Assembly: GCA_025786725.1 (NCBI GenBank)
Contig: JAHLTZ010000008.1
Span: 1 to 64,000, forward strand
Direction: 5' to 3'
DNA from: Syncephalis fuscata
Lineage: Eukaryota; Zoopagomycota; Zoopagomycetes; Zoopagales; Piptocephalidaceae
Length of the DNA: 64,000 nucleotides
Shown: one piece after another, positions 1 through 64,000 of the stretch
How positions within the stretch are numbered: position 1 is the stretch's first letter
Layout: each line of letters opens with the position of its first letter
Program-made: the position numbers and the translations under genes
The notes under the pieces: generated by a model
The model's database searches: none
What the model was told of the DNA's origin: nothing
What the model saw: only the letters and a program-made list of their open reading frames with translations

Positions 1-3000
1 AGTAGGCATTGCAACCCAGGCTGATATCGTATCAAGTCCCATGGTCATAAGCGTTGATTTTGGTACATCTTTAAATGTGATACGATCTGGCAATACATCT
101 CTATAGTATCATTGATTAGTACACTACTCTGTTATTCATATCGAATGTAATCTTACCCAGTTTTATCGTCAAAAGAAAGTCGAGATGGAATTAAATAACG
201 ATAGAATTGTTTAATGGGCAGTTCCGTCAGCTGTAACTCCGTATTAAACGATAATTGGACTGACACGCCTGATAGTTCAGCCAACATCTATTAAACAAAA
301 CAGTTAGATAACCGTAAACAATACATACACTACAATATAATACCTCTATAATAGGTGCCCATTTTTGCCCTGTCTTTGTCATTGGATCAATTAAAGCTTG
401 TATACGAACTAGACTGTTTAATGGATTGCCTACAGAAGCCATACTAAATAAAAATGTATATTGTATTTTAGCCTATTACGTAATTATAATTAAACTATAA
501 CTTACGTGCGTGGAAATTGATTACTACGCTGAATAATGCCAGGTTTGTCAAATACATCGCCTACAAAACTTGATTGAGCCAATTGACCAAGAATAACTAC
601 AGCTCTTAATAGTCGATTTGAGTAATCATCGTTAAAGCTATTATGTATTCGTTCATTTAGCTATAGGTTATGTAGTTAATCAATAAAACTAACCCAAGTC
701 CATCGTCTTTTCCTTGATTAAATACAGCAGATATATATTCGTCTATAACAGTAATGCGCTTTTCACGTTCATGATGGACTAGTAATTCAAAATCCTCAAC
801 ATCAAATGCATCATTTGCCTTAATTGGACCTATTTTCTACAAGTATTACAGTTATATTAATACAACTATTAATAATAATGTAATAGTAGCTTACCCGACC
901 ATTAATAATAATAGTTGTGTCGCCAGGTGAAATGTCCAGTTGATCTAAAAGTGCTTTAGTACTTTCACGATACGTTTCAATGTGCTCTTCTACAAGCAGA
1001 CTTTGATAGGCAACATTTGGTTCACGAATAAGACCATCAATCTCATTTAGTATCGATGTCCATTGTGTACCATTTAATGGTTTACGCAATAGTTCAGCAA
1101 ATAGCATTTCTGCATATTGAGGGGAACTATTAGGGTCTGACGAAGAGTGTATCAAAGCAAGTCGGACATTCTTTACTACGCTCTATCGTCATAATCAATT
1201 GAATAATAACAATTAGCCGTTAAACAACCATTACATATGAAGCAACTTACTAATAATGATATGGCGTGACGAATAAGTGTCAATCCGTGCACTGTACTGA
1301 AGTCAGTAACTATCCACAAAGTAACATCTTCTTTAGCTTTATCCTCTTTATTTTCTAATGTAAATAGGTTAATTAATCCTTAAAACTCGCTATTTACTTA
1401 CCCATACGAATATATTCAATATTATTCAATTGTTGAATCAATGCAGGTGATAAACTAATCCAAGCAACCGAACGAGGTGTTGACTCATAAACAAACACAT
1501 TAACACGCTGTCTTATCTGAGGCAGTGCCAAGAAATGCTCATAGACATCTGTTTTTTCGTCTAATACACCATCAAACATCTATAGTATAAAATGCGGATC
1601 AGTATATTTATTGTAAATAAAAAATAAAACTTACTTTTTGTTGTAAATAAGGCGGTATTTGTGGATAAATATCAAGTAAGTTGCGACGATAGCCCGTCTA
1701 GAATCAATTAGTCTACATAATTTAATAATAACAATACTTTTTCAGCTTACCTGGGTAAATGTATAACGTTTGCCATTAACATACATAAAGCCTTCCTTGG
1801 CCGGTAAATGGTGAAGCCGTTTGGCGTGAGCACGTGCTGCATCCGTTAGTTGACTATAGACCGATTGAGCATCTAGTATTTGCTCTAATGTTTGTGTTTC
1901 TTTTTTTGTCTTTTTGGACTGAGAAACAAGTTCATTATTAATTCGATCAAAAAGTGACTCGGCAACAGCATAGACATCTGGATTATTGGTGTTTTCTATC
2001 TCATCAATAATCTAAATTCATTAGTTAGTTAGTTGACTATTTATAATTAAGATAATTAAATTTTAATACCTGATCAAGAAATTTAATTGCTCCTTTGCGT
2101 TTGTGTACACGTGCAAAATAATAAAACAGCTTGGCCACTTTAGCATCTATAAATAATATTAGATTAATTAATATGTGTAGTCATCATATATAACTACCTG
2201 CACTTTGATCATCGGTACCAACAATAGGTATGACTGCAAAGCGGATCGGCACATTATTCTGAATGACATCAAGTACATCTCGAGCAACTACAACTAGCGT
2301 TTGAGGATTAGAAAAGTCTAGTGCCAGTATAACGGTAACTAGATTTCTTGCAATGCGTAGTAGTTGACCTGGCCGACTAGGGCGAAGAAGCTAGATAAAT
2401 ACCGGTCAGTATACCATTAAATCCATCCAATACTACTTACTTCAAATAGCTGGCTTGGCCAATCTTCGTAACGAGAATCAGTTTCTAAATCGTTAAGATA
2501 GAAAATGGCATCGCCGTTGGCCACTTTATCGCGTACATCATAGGCATCGCCTAACCAGGCAATCTTTTCGGCTGATGCTACTGGGCGTTGAGCACTAATT
2601 AGCAGTGAATTGGCCTGACCAGGTGTTAGACCCAAATCAAGTAATTGACTAACACCCGTATGCTCACTACGAATTAGTCGTAACAGTTGATAGATAGATC
2701 CGGCAGTAGGATTAAATGAAATGCCATTCACTAATAAGCTGGTGTGACCTGGCTTCATATTCAATGCTTGTGCTCGACCCAATTCATTAAATAGTTGTGA
2801 ATCAACAGGACGACGGGCAATAATAGGCACGTATTTCGGTAGATCACTAACTAATTTTCTAAGTACTTTAATTGGATTCTTGGCGGTAATGATAAAATCG
2901 ATCATTTTTAATCCCAGTCCTAGTATAATGGTATTGTTATTATTATAAGTTAATATACAAACTATTATTTACCTTCAAGATGAGTGGATTTAAGAGGTGT

Positions 3001-4118
3001 TTTACGGTCACCTACACTGTCTAGCAGTAATTCAGCATCCATATCATTTGTCAGCGTAGAATCTATATCATCTTTTTCTGCAGCCTTGTCTGTTGTAGCT
3101 GTCTCGGTGTCATTACTATCTGTGAATGTTATATAAATTAATACCTATTTGTAATATGTATATGTATATGTATATGTAGTAAATAGTAACATACCACGGT
3201 CATCCATTACAAGATATTCGGTACTTTTCAATGCTAGCTCTACACCATAGCCAGTCATCCAAATTGGGTGGTTTGAAGACAAATCAGAAGAGGACGGCTT
3301 CCAACGTAGTGCATATTGAATTGGATTATAACGCGTTAAATCAACTAGGAACTGATGGAATGTATTGAACTGTGCCGAGTTAATGTTGCCATACAGAACA
3401 ACTGTATCTTTATCATCAGTAACACTTGAAGATGACAATACACGTTCATTTGGCTTTAAATCAACCAAATTGTAATTTCTATTCAAAAATAAATAAACAA
3501 GTTAAATTGTACAAATGTAAAAACTTACGTGTCGCTTGGTTGATCTATGATCCAATGGTCCTCATTGTCTGGATCTTGTTTTAAATTAGCCAATTGTTTG
3601 AACTGCTCGATGCTGCACACTTGTTGTCCATGCCAGTCTAGCCATAGTTCGCAATCTTGTATAGTTGAAAAACGCTTCAACACTTCTGTCTGGTAGTATT
3701 GATAGTCACTTTCAATACGTGGTGCGTAAAAATGCATGGCTGTTGATAGCTCTAATAGCGATAAAGCTAATGTGTCGCGGCGTTTGCCGCCCTGTAGAAA
3801 GGACTCTTCGACGATGACGTCGAGTGCATGCGTGTATAGGTCGGACAAACGTTTAGACAAGGGCGGTTTACGCGTAACAGCGTCGATAAAGGAAAAATAG
3901 GCTGTATTATTTTCAGAGGCAATATACTCGCTGACATCGCAATGTTAGAAGTGCCGATGACAGTATGATAGAATGGCTACATACCCCATTTCTAGCCAGA
4001 GATGTGGCGCCGACCATTTGCTACGTAAACCGACATTGACACTTGTAGAAGACGCCAACGAGGCAAATAGCACTAATGGCACCAGGTGTAAGGCCGCTGC
4101 CTTAACCGTTCGATGCAT
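1..4118 (-). CDS. UGGT: UDP-glucose:glycoprotein glucosyltransferase, 5' part (gene runs off the left edge)
   Basis: Folding sensor of the ER lumen that re-glucosylates misfolded N-glycoproteins. About ten exons read on the minus strand. The start is the ATG at 4118, giving an N-terminal signal-like segment (KAAALHLVPLVLFASLASS). A 54-nt intron at 3931-3984 joins LWLEMG to EYIASENN. The next exons carry family-typical stretches: SKRLSDLYTHALDVIVEES, VVLYGNINSAQFNTFHQFL, MTGYGVELALKSTEYLVMDD (3145-3860), and a thioredoxin-like region at 2417-2905. Near the window edge, ELPIKQFYRYLIPSR and MGLDTISAWV match the beta-sandwich part that precedes the GT24 catalytic domain. That catalytic domain, with its DxD motif and the ER-retention tail, would lie beyond position 1 and is not seen. 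Reading frames are open between introns, so the visible part looks functional. Exon borders other than the first were not all resolved. Confidence 0.9.
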
Positions 4119-4439
4119 GTTATTGTTAAAGATATAGGCAACGATAAATCAATGGAATAGAGCAATAGAAATGACGCAAGTGAAGGCTTATTGTTTCGAC
4201 CTATACGACCCGTCCACTTATAGCCACTTTTAAACCACAACGTGGTAGACACGTCATCTATTTTGATCTTTATATCTAGCTCTATTTGGTCTTTACTAAT
4301 TAAATATAGTCTTTAATTTTTACAAATATTAGCATATTTAGTTATATTATTCATTTACAATAATATTAATGATTTTTAGTTATTTTATTGTTATTACACG
4401 TATACTAAACAATTTATCAATGACTCGGTATAGCTTGGA

Positions 4440-4985
4440 AGCCAAATGGTTATTTTTAATAACGCCCAATCTATTGAACATAATGATGGATGGTGAGTGA
4501 CATCAATCATAAATACTCATCATTGTAGATTCATTATCCAGTATGAATATGTTTCATTACATCGTATCTTTATTTTATAATATATTGGTTACATTTTATT
4601 TGCTATAAGTTTTAAATAAACAAACGAAATTAGTTGAGATTTATTAATAATGGTGCTAGAACAGAAATAAAAACAGTTTGGGATAGAGGAAGACTATGCG
4701 ATTATAAAATAATATATAAAACGACGTCAAGTTACAGTGTGTATAGCGTAATGAGTGGAATGAGCAAAGTATATTGCCACGTATAAACAATAAAATGTGC
4801 CTAATAATTATAGAATGATACATAGTGGTGTGGGACAGAATGGGAATGATATAGGTAAACGGTGGATATATGCATACTGGATAACGAATCTATGATGACG
4901 AGTATTTTAAACTTTGATGTCATTCACCACCCATCATTATGTTCAATAGATTGGATGTTATTAGATGTTAGTCATTTGACCAACA
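4440..4985. mobile_element. TIR (MITE-like) element, copy 1
   Basis: The left arm (4445-4565) and the right arm (4865-4985) are imperfect inverted copies of one box of about 110 bp. Diagnostic pieces are CAATCTATTGAACATAATGA and TGACATCAATCAT on the left and their reverse complements on the right. The 280 bp between the arms has no ORF. The same box recurs at 31825-31985, 33250-33395, 33990-34110 and 58625-58760. This looks like a non-autonomous DNA transposon. No target-site duplication was identified. Confidence 0.6.
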
Positions 4986-5869
4986 AATCATTTAATAATT
5001 AATAAATTGTTCATAAAATTAAATACCAAACGGCATGTTACATGATTGGCATATTTTCAAATTTACTAAATAAAAGTCAGGGTCTAAAGCTTAAAGTTAA
5101 AGTTAAAATAAAATGATGCACAGTATGCATTTATTAGTGCAATAGCAATAATAGAAATAACTAAAGCAATTGCTTAAATAAAGCATTGAAATTTAAAAAT
5201 AAATTGTATGATTGTAGTTGTGTCAAATGTAGTCAATATAGATGGAAATAGCTAGATAAAATGAGGTGAGTACATAAAGGATATATGCATACAAGATGCT
5301 GATGCTGATGATGGTGTATGTATCTGTGATTTCTCAATTTGCCCCACTCGCCAAACAGGAATGCATAGCATGGTTGAAATCCACTCTATACTTAAATAGA
5401 AGTCTACCATACATAGTAAAAATTAAAATCACACGGTAGCCACAAACATTCGCTTTGTCTTTCTCCACATGGTCAATAACAATAACACTCGACCGCCCAT
5501 GCTTTGAAGTTAAGAGATGCTGTGACAATTAGTACGGTTTATTAGTTCTACTTTTTAGGCAATTGACTTATAACAGTGTTCTAAATAAAATTTCAACTCC
5601 GAAGGCCACCATTCTACGTTTTTTGTCGTCCTTTTCTTTTCCCCTTCACCCCTACTACTTTCTCGGCCTTGGACTGAGCATGCTGCTGACGTGTGTTCAC
5701 GTGTTTAGACCATCAACTCAAGCTATATCAAGACGGTGTACTTAACGGTCCACAATACGCGGCTGTCCAGCGCCGTATTATCTTTATTCCAGTGTATCAA
5801 GTACTTGTTTCAACGCTACAACAGAGTAATAGCCCGTGGTGGATGATACAGGTGAGTTAATAAGACGCC

Positions 5870-5904
5870 CGTTGGGGCTTTTTTGCAAGTAAAACGCCCC
5901 AACG
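5870..5904. repeat. perfect 9-bp stem hairpin
   Basis: CGTTGGGGC at 5870-5878 and GCCCCAACG at 5896-5904 form a perfect stem, with T-rich and A-rich inner flanks that can extend pairing past a one-base bulge. It lies in the leader, possibly inside a 5'UTR intron, of the gene starting at 6001. It is strikingly GC-rich for this AT-rich intergenic DNA. Function unknown. Confidence 0.55.
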
Positions 5905-6000
5905 ATTTGCCTATAACAATATAAATATTACTACGGCGGTCAATAGCTACGTTTTCTTCAACGTATTAACTAGCTGTGCTGCTTTGTATCGTGTCCTAGG

Positions 6001-6897
6001 ATGATGAACTACAGCCAAATATCAACTCGTGCTGACCGAGCCTTGCCGTCTGGCCTAAGGGCCAGTGCGCAACACTCGAGTGCTTATCACAACTCCACTT
6101 CTAAAGGTTGCACGGATAGCAGCAACAACAACAACCCCACACGTTCTGGGCCAGACTCAGCGAACACTGCATCTAATAGCAGCAACAGTGCAGCTGATGA
6201 TGCTTCTGGCATGTTTGCCTTTATTCGCCAAATGTCTCGTCTAGTATTCTATCATTTTGTACCGACATTTTTGAAAGCAGTTAGAGTACGTGTCATGAGC
6301 CTGGCCCACCGTGTCATTTATCTCGCCGGTCGGGGGCTACACTTTTCCATAGCAGCATCACTGGCTGGCTGGCTGCTTTTAAGTGCATGGTGGATTGCAG
6401 CCGCGGTAGGAACCGGCGCGTGGGCAGCTGCACTATTTGCAGCCAGTATAGCCTGGATCTACCGGCTCTGGTGCTCTTTGTGGCCGTGGTCTAGTTCGGG
6501 AGCTACTAATAGCAGCGACAGTACAGCAACTACTTCTCGCTCCATTTTTTGGTGGCTTAGCTACGCACTATGGCCATTTGCTTGGCTACGTGCCTGGCGC
6601 CACCAGCGGTTGCGTCAAAGACAGCAACAGCGGCAACATCAGCATCGGTATCAGCAAAAACAATCGATGCATCGACATCGCCGTCCATTGGCCGTGCATT
6701 CGTCACCGTCTTCTTCTGAGTCATCGTCATCCGGGCTACCTACACCCAGTGGCATGACTCTATCGCCATCTCTGCCGCGAAAACGCCGTGTATACACCGA
6801 CAATAACTCATGTGCCATTGAAGATGTGCGTAACAGCAGCAGCAGCAGCTGTGACGATTTAGCACAACGTGGTCTGCATGTGCATTTGTCTACGTAG
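6001..6897 (+). CDS. hypothetical low-complexity membrane protein, 298 aa
   Basis: Single open frame from tandem ATGATG to TAG. I do not recognise the family. Residues 1-70 are rich in Ser and Asn. Residues about 75-165 are hydrophobic, with at least two likely membrane segments (FSIAASLAGWLLLSAWWIAA and AWAAALFAASIAWIYRLW) and a third Trp-rich patch (SIFWWLSYALWPFAWLRAW) near 180-200. A basic Gln/His/Arg-rich tract follows, and then a Ser-rich tail. GC content and codon use are clearly coding-like compared with the AT-rich flanks. An acceptor-like CCTAG just before the ATG suggests an upstream noncoding exon. The layout (polar tail, membrane hairpin, basic tail) resembles the other unknown gene at 11339 without clear sequence similarity. 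Confidence 0.6.
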   Translation: MMNYSQISTRADRALPSGLRASAQHSSAYHNSTSKGCTDSSNNNNPTRSGPDSANTASNSSNSAADDASGMFAFIRQMSRLVFYHFVPTFLKAVRVRVMSLAHRVIYLAGRGLHFSIAASLAGWLLLSAWWIAAAVGTGAWAAALFAASIAWIYRLWCSLWPWSSSGATNSSDSTATTSRSIFWWLSYALWPFAWLRAWRHQRLRQRQQQRQHQHRYQQKQSMHRHRRPLAVHSSPSSSESSSSGLPTPSGMTLSPSLPRKRRVYTDNNSCAIEDVRNSSSSSCDDLAQRGLHVHLST

Positions 6898-9800
6898 TAT
6901 TTTTCATTGCTCTTATTTTTATTTTTACTGTTATCAATTTGTTATTCTATCCCTTTCAAGTATTTTACTTGTTGCTTTATCCCACTAACCACCAACTATC
7001 TATTGTTATTTGCTGTCACAATCTACATTGAATTTGACATGTGATTTCAAATCCTCATCCGATGGCATCCATATATTATTAATAAATTGAATCTATTTTA
7101 TCTGCTGAAAACGTAGAATTGTGTAGCTATTATATTTCACATGTTAAACGTTGCAATGATTCGGTCATTGCCACTTGTCTTATGATCGTTTATAAGATTC
7201 CGCCTACATTTGGAAGGCCAGCATGGCAGAAAACGTCATTCTTTGCACTGTGACCACCTTCGTTGACTAGGCCTCGACTCTGCACTTGCTACCCCGCTTG
7301 CCCCTGAGTTATGACTTTGCTGTCCATTCAGCATACATGATCTAGGCATAACTGGTGCTGTACACGATGTTGTCACTATTAATTAATTAACTTTTATTAA
7401 TAATAAATAAAGCAATGACTGTAATCAACATGGCCATACACAATTTGAAACATATCTACAGCTTTACAGCCGATAACGACATTATGTTAAATAAGGCACA
7501 TTCACTGAAAATGAATATTTTTTTAGAACGTGTTCACATGATCCATTTCCTTAGCCGTTTTCCCGCCGTTGTTCTTGAGACTGATGTCGATTGGTGCAGC
7601 ACAATTGTACAGTAGATTAGTAGCACTTCAAAATAAACATATGTCACATGCATCAATGGTTCGCCATGCAAATTCAACGACCAAATATTTGCTCTACAGT
7701 ATGTTCTATTATAACTTACTGCCTTGACTGACAAGTATTCGTTTAGATAATACATGTTATAAGCATTGTTTTATTAGAAAAAAAAGAAAATGGGCTATCT
7801 TGCTATCGGATAAGGACTTTTAGATGGTGTGTGCGTAGCTGATAGCATTCCTTGAGCGACACCCGATGCATTGCAGATGTGACCGCTGCTTTCCTGTTAC
7901 GCACCCACAAAGCCACATTCGTCATAACCGCAACTGCACCGTCTATGCAGGCCCAAGCTTTCGATGCCTGGCCCGCTTCAAATAGACGTCAGTAGAGAAA
8001 TAGGCTCTGTGATATCTTTTTATCGCACCACTGCTTCAACGTATTCTTATTTTCAGCGCTACCACTACTACTACCATTGCTCCTGCTACAGCTCCGGCAA
8101 TAGTCGTCGTTTGCCGTCACCTGCTTGCCCACGTATCTGTCTAAACCTTACAAACTTTACTCATTTCGTCACTATTTGTAAGCAATTTGTAGTATTGATA
8201 CTAGTAGCTGCCTTAAACTGCTGTATTGCCACTATCTTGTAGATTCTTGCCCTTTTTATCGTTCTCTTGTTTCACTTTTGACTTTCTGTATATTCTTATC
8301 ATATAACTTTTTTTTTCACGCGCGCCTCAGTAAATTATAAGCGATAACTGGGTAAGTTTGCTTTATTTAATGAATGGACACCATTGTGTATAATGTGTGT
8401 GGAAATTATTTTAATTTAATGTGTGGAAATCATTTTTTGTATAATGTGAGCAATCATTGGATTATTTTATCCACACATTTAGGTAACTGGCCTTTTATTT
8501 GTCTAAATAGTAAAAGTACAGTTTTAAATTGTATCATATCTACCTTACTCGATCTCTATTGCTATCAATGACCTGTTTGATAATATATTGCACTATCAAT
8601 AATAGTCGTTGTGCTACCTTTGAGTCTGCTTGGTATTGTTTGCTATTTGATGCTATTTTACCTGTGTAGCATGCAAATAAATGGCAACTTGACCATGAGC
8701 GACCATCAACATCGATTGACCACGCGTTCACGCGCGCTACTTTTGTTTCAAAATCACCACATTGCATACCTCCGCGTGGACGCGTGGGAATTCCATCTTT
8801 GTATAGCCATTTTTAAATCGCCTCGCTGCGTATTTGCTCCTCCATCGTCACGCCACCATGTTCATACTTAGGTGATGTGCTGCTGCTTCTATTGTTGTTA
8901 CTGTTCCGTCATTCGGTAACCGGCTGCGATGTTCACCTGATGTTATGTTATTGCCCCAACCGCGTCAAGTTCACCCGCGCTTGCTCTCCGTCATTGTCTC
9001 GGCCTCTCCCAGTTCATACCAAATAGTTATTTATTGCGTCGCGCTACTGCCCCTTTCCTTTGTATCCTTCTCTGCTTTCTCTTTGCCTATATCCTGGCCG
9101 GCCTTTTTGTGCCTTTTTATTTTATTACATTTCTATATACTTGATTATTGTTGATCAGCCCATCTGGTTCTGTTCACTTTATCATTATTCTTATTCTTAT
9201 TCTTATTACTTGCGGGCACTGTTGTGATCTAGATCGTTAACACTGTATCGTGTGCACTTGACCAGCGCTTATTTGCTACTCCATCTATTTACTGGATCTA
9301 TCACTAAACGCTGTGTACGTGTGTGTATGTGTGTGTGTGTACACCACTAAGCTACATCAAATCGGACTGTTGTTATTCAACATTTTATTTGCAACCTAGT
9401 TTTACAAGTCACAATTTATTCGTGTTAACATTGGTGCCACTGCAGCCCTTCACGTATTTCTTTTTGGCTCTTTACTCTTAAACCGTCAAGTCCATCCATT
9501 AGTGGCTGTGACTTTAACTCTACGAGAATCCCCTGACTTTTGCTATTTCATCTTTACTGCTTTTATATCCGACTGTTTTTATTATCCACTCATTCCTCCT
9601 GGCCGGCCATTTTAATTTTCTACCGCTATCGTCATCATTACTTGTTGTCTATAACTATCCGCGCGACCACTTCACGTGGAACACTCTTTGAGTGTGTTTT
9701 ACAGTTTCAACGCCGGTGCTTTCCAGCTACCTTACACGCATCGTTGCAACCTTGTTAGCACGCTGCTAACTTGCATTTAAAGCTTGTTGCTCTTAACAGA

Positions 9801-11338
9801 AACTGCTTTATTTGCCGACCTTTGGTCTAAACCAACACGCTTACTCACTGAGCTGCTGTATAGCTTATCGAACCATTGTGCTAGTAGCTACTTGAATCAA
9901 GCAGTAAGTAATGCATTTCTGGACACCATTTTAATGGACTGTCTAAGCATATTTCTCCCCAACAAAATTATTGATTTAATGCATGTTTCCGCGTGTTTTG
10001 ATGTCTGCTGGCTGAGCCATGTGGACACGCGCATTTGATATATTTGACGAACTGGTATGAGTCGCATGGACACATGAATTTATTCTATTTATATAATAGC
10101 AACAGCTATTGTTATTTATTATCCGTGTATACTTTGAAGGTATTGACGTCAGTTTACACTTAACAATGCGATCAAAAGACGGCAGTAATCCATTTGAATG
10201 GATAATAATGCCATACTTTTTTACATCATGCGACACCATCTTTTATGGTACCGATGTTCTACGCAGATAACTGTATATTCACCTTGGACTAGACTCTGCG
10301 TAATTGTTTTACATGGCTTTTTACTCCCAGCTATTGATTGCCAATGCTTGTGGGACCCCTTTTAATGTGCTATATTTTCAGCTCTTCATCCCTTGCTGTT
10401 TGTTACCTCTCTCGTTCTTTCTCTCTTTTCTATTCACACCACTAATCAACCAACCAATCTTGGCAACAGCCCCTTGTTGTACGCGCGCTTCTTTTCTACT
10501 ATTTCGGCTTTTAAAAAAGTTATACAAAATCGTTTGTATCGCTGTTGTTGTTACCATTAAGCAGATTGGTGAGTGTCCTATTTTGTTTAATTCAAAATAG
10601 GTAAATTGTTTGTGCTCGATTCTACTCTTCCACTCCATTCTATCTCTCTGTAGCTCCCTGCCTTTTGTCCTGCCGTCTTTCCATTCCTGTTTGATTGATG
10701 GTGACACAGACGAAATTGCTGCCTCGTTCAATTACTGACTTTTTTAACAACACTATTCCGTCTATCAATTGTGAATATTTGAGTGATTCTCCATCCTTAT
10801 TGTGTGCGGGTGAATAAGATAAAAATATTTTACAAGCTTATGGAGGCCTTTCTTGCTTCCTCTCTCGTTCGCTCTCTTTTCTTCTTTCTTTAGTTTTGAT
10901 ATTTCTTATATTCGAGTAGGTCCTTCGACTCGTTCATTTATCTGCTTGTTTTGTGAATTCCCATTGTTCATTACTAGGGAATTAAACGCAATTGATATTG
11001 CTAGTTCACAAACAGCTACTGGTGTTGACAAACTGTTTGGCTTGGCCTTCCGTTGACAACCTTTTCCCTTTAACTCCGATCTGCAGTGCGCTGAGCTGTC
11101 CACTGGCTAGCGTGACTTGAATTCATTGAAACGTTCTCGCTTATTGAAGCAACTGCAATACGATTTCTGTTTATACGCATGTCAACTAACTTGATTTTAT
11201 TCAAGTAGATTCCAAACTGCTAGACTTTATTGTCCACCACACTGCGTACGACAATAGCAACTACGACACTGAACGAGTAGCAAATAATTTGCTTCGTTAA
11301 ACGGTATTGTTTTAACCTTCAATAACTTTCAATTCAAC
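6898..11338. other. 4.4 kb gene-poor, pyrimidine-rich region
   Basis: The plus strand is visibly rich in T and C over most of 7900-11100, with runs such as TCTCTCGTTCTTTCTCTC near 10410 and repeated TTATTC units near 9185-9205. Only short ORFs without domain signals occur. A GT dinucleotide run lies at about 9318-9342. The strand asymmetry suggests transcribed, noncoding or long leader sequence for the gene at 11339, but this is inference. I see no tRNA-like or repeat array. Confidence 0.4.
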
Positions 11339-12571
11339 ATGCTACCAACTCTTTCTGTTACTCGGCCGGTACCGGTCAATGCCGTTCGATCTGCGGCGAT
11401 GAGAAATGCCGCCTATCTTGCCCATGTAGCCTCGGCACACTCTTCGGGTGCCAATACGCCGCTACGCCCGGCTTCCCCGTTTTTATCAAGCAATGCCGCA
11501 ACGCATGTAGCTGGTCAATCGAAACTGTATCGACAATATTGTTCGACACTTACTTCGACTGCACACTTGCAACAGCAACAGCAACAACAGCAACAGCAAC
11601 AGCATCAGCAGCAATCTTCCCCGGTCTTCACGAAAAGTCAGTTTGGTGAACGTTCTAGTTTAACGTCGTTAAAGCCAACAAAGAAGTCGCGTAAAACTAA
11701 ACGGTCAGCGGCGCGTAATGCATCGAGTCATACTACCGGCTCCTTCCCCGGTGCTTTACTGCGATTTGTTCTATTACACTTACCGCTGGCCATGTTTGCC
11801 GGACTACAACTGTGCATTGCGCTTATCGTGGCACCATTTCTACTTATGCTTGCTATTGGTGTTGCTTGCAGCACAGCTTTCCTTGCTGCCTTGCTAGATA
11901 TGTGGAATCCACGCTGGTGGCGTCTTATTAAGGAGAATGTAAGCTCTATGCTACGTCCCGCACGTAATGCACGTCGGACACCTTCCCCCGTAGTAGCTAC
12001 AAACACCTGTAAATCACCATCAAGCGAAAAGACCACAACAGAAGAGAAACCACTTTACGAACAGCTAATTGACGACGAACGCCGGCGTGTACGCGATGTC
12101 ACGGAAAAACTCCGTGCTAGCCGTCGTCAGCAAGCTGCCACCTTTTCACATCTTCCATCAGCCGCTAACAGCATGGGTGCCAGTCTAGTAACAGGCCTTG
12201 CCTGTTCTGTTGACTCGCCACCCTCTTACAACTCGCTTCCAGTGCGCCGTCAGCGACCGGCCACCTCTAACTTGCGTTTGTATAAAACAGCCGCGCCAGC
12301 CTCAAACGATACCATTACATCAACCACTACTAAAAATAACGGATTATTCCATACCAATTGTATAGATCGTACTACAATTTCAGCTTCTTATCGTGATGCA
12401 GCTGCCGAATTGGCCGCTGTATTTAACAATAAGCAAGCCTCTCACGATCCATCCATCACCTCATCAGTAGCATGTGGTGGTGATGATGGTATTAACAACA
12501 AATTTACCAGTTTATCCGCACCAGACCAAACAAGACGCCCGGATCGCGTCGGTATGTCACGTATGGCATAA
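11339..12571 (+). CDS. hypothetical membrane protein with polyglutamine tract, 410 aa
   Basis: Intronless frame from ATG to TAA; family not recognised. The N-terminal 75 residues are low complexity, followed by a glutamine run (about residues 78-94, CAA/CAG repeats). A Ser/Lys-rich basic linker leads to a hydrophobic block at about residues 138-190 with two probable membrane helices (LRFVLLHLPLAMFAGLQLCI and LIVAPFLLMLAIGVACSTAF), then DMWNPRWWRLIKENV. A charged, possibly helical stretch follows (YEQLIDDERRRVRDVTEKLR), then a long polar tail. The pyrimidine-rich sequence upstream could be its leader. It could be an organelle or plasma-membrane tether, but nothing in the sequence decides this. 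Confidence 0.65.
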   Translation: MLPTLSVTRPVPVNAVRSAAMRNAAYLAHVASAHSSGANTPLRPASPFLSSNAATHVAGQSKLYRQYCSTLTSTAHLQQQQQQQQQQQHQQQSSPVFTKSQFGERSSLTSLKPTKKSRKTKRSAARNASSHTTGSFPGALLRFVLLHLPLAMFAGLQLCIALIVAPFLLMLAIGVACSTAFLAALLDMWNPRWWRLIKENVSSMLRPARNARRTPSPVVATNTCKSPSSEKTTTEEKPLYEQLIDDERRRVRDVTEKLRASRRQQAATFSHLPSAANSMGASLVTGLACSVDSPPSYNSLPVRRQRPATSNLRLYKTAAPASNDTITSTTTKNNGLFHTNCIDRTTISASYRDAAAELAAVFNNKQASHDPSITSSVACGGDDGINNKFTSLSAPDQTRRPDRVGMSRMA

Positions 12572-13119
12572 TAGCCGTGACATACTATTTTTCCTTTTTT
12601 ACATTTGCATTTACTAGCATTGACATTCATTGCAACGGCATGCGTGCCCTTACGCTGCACAATTGCCCTTGATGATTTATACATTATTATTTTACTACTA
12701 CTACTTTACATTTGTCCAATATACACAATAACACGAATCAAGTGTTTCTTTTATACGGTTGCATTATCAATTCATAGCGCCCTTTTGCGTATTTTTTCGC
12801 TAATGTTTGGTTATTTATCGATTGAATTGGCACAGCTTACTAATAATTGCTTATGCATTATTAAAATGTTGTGTCTACATGTCTTTACAACTCTGAGTTT
12901 ATAGAGTGTCGTTTAAGTGATTAAGCAACACATCATCCTTGCATTTCTATATATACTAACAAAAGAACAATATGATAACATCGTGGTGTATAATAAATAA
13001 TAAATAAATCTCACTTTTTTGCTTTAAGCCATAATATATATATATTTATTAATACTATATATCCAATAAGCGATAAATAACATAAAATGCTTTAAATGAT
13101 TATAATGACGAAATTATTG
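12572..13119. other. 3' flank, AT-rich, no gene
   Basis: T-rich 3' region of the preceding gene with AATAAA-like signals around 12990-13010. The ORF at 12605-12904 is a hydrophobic product of T-rich DNA and is not supported as a gene. Confidence 0.4.
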
Positions 13120-13757
13120 CACTTATATTTTTTATTTACTCATTTCACTCATTTTTCTTGATACTTTTAAATACAATTAAATACTTGTTAACTACTATAA
13201 CATGTATTGTTATACATCCAACATTAATTAATTCATGTGTAATTGTCAGTATAATAACGTAATCAATTAGTTATATGTATTATTGCTTTAATATATACAT
13301 TGTCATTATAATATTAATTGTTTAAATGCCATTTATTTAGTCAGATTGGCTATATGGAAGGTGGCTGTTTAATAAACAATATTTATAATAATTATATCAA
13401 TCCTAATCTTACATCACAAACATGCCCAAAATGCAATAGTAGAATATTAGAAAATAAAACCGACTATTCAAACGCAATAATTCATGCTGTACGTAGATAC
13501 GATGACTGCGAAACGATATGAAATCGATCATATGGCTTCTATTAATATTCGATCAATCTTTCTACACATAGCCAACAACAACAATAATCGGCCTCAAATG
13601 CTTCAAAGAAATTAAATAGTATGTTATATTATTTATTTGAATCAATTTATTAACAATATTTAATAGAAAGTAATATAACTATGTTATGCATAACGGCATG
13701 ATTTTGATTGGAACGAATTGTGCTTTGGGGCAGATGTGGGAGCAAAGTAAAATATCA
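13120..13757 (+). mobile_element. Fanzor/TnpB-like C-terminal remnant, copy 1
   Basis: Around 13409-13560 the plus strand encodes the end of a TnpB/Fanzor-type nuclease: CPKC, then a spacer and a degraded second Cys pair (YDDC for CNDC in copy 2). Next comes the region that reads WNRDHMASINI in copy 2, the usual RuvC-III plus zinc-ribbon arrangement of OrfB_Zn_ribbon proteins. Here a TGA replaces the Trp codon, and a one-base deletion destroys the Asp of NRD. No RuvC-I or RuvC-II region is present upstream, so this is a fragment. The 3' flank to 13757 is shared, inverted, with copy 4 (32235-32400), so the repeat family extends beyond the coding part. Confidence 0.65.
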
Positions 13758-14066
13758 ATTAAAATTACTTTACAACCGGCATTAATTATCATAGTTAGAT
13801 TACAATACACTGAATAACTTGTATGAAATTAAGCAATAGTAAAATAAAACTAGGAACGAGTAATTATATTGCTACTGAACAAAGCTATTGGTCTATAAAT
13901 AATAGGCATTGTTATTATTCTACATTGTTATGGATGTTATTAAAACAGAGTTTTAAATGTATATGAATGGTAGCGGAGTAAATGGCTGAATATAAAGTTG
14001 CACGAATGAAAAGTCTATTGCTGTTCGTTCTCTATTATTTCGCACTCTCCAACCATCTTGATAGCC

Positions 14067-15849
14067 ATGCATTTTCAGCATACTAATACTATATTCTTAC
14101 TAGTCGGTGCGTTTGCATATGTCTCTCAGACATATATATTGCCAGCTGAAGCATGTCTAGCGAGAAAAAGATCAGAACCTATTGTAAATTCGTTACTGAC
14201 TTACATTCAGTCGTCGGTTGAGCCGAAAGACCTGAATAGTTTAAACGAACCACTAGCAGCAACTCACGATATTTATAGCGTATTTCTTGGCTATACGCGT
14301 CATTGTTTATCCGATAATAATGCTAAATTGTCACCGCGAAATACTTTATTTGGTTCTGGCATGCTATTATATCCCGATCCAATGTCTATAGAGACAAATG
14401 CCGATGCACCACTTGAACGGCCTTGCATCAGAGCAGATTCGAATGAGAAACCGGATCAATTCTGCCAAGTATGGACCAACGAAAATACATGGTCGCGTTT
14501 GGCCAAGGTTCAACTTGATATTACAGAGGAGATGCTTTGTCTCCTGAACTAATAGATGGATGGGAAGTGGCCGATCGATATGGCTATGATGCACCACCAT
14601 TAATCACCTGGCAAAATACACGATTTATACCCAAACATCTTATAAGACCAGATCCTGATGTTACGGGCGCTATTGAATCTGTCCGTGTTTCATCGACAAC
14701 CAGACAATGGATTGCCGATGATGGTGGCATTCGACTTGATCCAGATCGCAATGCACCGCCACTACTGCATCTTGTATGTCCTTATCAGCGACAAAAGACT
14801 GGCTTGGGCAGATATCAAATGTGATTGAATGGGACGATGCAAGCCATCTATCATTCCGTCCAGCAAGCGAATTGGCTAAACGACGTGTTGTTGCAGTAGG
14901 CGATCTACACGGTGATTTTGCCAATTCGCTTAACGTGTTTAAAATGGCCAATATTATTGATGAAGAAGGTCATTGGGCTGGTGGTAATTATACTGTATTT
15001 GTACAAACAGTAAGATAGCTTGAATCTAAAGTAATAACAGTTTACTAATTTATTATTATTGTTGTTGTTGTTGTTATTAGGGAGATATTGTGGATCGAGG
15101 TCATGATACGATCGCATTATATACATTTATGCGACGATTAAAAACAGAAGCCAGCAATGCTGGTGGACGCGTTGTACAGCTTTTAGGCAATCATGAACTT
15201 ATGAATGTAGCTAATGATTTGCGATATGTAACAACCGAGGATTATGCATCATTTGGTGGACCATATGAACGCCAAAAAGCATTCTCTCAGTATGGTAGTA
15301 TTGGTAGTCGGCTTTTTAAACTACATCTTGTACATCGTGTAGGTGATACGGTATTTACACATGGCGGTATTAACGAAGAATGGGCTCAACATGGAGTACG
15401 CAAAACGAATCGTGATACAACAAAAGGTCTTCCACCTTATATAGCCGAGACTGACATGTATCAGCGCTATTATGGCTGGCCAATATTTGGCGATGAAGGA
15501 CCAGCGTGGTATCGTGGATATGCTCTACATGCAGAAGATTACATTTGTCGCTCGTTATATCGAGCATTAAAAAAGCTGAATGTAAGCAAATTATATAATA
15601 CAATGCTGAATAATTCACTAATAACATTGCTCATACTAGGTTAAACGTATGGTTGTAGGCCATACTTGGCAACAATCAGGTCGTGTTCTGTCAAGATGTA
15701 ATAATCGCTTTTTTGTCATTGATATAGGCATATCTGCCGTCTATGGTAGATTCCAGGGTGCATTGGAAATTGATCCAAGTGGCCAAGTAACGGCACTTTA
15801 TCCAAAGGGTCCGGAGACATTGGTCCAGCCTCCAACCAAAACACTTTAA
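14067..15849 (+). CDS. secreted Shewanella-like / calcineurin-like metallophosphatase with two apparent frameshifts
   Basis: Start ATG at 14067 gives a signal-like N-terminus (TIFLLVGAFAYVSQTYILPA). All metallophosphoesterase motifs are present: GDLHGDF (about 14901), GDIVDRG after an intron at about 15010-15080, LLGNHELMN (about 15180), FTHGGI (about 15354) and VVGHT after a second intron (about 15583-15642). The motif order and the extracytoplasmic leader fit the Shewanella-like phosphatase branch of the PPP superfamily. Two frame changes interrupt exon 1. Near 14530 one base appears missing where GAGGAGATG should read EED. Near 14797 the frame moves by -1 at an AAAA run. A 38-nt GTATGT...CAG intron at 14773-14810 is a weaker alternative for the second. 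Both look like sequencing deletions, though a young pseudogene is possible. The 310 bases upstream show nothing notable. Fanzor remnants flank the gene on both sides. Confidence 0.75.
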
Positions 15850-15864
15850 AATTGTATTAAATTA

Positions 15865-16220
15865 ATGGAGTTACTGTACTTTGACTCTTACATTTTTATT
15901 TACTCATTTCACCCCTTAACACATTTAAATACAATTAAACATTTATTCATCACTACAATATGTGCATTGTAGCATGTATAATATTACATCGCAAATATGT
16001 CCAAAATGCAATAGTAGATAATTGGAAAATAAAACCAACCATTCAAACGCAATAATCCATGCTGTACATAGATGCAACGACTGCAGAACGATATGGAATC
16101 GCGATCATATGGCTTCTATTAATATCCAATCAGTCTTTTTACGCATAGCCAACAACAACAATGATCAATCTTAAATGTTTTAATGAAATCAAATAGTATG
16201 CTATATTCTTTATTTAAATG
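15865..16220 (+). mobile_element. Fanzor/TnpB-like C-terminal remnant, copy 2 (best preserved motif)
   Basis: About 15995-16170 reads CPKCNSR, one in-frame stop, then HRCNDCRTIWNRDHMASINI and a short tail ending in TAA. This is the CxxC...CxxC zinc ribbon followed by the RuvC-III NRD-type motif of TnpB/Fanzor nucleases. The left end starts with the same sequence (CTGTACTTTGACTCTTACAT) as copy 4. Only the C-terminal part is present, so it cannot be active. It serves as reference for the lesions seen in the other copies. Confidence 0.7.
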
Positions 16221-16971
16221 TTTAATATTATTACTGATACAATGTTCTGTTATATTTAATTCAATTCAATTTTATGGAAATGATAATATTATTACACTAC
16301 GTAAATATTTATTATGAATGATCATTTAAACACAAATTAATCTAATCAATTCATTACAATCGATTGTGTAAAAAGATTTACTACCGGGGATTAAAGTAGA
16401 TCGTCAACCAGTAGTAATATGTAATTCGTCGTGCTAATTGGCTTTAACAATATGTGGAATGAAAATTGACTACTTGATGAAGGAATGATGATTATGATTT
16501 TTGATGATATTTGTAATCATGTGTTCGGCATGCCATGCAATGTTTGCTGTATCTTTAATACATAAATAAGAGAATGCAGAACACATTTTGAATAAAGGAG
16601 AAGATTTTTTAAGTCGAGTTTTATTGTATTAGTTTCGAGTGTTTATTTACGAGTCATCTAAGCCGACAAGTGCGACTACTTGTAATAGTTTGACTAACGT
16701 GCCATTCTTTTGAGTAGAAAATTTGATTTATTTTAAATTGAACAATAAAGTGTGTGGCTACGTAAAGAATATACTGTAATGGCATCTCTGTCAGGGACCG
16801 TAGTGCCATCAAGTAGTGCTAATAAATCCCCTCCACAAATATCTAACTAATCTAAATTCCCACGCCTTTACGTGTTTAAGGCGGCACTTCTTTATCTTCT
16901 TCACTTCTTCATTTCGCAACAGGCCATTTCGTCGCTAAAACAAATATTGTTTGAATACATACGTTGCGAGT
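16221..16971. other. intergenic, promoter side of BCKDHB
   Basis: AT-rich, without ORFs or repeats that I recognise. A more GC-balanced CT-rich stretch at 16850-16960 precedes the start codon and is likely the core promoter and leader. Confidence 0.35.
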
Positions 16972-18371
16972 ATGAACAGCGTTGCAAATCGTCTATCTTG
17001 CTTAGCCACTCGCGCTCCCCATAGTGCATTGCGTCCATTGCAATCCAAACTACAGGTAAATGTAATAAATCTGACTACTTTCTTTGCAAGTATTCCTAAC
17101 TATAACTGTCAATTTTTATTACTGTAATATACAATTTAGCTAAATGGTATTCGTGGTCTTGCTTCGGCAGCATCTGGTGCAAATCCCGATGGCATAAAGC
17201 CAGGTGTAGCTCATTCGCAGCTACTATGCACCACCACAGATGCAGCAATGGCCAATCCGGAGCTTGAAGCAATTGCTAGTGGCGATACAAAGCGCATGAA
17301 CTTGTACCAGTCCGTTAACGAAGCACTTGCCGTGGCTTTAGCATCGGACGAGACAGCCGTGGTATTTGGCGAAGACGTGGCGTTTGGCGGCGTTTTCCGG
17401 TGCACCATGGGACTAGCTCAGCAATTCGGCAAGAATCGTGTTTTTAACACGCCGCTATGCGAGCAAGGTATTGCAGGCTTTGGCATTGGTATGGCCGCTG
17501 AAGGACATACAGCCATTGCGGAAATACAATTTGCCGATTATATCTTTCCAGCATTTGATCAACTGGTTAATGAGGCGGCCAAGTATCGGTATCGCTCCGG
17601 TGGTCAATTTGACTGTGGCGGTCTAACTGTTCGTACACCTTGTTCTGCTGTGGGCCATGGCGGCCATTATCACTCACAGACACCAGAAGCGTATTTTGCG
17701 CATACACCCGGACTTAAAGTTGTTATGCCACGCAGTCCTATTCAAGCAAAAGGTCTATTATTGGCATCGATTCGCGATCGCAATCCAGTTATTTTCATGG
17801 AGCCTAAAATACTTTATCGCGCAGCTGGTACGTAATTACACTTTTAATATGAATATAGGCTAATGAATAGCCGAATAGTTGAACAAGTACCAGTTGATGA
17901 CTATGAGCTTCCTCTTGGCAAGGCCGAAGTATTGAAAGAGGGTTTGTAGCTAGTATGATTGGCTTGCCAATAGCTAATAATATCTTTATAATAGGCAAAG
18001 ACATTACTTTAATTGGATGGGGATCACAAATCTACGCACTTGAAAATGCCATACAAATCGCTGAGAAGCGTATGCCTGGTATTAGTTGCGAACTAATAGA
18101 TTTGCGTACCATATCACCTTGGGATATGGACGCAGTTGTGAATTCAGTTAATAAAACAGGTCGTTTAGTTGTGGCACATGAAGCACCACAAACAGGTGGA
18201 TTTGCCGCCGAAATTATAGCAAAAGTTACTGAGCGCTGCTTTTTGCGATTGGAATCGCCGCCACAACGAGTCTGTGGATGGGACACGCCTTTCCCATTAG
18301 TATTTGAACGCTTCTACATGCCTTCTATGATTCGCTGCTACGAGGGAATACGACGAGCAATGGAATTTTAA
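16972..18371 (+). CDS. BCKDHB: branched-chain 2-oxoacid dehydrogenase E1 beta subunit, mitochondrial
   Basis: Beta subunit of the thiamine-dependent E1 that decarboxylates the 2-oxo acids of Leu, Ile and Val in the mitochondrial matrix. Four exons: 16972-17055, 17140-17827, 17879-17941 and 17995-18371. The spliced frame is open to TAA. Exon 1 and early exon 2 form an Arg/Ser-rich presequence. Signature blocks are [61 protein letters not shown] and [13 protein letters not shown]. The C-terminal transketolase half includes [14 protein letters not shown] and [13 protein letters not shown]. These match BCKDHB rather than pyruvate dehydrogenase E1 beta. The third intron uses a GTTTGT donor. No lesions seen. 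Confidence 0.93.
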
Positions 18372-18589
18372 CGATTTGTCTTTGTTTATTAATCTAATTT
18401 GCTCGTTAAACGAATAAAAGACAACCGTACATAACAAATGAATACAAGTGTTTATATGATAGATATTTACATTGTGTAATTGTAGCTTATAATAAAACAT
18501 TAACAATACTAGCAGAATAACTATATAGCACCGTTAAGAATGGCAATGACAAGCCAGTAAGGAAAAAGATTAGTTATATAATATCCATA

Positions 18590-19245
18590 TTAGTCAGCGT
18601 TAATGCCGGTAAACATATCGGAACAGCAATTGTTACGAAGTCGATCTCTATGCTGTGCCCGTAAAGCTCGTGACAACCAGCTTCGCATGCAATCGTATCG
18701 AGCACTACTGCCGCCAATACGCTTCATAGCAATGGCGTTAACGCCACTGGCCGACCTCCATATTTGCAATGAGGCTACACACGTATGTTTTCGCAATAAT
18801 CGATCGTGTTGGAGCTCGTCGACTGAAGGCCGCCATGCAACGGCCATTCGTTTACCATCTGGCGATGTAGAGTGCGGTACGCGATGCCGTATTAGCGTTT
18901 GTATAAGTAATTCGACGATTTTATCGACCCGTTGCAAAGATCGGTAAACAACGCGCGTTGAAGTTAGAATTTTAACCATACTACGTGGAATAGCTACAGG
19001 TGAGCGAGTAGCTGTCTTTGATGAATCTGATGTTAAATTTCCACTTGTATCGGCGTCTAATGGCGCACTAATCGCTTGTGGTAGATTTTTCGTTATTTCT
19101 ATTGGATGAGTATGGCCATTGGTGATGTTTGGTGTAAATCCAGCTGTCGTTGTTGCTTCAATTGTATCAATTGGGTCGATTGTTGTAGGCCGAGTTGAAC
19201 GAGGTTTAATTGGTGCAGATAAAAGATACTGAGCTGTATTATTAA

Positions 19246-19288
<43 letters not shown>

Positions 19289-21222
19289 TTATTATTATTA
19301 TTATTAGTAACTGTAACTGTAGTTATAACAGTATTGGTAGGAATAGCACTAGGAATAATATTAACAGGATTCCATTGATTATCTGATGGCGTAGGACTAT
19401 TGTTTGTTTGATCGGCATCGTATGAGGAAAGATCAAGTTGACTATTGGTACTTTCTGCCAAGTAGAGCGATTCAGCTTGCCACCTACGAGATTCGACTAA
19501 AGCATAAACAGAAACTTCTGGCGAATTTCTACATCTAATAAGGACACGTGATAAAGTGCGTGGCTTATTCTGTTCTTCATTGATACTTGATATGCACTAA
19601 TGATAGGCAAGCGTAATGAAAAAAGCGCACGTCGATTTTTACGACAATGAAGTGCTGTAGAGCCATTAGATGCCGGTAGTGATACTTCAGACGATGAGGC
19701 TACAAGTGTAAATGGGCGTGTTTTTACCTCAATATCCTGACGTGCTTCGTTAATGGCCTGGCTAGCGTCGTCGTGATCTTCTTCGTTTTCTTTTTTGTCC
19801 ATCGCTGTAATATCGTCCAAGTCTTCCGATACAATGGAACGTTCTAAAGCTTGACGAAGAGTGACGACAGCCATGCCTAAACACTTGGCCGCACGTATCA
19901 CCGACTCGCTATGAAATGGATAGTGTAGATAGAGGTAAGGATCGGGTAATGGCCAGCAATCGGGCGGTGGATTAGGCACTGGCGGTTCAGGCTCGCCTTT
20001 ACGCGGCGGTCCACGCACAAACGGATGTGCCAATAGCTTGTAGGATGTTGTGCGTTTCCAGGGATCAGGCCGCAGACAGCGTCGAATACAATCCCAACAA
20101 TCATATGATATATGTTCAGGTTCCCGTTCAATTGTTCCATTAAGTAAAGCGTGTAGATTACGCCGCTTTGATGGATCACCAAATGGAAGCTCACCGGTGA
20201 CCATAACAAACAATACAACGCCTAATTAATGATATTAATAAATTATATTTACCATTCAATGTACTACTCTACCTAGTGACCAAATATCGACTTCTGGCCC
20301 TATTATAATTACAAGTGTTATGCTACATCATTTACTATTAATAATGTGGCTAATTACCGATATACGATCGACCCATAAGAATCTCTGGTGAAGAGTATGG
20401 CAATGAGCCACACGATGTCTCCAATTGCGATCCAATTCGATAATAGTTGGCTAGGCCAAAATCAATAAGCCGGACATTATCATTGATATCGATTACAACA
20501 TTCTAAATTCATTTGTTTAATAAATAAATTTGTAACATAAGTAACTTACTTCTACTTTTATGTCTCGATGAACAACACAATAGCGATGACAATATTCTAT
20601 ACAGTAGTTATATTTATGGCACTATAAATTATCATTGCCTATGCTTACCTACAGCATCTACTAATTGCTGAAAGTAGCGCTGGGCCTCCCATTCGAGCAT
20701 ACCTCGCTCTCCTACACGATCTGCTAACGGTTCGCCTTTGACATATTCATAGAATAGATAAAATCTTTTTGGATCTGTTCGAAAATCGAGCAATGCCACT
20801 ATATTTGGATGTCTGAGATAGCGTGTTAAATTGGCTTCGCGCACAACACGCTCGTCCATCGTTGTTTCTCGGCCATTACGACGCCGACGACGTCGCTGTG
20901 CTTTTTCTGCGCCTTCCTCGCCATTATTTGCGGTGTTTTTGTTACGTGAACGACGCTCACGAGGAATAATTTTTACGGCTAACTAAGCCGCTGTTAGTGT
21001 AGGAATCAAATCCATCGCTCCACGCTCGTCATTTACCTTTTCACAAGTGAGTGCACTACGTACTAATTTCACTTTTCCGTAGCCTCCCTCGCCTAGATTG
21101 CGCAGTATACCAAATTCACCTAGAGGAATACCTAGTGGATACGGTTCTTCAGAAGCGTCTTGGCCACGCGCTTTCTCCAAAGTAATCGCACTGATGTCCG
21201 GCATCGAGATGCGAGTATGCAT
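18590..21222 (-). CDS. Ser/Thr protein kinase, Kin1/PAR-1/MARK-like, with C-terminal KA1-like domain
   Basis: Start ATG at 21222. Kinase motifs in order: Gly loop LGEGGYGKVKLV, catalytic Lys in LAVKII after the first intron, HRDIKVEN, DFGLANYY, activation segment ETSCGSLPYSSPE, PEVDIWSLGVVL, and C-lobe through AHPFVRGPPRKG (about 20000). At least five short introns interrupt the kinase domain. The C-terminal stretch at 18590-18979 (LQIWRSASGVNAIAMKRIGG and neighbouring Arg/Cys-rich sequence) resembles a KA1 lipid-binding domain, which with the T-loop favours the Kin1/MARK group (polarity, exocytosis) over Gin4/Hsl1. Two frame breaks exist. Near 19575-19605 the frame moves by -1, where INEEQNKPRTLSRVLIRC continues in another frame. 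At 19246-19304 an AAT repeat shifts from poly-Asn to poly-Ile. Both may be sequencing indels. Confidence 0.82.
19246..19304. repeat. AAT/ATT microsatellite inside the kinase gene
   Basis: A tract of ATT (AAT on the coding strand) with one extra A in the middle. In the kinase frame it starts as poly-Asn, and after the extra base it reads poly-Ile. The downstream kinase frame (NNTAQYLLSAPIKP) is recovered only if the tract is poly-Asn throughout, so its length or the interruption is probably mis-sequenced or polymorphic. Confidence 0.75.
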
Positions 21223-22024
21223 CGTGTATATGGTATGAAATCGATTACAGTAACACTTTTTTCAGTAGCATGGCGCTATTGCGCCAATGATATACGCTTT
21301 GTGTGTATAATTGTGCGTATAAACACACGATTTGGTCAATTTACCAGTAGCTTTAATTTAATTAAAATTGCGTGGATCAAATAATGGAGTTGTTTTTTTG
21401 TTGATGTTACTTGTTCGTTGTGTTGATGTGTATACAGTAATTGTTATAATAATTGATGAAATACAATCTAGGACTGCTCCTAAGTAATAGATGTGCACAG
21501 TTGTAGCACCGAAAGATGCAAATAAACAGAAAGATACACAGAAAAAGCAAGAAACATCAACTGAGTTGTACCATTAGTGAACATTACAGTAAATAATAAC
21601 CCATTAATTTTTAGGTTGTGATGGAATCCAAATGTCTTGGTTTGCCGTTTATTGTCACTGTGAGGTGAGATAGTAGATCATAGATCAATAGAAAAATAGA
21701 AAGGTCGTGGGCAAATAAATAGATGGATAGGTAGTTAGATAGGCAGGTAGGCAGGTAGGCAAGCAAATAGACAAGTAGACAAAGGAACAGACAGACAAAT
21801 AAAAAAAGGGCGCGTAAAAGGCTTGCGAATATCTATTCTACTACAGTAGATACAATTTAAAATGGACACGGGTTGTGAAGGAGTGGTCTATTCTAGTCAT
21901 GGCATGAAATAATGTTGTTGTCGTCAAGTGAAGCCGTCGGAGGTCAAATCACCGGATGACCAACAATAGCAACAACGGCTGGGCACTCATGAATTGTTTA
22001 CAAAATGAACTAGCAATTTTTTAT
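21223..22024. other. intergenic region with GATA/GCAG-type low complexity
   Basis: Divergent spacing between the kinase promoter and the 3' end of the HEI10-like gene. Low-complexity purine-rich repeats (GTAGGCAG and related) at about 21715-21800. No ORF of interest. Confidence 0.4.
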
Positions 22025-23412
22025 TTATGCATGATGTGGCGAATGCCATTTTTTCTTGCTTTGAAATCGCTGATACTTTTGTCCTTTCGATAGTGTCGAG
22101 GCAGCAATGCGATTAGAGCGCGAATTATGTTGCATATCTTTATTTGCTGTAAAACCCGGTTTGCCTGGTCTTTGAAAGGAATGCACCGTATTTGCTAATG
22201 CTGATCTTGAATCTTTAATCGATGCTGCGCTATTTGCTTTTTTAATGTCAGGGACGATGTCATATCGACCAGCTACCGAATTTGCTCGCCAATTTTCATC
22301 CATATCACAACGGGGAAAATGACTTGTTTAGCCTAAAGGTATTTATACATATCAATCAATATTATTTCTACTATTATTGATGCTATGGTAATAATACTTG
22401 TGGTTTTGATTGGCGGCCTCCTGAAAATGCATTCTGTTTAAATGACTGCTCCTTATTAAAGGAGGGTAAATAACTTGATCGATCCTCTTCCCCTTCATCA
22501 GCTGCATTATATACATGGCGTGTGCCTACTGATGCCATTTGTCGTTTCTGGCGTTCATGTGCATACTAGAATCGAATAATTAATAAAATGATATTAGATA
22601 AAACGATCTTACCAATAACTTTTGATGCTGTTTATTTTTATCAGCTATACGTTCAGCTAGCTCATGACCACGGCGTTTTTCTTGTTCCAATTCATCTTGA
22701 ATAACTAAATTAAATATATTATTAAACTATTAACCTACTATCTGACAGTACATGCATTTAATACGTTCACGCAATCCTGTAATTAAAATAAATGAATAAA
22801 TAAATTAGTACTATATTCTATTTTGTATATTAAAACTTGCGAGCAACTTCTCCATTAGCATTGGTTAGTGCCGCTGTTGTTTGTTCTTCCAATAGTCGGT
22901 ATTTGTTATCATGTACTTTGCGTAGCATTTCCTGATAACCAATCTCCTGCGTTACTTGGTAGGTCCAAAAAGATAATGCACGCTGGCAGACATCAGCAAT
23001 AATGTCTGGTCTAAGTCCGGCCAGTACAGACTATATGGAAAATAAATAAGCAGCATTATACAAATCGCTTCTTATTACCGATTTATAGTCTTCCGATGGA
23101 TTCAACTCGGCCAAAACAATATCGTTGCTATATAATTTAGCATGGATGCTCTATTTATTCTCTGCTGCTATCGATTTACCTTGCAGTCAGGCTAGTCTGG
23201 CAGGAAGGACACAGTAAAGAGATGCTGAATGCAGTATCGGCACAAGCAACGCAGAAAATATCTACGCATACAATCAGTTGATGTCACTATAATGCATATT
23301 TACCACGTCACAACAGCTACATACGCGAACAAGTGGTAACGCAAGCATGTGTCTCACTCCCACCCAGTGATTTGCGGCATTTGCCGTTATTACATCGTAG
23401 TTCGACGTCCAT
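22025..23412 (-). CDS. HEI10: HEI10/CCNB1IP1-like RING E3 ligase (meiotic crossover factor)
   Basis: Family members are RING/coiled-coil SUMO or ubiquitin ligases that mark designated crossovers. Start ATG at 23412. Exon 1 (23325-23412) gives LRCNNGKCRKSLGG...ACVTTCS. A 63-nt intron (23262-23324) splits the His codon of SHIFC, after which follow VACADTAF and LLCPSCQTSL, completing a RING-type Cys/His set. Next come LNPSEDYKS, an arginine-rich LRPDIIADVCQRALSFWTYQ block typical of CCNB1IP1/HEI10, and a predicted coiled coil (DELEQEKRRGHELAERIADK). The C-terminal exon (22025-22303) is a Lys/Arg/Ser-rich tail. Six or so short introns; some donors are weak (for example GTTTTA), so internal borders are tentative. 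Function is assigned by family resemblance only. Confidence 0.83.
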
Positions 23413-23551
23413 ACACGTTTAACAACATATAAAATTCCGACACATGGATTCAGATGTAAAGTGAAAGACATGACATCATCTAAACAAGTATAAAATCGTA
23501 TTTTTGTATAATACTTTCATCTTTTTTACTACTCCTTTAATCACTTACACA

Positions 23552-24609
23552 ATGTTAAACAAAATTATACATGTTAAATTGAACGGCGGCCAAAAGCAGC
23601 TAGAGGGCCAGCTACAACTGCCGGATGATAGTAATGCTGGTCTTTGTCTTTTTGTCCATGGCAGTGGCAGTTCACGCTTTAGTCCAAGGTAATGATTATT
23701 GATAATCATTACCTATTTACTTAATTAATTAAAATACGTATCCTTACTATTTATTAATAGAAATCGGTAAATATCAGCCCATTTACTCATGTTTATTATT
23801 AATAAGATAAAAAAGACTAGTAGCCGATCACCTTTACAGTAATAGTATTGGCTTTCTATTGCTGGATTTGCTAACTCCAGACGAAGAAAGAGAAGATAAT
23901 GAGACACGTGAATTGCGTTTTGACATTCCATTGTTAGCTAAACGAGTAGTAGCAGTTATTGATGCTTTACAAGAGCATAGTAGTACACGGGACCGACCAA
24001 TAGCGCTATTTGGCGCATCTACTGGTGCCGCCGGTAAGAAGTCTAGCCCAGTATTGAATAGCAACACTTGTATTAACTGTGCAATTTTGATGCACTAATA
24101 GCGGCCATCATGGCAGCTTATGAACGACCAGACCCTGTCAATGTATTATATCCCGAGGCGGTCGACCAGACCTGGTGCCAGCATCAATTTTAAGTGGTAC
24201 TCAACTGCCGTCGTTATTCATTGTGGGTGGCAACGACGCTTCAGTTCTCAAGGCAAATGAACTAGCCTTGAACATGCTTGGCGCACGTGAAAAGCGTTTA
24301 GAAATAGTTCCACATGCCACTCACTTATTCATAGAGTCAGGTAAGTGGCGGTTTATAAAGATCGACACGTGCACAGTGATATAGAAAAAGAAAAAGAAGG
24401 AGACAAGTTGAATAGAAACGCAGGTCAAACTAAATTACCGCTGATCCTATTTCCTTATTATCCGTCTGTCTGTCTGTGTGTGTGTGTGCGTATCTATTTC
24501 TATATAAATACGCATATACAAATTAATTGTTTTAGGTGCTCTGGAACAAGTGGCTGTCCTGGCTAGTAACTGGTGCCTTCAATATTTGCGTCCACCTTTG
24601 TTTCAGTAA
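23552..24609 (+). CDS. alpha/beta hydrolase, dienelactone-hydrolase-like
   Basis: Start ATG at 23552 (MLNKIIHVKL). The N-terminal exon has the oxyanion-side motif FVHGSGSSRFSPR. A 6-nt microexon (23761-23766) then supplies the NR of the family motif SPRNR, and exon 3 begins at 23816 (LVADHLYSNSIGFLLLDLL). Further motifs are LTPDEERE, the nucleophile elbow FGASTGAAAA (Ser nucleophile, split by an intron), the acid-residue region IVGGND and the histidine HATHLF. A GT/CTGT-rich intron precedes the last exon, which ends YLRPPLFQ. One frame break near 24155: VNVLYP changes frame before RGGRPDLVPASIL, explained by one missing C in the CCC run. Bacterial relatives are often described as dienelactone hydrolases; the substrate is unknown. 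Confidence 0.82.
23761..23766 (+). other. 6-nt microexon (AAATCG)
   Basis: Intron 23689-23760 (GTAATG...AATAG) and intron 23767-23815 (GTAAAT...AAAAG) enclose AAATCG. Splicing in this piece gives SPRNRLVADHL, which restores the SPRNR motif I know from this hydrolase family. Skipping it keeps frame but loses the two residues. Confidence 0.75.
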
Positions 24610-24980
24610 GCTTTGAGGCTATTCTTAGCTCTTTACACTTGCGTCAATAGGCCCCTTTTTTGTCCTTGTGCTTGAAAGCTCGCCTGGTTGTTCATATTCA
24701 TCTTGCGCATTCGCTTGTTCTACTCTTCATTCACTTTCTCTATTGCACTCTTAAAATAGTTTTTCATAAGTCTCGTGGCATGCTTGAGAATCGTTATTAA
24801 GCGTGTTTCTGATTTCGTAACATTGTCCAGCTGATCGTAGTGTTGCCACACGACCATTGCTTAATCTAGTGTTATAAAGCCAAATATTATTTGCTTATTC
24901 GCTTTTTGAGCACGGTTTTTTGTGCTTCCTCTTGCAGGTCAAAAGGTTTTGTTTAATCGTAGCCTCTATTATACTCCACA
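24610..24980. other. intergenic, T/C-rich promoter side of the Rgp1 gene
   Basis: Pyrimidine-rich leader-like sequence, no ORF. The AG at 24937-24938 in CTTGCAG could be a leader-intron acceptor. Confidence 0.35.
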
Positions 24981-27385
24981 ATGAACGTGGAGCTTGCTTT
25001 GAATCTAGACAAGAATGGCGTCTATTTTGCCGGAGAGACGCTAAGCTGCGAGCTTACCTTTCGATATGCCTATCAAGCACCGGCGGCAACGTCGCCACTA
25101 TCAGCCGGTGGCATTGGCACTCTTGGCAGTAGCAGTAGCAGCTCTATTCTATCGTCGTCAGCCTCTATCCGTTCATCGTCGGCCTCAGTCCGATCCTTAA
25201 TCGAGGGCCGCTCGTCGTCGCTCGGTACTGCTATACGTGCACCTACACGTCGTTCTTCGCTGGCCTCACAAAGCGGCACGAGTAGTATTATCCAAACAGA
25301 TACTGCAAGCCATATGGGAACTATTACACCTGGCACGTCGGTGGCCACATCGCCCTCGCCATCCATTCGTGACTCTTGGGCCAGCTCTCGCTACTCGATG
25401 GACGATGCAGCAACGCTCTCGGGAAAAACCGGCCATTATAACTATAGCCAAAGCCACAGCGGGTCCCTTCATAAGCCACACGCCTCTGAAGGGTCGATTG
25501 CCGCGCCTTTATCATCGCCATGGACATCGTCAACATCGACAAGTAAGCCATAGATGTTAAATGTGTACTGATATTAATATTGACATCGCTTTTAGTGCGG
25601 CCAACAACTGCTGCCCGTCCCAATCGTCTGCGTTCTATAGCAACATCGGTAGCCACGCCTACAGTCCAGCTCTTATGGGGATTCGCTCAAGTAGTAGGCG
25701 AATACATCATTGACGATACGTTAATACGTTCGGATGCATTTGCCAGTTTAAATACACGTGGTATGTATCAGGCGGCCGGTGTTAACGGCATGGTCGGTGG
25801 ATTTGGTGGCGGCACATTAGGCATTACTGCTGCGATGAATCCGGGCAGTGGTGGCGGCAGTAGTCAATCTGCAGAAACTCACTCGACCGGTAAATTCGTC
25901 TATTTAGTGTTAATGTAATAATTTACTAATTGCATTTCAGATAACAAAGTTAGTCTGCCACTTTTTACAACACCGCCATCAATTTTCTTTACCAACTTAA
26001 CACTGGGTGCTGGACAAGAAAAAACTTGTAAGTTAGTAAATAATAACAAAATCAATGCTATTATACGTGATTACTTATAAATGGTTAGACCAATTTCAAA
26101 TAAAACTGCCCAATTCATTGCCGCCTTCTTACCGAGGTCGAACTATCCGTTTTCTATATCATCTTAATGTAGGAATTCAACTTGGTGATTCAATGCGGCC
26201 ACTGTACATTGCACGTGCACCATTCCGTGTTTTTAATCGTGTTCTTGGTATGTGGTTAATACTCATATATTGTATATAATAGAATGATGGTATCTAATAT
26301 TTTATACTGTATAGTTGACGGTGCTTGTCCCACCTACGATCTACTGACCCCTATAGCCATTAATGAGGATTTGGCCATTATTTGCGATAAAGATAACAAA
26401 GTGGCTGCAAAACAATCATTGGGATCACCTGCTACTTCACAGTGTAAGTTTATTATATATAATTTATTATTATTTATTTATTATTGTTATTATTATTAGC
26501 TAAAGGTGGTCGTAATCGGTTTTTACGTTCGGTATTTGAGGCAGCTAAACAAGAGCATAATCTTCGTAATGGACGTCAACGAGTCTTGTCAGAAGTCTAC
26601 TCAGAAGACGATGGAGATGGCTCATCGGCACGAAATGCCATGTTTCGCTACCAAGCAGCTCGAGCACGTAAGCTATTAACAACAATCAATAATTTATATA
26701 ATATTTAACCTATTTATTATAGTCAATTTCAATTTATCGATGAATGATAATCGAGTGGCCAAACTGAGTCTGGCCAAAACAACACTTCGACTAGGCGATA
26801 CATTACGCGGTGTACTTGACTTTACCAATGCCTCATTATCGTGCTATCATGTAAGTTTCTTTTACATGCATGACATTCAGCTTATCTTTGCGTAATAGGT
26901 ATCAATATCACTTGAAACGATGGAAGTATTGGCACCTGGATATGCTCGTGGTAATCCTGATCATATTAAACGGCTTTCACGACGTCGGCACGCTGAATGG
27001 CATGCTTATTGTCATCAGCTATCTCGATTGGGCTTCTCTTTGGGTATTCCGCCAGAATTATCGCCAGGATTTGAGACCAATGCTTGTAAGTAGATGATAT
27101 ACCATTACATTAGAGCAATAATACACTATAGCACTTATTAACCTGTATACTTTTATTATTTTAACAGTGAGCCTAGTATGGTCATTGCACGTTGAACTAA
27201 TCGTGGGCAAGTCAACGGCTGTCCCTCTACAGCATATAGTGAAACAAGAAGGCTCACGCATCTTCGAGGCAATGACCGAACTAAGTGCCGACACGCTTAA
27301 CTGCAGCGTTCCTCTTCAGATCTATCCTTGCCAACCCGGTGCCGTTCATGGCTACCGTACACAGCAAACATTTGTTGTCGTATAA
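24981..27385 (+). CDS. RGP1: Rgp1-like subunit of the Ric1-Rgp1 Rab6/Ypt6 GEF
   Basis: Partner of Ric1 in the Golgi exchange factor for Ypt6/Rab6. About nine exons, all frames joining without lesions. The N-terminus (MNVELALNLDKNGVYFAGET, then LSCELTFRY) is the arrestin-like first strand set of Rgp1. A long Ser/Ala-rich insert fills residues about 40-185. Family blocks follow: VQLLWGFAQVVGEYIIDDTL, SLPLFTTPPSIFFTNLTL, the conserved LPPSYRGRTIRFLYHLNVGI, and ISLETMEVL. The end is LQIYPCQPGAVHGYRTQQTF followed by a short hydrophobic tail and TAA. Introns are 45-75 nt with GTAAGT or GTATGT donors. The Ser-rich insert is larger than I would expect for yeast Rgp1. Confidence 0.85.
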
Positions 27386-28355
27386 CTAATTGCCTAGTTA
27401 GTTACTACTACTAATTGGACAAGGAATAGCGGGTATAGATCACTATATGTTCTATAGCTATGGATTCATTTGTATACTATTTTAACTGCTTTTTCACTTG
27501 ACTTAATGAACAGCATCATCTCTATTTACGATAATCATTTATATTTGTACTATCTTTTTATTCATAGCATAAGAAATACAACTGGCAATAGCAATAACAT
27601 ACAATTTTAATAAACAGTCTTTTAAAATCTATACAATGTAGTAAAACGGTAAACAGATAGATGTTAGTATTTGTATATTATAATGGCATAATCACAAGCT
27701 AGGCAGATCGTCGGTTTGTTCATTACTAGCCAAGCGTATATATACATACATAGCATATATGTATACGTTGCATAGTCAGTAGGAACAATTGGCAATAAGT
27801 TATTCCGCATTAGTTGCACTCAGAACAGGTCTGAAAGTTTCTCATCATACCAAAGGCAACGAAATACACTCACTAACAACAAACAAACCGGCTACTTGCA
27901 CTAACACAACAATCATGGCTACAACAACTTACCTAGTAAAACAGTATAATAAACTAATAGTAAAAGAAGGAAAATAATGGCAAATAAAAGTAAAGGCTAC
28001 AGATAGAATGGTGCAGTAAATACTAGCATCTATTTATATTAAATGTTTTTTTCTTTTTCCTACTCTTTAATAACAGGGGATAAATTGTACAGTTTTTCTA
28101 AACTGGCATCTATTCAATTGGACATTACTATTATAGTATGAAACACGATTACACGAATAACAACAGATACACATAGGAAATATTCAACTGCACTTCACTA
28201 CATTGGTCATAGAATAAACAGATGCACACACACACACACATGTATATATATACGCGCGGACATCCACATCAGATATCATTTGCATGGTCGTCGATGCTGT
28301 TCTTGTTGCCATCTGTCACCATTGCGGCTAATGATCATATGATAACTGGACGGAT
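27386..28355. other. intergenic between convergent genes
   Basis: 3' ends of the Rgp1 and dynein genes face each other. A CA/TA dinucleotide tract lies at about 28221-28258. No gene or dispersed repeat seen. ORF 27789-27977 has no support. Confidence 0.4.
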
Positions 28356-30911
28356 TCATTGAGCCTCGTCGGCAGGTGGGCGTGGATGTGGCGGTCTTCG
28401 TGTCGAACTGGACGACGAGGTACTGCTCCCTGATGGAGCACCGGTGCTTGTAGTCGTGCTAGATCCACCGGCACCTTTTTTATCAAGTAAGGATTTAAAG
28501 AATCTAGCCAATACTTCATTTTGGGAGGATGGCGATACATTGGCACCAGCGGCAGCACCAGGACCGGCACCAGCGGCGGCGGCAGCAGCAGCAGCACCAG
28601 CATTAATGCCACCAACACCATTAATGCCACCAGCAGCACCAAGAGCGGAAGCATTAGGTGTTGTTGGCGTATTGCCTCCCTATTAAATAGATAGTAATGT
28701 TGTTAATAAAATAGTATTAAATTAGCTTATTTGCCATCAATCACATTTAATAATATTGTTATCACTTACTCTAGATTGTGCCATCTGAACAAGTCGATTA
28801 AGATATTCGGATGTTGCGTGTGCCGGTGCCTCTCCATTACGGCTACTGCTATTGCTATTGGTAGGACTGACATCGGTAGCTCTAGCCTCTGTATTACGAT
28901 TAAGCATTGAACCACTGAGTAGTGGCGATGTAGCAGCACTATCACTGCTAGGTGCTGGTGGGGTAGCACCTGTAGATGTTGGCGTTGTTGGTGCCTGTGC
29001 AGGTGCATTTGTTGTAGGTACACGTCGAAGTACCTCTATATGCTTTCCAAGGAACTCTTGTTCATCCTCGGCTTCTTCAGCTTCTTTTACGACAACACTC
29101 TATTAATACGTGTAGGTATTAGTGATTAATATCGATTTAGTTATCGTCTATAATAGCTATAACTCTAGTCTAACTCACCTTGATAGCCGCGGTCATATCT
29201 CGAACCTGTCCCTGGTAGAGTGTATGTAGGCCGTTCTCTCCTTTATGTTGATCCTTTGCCTCGTCCATCTCCCAGGCATCAGCCATCTGACGACAGTCAA
29301 AACCATCGCGTAAAATCTGTATTTTGCCCCAACTGTCCCAGCCAGCCGGAATCATAATAATGTCCCGGTCTACCACCTGTGCTCGGTATGGGAAAGGAAA
29401 TCGTGCTGACATTAATGCAGTGGCATTTGTATTATTAATGCCATTAGAATACGTCAATCGATTCAATAGATAAGCACGTAGTAGCGCAAATGTCTTGGGT
29501 CGATGTGTAGATGTGTAGAAAAGACCAGCACCATCTAATTAATTTAGTAGTAATAAAGTATTAATATTTCAATTGTTTCTACTTTAATTTGTAACTTACA
29601 ATAGGAACAAATGGTACGCAGTGTTTGTTGAATAAAATCAAATTGATCCTCTTTATAATCATGTTCTTTCTCCAATACATTCATATGATCAGCCTAATTA
29701 ACATAATAATTATTATTGATCCATATCGTACAAATAGTAATCTACCTTGCAGCACACAACAATGACTGGAATGCCAAAATTGGTGGTAAGTGATCCTTCG
29801 CTCAACGGTAAAAGCACTTCATTGGCATTCGTTGTAACATTAAGTGGGAGTGTGCCATCCTCCGATGGTTCCACGTATTCTTGTAAAAATCGCTCAACTA
29901 TATTTGCATATTATTCATTAATTAGTTAATTTAATAATGTTATTGCCAATATCAATAGCAATGGCATTGTATTCACTTACGTCGTTCTTTATTCTCGTCA
30001 ACAATAACACCACCCTTGCTCCAATTAACACTGGCATCACGTCCCTCATCCCGAACAGCTTGTACACCATCGCGAATTACGGAAAACCATCGCTCGAGTG
30101 TCTCTACAAATGTCCATGGTCGTTGCCAGTCCACAGTGATCAGAATCAGTGTATCTGAGAAAGTATGTGGATTAAGTGCAAATCGGAATAATGTCGGATG
30201 CGAGGCAGATAATTGATAGAATCCAAGTCGACCCACCGTATCTTGTATACGCCAGCAGATTTGGTTATAATACACGTATTTATATTGGATAAGTTGAAAA
30301 GCTAAACAAATACCGCGAATTTACCTTCGTTCTCATCGTCTTTAACATCGGCATAGGTATAGGATAGCGCCAGCTCGCTTTTATCTTTCATAGCTGCATC
30401 ATGTGATGACGATGTGTTCATACCTAAAGTTGTTGTTCCAGTGCCAGTTGAAGTGCCGACCGATACTGAGTTTGTTCCAGGTGGCGTCAAAACTTCTTTA
30501 TGGTCACGTTTCAAGTTGTGAATAAGTGCTGACTTGCCACTGCTAGGATCGCCTATAAACAAATAAAACGTAATACTATTAATTAGCTTATCAACAGTAC
30601 TAACAACAACAACAAAATAATAATATAATAGTAATATTATTAACAGATTGGCGCATATCACAGTATAATGCATACCACGCGTACAATATCCATTATTTGT
30701 TGCTTTCACTCATCAAAGTAATTTATATAGCTTACGTACCAAGTACAAGCACATTCTTGGTGAATACCATTTTTGACGAAGCAACACTCTGCAAAATCGA
30801 CGACCATATAGTTGTGGCCCCTGTTGTTGGATCGCCATCCGCGTTCGTTAACGGTCCGGCAGCATCCATAGCGACTGCCGAAGCCTCAGCTTCCGTAATA
30901 GAAGGGGTCAT
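28356..30911 (-). CDS. DYNC1LI: cytoplasmic dynein 1 light intermediate chain
   Basis: Cargo-adaptor-binding subunit of cytoplasmic dynein. Start ATG at 30911. The first exon ends MVFTKNVLVLG, and the next begins DPSSGKSALI, completing the Ras-like P-loop. Then come DTVGRLGFYQLS, TLILITVDWQRPWTFVETLE, GIPVIVVCCKADH (guanine-specificity region), and TLRTICSYYDGAGLFYTS. The sequence DRDIIMIPAGWDSWGKIQIL is characteristic of light intermediate chains. The C-terminal half is a Pro/Ala/Ser-rich adaptor-binding tail with EVLARFFKSLLDKKGAGG, a helix resembling the hook/BICD-binding helix. Ala-coding GCA/GCG repeats lie near 28550-28600. About eight exons, no frame breaks noted. Confidence 0.87.
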
Positions 30912-31824
30912 GGCGACAATGGCGATATATAATAAACAAATAGGAGGAGGAAGCAATGACTTGTAAACTTGATGAGGGTAAAGCTAGATAGTAGATTGGG
31001 GCAGTGAGTGGTGTGTGTATGAGTGCGCGGGTGAATAAATTACTGGCATTTGACTGGTGCGTCACTCACAGCTATCAGTAGCGCAATACTCTGGCAACAG
31101 CCTTGAGTGCAAGCTATATCTACATTTGGTGGTTATAGTATTTATTAAATCACGTGAGTCGTTTTTTACAATAATTAATGGCAATACACTGTCGTAGTTT
31201 TAAATACTGTAACTCTACCCACAGCCATCACTTGTAGCGTTCAAGATACTGGTAGGCTGGTGGAAGAGTTATTCTTTATATTATAGACTTTAACAAAAAA
31301 GTGGCAAAAGTTATGTTAAAGTGTAATAAATGCTAATTGATTTATCTATTTTATTATACTATGTATTTAATAGTCATTAGCTAATAAAGACTAGTTGCAA
31401 ATTCTAACTATATAAAGTTTCTTTTATTAGTATTGTGTAAATAGAATATAAAGTAATATGAGACATTATGAATAAGCAACTAAATAAATACAAGTAATGC
31501 ACTTACAGTGCACATAACAACAAAGTGAGCAAACTAAGTCAAATTTATAATAGATGCAGTTTATAATTGAGAAATATATTTTACTTATAACTTCGATTAG
31601 TAAAAAATAAAAGGATATATAGTGAATGGATATATAATAGGAAAACATAAATAATAGCGCCAAAGTTATAGTGTACATGACTAACAAGGAATGAGTTGAA
31701 ATTAGTTGAAACCTACAGCAAATTCAAATAATATTAATGAGCACGACTAAATAGTATGTATTCATTATATTGTATAATGATATACATTAAAATAAATGTC
31801 TAAAAAAATTACGATAAATAAATG
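30912..31824. other. intergenic, promoter side of the dynein gene
   Basis: AT-rich, with one CACGTG motif near 31154. Nothing gene-like; ORF 31466-31687 is a low-complexity product. Confidence 0.35.
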
Positions 31825-31985
31825 GCAAATATATGCGTACTGGATAAAAAATCTACAATGATGAGTATTTGATAATTAATGTCACTCATTATCCATCATC
31901 ATGTTCAATAAATTGAATGTGTAGTTCAGTTGCGCGAATATTATTAAATTTAGTCATTTGTCCCCAAACCATACTATAATGATGT
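31825..31985. repeat. single TIR-type box (copy 2)
   Basis: Matches the right arm of the element at 4440-4985, including GATGTCA... and TCATGTTCAATAAATTGAAT. The downstream 31960-32110 also resembles 4980-5180 (AAGTTAAAAGCTAAAAATG and GCATGTATGTATTAGCGCAA versus the related sequence near 5090-5145). So the repeat unit is longer than the TIR box here. No inverted partner was found on its left. Confidence 0.55.
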
Positions 31986-32084
31986 TAAATGAGACACAAT
32001 ATTTTATATGATGATACAGTTTATTTGACTCAATTAACAAGTACTAAAAGTTAAAAGCTAAAAATGAAATGGTACATAGCATGT

Positions 32085-32225
32085 ATGTATTAGCGCAACG
32101 ACAACGATTGCGGAATGATATGGAATCGATTATATGGCTTCTATTAGTATTCAATTAATCTTCCTACACATAGTCAACAACGATCGGCCTTAAATGTTCC
32201 AAAAAATCAAATGATATGTTACACT
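32085..32225 (+). mobile_element. Fanzor C-terminal remnant, copy 3
   Basis: Short stretch colinear with the end of copy 2 (GATATGGAATCGATTATATG, ATTCAATTAATC, TCGGCCTTAAATG). It begins inside the second Cys pair, so the first CxxC is lost. Confidence 0.55.
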
Positions 32226-32234
32226 ATTTATTTA

Positions 32235-32745
32235 AAGGTTATGGTTGCATTTTACTTTGCTCCCACATCTGTCCCCAAAGCACAATTCGTTCCAATCAAA
32301 ATCATGCCGTTATGCACAACATAGTTGTATTACTTTCTATTAAAATATTGTTAATAAATTAATTCAAATAAATAATGTAACATACTATTTGATTTCTTTA
32401 AAACATTTAAGGCCGATTATTATTGTTGTTGGCCATGTGTAGAAAGATTGATTGAATATTAATAGAAGCCATATGATCGATTTCATATCGCTCCGCAGTC
32501 GTTGCATCTACGTACAGCATGGATTATTGTGTTTGAATGGTCGGTTTTATTTTCCAATATTTTACTATTGCATTTTGGGCATATTTAATTACATTATTGT
32601 ATTGATAATTACACATGAATTAACTAATGTTGGATGCAATATTATGCATGTTATAGTGATGAATGAATGTTTAATTGTATTTAAAAGTGTTGAGGGGCAA
32701 AATGGATAAATAAAAAAATGTAAGAGTCAAAGTACAGTAGCTTCT
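32235..32745 (-). mobile_element. Fanzor C-terminal remnant, copy 4 (inverted)
   Basis: On the minus strand it reads CPKCNSKILENKTDHSN, then RRCNDCGAI, a TGA in place of Trp and the same one-base deletion after AATCG as copy 1. The left end (minus-strand 5') matches the start of copy 2, and the right end matches the 3' flank of copy 1 down to the GGAGCAAAGTAAAAT box. It therefore spans the longest version of the repeat (about 510 bp). It lies head to head with copy 3, forming a loose palindrome. Confidence 0.65.
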
Positions 32746-33249
32746 TTTGTCTAATAACCAAGCTGGCGTTGATTAGTCTTTACATGGCTTTGTAGACTTA
32801 ATCGATGGCTTGGATTATTAGGTACAGTATGTAAAAATAGATATTACTAGTCATAATGATTTATATTTTTTGCTATTTATTTGTTATATAACTAGTAGGA
32901 CATCACTATATTTTTGAATATACAATGTGTCGCATTTTACGTATATTGACTTGGAAATATTATGTAGTAGTGATTTTTAAATAGCAATCCATTCAGAATA
33001 CTTTTTGGCAATATTGTCATTGCTTTACTGATGGAATATTCTATAATTATATTTGCTTTTATGCGATTAATTTTTATTCTTTGTTTATTTTATCACTTAA
33101 GCAATTCCCTCGTCGATATTTCAATTTGTTCATAGTTTTTTTATGTACAACGCCATTCGATTTGTGGATTGTATATATTACATTATTTATTAATTAAATA
33201 AAAACGGTCTTTTTACATCAAACAATTTATTAGTTATTTACTGTGATTT

Positions 33250-34110
33250 GGTGATTAAATGACTATTTAATAAATATTTATATATTTAAACTAAGCTGTC
33301 TTTCCATTGAGTATGCTGATGGGTGGTAAATGACATCAAGTTTAAATACTTATTATTATAGATTTATTATCCAGTATGCATATATCCTTAATCGTTTATA
33401 TTATTTCTATACTATTTCATACTGCTAAATGTTATTCTACAATATACTAGACACGTTTGATTGTTTATATGCGGCAATATACTTTACTCATCCCATTCAT
33501 TGCATTATATGCACTATAACTTTAATATCGTTTTATATGCTTTCTCAAAATACATTTATCATTCTATATATCATTCTATACTCGCCTAGCCTTCCTCTAT
33601 CCAAAACTATTTTATTTTTGTTCTAGCTTTATTATTTTTAAATGTCGACTAATTCCGCTCATTGATCATGCATATATGCTCATTAACTTTAACATTGCTA
33701 ATCTCGGTCAATATTGCATATTCATTATAACGTTGATCATTTTATTATATATTGGCTATACACTGCCTATAACCGTTGTCGATATGGTTCCAACTTTTTT
33801 ATTAATAGAATTGACCCATCGCACTTAGTCTGTTCACTGAGTTATATTGATAGAACAAACAATATAAATATGAACAGAGTTATGTTTTATTAAGATTATT
33901 TATTAATAAATTAGATCATGTCAATTAGGTATGATTTAATGTTAATCAAGCAAAGTGACGGGTATACACAGTAGCAACACATACTGTGATGATATATGCA
34001 TATTGGATAATAAATCTACAATAATGAATATTTGATGATTGATGTCACTCTCCATTCATCCTCATGTTCAATAAATTGAATGTTATTAAATGTTGGTTAT
34101 TTGACCATCA
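33250..34110. mobile_element. TIR (MITE-like) element, copy 3
   Basis: The left arm (33250-33395, GATGGGTGGTAAATGACATC) and the right arm (33990-34110, GATGTCACTCTCCATTCATC) are inverted copies of the box seen at 4440-4985. The 600-bp interior is T-rich without a transposase domain; ORF 33429-33626 is not recognisable. Confidence 0.55.
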
Positions 34111-34280
34111 AAACAAAACAATATGTTGTTAGTAGATTTACTATATAATAACATGTTCATTATTATTAATTCAATATTTATAAGTGTTTATATATTTATA
34201 TTTTTTATTTAATAAAATTTTAAATAATTGGATAACTATATTGCTAGGATAGATACAGTGTTTAAATATTTACAAATAAC

Positions 34281-36464
34281 TCAAAGTTTGGCCGGAATGC
34301 GAGTATGGCCAACACGATGCCAGCCATCTTCAAATATGCCTTTCAGTCCTTGGTAGGAGTGGCCGTCGATGGCTAGTGCTCCTGCGGGCGGCTCATAGCC
34401 TGGTGTGACATCGGTGCGATTCATTGGGCTGGATTGTGCCATTGCTGCCAATGCTTCGTAGACTCGGCCGTCCCATCGACCAAGTGCACTTCCTAGACGA
34501 CGATCCGATAGATTAAATGCATCAACAAGTGCCAATGCATCCGGTCGTATTTCCTGCAGTAGCTGGCGTATAGCTGCTCTAATCAATGGTCCATGTGTCG
34601 GCTGGAGGTAGCCGGCTTCCAAATGGTCTCCTAGGTGTGTTGACAAGCAAGATAGTGCAAACAAATCACATAGACGGCTTAGTACGCTATGGATTGGCTG
34701 CGGTATATCGATCGGTGCTGCTTCTCCGGCTGATGTATGATGCTCAAGGCTAAGCTCTGGATAAAGCGCCTCTACAAAGCTGCGCACCACATACAGCTCA
34801 GCATGTGCACGGACAACTCGTTCAACATCGACATGGCACTCTGCAAATGATGCGCCTTGTTTCTGGCGTTGATATAAACACGCCAAGTGATGAGCTGCGC
34901 AGTGTTCTAAAGCATGTAAATAAAGTTTTGGATTGCGCAAATCATTTGCAATAGCAATCGAGCGGCGGTCATGTTCAGATTGTTGAGCCAGCACAGGTAA
35001 CATATAGCGCTCATCAGCGCTTGCGGTATGAGAGGCAGTTGCAATCATTTGCAAAAACTCGTAGCGTCTAAGAAGGCTACGAGCAGCTTGTTGAACCATG
35101 ACATGATTCTCGCCTTCTCCAGTGTTGAATTGTGCATATGATGCAACCAATGACGGCATGCCACTGAATTGGCTGTAGCCGTGACCACCACATGCACGAC
35201 GAAGTGTCTCGAGCGACTCAGAAGTTCTGCTAGTCATATATGGCTTCAATGCTGATGCAGAAGTATGCACTCTCGCCAAAAGTCCCGCTGCTGCACTTGA
35301 GGACAGCCGCGGTGAAATACATTGGCGGTACAGTTGCCCTAGCCTTTGGCCAGCGAAATGGAAGGCATATGCTTCACTTAGCGGAACTAGTACTCGGTGC
35401 TGCTGGCTCTGATGGTCTAGAATGGCCACTTCAGGTGCATTTCTATTTGCATCTGAATGGCTGAATTGATGACGCACCACAGAATATCGTGTAGCAATTG
35501 TACAGCCGATCGATAGGACAGAGCTAGCTTGTGATATTACGGCAACACGGCTGTTTAGCAAAGTTCCATAGACGTGCCTTTGGTCAACCTGGGCCTGACG
35601 TCGTAGCTTCCCGTCACGTGTCAATTCTACGTGACGCATTAACATATTGATCCGGGGTATGCGTACTTTTTTCAAAACTAAATAGCCGATATCAATAGAA
35701 TTGTATCCAAAGTTTGGGCCAATATCGCCTGTTTCCACTCCAGGAAGCAGTGTATGATCCTTGAATGAACGGACTTGCACCATAAATGGAAACACACCAG
35801 CATGGTGTCCATTTGGCAGGACCAATTGGGCCATGATTAAAGCCATATTGGCTGTTTTGCCCATTCCAGAAATCCACCATTTAACACTTGATAAGTTGGT
35901 GTATTAAGTTCTATTTCATCGGTGGCAGGCAGAAAAGTGGCCGTTGTTTCAATTCCACGGATATTCGATCCATGAGCCATTTCAGTTTGCGCATAGCAGC
36001 CCAGAATGGCCCAGTTCTCAGCCAATGGAACCCATAGTGCTTGTGCTCTCGGTACCTTGGCTTTTAAGCGTTTCTATAAGTGCATCGTTGTTGTTTAATA
36101 TTGGAATGCCTTCCTGTATTTCTTTATATATGGTATTAAAATTACACTGTGTCCAATTATATTTTGAACGTAGCTTTTGTAATCGCTCAATCATCTTTAG
36201 CCCCCGTAAATATAATTCTTGGTGATTAAAATGATATGCTTGTGTTTTTTCAAAAATCGGCTCTTGTTCTAGTATACGCTCGATTTTTTCAATTTGTTTT
36301 GTACGCTTAACACCTCCATTAAGTATATGAGTAAGTTCGCGCGCCGTAAATGATGCTTGAGAACGTTCACGAGCCAAACTTGGATGCTGTTGTTGCTGAT
36401 GTCTATTTCCATCGTTTATGATAGCAGTAACGACAGTAGAAGTGTTGATTAATGATATATCCAT
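34281..36464 (-). pseudogene. peroxisomal acyl-CoA oxidase, copy 1 (frameshifted)
   Basis: FAD-dependent first enzyme of peroxisomal beta-oxidation. N-terminal part (36464-36040) reads HPSLARERSQASFTARELTH and LYLRGLKMIERL. The main part (35864-34281) has VRSFKDHTLLPGVETGDIGP, IPRINMLMRHVELTRDGKL, RRACGGHGYSQFSGMPSL, FNTGEGENHVMVQQAAR and the PTS1-type C-terminus AKL. Near 36040 two single bases are missing (relative to copy 2) around the GTACCGAG box, and two more near 35880-35900 break the segment with [19 protein letters not shown] from the rest. So three frames are needed. From about 36070 down to the 3'UTR it is almost identical to copy 2, but its N-terminal region is not. Either a young pseudogene or a gene with sequencing deletions. 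Confidence 0.8.
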
Positions 36465-37312
36465 TGTTGTTAATATTAAAATAAAAGATACTTAAGTTAT
36501 AATAAACGAGTGTGTAAAATAGAGTCGTATATCAAGTTGCGACGAACAGGATTATAGTCGTACAATTATAAACTTGATTACATATAAATATTGAGACGTG
36601 AAAATAGCTTGTAGCGAATATGCATAAAATGCACTACTTTATCCACTGAGAGTGGGCTGATTTTCTCCTAGACAGTGATGATGCAAGTTAATTCACCCAC
36701 ATAGCTATGCAATTTCTTTATATGGCATACTAAACTTGTAACTGGAAAGGATATTCCTTTGATTCTCATGCAAGACAAGTATCCGATGCGTGCAATGATG
36801 TGCACCTTCGTGGGACGCCTTTGACTAACAAGTCTGCTATAACGTGGACAGCAATAGGCTAGTTATTAATGAATTAGACGAAAGGGATTGGCGATCTTTT
36901 TAATAATAAATGTTTAATGCTAATCAAACTATTCTACATTAGCGATTCTACTCTTTGTTAATTCATCAATAGCATCACTTGCAATCAAGTCCCTTTACAA
37001 TAATTAGCGAACACCATAACTTCATTTAATATTTATTGATAAAAGTTGTAGCTATTTTTGAGATGGATAAACCAGTTTAAATTTAATCATCAGCTATTAT
37101 ACATAGTTTATTTATATATTATATTTTTTGTTGTATATTACAACAATACCAAGCCTTTAGAAATTATATATAATATATATTACATATTGTATGTACTGTT
37201 TAGCTGTAATATGCTTTGTTATTCGTATGTGTTTAGTTTTAGACATTAAATACAATTATTCGAGCTAATATTTAATATTATGTATTAGTGGCCTTGGATT
37301 ATTACATTTTTG
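36465..37312. other. upstream region of acyl-CoA oxidase copy 1
   Basis: AT-rich, no ORF with support. Probable promoter of the minus-strand oxidase. Confidence 0.3.
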
Positions 37313-37888
37313 CTGTTTTAAAAACTAGAGACAATAACAAGTTGACTAAGTAAAATGCTAAATACCTGATTCATAACTATCCAGTGTATTGGCACAGTTT
37401 AGACAATAAAATAAACTGAAACAAATTTGGAATATAAACTAAACATTGAAAGCAAAATAAATGATGCTACTTATGTATAATAAATGTACGCGTATTTATA
37501 TTGACATGCTGAATGGATATTGGATATGAATAAGTGATAGAACTTGAACACTTTTCTTGTTCTTCTTTCTTCGCGTGGTTCCTATTAGCTCATAAGACTA
37601 GTCGTGTGAATTGAATACCAATTTAGTCCAAAAACTGCTTGTATTATTGATGATATAGAATATACTTAATAATAGCATTTGTGTTACTATATACTTGCGG
37701 TTGTTTGCATGTATGTTAATAGCATTGGACCTTATATGCTGATCAGGCCATATGATCAATATTCATGTGGTGAAATAGTTAATCACGTGATCTACAGATT
37801 ATATTATCCATTAATTTAATCACGTGACATAATTAGTAGAATTAAGAATATACTGCAATTATGGAACAGTAACAACTGCTTAAATATT
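37313..37888 (+). repeat. dispersed direct repeat of about 575 bp, copy A
   Basis: Nearly identical to 54949-55530 from CTGTTTTAAAAACTAGAGAC to CTGCTTAAATATTATTGT. It holds two CACGTG palindromes and no ORF. The ends do not show TG...CA or a clear target-site duplication. Confidence 0.8.
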
Positions 37889-39489
37889 ATTGTTATTTGG
37901 TAATGATAATGGCAACAAAAAAAGATTATGTATATGTATATATTGAATTGAGGAGGTTTTATTAAATAAAAAGTGTATATAAGTTATTGAGACAGCACGA
38001 TAGTATAATAATGCCAGCACTACTATGACTTATACTGTCGCGGTATTTGACTCAATAAAAACAATATATTATAAGTTACAATGGCTAGTGTTTTATTAAA
38101 AATTGGCGATTATGTGCGTATTTATACTAAGCGTATACTATCATGTAAAAATTTACACACAATCACAACATTATTGAATAACAAAAGTGATAAGTATGGC
38201 AAGCTTAATTTTAAAGCTGTAACAGTATATTATTATTGATTTATAGATTGGCGAGAATGTATATGGTATTCATCATTACCAAGTCTTCGATCCTAGAGTT
38301 TGTCCTAGTGCAGTTTTAATGTATGCATCTAGTATAGGTTATTTTAATTATTATCATGTAATCTATTTGTAGACCAAAATTATTCTTGATTGTATAGTGT
38401 GTATTGTTAGTCGTATATTCAATTCTGAGTGTATAGTAAGATGACCTGATAGGTGCTTTCCAATATTTTTTGTATTACTCTACGACTAAACAATTGATGA
38501 CATTTATAATCTAATCCGATGTTTATTATCAAAAACTGCCTCTATGTAGCAATCAATAGTTAATACTGGCAATTAATTGCCAAAAATAATACCTGTACTA
38601 ATACTTGCTAGTACAGTGCTAAAATAAACTACTAATTTTTGTAGTTATGCTGTAATATCAAATTAAATGAAAGTGCAAACCAATCAGTACATTTAATGAT
38701 TTAAGAAATTGCAGCCCATTTATAACAGTAAATGTGCGGAACAAATATAAATTTATTGCATTAATGGTGTTGTTGAAAATGTATATAAGTATTGAGGATC
38801 GAAGTTTCAACGAAAGCAATGGCAAAGTGATTCAATGTCTTTTTTTGTGAAATTAATAAAATCAGTTTAATTGCATGATTGAATTGGGTATTGAATTGTC
38901 GATGAAAGTAACAGCAAAGACACGGCAGCATAACATCGCTATTTTCGTAGAGCTAATAAGTTAGTTTGCGTCGCATAGGCGAGCTGTATATCACAAAAAT
39001 ACAAATGATAAATGGATCTCTACCACATATGTGCAGGATTATTGCAGTAATAAACACACTAGTTTTATTTTAATTATATGTATGCATTTTATTATGCTAT
39101 CATTACACTTAATTTACATCCAGCGACTAGTAAGCATAACTAAACAAACATGTTAGCATCAAATTTGTACAAATGTGCCTTATTAGCTATTAACATGAAT
39201 TGATGTACTTCTAGGGATATTGCTACCATATATTAATATTTGGTTTACATTTTTACGTATTCAAATTACTCAATAAACTATTTATTATAACAATTTTGTA
39301 TCGCAAATAACTGGTAATTATTTGACGATTATTATACAGCTAATCAATCCCAATGTGTTTAAATTATTCTAGTTACAATTAAATATTGATTTATTTAATT
39401 ATTGGCAATGCTTGATAACATGATAATTAAACGCATTAGTAAAAACATGGTCGTTTTATTACGTAGTGTCAGTAAAAGTCAGCCATTGT
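37889..39489. other. intergenic with one weak small-gene candidate
   Basis: Mostly AT-rich without features. A possible two-exon small gene starts at ATG 38081 (MASVLLKIGDYVRIYTKR), with a 53-nt intron 38194-38246 (GTATGG...TTATAG) and a stop near 38320 (about 60 aa). No homology cue supports it. Confidence 0.25.
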
Positions 39490-42069
39490 TTAGCACGATT
39501 TCTTCATCGAATACATGGCCGATACTTGATCGTTGCTGGGCAATGATAGATCTCCATATACTGACTGAGCGGTATACATATTGCCGCCGCGTTCAGGCAG
39601 AGTAGCGCCTAATGCGTCCACTTCACCTGATGACTTGGCTGCTTCACCTCCGAGCGTAGCTAATATGGTGGAAGTGACAGCTGTCACTGCTACAGGTGCA
39701 TTACCGGCCTTTGATGCTATGTTGATGGCTTTACCATCTGGAATGGCAATCAACTCGATTGGGTGGGTATCTGGATTGTTAGCATCGTAGGCTCGATCAA
39801 TAATGTAGTAGCCGCGACGTTCCAGCTGAATAATATCTCCCTTGGCCAATGTGCTCACGTTGTAATCGGCCAATGCTTCTTCGCAGAATTCAGTGATGGC
39901 AGTGAGATAGTCAGCTACGTTATCATCTTCCTCTAGTTTCTTTTTATTAATCAAATAATCGTAATCGTGTAGCTTTACAGAAACCAATGGACGATCTGGT
40001 ACCGCTGATAGCCATGTCACCTTCTTTTTGGTCAGTTTAGGATTGCCGGCCAAATGCAAACGTAGCTGCATCTTATTGACTGCACCAGTAACTTCGTCAC
40101 ACTCAATGGATTCAACAAAAGCGTTGCCCCAATCCATAAGTGTAATTTCTTCTCCCTTTTCAAAAGTGGCGGCATCGGCTTGTTCCAAATAGATCTGTGA
40201 ATTATAGACAGTCTGTTTCTCGCCTACTTGTGGATTCTTTTTATGCTTTAATACTGTGCGTATTTCAGGACTGGCTGGACCATCCAATAAATCGGCCACC
40301 ACGCTAATTGAATTCAAAATATTATAATAAATATATATTACTATTACAGCATAGTATATAACTTACCAGTTTTCTTTGGTAATAGCTGTATGGCGTGGTG
40401 CAACTGGGTCAATAACCTTTTTGTTAAGCGCCCACAGCTTGTCCCATTCCAATAACAATTGATTTTGAGAAGCACCTTGCATTAAAATGTATTGACGCAA
40501 TGCATCAACAGTCATACCACGACGACGAATACCACGGACAGTTGGGAAACGAGGATCGTCCCATCCACCAACATGGCCTTGGTCGACAAACCATTGTAAC
40601 TTACGCTTGGACAAAAGCGTATACACAAAGTTCATGCGGCTAGAGAGGGGGGATAGCAGATTGTTAAGTATGCTATTTAATGTTTAATATGTATTATTCC
40701 TTACCTGTAGTCCCAGATATGTACCCAGCGTAGATTTAGTGCCTTTAAGAACCACTCGTATTGTGGATTACGGTCACGATATTCGTTAGTACGTAAAGCA
40801 TGGGTAACTCCTTCAATGCTGTCAACAATAGGACAGGCAAAATCGTAGGTTGGGTAAACTTTCCAACGATCACCAGTCAAATGATGTGGCTGGACATTGC
40901 AACGATAGATGACTGGATCGCGTAGAGTCTTGTTTTTGGCGTCAACGCTGATCTTGGCACGTAGACAGCATTTAAGACCAAACTCAGTAGCGTTAGTCAT
41001 TTCTTCAAATCGTCGTAGACTTTCCTCTACTGAAATGTCACGATTGCTAGATGCAATACCATCCATACGTTGTGCACGCATTGTAGCCTGATCGGTATCA
41101 TCAACGTAGGCCTTGCCTTCACGAATCATCTGCAGAGCATATTCGTATAGTTTGTCGAAATAATCGGATGTATGTGTGATAACATCACCACGGATACCCA
41201 ACAGCTCCAAATCTTCAGTAATACTCTCTTCAAATTCGCTCTTTTCTTTTGAAGGATTCGTATCATCAAAACGTACAATAAGCTTGCCTTCATACTGGCG
41301 TGCAAAGTAGTCGTTCAAAAGAGCTGCTTTAGCGTGACCAATGTGCAGATAGCCACTTGGCTCAGGGGGGAAGCGAGTGACTACGCCTCCTTTAACTGCA
41401 TCTTTAAGTCCAATATCGAATTTGCCTTGGTCGCGACGGTCTTTAACGGCATGGGCGGCAGTTTGCTGGGCAGCAATGGCCACGACTACAGGCGCCAATG
41501 AGGCTATATGTTGATACCAGCGTGGTAGAGCAGTGCCAGCAGGGCCGTCTGGGTTTTTGATAACACGTCCAAATACTGGCGAAGCTTTAAGTGCACCCCA
41601 GCATGCAATATCGGCCAAAGAAAGACGATGGCTAACAACGAACGTGCGCATTAATAGCCGGTGGTTCAGCTCTTCTAAAGCTGGTTGCAGAACCTTAAAA
41701 TCGGTAGAGGTTAAACGCTGGGCAAACTCTGTCCACTCGGTAATCTATAGCTAATAGTAAGTATAGTAATTGTAAGTATAATAGATTACTACTTACCTCT
41801 TGACGATCAGTATCGTTATCGCCAGTCAGTAAAATTCCTTGGAACTTGTCAGCCAAGCGCTGGAGAGCTGCTGCTTCACCAGTAGTTGTCTCGCTATTTA
41901 ATACCAAGCGAGCTGTTGCTTGATCGTCCAGCTCTTTAACATCCTCCCAAACTAGCTTAATAGCATTATTGCCTTGTTCCGCAGAGTTGATAATATGCAC
42001 AAGCGTATTAAGAGCTGCTGGAAACGGAGCAGCCTTAAGTGCCAACGATACTTTAATATCACTCGACAT
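39490..42069 (-). CDS. GUS1: cytosolic glutamyl-tRNA synthetase
   Basis: Charges tRNA-Glu in the cytosol. Four exons: 41797-42069, 40705-41744, 40367-40639 and 39490-40303, with in-phase junctions (a CAG|C junction gives YSRMNF; AACTG|C gives ENCVVADLL). The N-terminal GST-like domain ([18 protein letters not shown], 41640-41560) is the usual Arc1/Mes1-binding fold. The class I signature is [20 protein letters not shown] (HIGH), with [18 protein letters not shown] and [15 protein letters not shown]. The KMSKS equivalent is [14 protein letters not shown]. The last exon is the GlnRS/GluRS-type anticodon-binding beta-barrel ([23 protein letters not shown]). The Ala/Thr-rich C-terminal extension after IPDGKAIN is unusual. 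No frame breaks. Confidence 0.93.
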
Positions 42070-42241
42070 GATGAATAGGATACAAAAAGATAGAAAGCAA
42101 AGTATGGTGCGTCATCCAAATAAAACATCAGTATTTTAATAGTTTTTATTTTTATTTTATTTTTTTATACTTATGCTGTTATCAGATATTCTATTCCACT
42201 ATTAACATTGTATATCGAGTAGTAACTTTAACGCAGCTATA

Positions 42242-43437
42242 ATGTCGTTTATCAAGCAAGTGCAGTCCAAGCTGCCGTCGCCCAAAATGTCAGCTTTTCT
42301 AGCGACGGTTGGCACTCTGTTCGGTATAAAAGTTTACGATAAGCGTGAATGCCGCGCCATTCAAGACCGATTTAAAGAACAGGCGCGTGTTAAAGCCGAC
42401 GCGCCTATGGCAGTGAATGAGCAGCCACGTCGGGTTGAAGTCTACCTGGTACCACCGCCAGGCGACGGCTTATACAAGCCAGTCGAGTATTTTGACCGCT
42501 GGGTCAAAGTAAGTGAGCTGGTATGAACACAGCTGTATCAAACTGACTTTTGTTTAATAGCCAATTTGGGACGCTGCAGCTATGGATTATGATTTAATTA
42601 AATGTAAGCATGCTGGCCAGGCACACCATCGCGCACGTGAAGCTGTAAAATGGCGTCGTCATCATTCTTTGGCCCAGCCGCTACTTTCAAGTACGGCTAG
42701 CGATAAACGACCTGGCACACCAGTCGTTAAACCAAGTCCAGAAGGTTTAACGCCAGACAGTGAACTGCCTCATGGATTTACACTTGAAGAATTGATACAG
42801 ATGGCTCTTAAAGGCACACCGGCCTATGCTTTGGTGGCCATTGGGCCGTTAGCATTTGTTGAAATGGTTAACGGTGCCGCTGAAGGATGTGCAATAGTAA
42901 ATACACGTGCAGAAAAGTTTATTTCACCTGAAGAAGAGTTAAAGCAACGCGCAAAAGATGTTGGTTTAGAAGAACAAGATCTAAAGTTAATTGAAGAAGA
43001 AGAAAAGGCACAAGCTAAAGCAAATACTTTACAGATGGCCAATCATTTTTATTGGATGATAATACTGCACCTATGTATGGTGAACCGGATCTAAAAGCAT
43101 TGCCTCTAGTCGATATGATTCCATATCGCAATCGTATTGGCTGGTCAACGATTCCGGGCCGTATTGTACGTGGTTCTATCAACGACGACTAGCTGAGGCG
43201 ATAGGTGCCGAGGCACTACGAATTGCACTAGAGGCTGAACGACCAATGACCGCTGCCGATCTAGGCAGTATTGAGCAGGCCGCAGTCGATACGCTAGAGG
43301 GCAAAGCAAACACACTACGAGCCGTAGATCCATCGGCATCGGCCGCGGATAGTACACAAAGTAATGCACACGATGCTGGTTTAAACATTGATGAAACAGT
43401 TCGCGAAGCGCTGTGTACTTTTACAATGGCAAATTAG
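42242..43437 (+). CDS. TIM54: mitochondrial import inner membrane translocase subunit Tim54
   Basis: TIM22-complex subunit for carrier-protein insertion. ATG at 42242. The Tim54 N-terminus shows a short membrane segment (SAFLATVGTLFGIKVYDKRE), the RRVEVYLVPPPGDGLYKP motif, and FDRWVKPIWDAAAMDYDLI across an intron (42511-42559). Next come CKHAGQAHHRAREAVKWRR and, later, the conserved IPYRNRIGWSTIPGRIVR. Two -1 frame changes: near 43045, where a T run is one base short before LLDDNTAPMYGEPDL, and near 43172, where CGTGG should be CGTTGG before WFYQRRLAEAIG. Both sit in short homopolymers and look like sequencing deletions. Its neighbour RPB4 starts 133 bp downstream on the same strand. Tim54 is a fungal protein, so this gene helps set the kingdom. 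Confidence 0.88.
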
Positions 43438-43569
43438 ACAATAAATAACATCGTACTGCATTTATTATTTCACTTTCTTTTCATTTCCTTACTCGACCAT
43501 TCGAGATATTAAACACGAAGGTCTTGATAGTTTACAAAGTGCTTTGTTACTAGTTGCCAATAGCACACT

Positions 43570-44330
43570 ATGGACGTAGATTATAGTGCAGATTTTGCCA
43601 GTGATGGCTCATTGCTACCGGCTGCCACAGCAGGAGCTGCAGCAACAGAGCAGACTATACCTGCACCGCAACAGAAAAAGTTTCATCGCGGCCGTGTCGA
43701 GGATACAGACGCGTCTGTACTGCAGCTGGGCGAAGGTAGATCTAATGGCCAGTGTCTAAATTGCAAATTACTTACTACATAGGTTAGATTTCAATACTGC
43801 CGAATGTCTGTTTGTAACCGAGGTGCAACTTATTTTGCGAGATGTGCGTCAAAAGAAAATACAGCAAATGGGTGAGAAGAGTCTAGGCGGGTATGTATGC
43901 AAAGGGACACTGCAGTAATACACAAAAGTGCTCACTACTGGCTACAGTGTATTTCAAAAGGTATATGCTCATGCTGAGCAGTTTTCACGATTTAAGGATG
44001 ACCATGGAGCGCAGGAAGTACGACGGTAGGTTGCTCCATTTGTGCCTGCCATCGATGGGCTGCATCAATAGCATTGCGGCTCACCTGTTGATCTTTACTG
44101 TATATAGAACGGTCAATCGGGCCCAGCTTGCTCCTTTTGAAGCGTCGCAGCTGGCCAATCTTTGCTGTGAGGACCCAGATGAGGCCAAATCATTAATTCC
44201 AAGGTAGTTAGCCGGTTGAATATTAGCCGTAATTCTAACGACAATTGTATCGTATAGCCTGGCAATGCACATAGATGATGAACGATTGCAAACGCTACTG
44301 ACTGAGATACAGTCATTTAAGAAGAGCTGA
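43570..44330 (+). CDS. RPB4: RNA polymerase II subunit RPB4
   Basis: Subunit of the Rpb4/7 stalk. Five exons in about 760 bp: 43570-43735 or so, then after an acceptor at 43789 (GGTTAG) DFNTAECLFVTEVQLILRD. Next are SLGG|VFQKVYAHAEQFSRF (donor GTATGT), RTVNRAQLAPFEASQLANLC with EDPDEAKSLIP, and the last exon MHIDDERLQTLLTEIQSFKK ending in Ser and TGA. All junctions keep frame. The region after DEAKSLIP is the HRDC-like fold of Rpb4. The Ala/Pro-rich N-terminus is variable in the family. No lesions. Confidence 0.92.
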
Positions 44331-45264
44331 GGCATTTAATATTTTATAAATAGTTTGTATCAAATGATTGTCCATTATTCAGTGTTACAGTGACTAATCA
44401 GCCGCAAATCAGCTGATCTTGCTATGACCAGTAGCTACCTTAATATTATATTCAATGCTTGCTTAATTTCTATTGTTTGTTGCAATGTGTGAATAATATA
44501 TATATATAGTTGCTTGTTAATCATTAAAATTACTACTACTAGATTAAATCATTAATGGTTTTTTTGTTAATTACAAGCTACATGTGATCTTTTTCTAAAC
44601 GTTGTATTAGTTTCAAATGTGTGATTCTTGATATTAAGAGTGGCTAGACCTTTGCGATTTATTCATTATGTTAAGTAAAAGTGCTCATTACATCATTGTT
44701 GCAATTTTTCCTAAGACCGAATTGAACAACCATTTCTTTGTGCAGGGCTGGTCATGATGGTATCACGTTGATGTTGTTGCTATTTTAGGTATTGTTCTGC
44801 GTTGAGCATATCTTGTTGCTGTAGTTTTGTGCAGCTTTTGGCCTTTGATTGTTTTGCTTTTAGAAGCAAGGCCCGTATATTGTTATTGCTGTTTAATAAA
44901 TATTGCATATACAAAACGTATTTTATTTAACTATTATTGCAAAAGCACAATTTAATTTGTATTATGCTTTAATATAAGTTGCATTATAATTTAAGACATG
45001 CTATATTGCATTTTGATAGACTTTATGAACATGTTTTAATAGTACAGAGTGCTAGATGGCCATAACAAGTAATGTACATCGGATGAATCAGGAATACAAA
45101 ATAGTCTGCATATTTCGTTAATTTATAACCAGTTTGCGATGTTCAAATATGCATACGCCTGGTACATACATATCTACACACATACATACATATATATATG
45201 TAAGTGTTCAAGGATCTGTCGTGGTACACCAATACTCTTTTGCCTGACACCCTTTGTTATTGCT
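44331..45264. other. intergenic upstream of acyl-CoA oxidase copy 2
   Basis: AT-rich, with an AT dinucleotide tract at about 44499-44512 and a CA/TA tract near 45170-45205. No gene seen. Confidence 0.35.
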
Positions 45265-47517
45265 ATGTCTTTGTTACCACTGTCGCCCGCTGTCAGAATT
45301 GATAGGACCAAGGCTGTGACGGTCCCAAATGCCAGCCCAGTGCCTAAACCAAGTGCCACATTTCCTAGCGCTGTTAACTACGAGTCACCACTTATTCGTA
45401 GTTGGCAGCAACATCCTAGCCTGGCTCGTGAACGTTCGTTAGCTTCTTTTACAGCAAGAGAACTTACCCATATCATTAATGGGAATGCCGCACGCACTGA
45501 GCGTATCGAAGCCATCCGCCAATTATTGGAGCAAGAACCAATATTTGACAAAATAAATAGCTATCATCTTTGTCATGAAGATCTTTATCTTCGTGAGCTT
45601 CAGATAATGGAGCGTTTTAAAGCAGTATGTCTAGAAAATCGCTGGTCTACTGAGGACAAGGCCATCGCCTACGACGAAATCTACGATGATCTTTCCGTGA
45701 TTACCAACAATAACGTCGTCATCCAAACGCTTAAAAGCCAAGGTACCGAGGAGCAGCAAGCACTATGGGTTCCATTGGCTGAGAACTGGGCCATTCTGGG
45801 CTGCTATGTGCAAACTGAAATGGCCCATGGATCGAATATCCGTGGAATTGAAACAACGGCCACTTTTCTGCCTGCCACCGATGAAATAGAGCTCAATACA
45901 TCAACACTATCGAGTGTCAAATGGTGGGTAGGTGGAATGGGCAAAACAGCCAATATGGCTTTAATCATGGCCCAATTGGTCCTGCCAAATGGACACCATG
46001 CTGGTGTGTTTCCATTTATGGTGCAAGTCCGTTCATTCAAGGATCATACACTGCTTCCTGGAGTGGAAACAGGCGATATTGGCCCAAACTTTGGATACAA
46101 TTCTATTGATATCGGCTATTTAGTTTTGAAAAAAGTACGCATACCCCGGATTAATATGTTAATGCGTCACGTAGAATTGACACGTGACGGGAAGCTACGA
46201 CGTCAGGCCCAGGTCGACCAAAGGCACGTCTATGGACTTTGCTAAACAGCCGTGTTGCCGTAATATCACAAGCTAGCTCTGTCCTATCGATCGGCTGTAC
46301 AATTGCTACACGATATTCTGTAGTGCGTCATCAATTCAGCCATTCAGATGCAAATAGAAATGCACCTGAAGTGGCCATTCTAGACCATCAGAGCCAGCAG
46401 CACCGAGTACTAGTTCCGCTAAGTGAAGCATATGCCTTCCATTTCGCTGGCCAAAGGCTAGGGCAACTGTACCGCCAATGTATTTCACCGCGGCTGTCCT
46501 CAAGTGCAGCAGCGGGACTTTTGGCGAGAGTGCATACTTCTGCATCAGCATTGAAGCCATATATGACTAGCAGAACTTCTGAGTCGCTCGAGACACTTCG
46601 TCGTGCATGTGGCGGTCACGGCTACAGCCAATTCAGTGGCATGCCGTCATTGGTTGCATCATATGCACAATTCAACACTGGAGAAGGCGAGAATCATGTC
46701 ATGGTTCAACAAGCTGCTCGTAGCCTTCTTAGACGCTATGAGTTTTTGCAAATGATTGCAACTGCCTCTCATACCGCAAGCGCTGATGAGCGCTATATGT
46801 TACCTGTGCCGATGCAGCAGCAACCGTATAAACGCTGTTCCGCAATGATAGCAAATGATTTGTGTAACCAAAGATGTATTTGTACGCATTTCAGCGTTGC
46901 GCAGCTCATCACTTGGCGTGCTTATATCAACGCCAGAAACAAGGCGCATCATTTGCAGAGTGCCATGTCGATGTTGAACGAGTTGTCCGTGCACATGCTG
47001 AGCTGTATGTGGTGCGCAGCTTTGTAGAGCGCTTTATCCAGAGCTTAGCCTTGAGCACCATACATCAGCCGGAGAAGCAGCACCGATCGATATACCGCAG
47101 CCAATCCATAGCGTACTAAGCCGTCTATGTGATTTGTTTGCACTATCTTGCTTGTCAACACACCTAGGAGACCATTTGGAAGCCGGCTACCTCCAGCCGA
47201 CACACGGACCATTGATTAGAGCAGCTATACGCCAGCTACTGCAGGAAATACGACCAGATGCATTGGCACTTGTTGATGCATTTAATCTATCGGATCGTCG
47301 TCTAGGAAGTGCACTTGGTCGATGGGACGGCCGAGTCTACGAAGCATTGGCAGCAATGGCACAATCTAGCCCAATGAATCGCACCGATGTCACACCAGGC
47401 TATGAGCCGCCCGCAGGAGCACTAGCCATTGACGGCCACTCCTACCAAGGACTGAAAGGCATATTTGAAGACGGCTGGCATCGTGTTGGCCATACTCGCA
47501 TTCCGGCCAAACTTTGA
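45265..47517 (+). pseudogene. peroxisomal acyl-CoA oxidase, copy 2 (frameshifted)
   Basis: Start taken at ATG 45265 (MSLLPLSPAV), which aligns with the start of intact copy 3. Motifs as in copy 1: [78 protein letters not shown]-terminal AKL. The frame breaks near 46232 (GGACTTTG where copy 1 has GGAACTTTG), within 46870-46890, and near 47025 (GAGCGC where the others have GAGGCGC). All are single-base losses. From about 45739 to 46800 and from 46890 to the 3'UTR it is close to identical with copy 1. The 46801-46885 segment and the N-terminal 470 bp are clearly different. This mosaic indicates gene conversion. Confidence 0.8.
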
Positions 47518-48172
47518 GTTATTTGTAAATATTTAAACACTGTATCTATCGTAGCAATATAGTTATCTAATTCTTCAATAAAATATTAAGTTAAAAAATT
47601 ATAAACATATAGTCATTCATTTTTATATTAAGATGGTACTGGGGAGAATAATTGTGAGTATGAATATTTTTGCTTATTAGAAAGTGTGGATTGTTAAGCT
47701 AATTTATAGTTATAATATTTATTAGTAATATATCGTGTTAACGATGTTAAATGTGCAATTTCCAGATTAAAAATTGTTGTGTCCGCCAGGGACTATCAGG
47801 GACTATCAGGGATCATCGGTACATTTGGCAAATTATACTAGTGTTATTTATAAAGTGTAATGAGGATGGTATAACTAATGTTTTTATGATTCTAACAAGC
47901 CATAAGTGTTTAAATAAGAATAATAAACATTTTATTTTGATTGCTATATTAAATAAATGTAAACCATTAAATTATAAACATAACATCATTATTATTAAAA
48001 TAAAATCATGTTTTATTACAAGTTTGCACGACTGAATAGACACAGTAGTTATGCGTATACTTGCTGATAATATAATGATTTATTGATTAAAAGGCGAATA
48101 AACCGAAAGACTGGCTGAAACTTGATGTATGAAAGAACTGGACAGCAGATGTAGAATGGTCTTGTTCTCCAC
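47518..48172. other. intergenic; start of tandem-duplicated segment A
   Basis: The shared 3'UTR with oxidase copy 1 ends about 47570. Three copies of a GACTATCAGG-type decamer lie at 47787-47817. From about 47990 the sequence matches 52855-53060 and represents the 3' flank of the microexon gene. Confidence 0.5.
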
Positions 48173-50987
48173 TTAACGTATACCTAAAGTATGTTGAACT
48201 AGCAGTCCAATCATACTGCCAATGCCAATGTCTTGAATGTAACGGTTATTCTATATTTACAAACAATATAACATGTATCCTATAATTAGCGTGTAAAGCC
48301 ATAGTATGCAATACTACTTACCTTCTATTAATATTAATTATGGATGCACATATTATGTGTAAGTAATTGATGTATAATAAAGCAGTATACAATACTACTT
48401 ACAGACAATTAGTATTAAATCATTGATGTATAAGCTATATAATTAGTACATATCTAGCTAGAATACAATATTACTTACGACCTATTAATATTAATTTGTT
48501 GAGGGACACATTACATGGTATATAATTAGCGCATTAATAAGTAATATAAAATATTATTTACCACCTATCAGTGTTAAATTGTTAATATACATAGTGATTA
48601 ATATACGATACAACCTACATGCTATTAACATCAAGTTGTTGATATAAATTTAATTAATGTATAGTCGATTAATATACAATAGCACTTACGAACTATTAGT
48701 ATCAAGTCGTTGATTCACACAATGCATAGCAATTTGTTAATATATAGTCAATTGATATACAGTACCACTTACGACCTTTGATATTGGTTCGATGATACAC
48801 ACAATGCATAATCTATAGTTAGTGCATAGTTAATTGTCATACAGTATCACTTACAAACTAATGATATTAAATTATTGATATACAGAATATATAGCATGCG
48901 ATTAATGCATAGTCGATTAATACACATTGTCACTCACCATCTATTAGCATCAATTTGTTGATAAACACAATGAGCATGCAATCAGTGTATGTTTATTTAA
49001 CGGATAATGTGACTTACTACCTAATATTATTAAATTGTCAATAGAGACGATGGATAGCATTTAATCAGCACAAATTCTATTAGTATACAGTATCACTTAC
49101 GAGCTATTAATGTTAAGTTATTGAAGCACACCGAATGTAGCATATAATTAATGCATAAGCAATTAATGCACAACACCACTTACATCTATTAGAATTAAGG
49201 CATTGGCATACATAATATTTAGTTGAAGCATATTCAATTAATATAAAGTATTACTTACCACCTATTGATATTAAAATAGCAATACACACAGCGCATAGAG
49301 TTTGGTTAGTATATAACCAGTCGATACGCAGTATTACTTACTACCTATTGATATTAGAAGATCAATACACACAACGCATAGAATTTGATTAGTATATAGC
49401 CAGTCAATATGTAGTTTCACTTACGGCCTATTAACATCAGTTTATTGATACAAGTGGCACGCATTATGCGATTAATGTATAGCTAATTAATATTCAATAC
49501 TACTTACCACCTAGTGGCATAGAATTGTTTATACAAAATAAAAATATGATTAGCAAGCAGCTAAATAAACATAATATGACTTACATGCTGTTGATATTAA
49601 ATTATTGATATGCATAATACATGGTATGTAATTAGTGTATAGTCAATTAATATTAAACAAGTGGCAACTCTAGAAAGGCAAAATAAGTGGTGTAAGGAGA
49701 GGTATAGAACTAATATGTGCTGCAGATGTAGTAGTGGAGAAGTAGAGACGTGGCAACATATAGTGAAGTGTGAAGGAAACGGACTAGATAGGGAAAAAGA
49801 AGCAAGAGATAAAATTAAAGACATGACAAGAAGAAAGGTGGAGTGGATAAATGAAAGAAGATCGAGAAAAGACCCGCCAATGAGACTGTTAAATGTGGGG
49901 GAGGTGGCTGAATCTATTGTCCCAGATCAGCCAATCAGCAACACCGGATTTCTATTAGGATTGGTGAGCTCACAAACACTATACAGTATGAAAAGAGAGG
50001 GGGTACGCGAAGAAGAAAAAAGAGAACTAATAAAAACAGCAACAAAGACGGCATTGGACTTTGTATGGAAGAAGATATGGAAGACAAGATGCAAGCAAGT
50101 GGACGAAGCAATAGGAAGATGGAAAACAGTACGTACCGACACACAAATAGCAGGTCAACCAGAACCACAAGAAGGTCCGGCAACAAACGCCGAAGGCCAG
50201 AGAGGCCTGAGGCAAATTTATACCTGGGACCACATCAATAAAATGGCGTTCGACGTCGAACGCCACCTAAAGATGGTGGCCCCCGCGTGGAGTCTATAGG
50301 ACCCGGCTCCATGCAAAAACGTGGCGGTCCACTCGGTATCAACAATGCTACATTGTTTAATATTTTAAAAGCTTTATTATAATTAACGCGATAACAGCAT
50401 GACACTGAGAAGCAGCACAAATTCTTTAATTATGCGCAGCGGGGGCCCACAAGCTCTTCAAAATAAAAATAAAAATAAATAATATTAAGCAAGTGGTATA
50501 TACAGAAAATATCATGTAAGCAATGTATATCCAATCAATATACAGTACAACTTACGACCTATTGATATCAAACCATTGATACACACAGTACATATCGTTT
50601 AAGCGGTGTATAACTAATTGTTATAAAATACCACTTACATGCTATTAAATCATTTATACACGACATGATTATATAATTAGTGCGTATCCAGCCAGTATGC
50701 AATGCTACTTACGATCTATTCATACTGATTTATTGATACATACAGCAAGTAATATAGTAAGTATTGTAACAACAATCCACAATTCCTACTAACCATCTAA
50801 TATCACAATCAATTAAACATACTGTCAGCAAGTATATCGATTGGTATATTAATCTTAATTGCAACATACTACGAAGGACCAGAGATGGCTTAGCCTCAAC
50901 CATGGCTGTAGTAGCTACAAAAGCCACGAGAAGAGTGCAAACAACGGCAATAAAGAGCTTTATGGTGATATTGATTTGTTGAAACAA
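48173..50987 (-). CDS. secreted peptide gene with about 21 single-codon microexons
   Basis: Exon 1 (50870-50987, 118 nt) encodes a signal peptide (IKLFIAVVCTLLVAFVATTA) and the start of a mature chain (VEAKPSLVLR). Twenty-one tandem units follow. On the minus strand each is an intron of about 80 nt (54-80 nt in most units) starting GT and ending AG, followed by three exon bases. The last intron ends at 48251 and the final exon is 48173-48250 (25 codons plus TAA). Microexons lie at 50794, 50713, 50639, 50556, 49585, 49508, 49425, 49342, 49259, 49184 (2 nt), 49101, 49018, 48938, 48855, 48773, 48690, 48619, 48562, 48479, 48403 (no AG) and 48322. Including all gives 258 nt, an open 85-residue product, against 95 residues in paralogue 53072-53359. 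Skipping everything gives an immediate stop. Splicing is inferred, not observed; one large intron is the alternative. Confidence 0.55.
48251..50869 (-). repeat. tandem array of about 83-bp intron-plus-microexon units
   Basis: Modal spacing between the 3-nt exons is 83 bp (others 71-82, one 57). The plus-strand signature is ACTTAC-NNN-CTAT. The GTAAGT donor is exact in 17 of 21 units; the rest are GTTAGT, GTGAGT, GTAGGT and GTAAAT. Intron bodies look only about 60 percent alike between units, and many carry a TACTAAT- or ATTAAT-type branch-site-like sequence about 40 nt before the acceptor. A LINE fragment interrupts the array at 49665-50480. Confidence 0.8.
49665..50480 (+). mobile_element. 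5'-truncated LINE (non-LTR retrotransposon) insertion
   Basis: Open frame to 50299 with a C-terminal zinc-knuckle-like CCRCSSGEVETWQHIVKCEG, as found at the end of fungal non-LTR retrotransposon proteins, and a basic helical region (TATKTALDFVWKKIWKTRCK). A 3'UTR and an A-rich tail (AAATAAAAATAAAAATAAAT) follow. The insertion is bounded by a 16-bp direct repeat, AATATTAAACAAGTGG at 49649-49664 and AATATTAAGCAAGTGG at 50481-50496 (one mismatch). Reverse transcriptase and endonuclease are missing, so it is a dead, truncated copy. Confidence 0.78.
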
Positions 50988-53071
50988 AAAAGGTAGAACA
51001 AAAGTAGAATATGGTGATAGTGAGTATTGGTAGAAAGCAGATTGTGATGATGATATTAATGGTTAGTTATGTATATTATGCCTTCTATTTAAGTCCATGA
51101 TTATCTTGAAATACCAATATACTGTGTTGTATAGGCTATGTCAGTGAGATGAAAATAAGCCAATGGACTATGTCTAAATAATATTTCAAAGCACACGTGT
51201 AATATTGGAGTAACGCTATGATGAAGCTCAATCCAGCTTTTCGTTCTAGCTTGTTTGGCAACACCATGAAAAGAAATGTACTAGCTCTATAAAGCAGTTG
51301 TAATACCAGCTTTTCTCTGTCTTTATTCCCTGAAAGCTGTAATAACTAGTATTAATGTTTGCCCGAATAAAGCACACCAATTATATTGCAATAACTTCAA
51401 TACAAGGAATTGGCATTGCTAAATAGGCCTTTATTGTTTTGCATAAACAGGTTACAATTTCTCAAGTCGTAAGAATATGCTGCTTTAATGCTGTGGATAT
51501 TGTTACAAAAAAGAAGTGTGTTATATCCAAACATATGGACGTCACACAATGTGTAATCTTTGGCATTTAAGATGACTGTTGATTGAAATTTACCAAGAAT
51601 TGGCTGTGCAATAAGGACTGCTGTGGTTTGCTGTATTACCACGTCTTTAGCAATAATTATTTTACTTAGTCATTTATATAATCGAATGTTCGACTGTGAA
51701 ATAGCCTGTATTCATTACACACATGCAATACGATTTTTAAAACTAAAATACACACATCATACAATACCAAACAGATAATGCCAGTGTTGAATGCACAATG
51801 GCAGTGTGCCGCATATTAATCAATAATCACTCAAGATTTAGTCGATAATATATGCTTCTGGGCGGGATTCTGATAATAGATTAAGCAAAGTTGCTTATAA
51901 AGTAACAAACCAAAACAGAGATTAATGGAAAGCAAGTTGCACTCCAAATATTAATTGATTTTGTATTATCATCGGTTTAATGAACAAGAAATAAACTATT
52001 GCAATCAAACTAAATTAAATACAGTTTAACAAACATTTAACAATTTGACTATTCTTCTAAATTGAATTGGCAAACATTTATACTCAATGAAAATTTAATA
52101 TTTGTAATATTTCCTTCTAAATGATGCAATATTTGCATTGTGATGATTTATGAACGAAAGAAACAGCAGTGTGGTACCATATACTACCCATAGAAATCAC
52201 AGCATATGGGCAAGGCATCTTATTATATTATTCCAGATATTTGCACAATTATATTAAAACATAAGAAAAAGACTATAGAAAGTATGTTAGCTAATAAATA
52301 CTGATTACTACCACACCGCTCATTTATTCTAATGGCATTCGATGCTTATTCTAACTTATCTTGCTTCATTTTCTCTACTCGCTCATTTCTGAATTATAAT
52401 CCTTTTTTATCTTCTCTTGCGTTATTATTGATTAGTACGCACACATCCAGCTTTTTGATAAATATTTTTAATTGTTTAAAATAGATATCACTATTTTCAG
52501 CAGTAGTTTCCATTTTATTGTAATGATGTTATTATGCTGTCTAGTTGGCTCAACAGCAATACAAGTGAAAAAACATACTCTTCAATTGGTGATTGCTGTA
52601 ATTGTTATTATAATAATGCTATACTTGCAAATGAATATCATTGATCGCATTACTAACATATATTGCTACAATTTCTACATACATAACTGTTGTTTGAGTG
52701 ACAACATAATGTTATACACACACTAATTTATGCTTATGGTTAATACAGTACATTTTTACAAGTTTTTGTGTTAATATCTCTACTCGTTTAATGTTTATCA
52801 ATTGCCGAATCTAAATAAGTGCAGACATAAATATAATAACTTAATCAAAGACAATTAAAATAAAATCACATGTTTATTACTATAAGTTTGCACAACTGAA
52901 TAGACACAGCTATGCGCATACTTGTTAATAATATAATGATGCCATAGATTAAAGAGTGGAGAAGCTGGGACATTGGATGAAACTTGATATATGAATGTGC
53001 TGACCAACAGCTGTCTAATAGCTTTGTTTTCACAAAATATATATTTAAAGCATATTGAAGTAGTAATTCAA
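50988..53071. other. intergenic between the two secreted-peptide paralogues
   Basis: 5' region of the microexon gene (probable TATA-like TTAAATAG on the minus strand near 51085), then the duplicated upstream block to 52150, then unique AT-rich DNA and the 3' flank of the next gene from 52855. ORFs 51397-51642 and 52472-52726 have no support. Confidence 0.4.
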
Positions 53072-54880
53072 TTACATTACTTTTAAATGACCGGAGCCAT
53101 TACCGCTAGTGCCAACGTGAGCATAGATGCCTTCGTAGGCAGGAGCGCAACTAGTGCAATAGCCATCATCATCTCGACATTTGCAAGCGCCAAAAGGAGG
53201 AATGGGGCCTCTGTCTTCGTTAGAATCTTTGTCTTTTGGCACGCGACGAATTAGAGCTGGCTTAGCATCCACCATGGCTGTAGTAGCTACGAAAGCCACC
53301 ACGATGGTGCAAACAATGGCAATGGAAAGCTTCATGGTGATGTTGACTTGTTGAAACAAAGTAGAGCAAGTAGAAAGTGGTAGTTTAAAGTAGGTAGTTG
53401 CAAGTACTTGCCAGCAAGTAAAATGATAACCTAGTGTATGTGGTCTCCTAGAGTAAAATGTAGTGAGTACTTGGTAGAAAGTAGAGTGTGATGATGATAG
53501 TACCGGTCAGTTGTGTGGATTTGTGGGCTATTTAACGTGTATTGTGTTGTGAAAGCATCCAATCAATGTATAGAGCAGCGGACTTATTAATTTGCTACTC
53601 AATGTAGTAACATAATTGCTAAATAATTAATGATGGGAAAAAATATTAATAGTATACCTATAAATGTATGTGTTGCATTATAAGGAAATACTAAATAAGG
53701 CATATTTCTGATATTGCCCTAGTTAGTTGTGTGAATTTGTGAGCTATCCAACTTTGTAACTACGCTAAAGCGCCAAGAAATGCACTGTATTAACTATTCC
53801 ATTGACGTTCAATGGAAATTAATAATAACACTTACATGACGATTTTAATTGTGCGTATACTGATATACCAATAGCGTGTTATTATACAGATAATTCATCA
53901 ACTCAGCTTACTCAGACATCTGAAATAGCAATACCGGTGATTCAATACGTATACGCTACAGGGGTATGCACATTAACCTGCATTTATTACGCAGTTTGGA
54001 CATTTAACGATATAAATTGTAATTTACAAAAAGAATAATGACTACTCTGCAGTCCCTTCTGTCACGTTAAATTACAATATATATATGCACACCAAACCAT
54101 ACACAATATTAATGCATCAAGTTTTATACAATATATTAATATTTTTATACAATATATACTATTGCGCATAAATCAAACGTATCTTTTTGAAACATAAAAT
54201 GTGCCGTATTTAAACATATGAATGCCAAGCGCTGCACAATTTGCGACATTTCAGACAGCTGTTAATCAAATTAGCTGAGAATCGACTATATAATAAAGAC
54301 TTTTGTAGTATAATGCATTACAGTATTTTCAGGAACAAACTATTACATCCAATCATTCATACAACTAAATTTTTGACTGCAAAGTGATTTATATTCGTCA
54401 AGCTAAATGCAACGCAGTTTGTGTACAATAAAATACGCACATCATACAGCTCCAGATAGATATTTCAGTGCCAAATCTATAATGGTAGCAGACTGCACAT
54501 CAGCTAGTAATCATTTATGGATTATTTAATAGCCTATGCTTTTATAAATCAATTTACATAACAAACTAAGGCAGAGATCAATGCAAAACAATTTGCGACT
54601 CAAATATTAATTGGTTTAGTCTTATTACCAAGTTATTAAACAAAAATTAAAAGCATTGCAACTATAATAAACTAAATTAAGTTTATTATAAATTTAACTG
54701 ATGTTGGTGCAACTAGAAAAATAACGCTATGCAGAATTGAAGTACAAAAAACATAAAAAATGTACATAGCATCCAATAGTTTAGTTAATCTTTTAAAATT
54801 GAATTAGCAATTTTATACTTAAATGGCACTTTAGTATTCGTAGTATTTCCTTCTATACGTAACGACATTTGCGTTATTTA
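52855..54880 (-). repeat. tandem duplication unit B (intronless paralogue and flanks)
   Basis: Counterpart of 47990-52150. The most similar upstream part is 54360-54880 (for example TACGCACATCATACAGCTCC against TACACACATCATACAATACC, and the TTTCCTTCTA box). The order 3' flank, gene, leader, upstream block is the same in both units. Confidence 0.6.
53072..53359 (-). CDS. small secreted cysteine-containing peptide, 95 aa
   Basis: Single exon, ATG 53359 to TAA. N-terminal signal peptide (MKLSIAIVCTIVVAFVATTA, cleavage likely after VDA). The mature part starts KPALIRRVPKDKDSNEDRG and contains four cysteines in ACKCRDDDGYCTSCAP, then a Gly/Ser-rich end (HVGTSGNGSGHLKVM). I do not know the family. 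Size, secretion signal and cysteines resemble the small secreted proteins of fungi, but no function is implied. Tandem paralogue of the microexon gene at 48173-50987, with which it shares signal peptide, leader and 3'UTR. In that copy the cysteine region is replaced by the microexon array. Confidence 0.75.
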   Translation of the reverse strand: MFQQVNITMKLSIAIVCTIVVAFVATTAMVDAKPALIRRVPKDKDSNEDRGPIPPFGACKCRDDDGYCTSCAPAYEGIYAHVGTSGNGSGHLKVM

Positions 54881-54948
54881 AAGACTTATGTTTAGTGTTA
54901 ACTATGCAAATAAATACACTATTCATATTGCACATAATATAATGTTAC

Positions 54949-55530
54949 TGTTTTAAAAACTAGAGACAATAACAAGTTGACTAAGTAAAATGCTAAAATA
55001 CTTGATTCATAACTATCCAGTGTATTGGCACAGTTTAGACAATAAAATAAACTGAAACAAATTTTGGAATATAAACTAAACATTGAAAGCAAAATAAATG
55101 ATGCTACTTATGTATAATAAATGTACGCGTATTTATATTGACATGCTGAATGGATATTGGATATGAATAAGTGATAGAACTTGAACACTTTTCTTGTTCT
55201 TCTTTCTTCGCGTGGTTCCTATTAGCTCATAAGACTAGTCGTGTGAATTGAATACCAATTTAGTCCAAAAACTGCTTGTATTATTGATGATATAGAATAT
55301 ACTTAATAATAGCATTTGTGTTACTATATACTTGCGGCTGTTTGCATGTATGTTAATAGCATTGGACCTTGTATGCTGATCAGGCCATATGATCAAATAT
55401 TCATGTGGTGAAATAGTTAATCACGTGATCTACAGATTATATTATCCATTAATTTAATCACGTGACATAATTAGTAGAATTAAGAATATACTGCAATTAT
55501 GGAACAGTAGCGACTGCTTAAATATTATTG
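54949..55530 (+). repeat. dispersed direct repeat of about 580 bp, copy B
   Basis: Near-identical to 37313-37888 with a few substitutions and one-base indels. Lies about 0.7 kb upstream of acyl-CoA oxidase copy 3; copy A lies about 0.85 kb upstream of oxidase copy 1 but in the opposite orientation relative to the gene. Confidence 0.8.
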
Positions 55531-56204
55531 TAACGAAGATACCATTAGTTTAAGTAATATTAATTCTTTAAAATTTATACAATAAATTTATATTTAGTAT
55601 ACAAATATGGTATGCGCATAGCTACCTATATTTAATAGAATGTCAGTATTCAAGATTGGTATTATTGTATTTCTAGTTATTAGCTAAACCTTAGCAATAA
55701 GCCATGTTTCTTAGAATTTTCTCTTTTTAATATTAAGACAGCAGCAAATTTGTAGGGTACCCGTTTTTTAAATGCATATCAACAACACAACTGTGGTAAT
55801 CATATTAAACGGCAACAGGCCTTATGTATCGCGAATATTCCAACCATGTAATACAGCAATGTCGTTGATGGCCAACCATACAAAATAGAAGCGATATTTC
55901 TTAATTAGTATTATTTTTATTGAAAATGGTCGTGTTAACTGAATTTTTAACATTGATATAGATTAGATTTGTAATAAAATTCCAAATAATGAGAAGCAGC
56001 TAATCGAAAAATTAAAAAATGTGGGTTCTAAGGTATGTGTAGTAATCGGCATGTATATATGCCGACCACTTGACGGAACGCTCACAGCAAAGCGGGCCGT
56101 AAGTTTCCCGCTTTGTTACACTTGTGCATTATAAATATATATATAAATTATTACTACAATACACCAACACCTCTTTTCATATTACGTTTTACTTGTTTAT
56201 TACT
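55531..56204. other. upstream region of acyl-CoA oxidase copy 3
   Basis: AT-rich promoter side. A short inverted pair AAAGCGGG (56092) and CCCGCTTT (56108) could form a hairpin about 100 bp before the ATG. No gene. Confidence 0.35.
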
Positions 56205-58460
56205 ATGTCGTCACTACCACCGTCGTCTTCTTCTGGCTCCAATGCCTCCAAAGCTGGCACAACACCAGTCTCTGGCTCATTACCTACGCCAAATATTATA
56301 TCTTCCAACGCTGCTAGCTATGCACCACCACTAACACGCACTTGGCAGCAACACCCTGACCTGGCTCGTGAGCGTTCGCTAGCATCGTTTACGCCACGCC
56401 AACTTACGCATATTCTTAACGGTGGCGCTGAACAAACCGAGCGCATTGAAACCATTCGCCAACAGCTAAATCAAGAGCCAATATTTGACAAAACACATGG
56501 CTACCATCTTAATCACGAAGGTCTTTATCTTCGTGGATTGCAGATGATGGAAAGATTTAGAAAATTACGCGTGGAACATCGTTGGTCTACTGACGATGTA
56601 GCCATTGCTTATAAAGAAATATCTGAAGGCTTGCCGGTACTACTTAATGATGATTTATTTATTAAAACATTGAAGGAGCAGGCTACGGACGAGCAGCAAG
56701 CGATATGGGTTCCATTGGCTGAGAACTGGGGCATTCTAGGATGTTATGCACAGACCGAAATGGCTCATGGATCTAATGTTCGTGGAGTTGAAACAACAGC
56801 CATCTTTTTGCCCAACACTGATGAAATCGAACTTAATACGCCAACGCTATCCAGTGTCAAATGGTGGCCTGGCGCATTAGGAAAAACAGCCAATGTTGCT
56901 GTTGTCATGGCTCAGCTGATTCTTCCTGGCAATCGCCGTGCTGGTGTACTACCGTTTATGGTTCAACTTCGCTCATTCAAAGACCATACATTGCTTCCTG
57001 GTGTGGAAACAGGCGATATTGGACCAAAGATTGGATTTAACGCCATTGATAATGGCTATCTTTCGTTAAAGAAAGTACGCATACCTCGGATTAATATGCT
57101 GATGCGTCATGTAGAATTAACACGCGAGGGAGAGCTAAGACGTCGTGGCCAACACGATCAGCGACACGTTTATGGAACTTTGCTATACGCTCGTGTAAAC
57201 ATTATATCGGACGCTAGTTTGGGGATAGCCCAAGGTGCTACTATTGCTACACGCTATTCATTAGTACGCCGACAATTTAGTCACTCAGAAACTGATAAGA
57301 ATGCCGCTGAAGTAGTAGTTTTAGATCATCAAAGTCAACAACAACGTGTTATCACTCCAATCAGTGAAGCATATGCAGTCCATTTTACTGGCCAAAGAAT
57401 GAAGCAGTTGTATCACCGCCTTATATCACCAGGTCTATCGCCTGAAGTAGCATCAGCTTTATTATCTGAATCTCATGGATCGGCATCCGCTTTAAAATCC
57501 TATGTTACAGACATGACTGCAGAATCACTTGAGACACTTCGTCGTGCATGTGGCGGTCATGGCTACAGCCAATTTAGTGGCTTGCCTGACTTGTTAACTT
57601 TATATTTGCAATTTAATACAGTAGAAGGAGAAAATCATGTAATGGCCCAACAAGCAGCTCGTATCTTACTTCGACGCTACAGCAATTTGCAATCTGCTGC
57701 TGATGCTACCCATACTGCTAGTGTTGACGAGCGCTACATGTTATCTGTGTCAGCGCAACAACTTGAAAATGACCGTTGCACGGTAGTTATTGCAGAAGAC
57801 TTGCGCAATCCAAAGCTTTATTTACACGCATTTGAACGCCGCGCAGCTCATCACTTGTCATGCTTGCATCGCCGCCGCACACAAGGTTCACCATTTGCAG
57901 AATGCCATGTCGATGTTGAACGAGTTGTTCGTGCACATGCTGAGCTGTATGTGGTGCGCAGCTTTGTAGAGGCGCTTTATCCAGAGTTTAGACTTGATGA
58001 GCATACATTAGCCGGAGAAGCAGCACCGATTGATATACCGCAGCCAATCCATAGCGTACTAAGCCGCCTATGTGATTTGTTTGCGCTAACTCGCATATCG
58101 AGGGAGCTAGGGGACCATTTGGAAGCCGGCTACCTCCAGTCGACACATGGACCATTGGTTAGAGCAGCTATCCGCCGACTATTGCAAGAAATAAGACCAG
58201 ATGCATTGGCACTTGTTGATGCATTTAATATTTCAGATAGTCGTCTAGGAAGCGCAATTGGTCGATGGGACGGCCGAGTCTACGAAGCATTGGCGGCAAT
58301 GGCACAATCCAATCCAATGAATCGCACCGATGTCACACCAGGCTATGAGCCGCCCGCAGGAGCACTAGCCATCGACGGCCACTCCTACCGAGGACTGAAA
58401 GGCATATTTGAAGATGGCTGGCATCATGTTGGCCACACTCGCATTCCGGCCAAACTTTAA
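56205..58460 (+). CDS. peroxisomal acyl-CoA oxidase, copy 3 (intact, 751 aa)
   Basis: Oxidises acyl-CoA to trans-2-enoyl-CoA with H2O2 production in peroxisomes. Single exon. I place the start at ATG 56205 (MSSLPPSSSSG), because the frame upstream has only a GTG and untypical sequence. N-terminal block WQQHPDLARERSLASFTPRQ, flavin/substrate domain [61 protein letters not shown]-terminal oxidase domains RRACGGHGYSQFSGLPDLLT and FNTVEGENHVMAQQAAR. It ends HTRIPAKL, with AKL as a peroxisomal PTS1 signal. No frame breaks over 2.26 kb. Its last 560 bp are much closer to copies 1 and 2 than the rest, consistent with conversion. Confidence 0.93.
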   Translation: MSSLPPSSSSGSNASKAGTTPVSGSLPTPNIISSNAASYAPPLTRTWQQHPDLARERSLASFTPRQLTHILNGGAEQTERIETIRQQLNQEPIFDKTHGYHLNHEGLYLRGLQMMERFRKLRVEHRWSTDDVAIAYKEISEGLPVLLNDDLFIKTLKEQATDEQQAIWVPLAENWGILGCYAQTEMAHGSNVRGVETTAIFLPNTDEIELNTPTLSSVKWWPGALGKTANVAVVMAQLILPGNRRAGVLPFMVQLRSFKDHTLLPGVETGDIGPKIGFNAIDNGYLSLKKVRIPRINMLMRHVELTREGELRRRGQHDQRHVYGTLLYARVNIISDASLGIAQGATIATRYSLVRRQFSHSETDKNAAEVVVLDHQSQQQRVITPISEAYAVHFTGQRMKQLYHRLISPGLSPEVASALLSESHGSASALKSYVTDMTAESLETLRRACGGHGYSQFSGLPDLLTLYLQFNTVEGENHVMAQQAARILLRRYSNLQSAADATHTASVDERYMLSVSAQQLENDRCTVVIAEDLRNPKLYLHAFERRAAHHLSCLHRRRTQGSPFAECHVDVERVVRAHAELYVVRSFVEALYPEFRLDEHTLAGEAAPIDIPQPIHSVLSRLCDLFALTRISRELGDHLEAGYLQSTHGPLVRAAIRRLLQEIRPDALALVDAFNISDSRLGSAIGRWDGRVYEALAAMAQSNPMNRTDVTPGYEPPAGALAIDGHSYRGLKGIFEDGWHHVGHTRIPAKL

Positions 58461-58624
58461 ACGATAACAATTACAAACTTTAATGAGTATTACAATAAAG
58501 CTACGATAACTTATAAATATCGATGATAAATGTTTATTGCTCTACTAGTTTCTTTAAAGCTGCTTTATGTTGTGTGCTGTTTAACATTATTATTCAATTG
58601 ATTTTTATTAATAATCTAGTATAA

Positions 58625-58760
58625 TTTGTGGTTAAATGACTAACATCTAATAACGTCCAATCTATTGAACATGATGTTGGGTGGTGAATGACATCAATCA
58701 TCAAATACTCGTCATCATAGATTCGTTATCCAATACACATATATCCTTCATTTATCCATA
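58625..58760. repeat. single TIR-type box (copy 4)
   Basis: Well-conserved left-arm copy (CAATCTATTGAACATGATGT, GAATGACATCAATCATCAAA). No inverted partner found within the next 900 bp. Lies just after the oxidase 3' end. Confidence 0.55.
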
Positions 58761-59509
58761 TTATCATTATTGCATAGTCATATCATTGTATATCATTATA
58801 TCGTATACTAAACACCTTTTATTTAATTGTTATTTGTTTGGCACTAGCTATATTAGTTGTATGATTTGATTTATTCCACTTATTAAACCGTATATAGTAT
58901 AGCTTTAGTTCCATTACTTACGCACTCCGCTTTATTATTTTATTCTATTGTATGCCGGTATATATTCTAATAGGTACGTTATTCCTAAAGTCTATTTGTT
59001 TGCCGTTAGCTGCACTTATCACATAGTATGACTTGCTTGGTTTGCTCATTACACACATATATATATACAATAACCTTTTTACTACTAGTTTTATTTTTAC
59101 TACTTGTCAATACTAATATATTATAAGGACATGATACGTATCAATCATCAATGAATGTGAATAATATGTGCTATATATATATGTCATTGCCATAAAATGT
59201 ATACTAGAAAGTAATTAATTATTTATTAATTTATTATTATTACAATATATTAATAATATCGTCCAATGATTATAATATTAATTAACAAATACTACATTTT
59301 TATTAAATAAAGTAAATTACTCTTATCGATTAAACCGATTATTATTATTAACCATTCAACATTAAAATTAACTACACATATACACGTAATAAAAAGCAGT
59401 AGTGTATAAAACAGTCAATGATATTTAATGCTTGCTATTAAGCGTTATACACTAACATCATAAAAGAAACACAGAAGCAGTGACGATAATAGGAAAACAA
59501 CATGCCATT
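58761..59509. other. intergenic, very AT-rich
   Basis: T- and A-rich with TA tracts near 59056-59070 and 59170-59183. No gene or further TIR box recognised. Confidence 0.35.
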
Positions 59510-60285
59510 TTAACCGGCCATCAGCTTTTTAATAAATTCTATCATAAAGTTATGCCTTGTTAATAATAATAATAATACTAATAATACTAAACTTACCTTC
59601 ATAATTGATATTGCCATCGTGATCCTTTTCGGCAATACGCAATAGCTGATCAACCTCGGATTCCTTTAATTTCTCACCGAGACTAGTCAATACTACACAC
59701 ACAGTATATTAATACCACTATGTAACTCATCATTTATTTCATCATTGCATAACTACTTACCATAACGTAGTTCACCTGTCGAAATGTAATTAGTGCCTTC
59801 TTTGTCAAAGACCCGGAAGCCTTTAACAAAATCTTCAAAGGTGCCGGGTGGTTGAAAGCCACCTGATCTACCTAGAATATTTGTAAACTCTTCATACGTT
59901 AATCCAGGTTCGCCATTCACTAAATAAAAGTAAATGGATTACGAGTGATTAGGAGGCAAGTCCGCTAATCAAAAGTCATTTCTATCCCTTACTGTCGACT
60001 GTATTGGCCGATGCTGCCAATTCAGCAATTTGTTTCTCGGTAGGATTCTGGTTGCATGAGCGTAACAAGTCACCCAACGAGCTTAGCGGTACTTGGCCAC
60101 GACCACTTCGGTCGAATAAAGCAAAGGTTTCTTTGAAATCTATAGTCCAAGTTTAATATACTATTCAATAATAGCAAGTAATAACCTACCTGATTCTTGA
60201 TCGGCAGTGAATCGTGTCTATCAATATAGACTAGTTGTTAGCGCTTTTATTCTTTAACCAGCAACATCATCATCATCTTTACCAT
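59510..60285 (-). CDS. myosin essential light chain, Cdc4-like EF-hand protein
   Basis: Light chain of type II/V myosins (cytokinesis, transport). Reading from the start: the first coding exon is apparently only ATG (60283-60285) followed by GTAAAG, and the next exon begins TRFTADQES. Then [97 protein letters not shown], and [12 protein letters not shown] with TAA at 59510. The block FVKGF.VFDK and [12 protein letters not shown] is diagnostic of fission-yeast Cdc4-type light chains rather than calmodulin. EF-hand loops are degenerate, as usual for this family. Six short exons. Confidence 0.82.
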
Positions 60286-60640
60286 ATTTAAAAGTGTTGT
60301 ATTCAAGTAGATGAAAAATAAGTAGCGGTGTTGTGAAAGAGACAAGGAAAAAGGCCGACTTGTCACCACCATACGTCGTTTGTTCACACTTTACACCATT
60401 TAGATCAGCTGATAATTTAAAAGGTCCATTTTTAGTAATAAAATCACTGACGTCATCGGTAAAATCATTAATACAATAGCAAGCGATGATGATGAAAGAG
60501 GAGAAATCAATGAAAACACAAATAGTATATCATCATTATGGTAGCAATAATAATAAAGAATAAAAAAGAGAAAAATGCTTAAATGAAACAGAGAAAGTGT
60601 AAAATAATCCTAATACACAACACATGGATAGAGAATATTA
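60286..60640. other. short intergenic
   Basis: Between the light-chain promoter and the 3' end of the next minus-strand gene. No features noted beyond low-complexity A-rich sequence. Confidence 0.3.
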
Positions 60641-63352
60641 TCATTCAAAATCACTATCCTCTTCTGATGGATAAGAGTCGTTTTCAAGTCCAAATGACTT
60701 GATAGAGGCAGAGGATGGCCGGTTTGGTGAAGTAGGAGAGAAGGCCGATAATCGATGTTGTTCACTATATTGTGGCGTGAATGATGAAGACGCATGAAGA
60801 GCCGTTGGGGCTATTGGTGTAGTTGGTGTAGCGGGAGTAATCGTCGTTGTAACTATGGCCATCTTTATTACCGAGTCTTCTGAAGGCAATTCATCATCAG
60901 TATCTTCTTCTTCTCCGATATCTGGATGTTGCCATTGAAGATTAAAGAGTGCATGGGCATTAGGCACCGACATGGGACGTGAACTGGGCGTAAATGTCGC
61001 ACTTGATGATACTGATGACGATGATGGTGATTCATGTGTATCCATTCTATGGCTATGTGCGACACTCGATGAATGGTGAAAAGTCGTTGCCCGAGGTCGT
61101 TTATCTTCACCTGGACTGTTGGTGGTAACTCTTCTTCTAATACGTATCAAAGGTGGTGGTAATGATGATGATGATGCAAATGATGGCACATTAGTTGGGA
61201 AATCTTCAACTGCTGTTGTAGCAGATGATACGCGTGGTGTCATTGGTGTCGGTAACAACATGTCCTCATATGTTCATCTTCTTGATCACTGCCTCCACTG
61301 CTAGTATGATGATGATGAATATTAGTATTAATACCATTAGTATTTGTATTAATATCATCGGTTTCTTTTTCATTTATACTATGTTCATGTGGATAAACAT
61401 GCTCTTCATCATTACTATGGCTATGGTTTCGTTCTTCTTGTTGTCGCATCCATTCGGCAAATGTGCAATCTTTAAGGGCACCGGCCATTTTTTCTTCCTG
61501 CAGTGTACTCCATTCACCGCCATATTCATGGCCAGGATAGACGACCAAATGATCGTCGAGACTGGCCAGTCTACGTAAACTACGCCACATCGCTTCTGGA
61601 CTGCCACCTGGCAAGTCAAGTCGACCACAACAACCAAGGAATAAAGTATCGCCTGTAAAGAGACGACGCCCATTTACTAGTAAGCATTGTGATCCGGGTG
61701 TATGGCCAGGCGTATGTAGAAATTGAATAGTAGTACGTCGTCCAAGTTTTAATACGTATCCATCCGGTGTGGGCCGTATCCGAGCTAGTGATAGACTAGG
61801 ATTGGCCGGTACAAGATCGGGGACATCTAATGGATGCACATAGGCCGTAGCAGTGGGTCGCTTCTTTAATACTGTGGCCAGTCCCGATACGCGTATACGA
61901 AATTGATCAAATGGTGGGGGCGGTGTACCACCTACATGGTCAAAATGATGATGTGTTACAATGGACCCCACTAGATTTAAATTCTCTCGCTTAATAATAT
62001 CAAGCAATCCTGGCACATCCCAACACGCATCGACGATAACACAGTCACGTGTATCACGATCGGCAATCAGATAAATAAAATTGCGCATCACACCGGCAAA
62101 TTCAAATATCTTATTTTGTATGGGCCGTAATGATTTAATAACTGCATAATCTCGACCTGCTAACAACTGCAGGGTAAATAATCCACTTTCTTGATCCTCT
62201 AATTTAATCTGTGCATTAGCCACACCAACCCGTGCATCTGGATTAGTAGGATCGCGTTGTAAACACTCCTCGTAACATGATAATGCTTCTTCATACTGTC
62301 TTAGACCCAGTAATGCTTCACCTTTTCTATAAAAACCTTTTCCCCAGTCTGGCCGTATACGAATAGCAATCTCTGCGTCTGCCTTGGCCTCCTCGTAGTC
62401 ATTAAGCATGCATCGAGAGGCTGAACGATTAGCATAGAGTAGGGCGGTAAAATCGGCCGTCTCTCCTCCTTTCCTTGTTAACTCGGCCAGCTTTTCATGA
62501 GGACTAAGCGGCGCCGATGATTGATAAATGCTGCTTGATTTATTGCCATCCACGACAAGTCGAATAGCCTTGCTATACTCGGATAATGCGGCTCTATATC
62601 GTTTACGATGAAACTGTTCATTGGCCCGACAGGTAAGACGATATAGATGTCTGTCTGGTGCTAATGCTCTAAACTGTGAATTACCACCGCTTAATGAAGC
62701 ATATGGATCAACATCTAACGAAGCAATGGATCCATAGCCAGATAATTGACTTGACATACTATGTATTGTGCTTGTATGGTGTGGATTTGACTGGTCATCC
62801 GATAAGGCAACCGATAATCGATTGGTACTGCCATTCTCATAGTTTCCCATCACAGATGGTGACAATGTAGTCGATGACGAGACTGTATCGATAGTTGATA
62901 AAGTGGTGACCGACGGTGATGGTCGGAGTGAGCTTAAACGCTTCTTTAATCCTAATAGGCGATGGCCTCCACCCATAGTATCTGTGTGACTAGTGTTATT
63001 GATGTTATTCGTGTTATGGTTGTTTATTTCGTTTAAATGATGATTGCTACTATTGATATCGCTATTGTGGTCACTAGAATGGTCACCAAGAGTATTAATA
63101 TGATTTATATTATGATTATTAGTGGGTGGTGGTAGTTTGTGTCGTCGTCGTCGTCGTCGTCGTAGTTGTAGTAGTGGCTCTATTACTGTCACCAAAATCG
63201 AATACACTACTGCTACTGCTTTGACTTCTACCCTTAAAGCTACCAAAACGGCCAAGATTAATACCGCCAACACTGGTGCCTCCACCTTCACGAACAGATG
63301 ATGTAGACGGAGATGCTGTAGTCGATGCAGTGGACATGGACGACATGAACAT
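60641..63352 (-). CDS. TPR plus metallo-beta-lactamase (glyoxalase II-like) protein with low-complexity tails
   Basis: Start ATG 63352 (MFMSSMSTAS). The Ser/Thr-rich N-terminus runs into an ACG repeat near 63140-63160 where the frame changes. The main frame then runs 63130-61240: Asn/His-rich linker, three TPR-like helices pairs (LTCRANEQFHRKRYRAALSE, LLYANRSASRCMLNDYEEA, GFYRKGEALLGLRQYEEALS), then a hydrolase domain. Metal motifs are THHHFDHVGG, HTPGHTPGS, LFTGDTLFLGCCGRLDLPGG and YPGHEYGGEWS, as in hydroxyacylglutathione hydrolases. Near 61262 the frame changes again by one missing G, and a Ser/Pro-rich acidic tail continues to the stop at 60641 (ending SYPSEEDSDFE). Combined length about 900 residues. 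TPR on a glyoxalase-II fold is an unusual architecture to me. The substrate is unknown. Confidence 0.75.
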
Positions 63353-63584
63353 TAGTCCCAAAAGAGTGGTTACGTGTACAAGTCAATATAAATAAACTAA
63401 CGTATAAACGGTAAAGTAGGAAATAGATTAGTAAAGGAATAGTGATGATAGCCGTTGTATAATAGCGAAAGAAGAAGAGGAGGAAAAGTGACGGCGGTGA
63501 ACATCAACCGCTCTTGATGGTAGAAGGTGCCGTATAAGAGATGTAGAAGTAGACAAGTAAGCAAACAAACAAACAGACAGACAA

Positions 63585-63624
<40 letters not shown>

Positions 63625-64000
63625 ACGAAAAGAGCGAGAGTAAGAGTGAGAGGTAGAAGAGTAAGTGAAAGAGAGCAAAACACCAATGTATATTGTATAA
63701 GTAGACTGTTCAAGGAACAAGTGTTAAAATGGCGTATCTCTTTCTTTACTATCAATGTCACAGTATTGTTTAAAGTAGTCGGTGTATTCAATATTCAATC
63801 TCCACGCCATTGATACTCCTCAACTATGCATACGTACGCACGTCCATGACATTAATAACAATACATCTATCCTATAATGTTTTGTCATACTATTCTATCT
63901 ATTCTATTCTATTCTATACATCTATCTATTTACTATTCTATTCTATATATCTATCTATTTACTATTTTTCATTAAATAACAATAATATTATTCAATATTG
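63353..64000. other. promoter side with GATA and ATTCT microsatellites
   Basis: A (GATA)n tract at about 63585-63623 and CTATT/TCTAT-type repeats at about 63893-63965. Purine-rich on the plus strand at 63430-63680, i.e. a pyrimidine-rich leader for the minus-strand gene. ORFs here are products of the repeats. Confidence 0.45.

Follow-up and report, generated by a model that had tools for sequence, protein, structure and literature searches.

Serial 3-nt exons in Syncephalis fuscata: a probable decayed member of a secreted-peptide family predicted to be encoded codon by codon

The window analysed here is a 64,000-nt stretch of Syncephalis fuscata DNA (contig JAHLTZ010000008.1, positions 1 to 64,000), and the genus is described as mycoparasitic in the relevant part of PMC10386755. 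The species is placed in Zoopagomycota, Zoopagales, Piptocephalidaceae, and it figures among the hosts of viruses detected by a survey based on transcriptome mining and culture screening (PMC7482067). On the minus strand of the window, at 48173–50987, a signal-peptide exon (50963–50870) is followed by units of mostly 80–83 bp that start with GT and end with AG, and adjoining units are separated by a gap of 3 nt. This arrangement, a minus-strand signal-peptide exon with about 21 GT..AG units spaced by 3 nt, had been put forward in an original prediction and is confirmed in the sequence. The two irregular units that it mentioned, one of 2 nt and one lacking AG, are located at 49185–49184 and immediately before 48405, where TTG stands. 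The features concerned are as follows.

50870..50963, minus strand, exon 1, encoding signal peptide and pro-region, its start codon and its RR site both lost
50797..50869, minus strand, intron 1, a separate intron type with donor GTATGTTG
50794..50796, minus strand, microexon ATG, followed by the off-consensus donor GTTAGT
50713..50715, minus strand, microexon ATC
50639..50641, minus strand, microexon CAT
50556..50558, minus strand, microexon GTC
49657..50488, plus strand, 832-bp insertion that interrupts an array intron; not present in the C222 copy
49661–50299, plus strand, ORF within the 832-bp insertion, without Pfam match
49585..49587, minus strand, microexon CAT
49508..49510, minus strand, microexon GTG
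49425..49427, minus strand, microexon GCC
49342..49344, minus strand, microexon GTA
49259..49261, minus strand, microexon GTG
49184..49185, minus strand, 2-nt unit AT, a frame break; 2 nt in the C222 copy too
49101..49103, minus strand, microexon CTC
49018..49020, minus strand, microexon GTA
48938..48940, minus strand, microexon ATG
48855..48857, minus strand, microexon TTT
48773..48775, minus strand, microexon GTC, with acceptor CAAAG
48690..48692, minus strand, microexon TTC
48619..48621, minus strand, microexon CAT
48562..48564, minus strand, microexon GTG
48479..48481, minus strand, microexon GTC
48403..48405, minus strand, TCT after TTG, without acceptor AG; same in C222
48322..48324, minus strand, microexon AAG
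48130..48250, minus strand, last exon and 3' UTR, the 48130 edge being provisional; its first bases carry the stop codon in intact copies such as C239 and C190
53072..53335, minus strand, intronless paralogue, MKLSIAIVCT..RRVPKDKDSNEDRGPIPPFGACKCRDDDGYCTSCAP.., resembling the spelled peptide of the C13 array gene

The window array is 98–99% identical to the C222 copy. Common to both copies are the off-consensus first donor, the 2-nt unit and a TTG where the acceptor AG would be expected; the loss of the start codon, the loss of RR and the 832-bp insertion are confined to the window copy. Because the start codon, RR and one acceptor are lost, one unit has 2 nt and 832 bp have been inserted, the window copy is, judged by its sequence, a decayed family member. 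Other stretches of the genome resemble the 832-bp insertion. Neither the ORF in this insertion nor five public family proteins gave a Pfam match above the cut-off; in the Pfam search, a weak Gloverin match of P0129 (E = 0.051) lay below it. A search of the window for Rfam families and tRNA found none. The same window also contains an acyl-CoA oxidase gene at 56208–58457, which shows 97% identity to a record from S. fuscata.

Many paralogues across the 29-Mb assembly appear, among the matches listed, when the array or its first or last exon serves as query. The junction pattern TTAATAGNNNGTAAGT (TTAATAG-NNN-GTAAGT) has 1,992 genomic matches, compared with 1 for a reversed-pattern control. With the gap allowed to vary from 0 to 15 nt, 2,078 TTAATAG..GTAAGT pairs are found (control 57); 1,992 of these (96%) have a gap of exactly 3 nt, and the remaining 86 are near the control level. 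Exon 1 with its donor, CGNCGNGGTATGTTG, occurs 89 times in the genome (control 0), a pattern that the window's own exon 1 and donor do not match. Chance or a low-complexity repeat was rejected on the strength of the controls for TTAATAGNNNGTAAGT, for the 0–15 nt gaps and for CGNCGNGGTATGTTG. Given that the exact TTAATAGNNNGTAAGT pattern is found in 248 of 596 parsed 3-nt junctions, the 1,992 exact matches suggest that the genome may hold about 4,800 3-nt exons, taking the parsed loci as typical.

The family shares a common plan, consisting of a signal peptide, an RR (kexin-type) site and then a usually Cys-rich peptide, with a second dibasic site (..RRDAKR..) in C204. Exon 1 typically reads MKLSIAVVCT..DAKPALVRR|G and ends in phase 1. 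By eye, a hydrophobic leader of the MKLSIAVVCT type is present in nearly all exon-1 copies inspected, the frame-shifted L020 being an exception, and a TACTAAC-like site is seen in intron 1 of many copies. A search of the protein collection, which depends on shared 5-residue words, returned 16 proteins at E ≤ 1, all from S. fuscata and none from outside it, and another search of this collection returned 4 proteins, from S. fuscata only. S. fuscata probably possesses a large family of peptides that are secreted, usually rich in Cys and probably processed at the kexin-type site.

Exon lengths were obtained from a free-length parse in which exons of 1–60 nt were allowed across 56 merged regions, near-duplicate loci included, with splice-site matrices that used intron bases only and were trained on 504 junctions already having 3-nt spacing. 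By far the commonest length among the 609 internal exons is 3 nt (596); five are 6 nt, two are 2 nt and six are 29–59 nt, and intron lengths peak at 78–80 nt. Exon-1-anchored parses additionally yield exons of 6, 9, 21 and 27 nt. The exceptions that are not multiples of three comprise exons of 2 nt (C46 and C1, the C1 array also containing stops), 19 nt (C79), 20 nt (C13) and 40 nt (C222). Parsed introns of 150–165 nt are either real or hide missed microexons. The donor is exactly GTAAGT at 397 of 478 unique junctions, and the exon ends in G at only 120 of the 478; the near-uniform GTAAGT fits donor recognition from intron bases alone.

Of 27 parsed genes, 26 have an exon 1 of 94 nt (93 nt in C223), which therefore ends in phase 1; if the triplets are coding, each codon would comprise the final base of an exon together with the opening two bases of the exon that follows. 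In this phase-1 reading, the codons listed in the original prediction (ATG, ATC, CAT and others) are out of frame. The frame test used runs in which exons are separated by single introns of 60–95 nt, and removal of near-duplicates reduced 67 runs to 46 and 526 exons to 392. Phase 1 contains 1 stop in 346 codons, compared with 16.6 ± 3.1 (minimum 7) in 2,000 within-array shuffles of exon order, and 50 Cys in 346 codons, compared with 29.0 ± 3.9 (maximum 43) in the same number of shuffles. The other phases were rejected: phase 2 gives 32 stops and 12 Cys in 346 codons, like its own shuffles (29.0 and 14.7), and phase 0 gives 2 stops and 3 Cys in 392, a phase in which exon order cannot be tested.

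A later set of 17 loci, fetched under a different finding rule (22 runs, 18 kept, 106 codons), partly extends genes from the first frame test and thus adds new exons but not in every case new genes. It contains no stop in 106 codons (null 4.5; 4 of 2,000 shuffles equally low). Cys occurs 16 times in this set, against a null of 8.2, and 1 of 2,000 shuffles is equally high. In a plain regex reading, phase-1 stops are encountered in L018, L029, L033, L036 and L053; fuller parses place further exons at the stops in the first four, and L053 (C230) retains its stop. As bases 80 nt apart are dependent only when spliced in phase 1, this signal is hard to explain unless the exons are spliced together and translated.

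Complete array genes contain up to 49 introns. Specifically, C239 has 36 introns, 34 of its 35 internal exons are 3 nt long, and it spells MKLSIAVVCTVVVALIAATVIVDAKPALVRRAKDPAKCNQCMSQCYGNYPYPSQAINDCPKRCAKQCK, also written MKLS..RRAKDPAKCNQCMSQCYGNYPYPSQAINDCPKRCAKQCK, followed by a stop codon that falls within the opening bases of the last exon. C190 (31 introns) spells ..RRAAEECRVCLENCKKNGWSAFWCHTWSTCSRACA and C91 (19 introns) spells ..RRAGAEPKPCWEPWRGWYPCPS, each closed by a stop. The parser assigns 49 introns to C135, with 48 of 48 internal exons of 3 nt, a regex finds one extra triplet inside a 161-nt intron of this gene, and its reading frame continues into the last exon. In the complete genes C239, C190, C135 and C91, all internal exons are multiples of three. 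At C239, the only array locus checked against public annotation, model P0122 reads ..RRAKDRKLYC.., corresponding to exon 1, CCA, AAG and ATC and then running into the intron; it includes two successive 3-nt exons before ending inside the array.

Homologous peptides are also encoded without interruption, as in the intronless paralogue of the window, for which public model P0125 gives a different and longer C-terminus. The L025 protein as query yields at least 150 scored genome matches, several of them running on without introns. Fourteen of 20 fetched places hold uninterrupted Cys-rich preproteins, two are uninterrupted without Cys in the mature part, and four are interrupted or without a frame. 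The spelled C13 peptide (..CKCQDEDGNCTSC..) aligns with CKCRDDDGYCTSC of the window paralogue at a score of 71, the best of 500 shuffles reaching 42. Spelled C239 scores 109 against the uninterrupted P0127, compared with 22 and 19 for the wrong phases 0 and 2 and with a best score of 52 for 500 order shuffles, each run against 18 peptides; two genomic stretches, C212:181922-182038 and C104:2893-3009, encode the mature part of P0127 without interruption. C135 and L081, a pair picked after the likeness had been noticed, score 112 (best of 2,000 shuffles 58). The regex run of C135 that includes the parser-missed microexon spells CTYSECMEKCKTYC, identical to a stretch of the uninterrupted L081, and the differences between the two aligned peptides include whole-codon gaps. 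When 19 array genes were compared with 18 uninterrupted peptides, C13, C239 and C168 beat all 500 shuffles, two more genes stood at 4–5 of 500, and 14 of the 19 did not stand out.

The flanks of 12 uninterrupted loci were read for retrocopy marks, the repeats being the best of many comparisons. At L094, homology to array genes extends only from about -52 to +256 and is followed by AAAAAA and by one copy of a 14-bp direct repeat (12/14 identical), the other copy standing before the 5' end; on the strength of this mRNA-limited homology, the AAAAAA and the repeat, L094 is classed as a probable processed retrocopy. L104 carries a 17-bp repeat (16/17) at both ends, and L105 and L109 have A6 and A7, respectively, at the end of homology. 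Marks are weaker or absent at L106–L108, L110, L111, L025/L026 and the window's 53335 gene. A few of the uninterrupted paralogues may be natural cDNAs. Several uninterrupted loci share longer upstream stretches with array genes, and the window's uninterrupted gene has 840 nt of upstream sequence in common with the C13 array gene. The parent of a retrocopy might itself have been uninterrupted. On a weakly supported tree built from exon 1 and UTRs (52 rows, many without UTR), array and uninterrupted forms require at least 11 changes, just 2 of them demanded by the starred branches; the labels show some clustering (11 changes against a mean of 15 after shuffling), and a change count of this kind cannot separate gain from loss.

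Introns within an array resemble one another, with a mean identity of 0.77–0.78 compared with 0.74 for shuffled sequences under the same aligner, and some pairs reach 0.9–1.0. Identity is 0.781 at lag 1 and 0.770 at lag ≥15 (shuffled 0.742); because it drops so little with distance, duplication of neighbours as the sole mode of growth receives no strong support. Selection was compared in pairs of arrays with exon and intron labels taken from one gene per pair, and a set of divergent pairs (exons 67–85% different, introns 22–31%) was left out because their units may be paired wrongly. Between L048 and L066, a close pair, exons differ at 8/54 positions and intron interiors at 67/1198 (p = 0.013), and the splice-site hexamers differ at 1/216 (donors 0/108, acceptors 1/108; p = 0.0002 versus intron). 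Between L041 and L058, a divergent pair, exons change faster than introns with p = 0.097 or 0.017 and splice sites more slowly with p = 0.002 or 0.00002, in each case depending on direction. In six further close pairs, neither exons nor splice sites differ significantly from introns in the amount of change. The faster change of exons than of introns suggested by L048/L066 and L041/L058 is nominal.

We place at roughly 0.88 the probability that the window locus is a decayed member of an S. fuscata family of secreted peptides encoded codon by codon. At the level of the family, there is strong support for serial exons of single-codon size in a gene for a secreted peptide; the copy for which they were proposed is read as decayed. 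Under this reading, exon 1 would supply the signal peptide and end after RR plus one base (phase 1), and a row of homologous introns of about 78–80 nt with 3-nt exons between them would follow. With each splice, the final base of an exon would meet the opening two bases of the exon that follows, every 3-nt exon would contribute one added codon of the mature peptide, and in intact genes the stop codon and 3' UTR would come from the last exon. As two spliceosomes would hardly fit on both sides of a 3-nt exon, the introns would be removed in turn, most simply from 5' to 3', each splice adding 3 nt to the upstream exon and exposing the next donor, and the 5' splice sites would be recognised by intron bases alone. 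Given the likeness and symmetry of the units, single codons would be gained or dropped in frame by unequal exchange, and the gain or loss of one unit would constitute a frame-safe one-codon change. The peptides may act on host fungi in an effector function. The fuller scenario, in which dozens of introns are spliced sequentially, whole codon-plus-intron units are gained, lost and exchanged, and mRNAs return as intronless retrogenes, stands at about even odds.

Several other explanations bear on the same observations. If single microexons were skipped freely, each gene would be a peptide library; the frame would be kept, the internal exons of C239, C190, C135 and C91 being multiples of three, and the whole-codon gaps between the C135 and L081 peptides are in line with this idea, but the strong, uniform donors and the retention of Cys codons point to the complete set as the chief product, which leaves free skipping a doubtful, if credible, proposition. 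An ancestral uninterrupted gene entered at each codon by introner-like mobile introns would account for the homologous peptides of array and uninterrupted genes and for the 840 nt upstream of both the window's uninterrupted gene and C13. We consider this origin rather improbable: the five seemingly solitary unit matches that were fetched, among the matches listed, all lie inside arrays, the weakly supported tree intersperses uninterrupted copies with array genes, some of these copies bear retrocopy marks, and we know of nothing that would direct introns into phase 1 at intervals of exactly 3 nt. That most arrays are dead relics of a family formerly expressed and now replaced by uninterrupted genes would suit the window copy, broken in several ways, and other arrays with insertions or stops, yet it has poor odds against pooled arrays that are almost stop-free (1/346, 0/106), splice sites conserved in two diverged pairs and the long intact genes C239, C190 and C135. 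Lastly, the alternative offered with the original prediction, a single intron that duplicated itself in tandem and left the triplets as non-coding spacers in one long intron from exon 1 to the last exon, agrees with the likeness of introns within an array (0.77–0.78 versus 0.74 shuffled) and is nonetheless highly improbable, contradicted by a coding signal across introns in which triplets act as codons, by splice sites conserved at every unit of L048/L066 (0/108 and 1/108 versus 67/1198) and by several spelled peptides that resemble those of uninterrupted paralogues.

The limits on exon length, exon as opposed to intron definition and the order in which introns are removed are long-standing questions in splicing, and runs of up to 48 three-nt exons would make them directly testable, because spliceosomes can hardly hold two neighbouring introns at once. 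Codon-by-codon encoding also suggests how a coding sequence could evolve by frame-safe one-codon steps and, if true, a parasite peptide could alter its length and content with the frame intact. The C239 public model, cut inside the array, shows how such genes escape annotation. Gene finders rarely permit chains of 3-nt exons, so genes built in this way may lie unnoticed in other genomes.

Among known systems, schistosome micro-exon genes (MEGs) are characterised, in the pertinent section of PMC5825161, as encoding secreted products with a signal peptide and as having a coding region composed mostly of symmetric micro-exons of 6–36 bp. The likeness comprises the predicted signal peptide, the predicted secreted product, the symmetric micro-exons that fill most of the coding region, and occurrence in a parasite. 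The exons of S. fuscata are symmetric but, in 596 of 609 cases, 3 nt long rather than 6–36 bp; moreover, each represents one codon, up to 48 follow in a row, and the introns are alike. S. fuscata is a fungus, and a relationship to MEGs is not apparent. Aphid bicycle genes, as presented in part of PMC9168663, encode fast-evolving putative effectors from many very small internal exons of nearly one phase, with structure better conserved than sequence. Many tiny one-phase exons are thus common to both, in other proteins and other organisms. Bicycle exons exceed one codon, and we know of no look-alike intron arrays in these genes.

At Drosophila ratchet points, according to the passages on them in PMC8605326, an acceptor and a donor are juxtaposed and a splicing step sets the next donor at the junction. 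Seemingly zero nt are left there and the introns are long, whereas in S. fuscata AG does not directly precede GT: 3 nt lie between them, each step would leave 3 coding nt, and the introns are about 80 nt. Tiny exons are described in the relevant portions of two further sources, a 1-nt exon included by the spliceosome in Arabidopsis APC11 (PMC4674806) and a 3-nt exon in Drosophila homothorax (PMC7392893); these are single exons in single genes, in contrast to the serial exons of S. fuscata. Families of similar introns within one genome are represented, in the corresponding parts of the literature, by introners, introner-like elements and the repeated stwintrons of fungi (PMC9860276, PMC8469720 and PMC4457414, among others). 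Such families are spread over many genes, whereas the S. fuscata units examined stand head to tail in one gene family. No precedent for serial single-codon exons was found in the open-access literature searched, nor was one found for this fungus. With one codon as the exon unit and a codon plus an intron as the repeat unit, codon-by-codon genes may be categorically new; to a stricter reader, they may represent an extreme form of the micro-exon gene.

Positions 48100-53400 of the window match contig C222 (10,013 bases) at 98-99%, a likeness that extends to C222:4327-4494, which matches the uninterrupted paralogue. C222 may represent another allele of this region or a recent duplicate of it. Near-identical pairs also occur among other arrays, for example between C1:476-478k and C1:531-533k, which lie in opposite orientation.

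The 832-bp insertion at 49657-50488 within the window's array is not present in the C222 copy. Among the matches listed in the genome search, similar stretches occur at 99% on C24, C177, and C2, at 92% on C272, and at 89% on C135. By eye, the ends of the insertion resemble those of a truncated non-LTR element that has an A/T-rich tail and a duplicated target of ~17 bp. A further insertion end, ATTTTACACGGGG..CCATC, is found where parsing halts in other arrays, on C1, C158, C168, C201, and C236.

The window contains three acyl-CoA oxidase regions:

34281-35864, minus strand, acyl-CoA oxidase region
45139-47027, plus strand, acyl-CoA oxidase region
56124-58460, plus strand, acyl-CoA oxidase region

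The first two share, by eye, identical-looking protein stretches in opposite orientations, and 45139-47027 is split over two frames; together, these features suggest an inverted duplication.

The second internal exon of the C79 array (locus L014) is 27 nt long within a run of 3-nt exons; it encodes a poly-proline stretch, has KR at its end, and perhaps represents units fused through partial intron loss.

Locus L074 (C1:523550) and the public protein model P0135 are members of the family that have its leader and the kexin-type RR site, followed by long, Cys-free mature parts; L074 contains a second dibasic site (AVEPLAKR). The same leader is thus common to peptides of different kinds.
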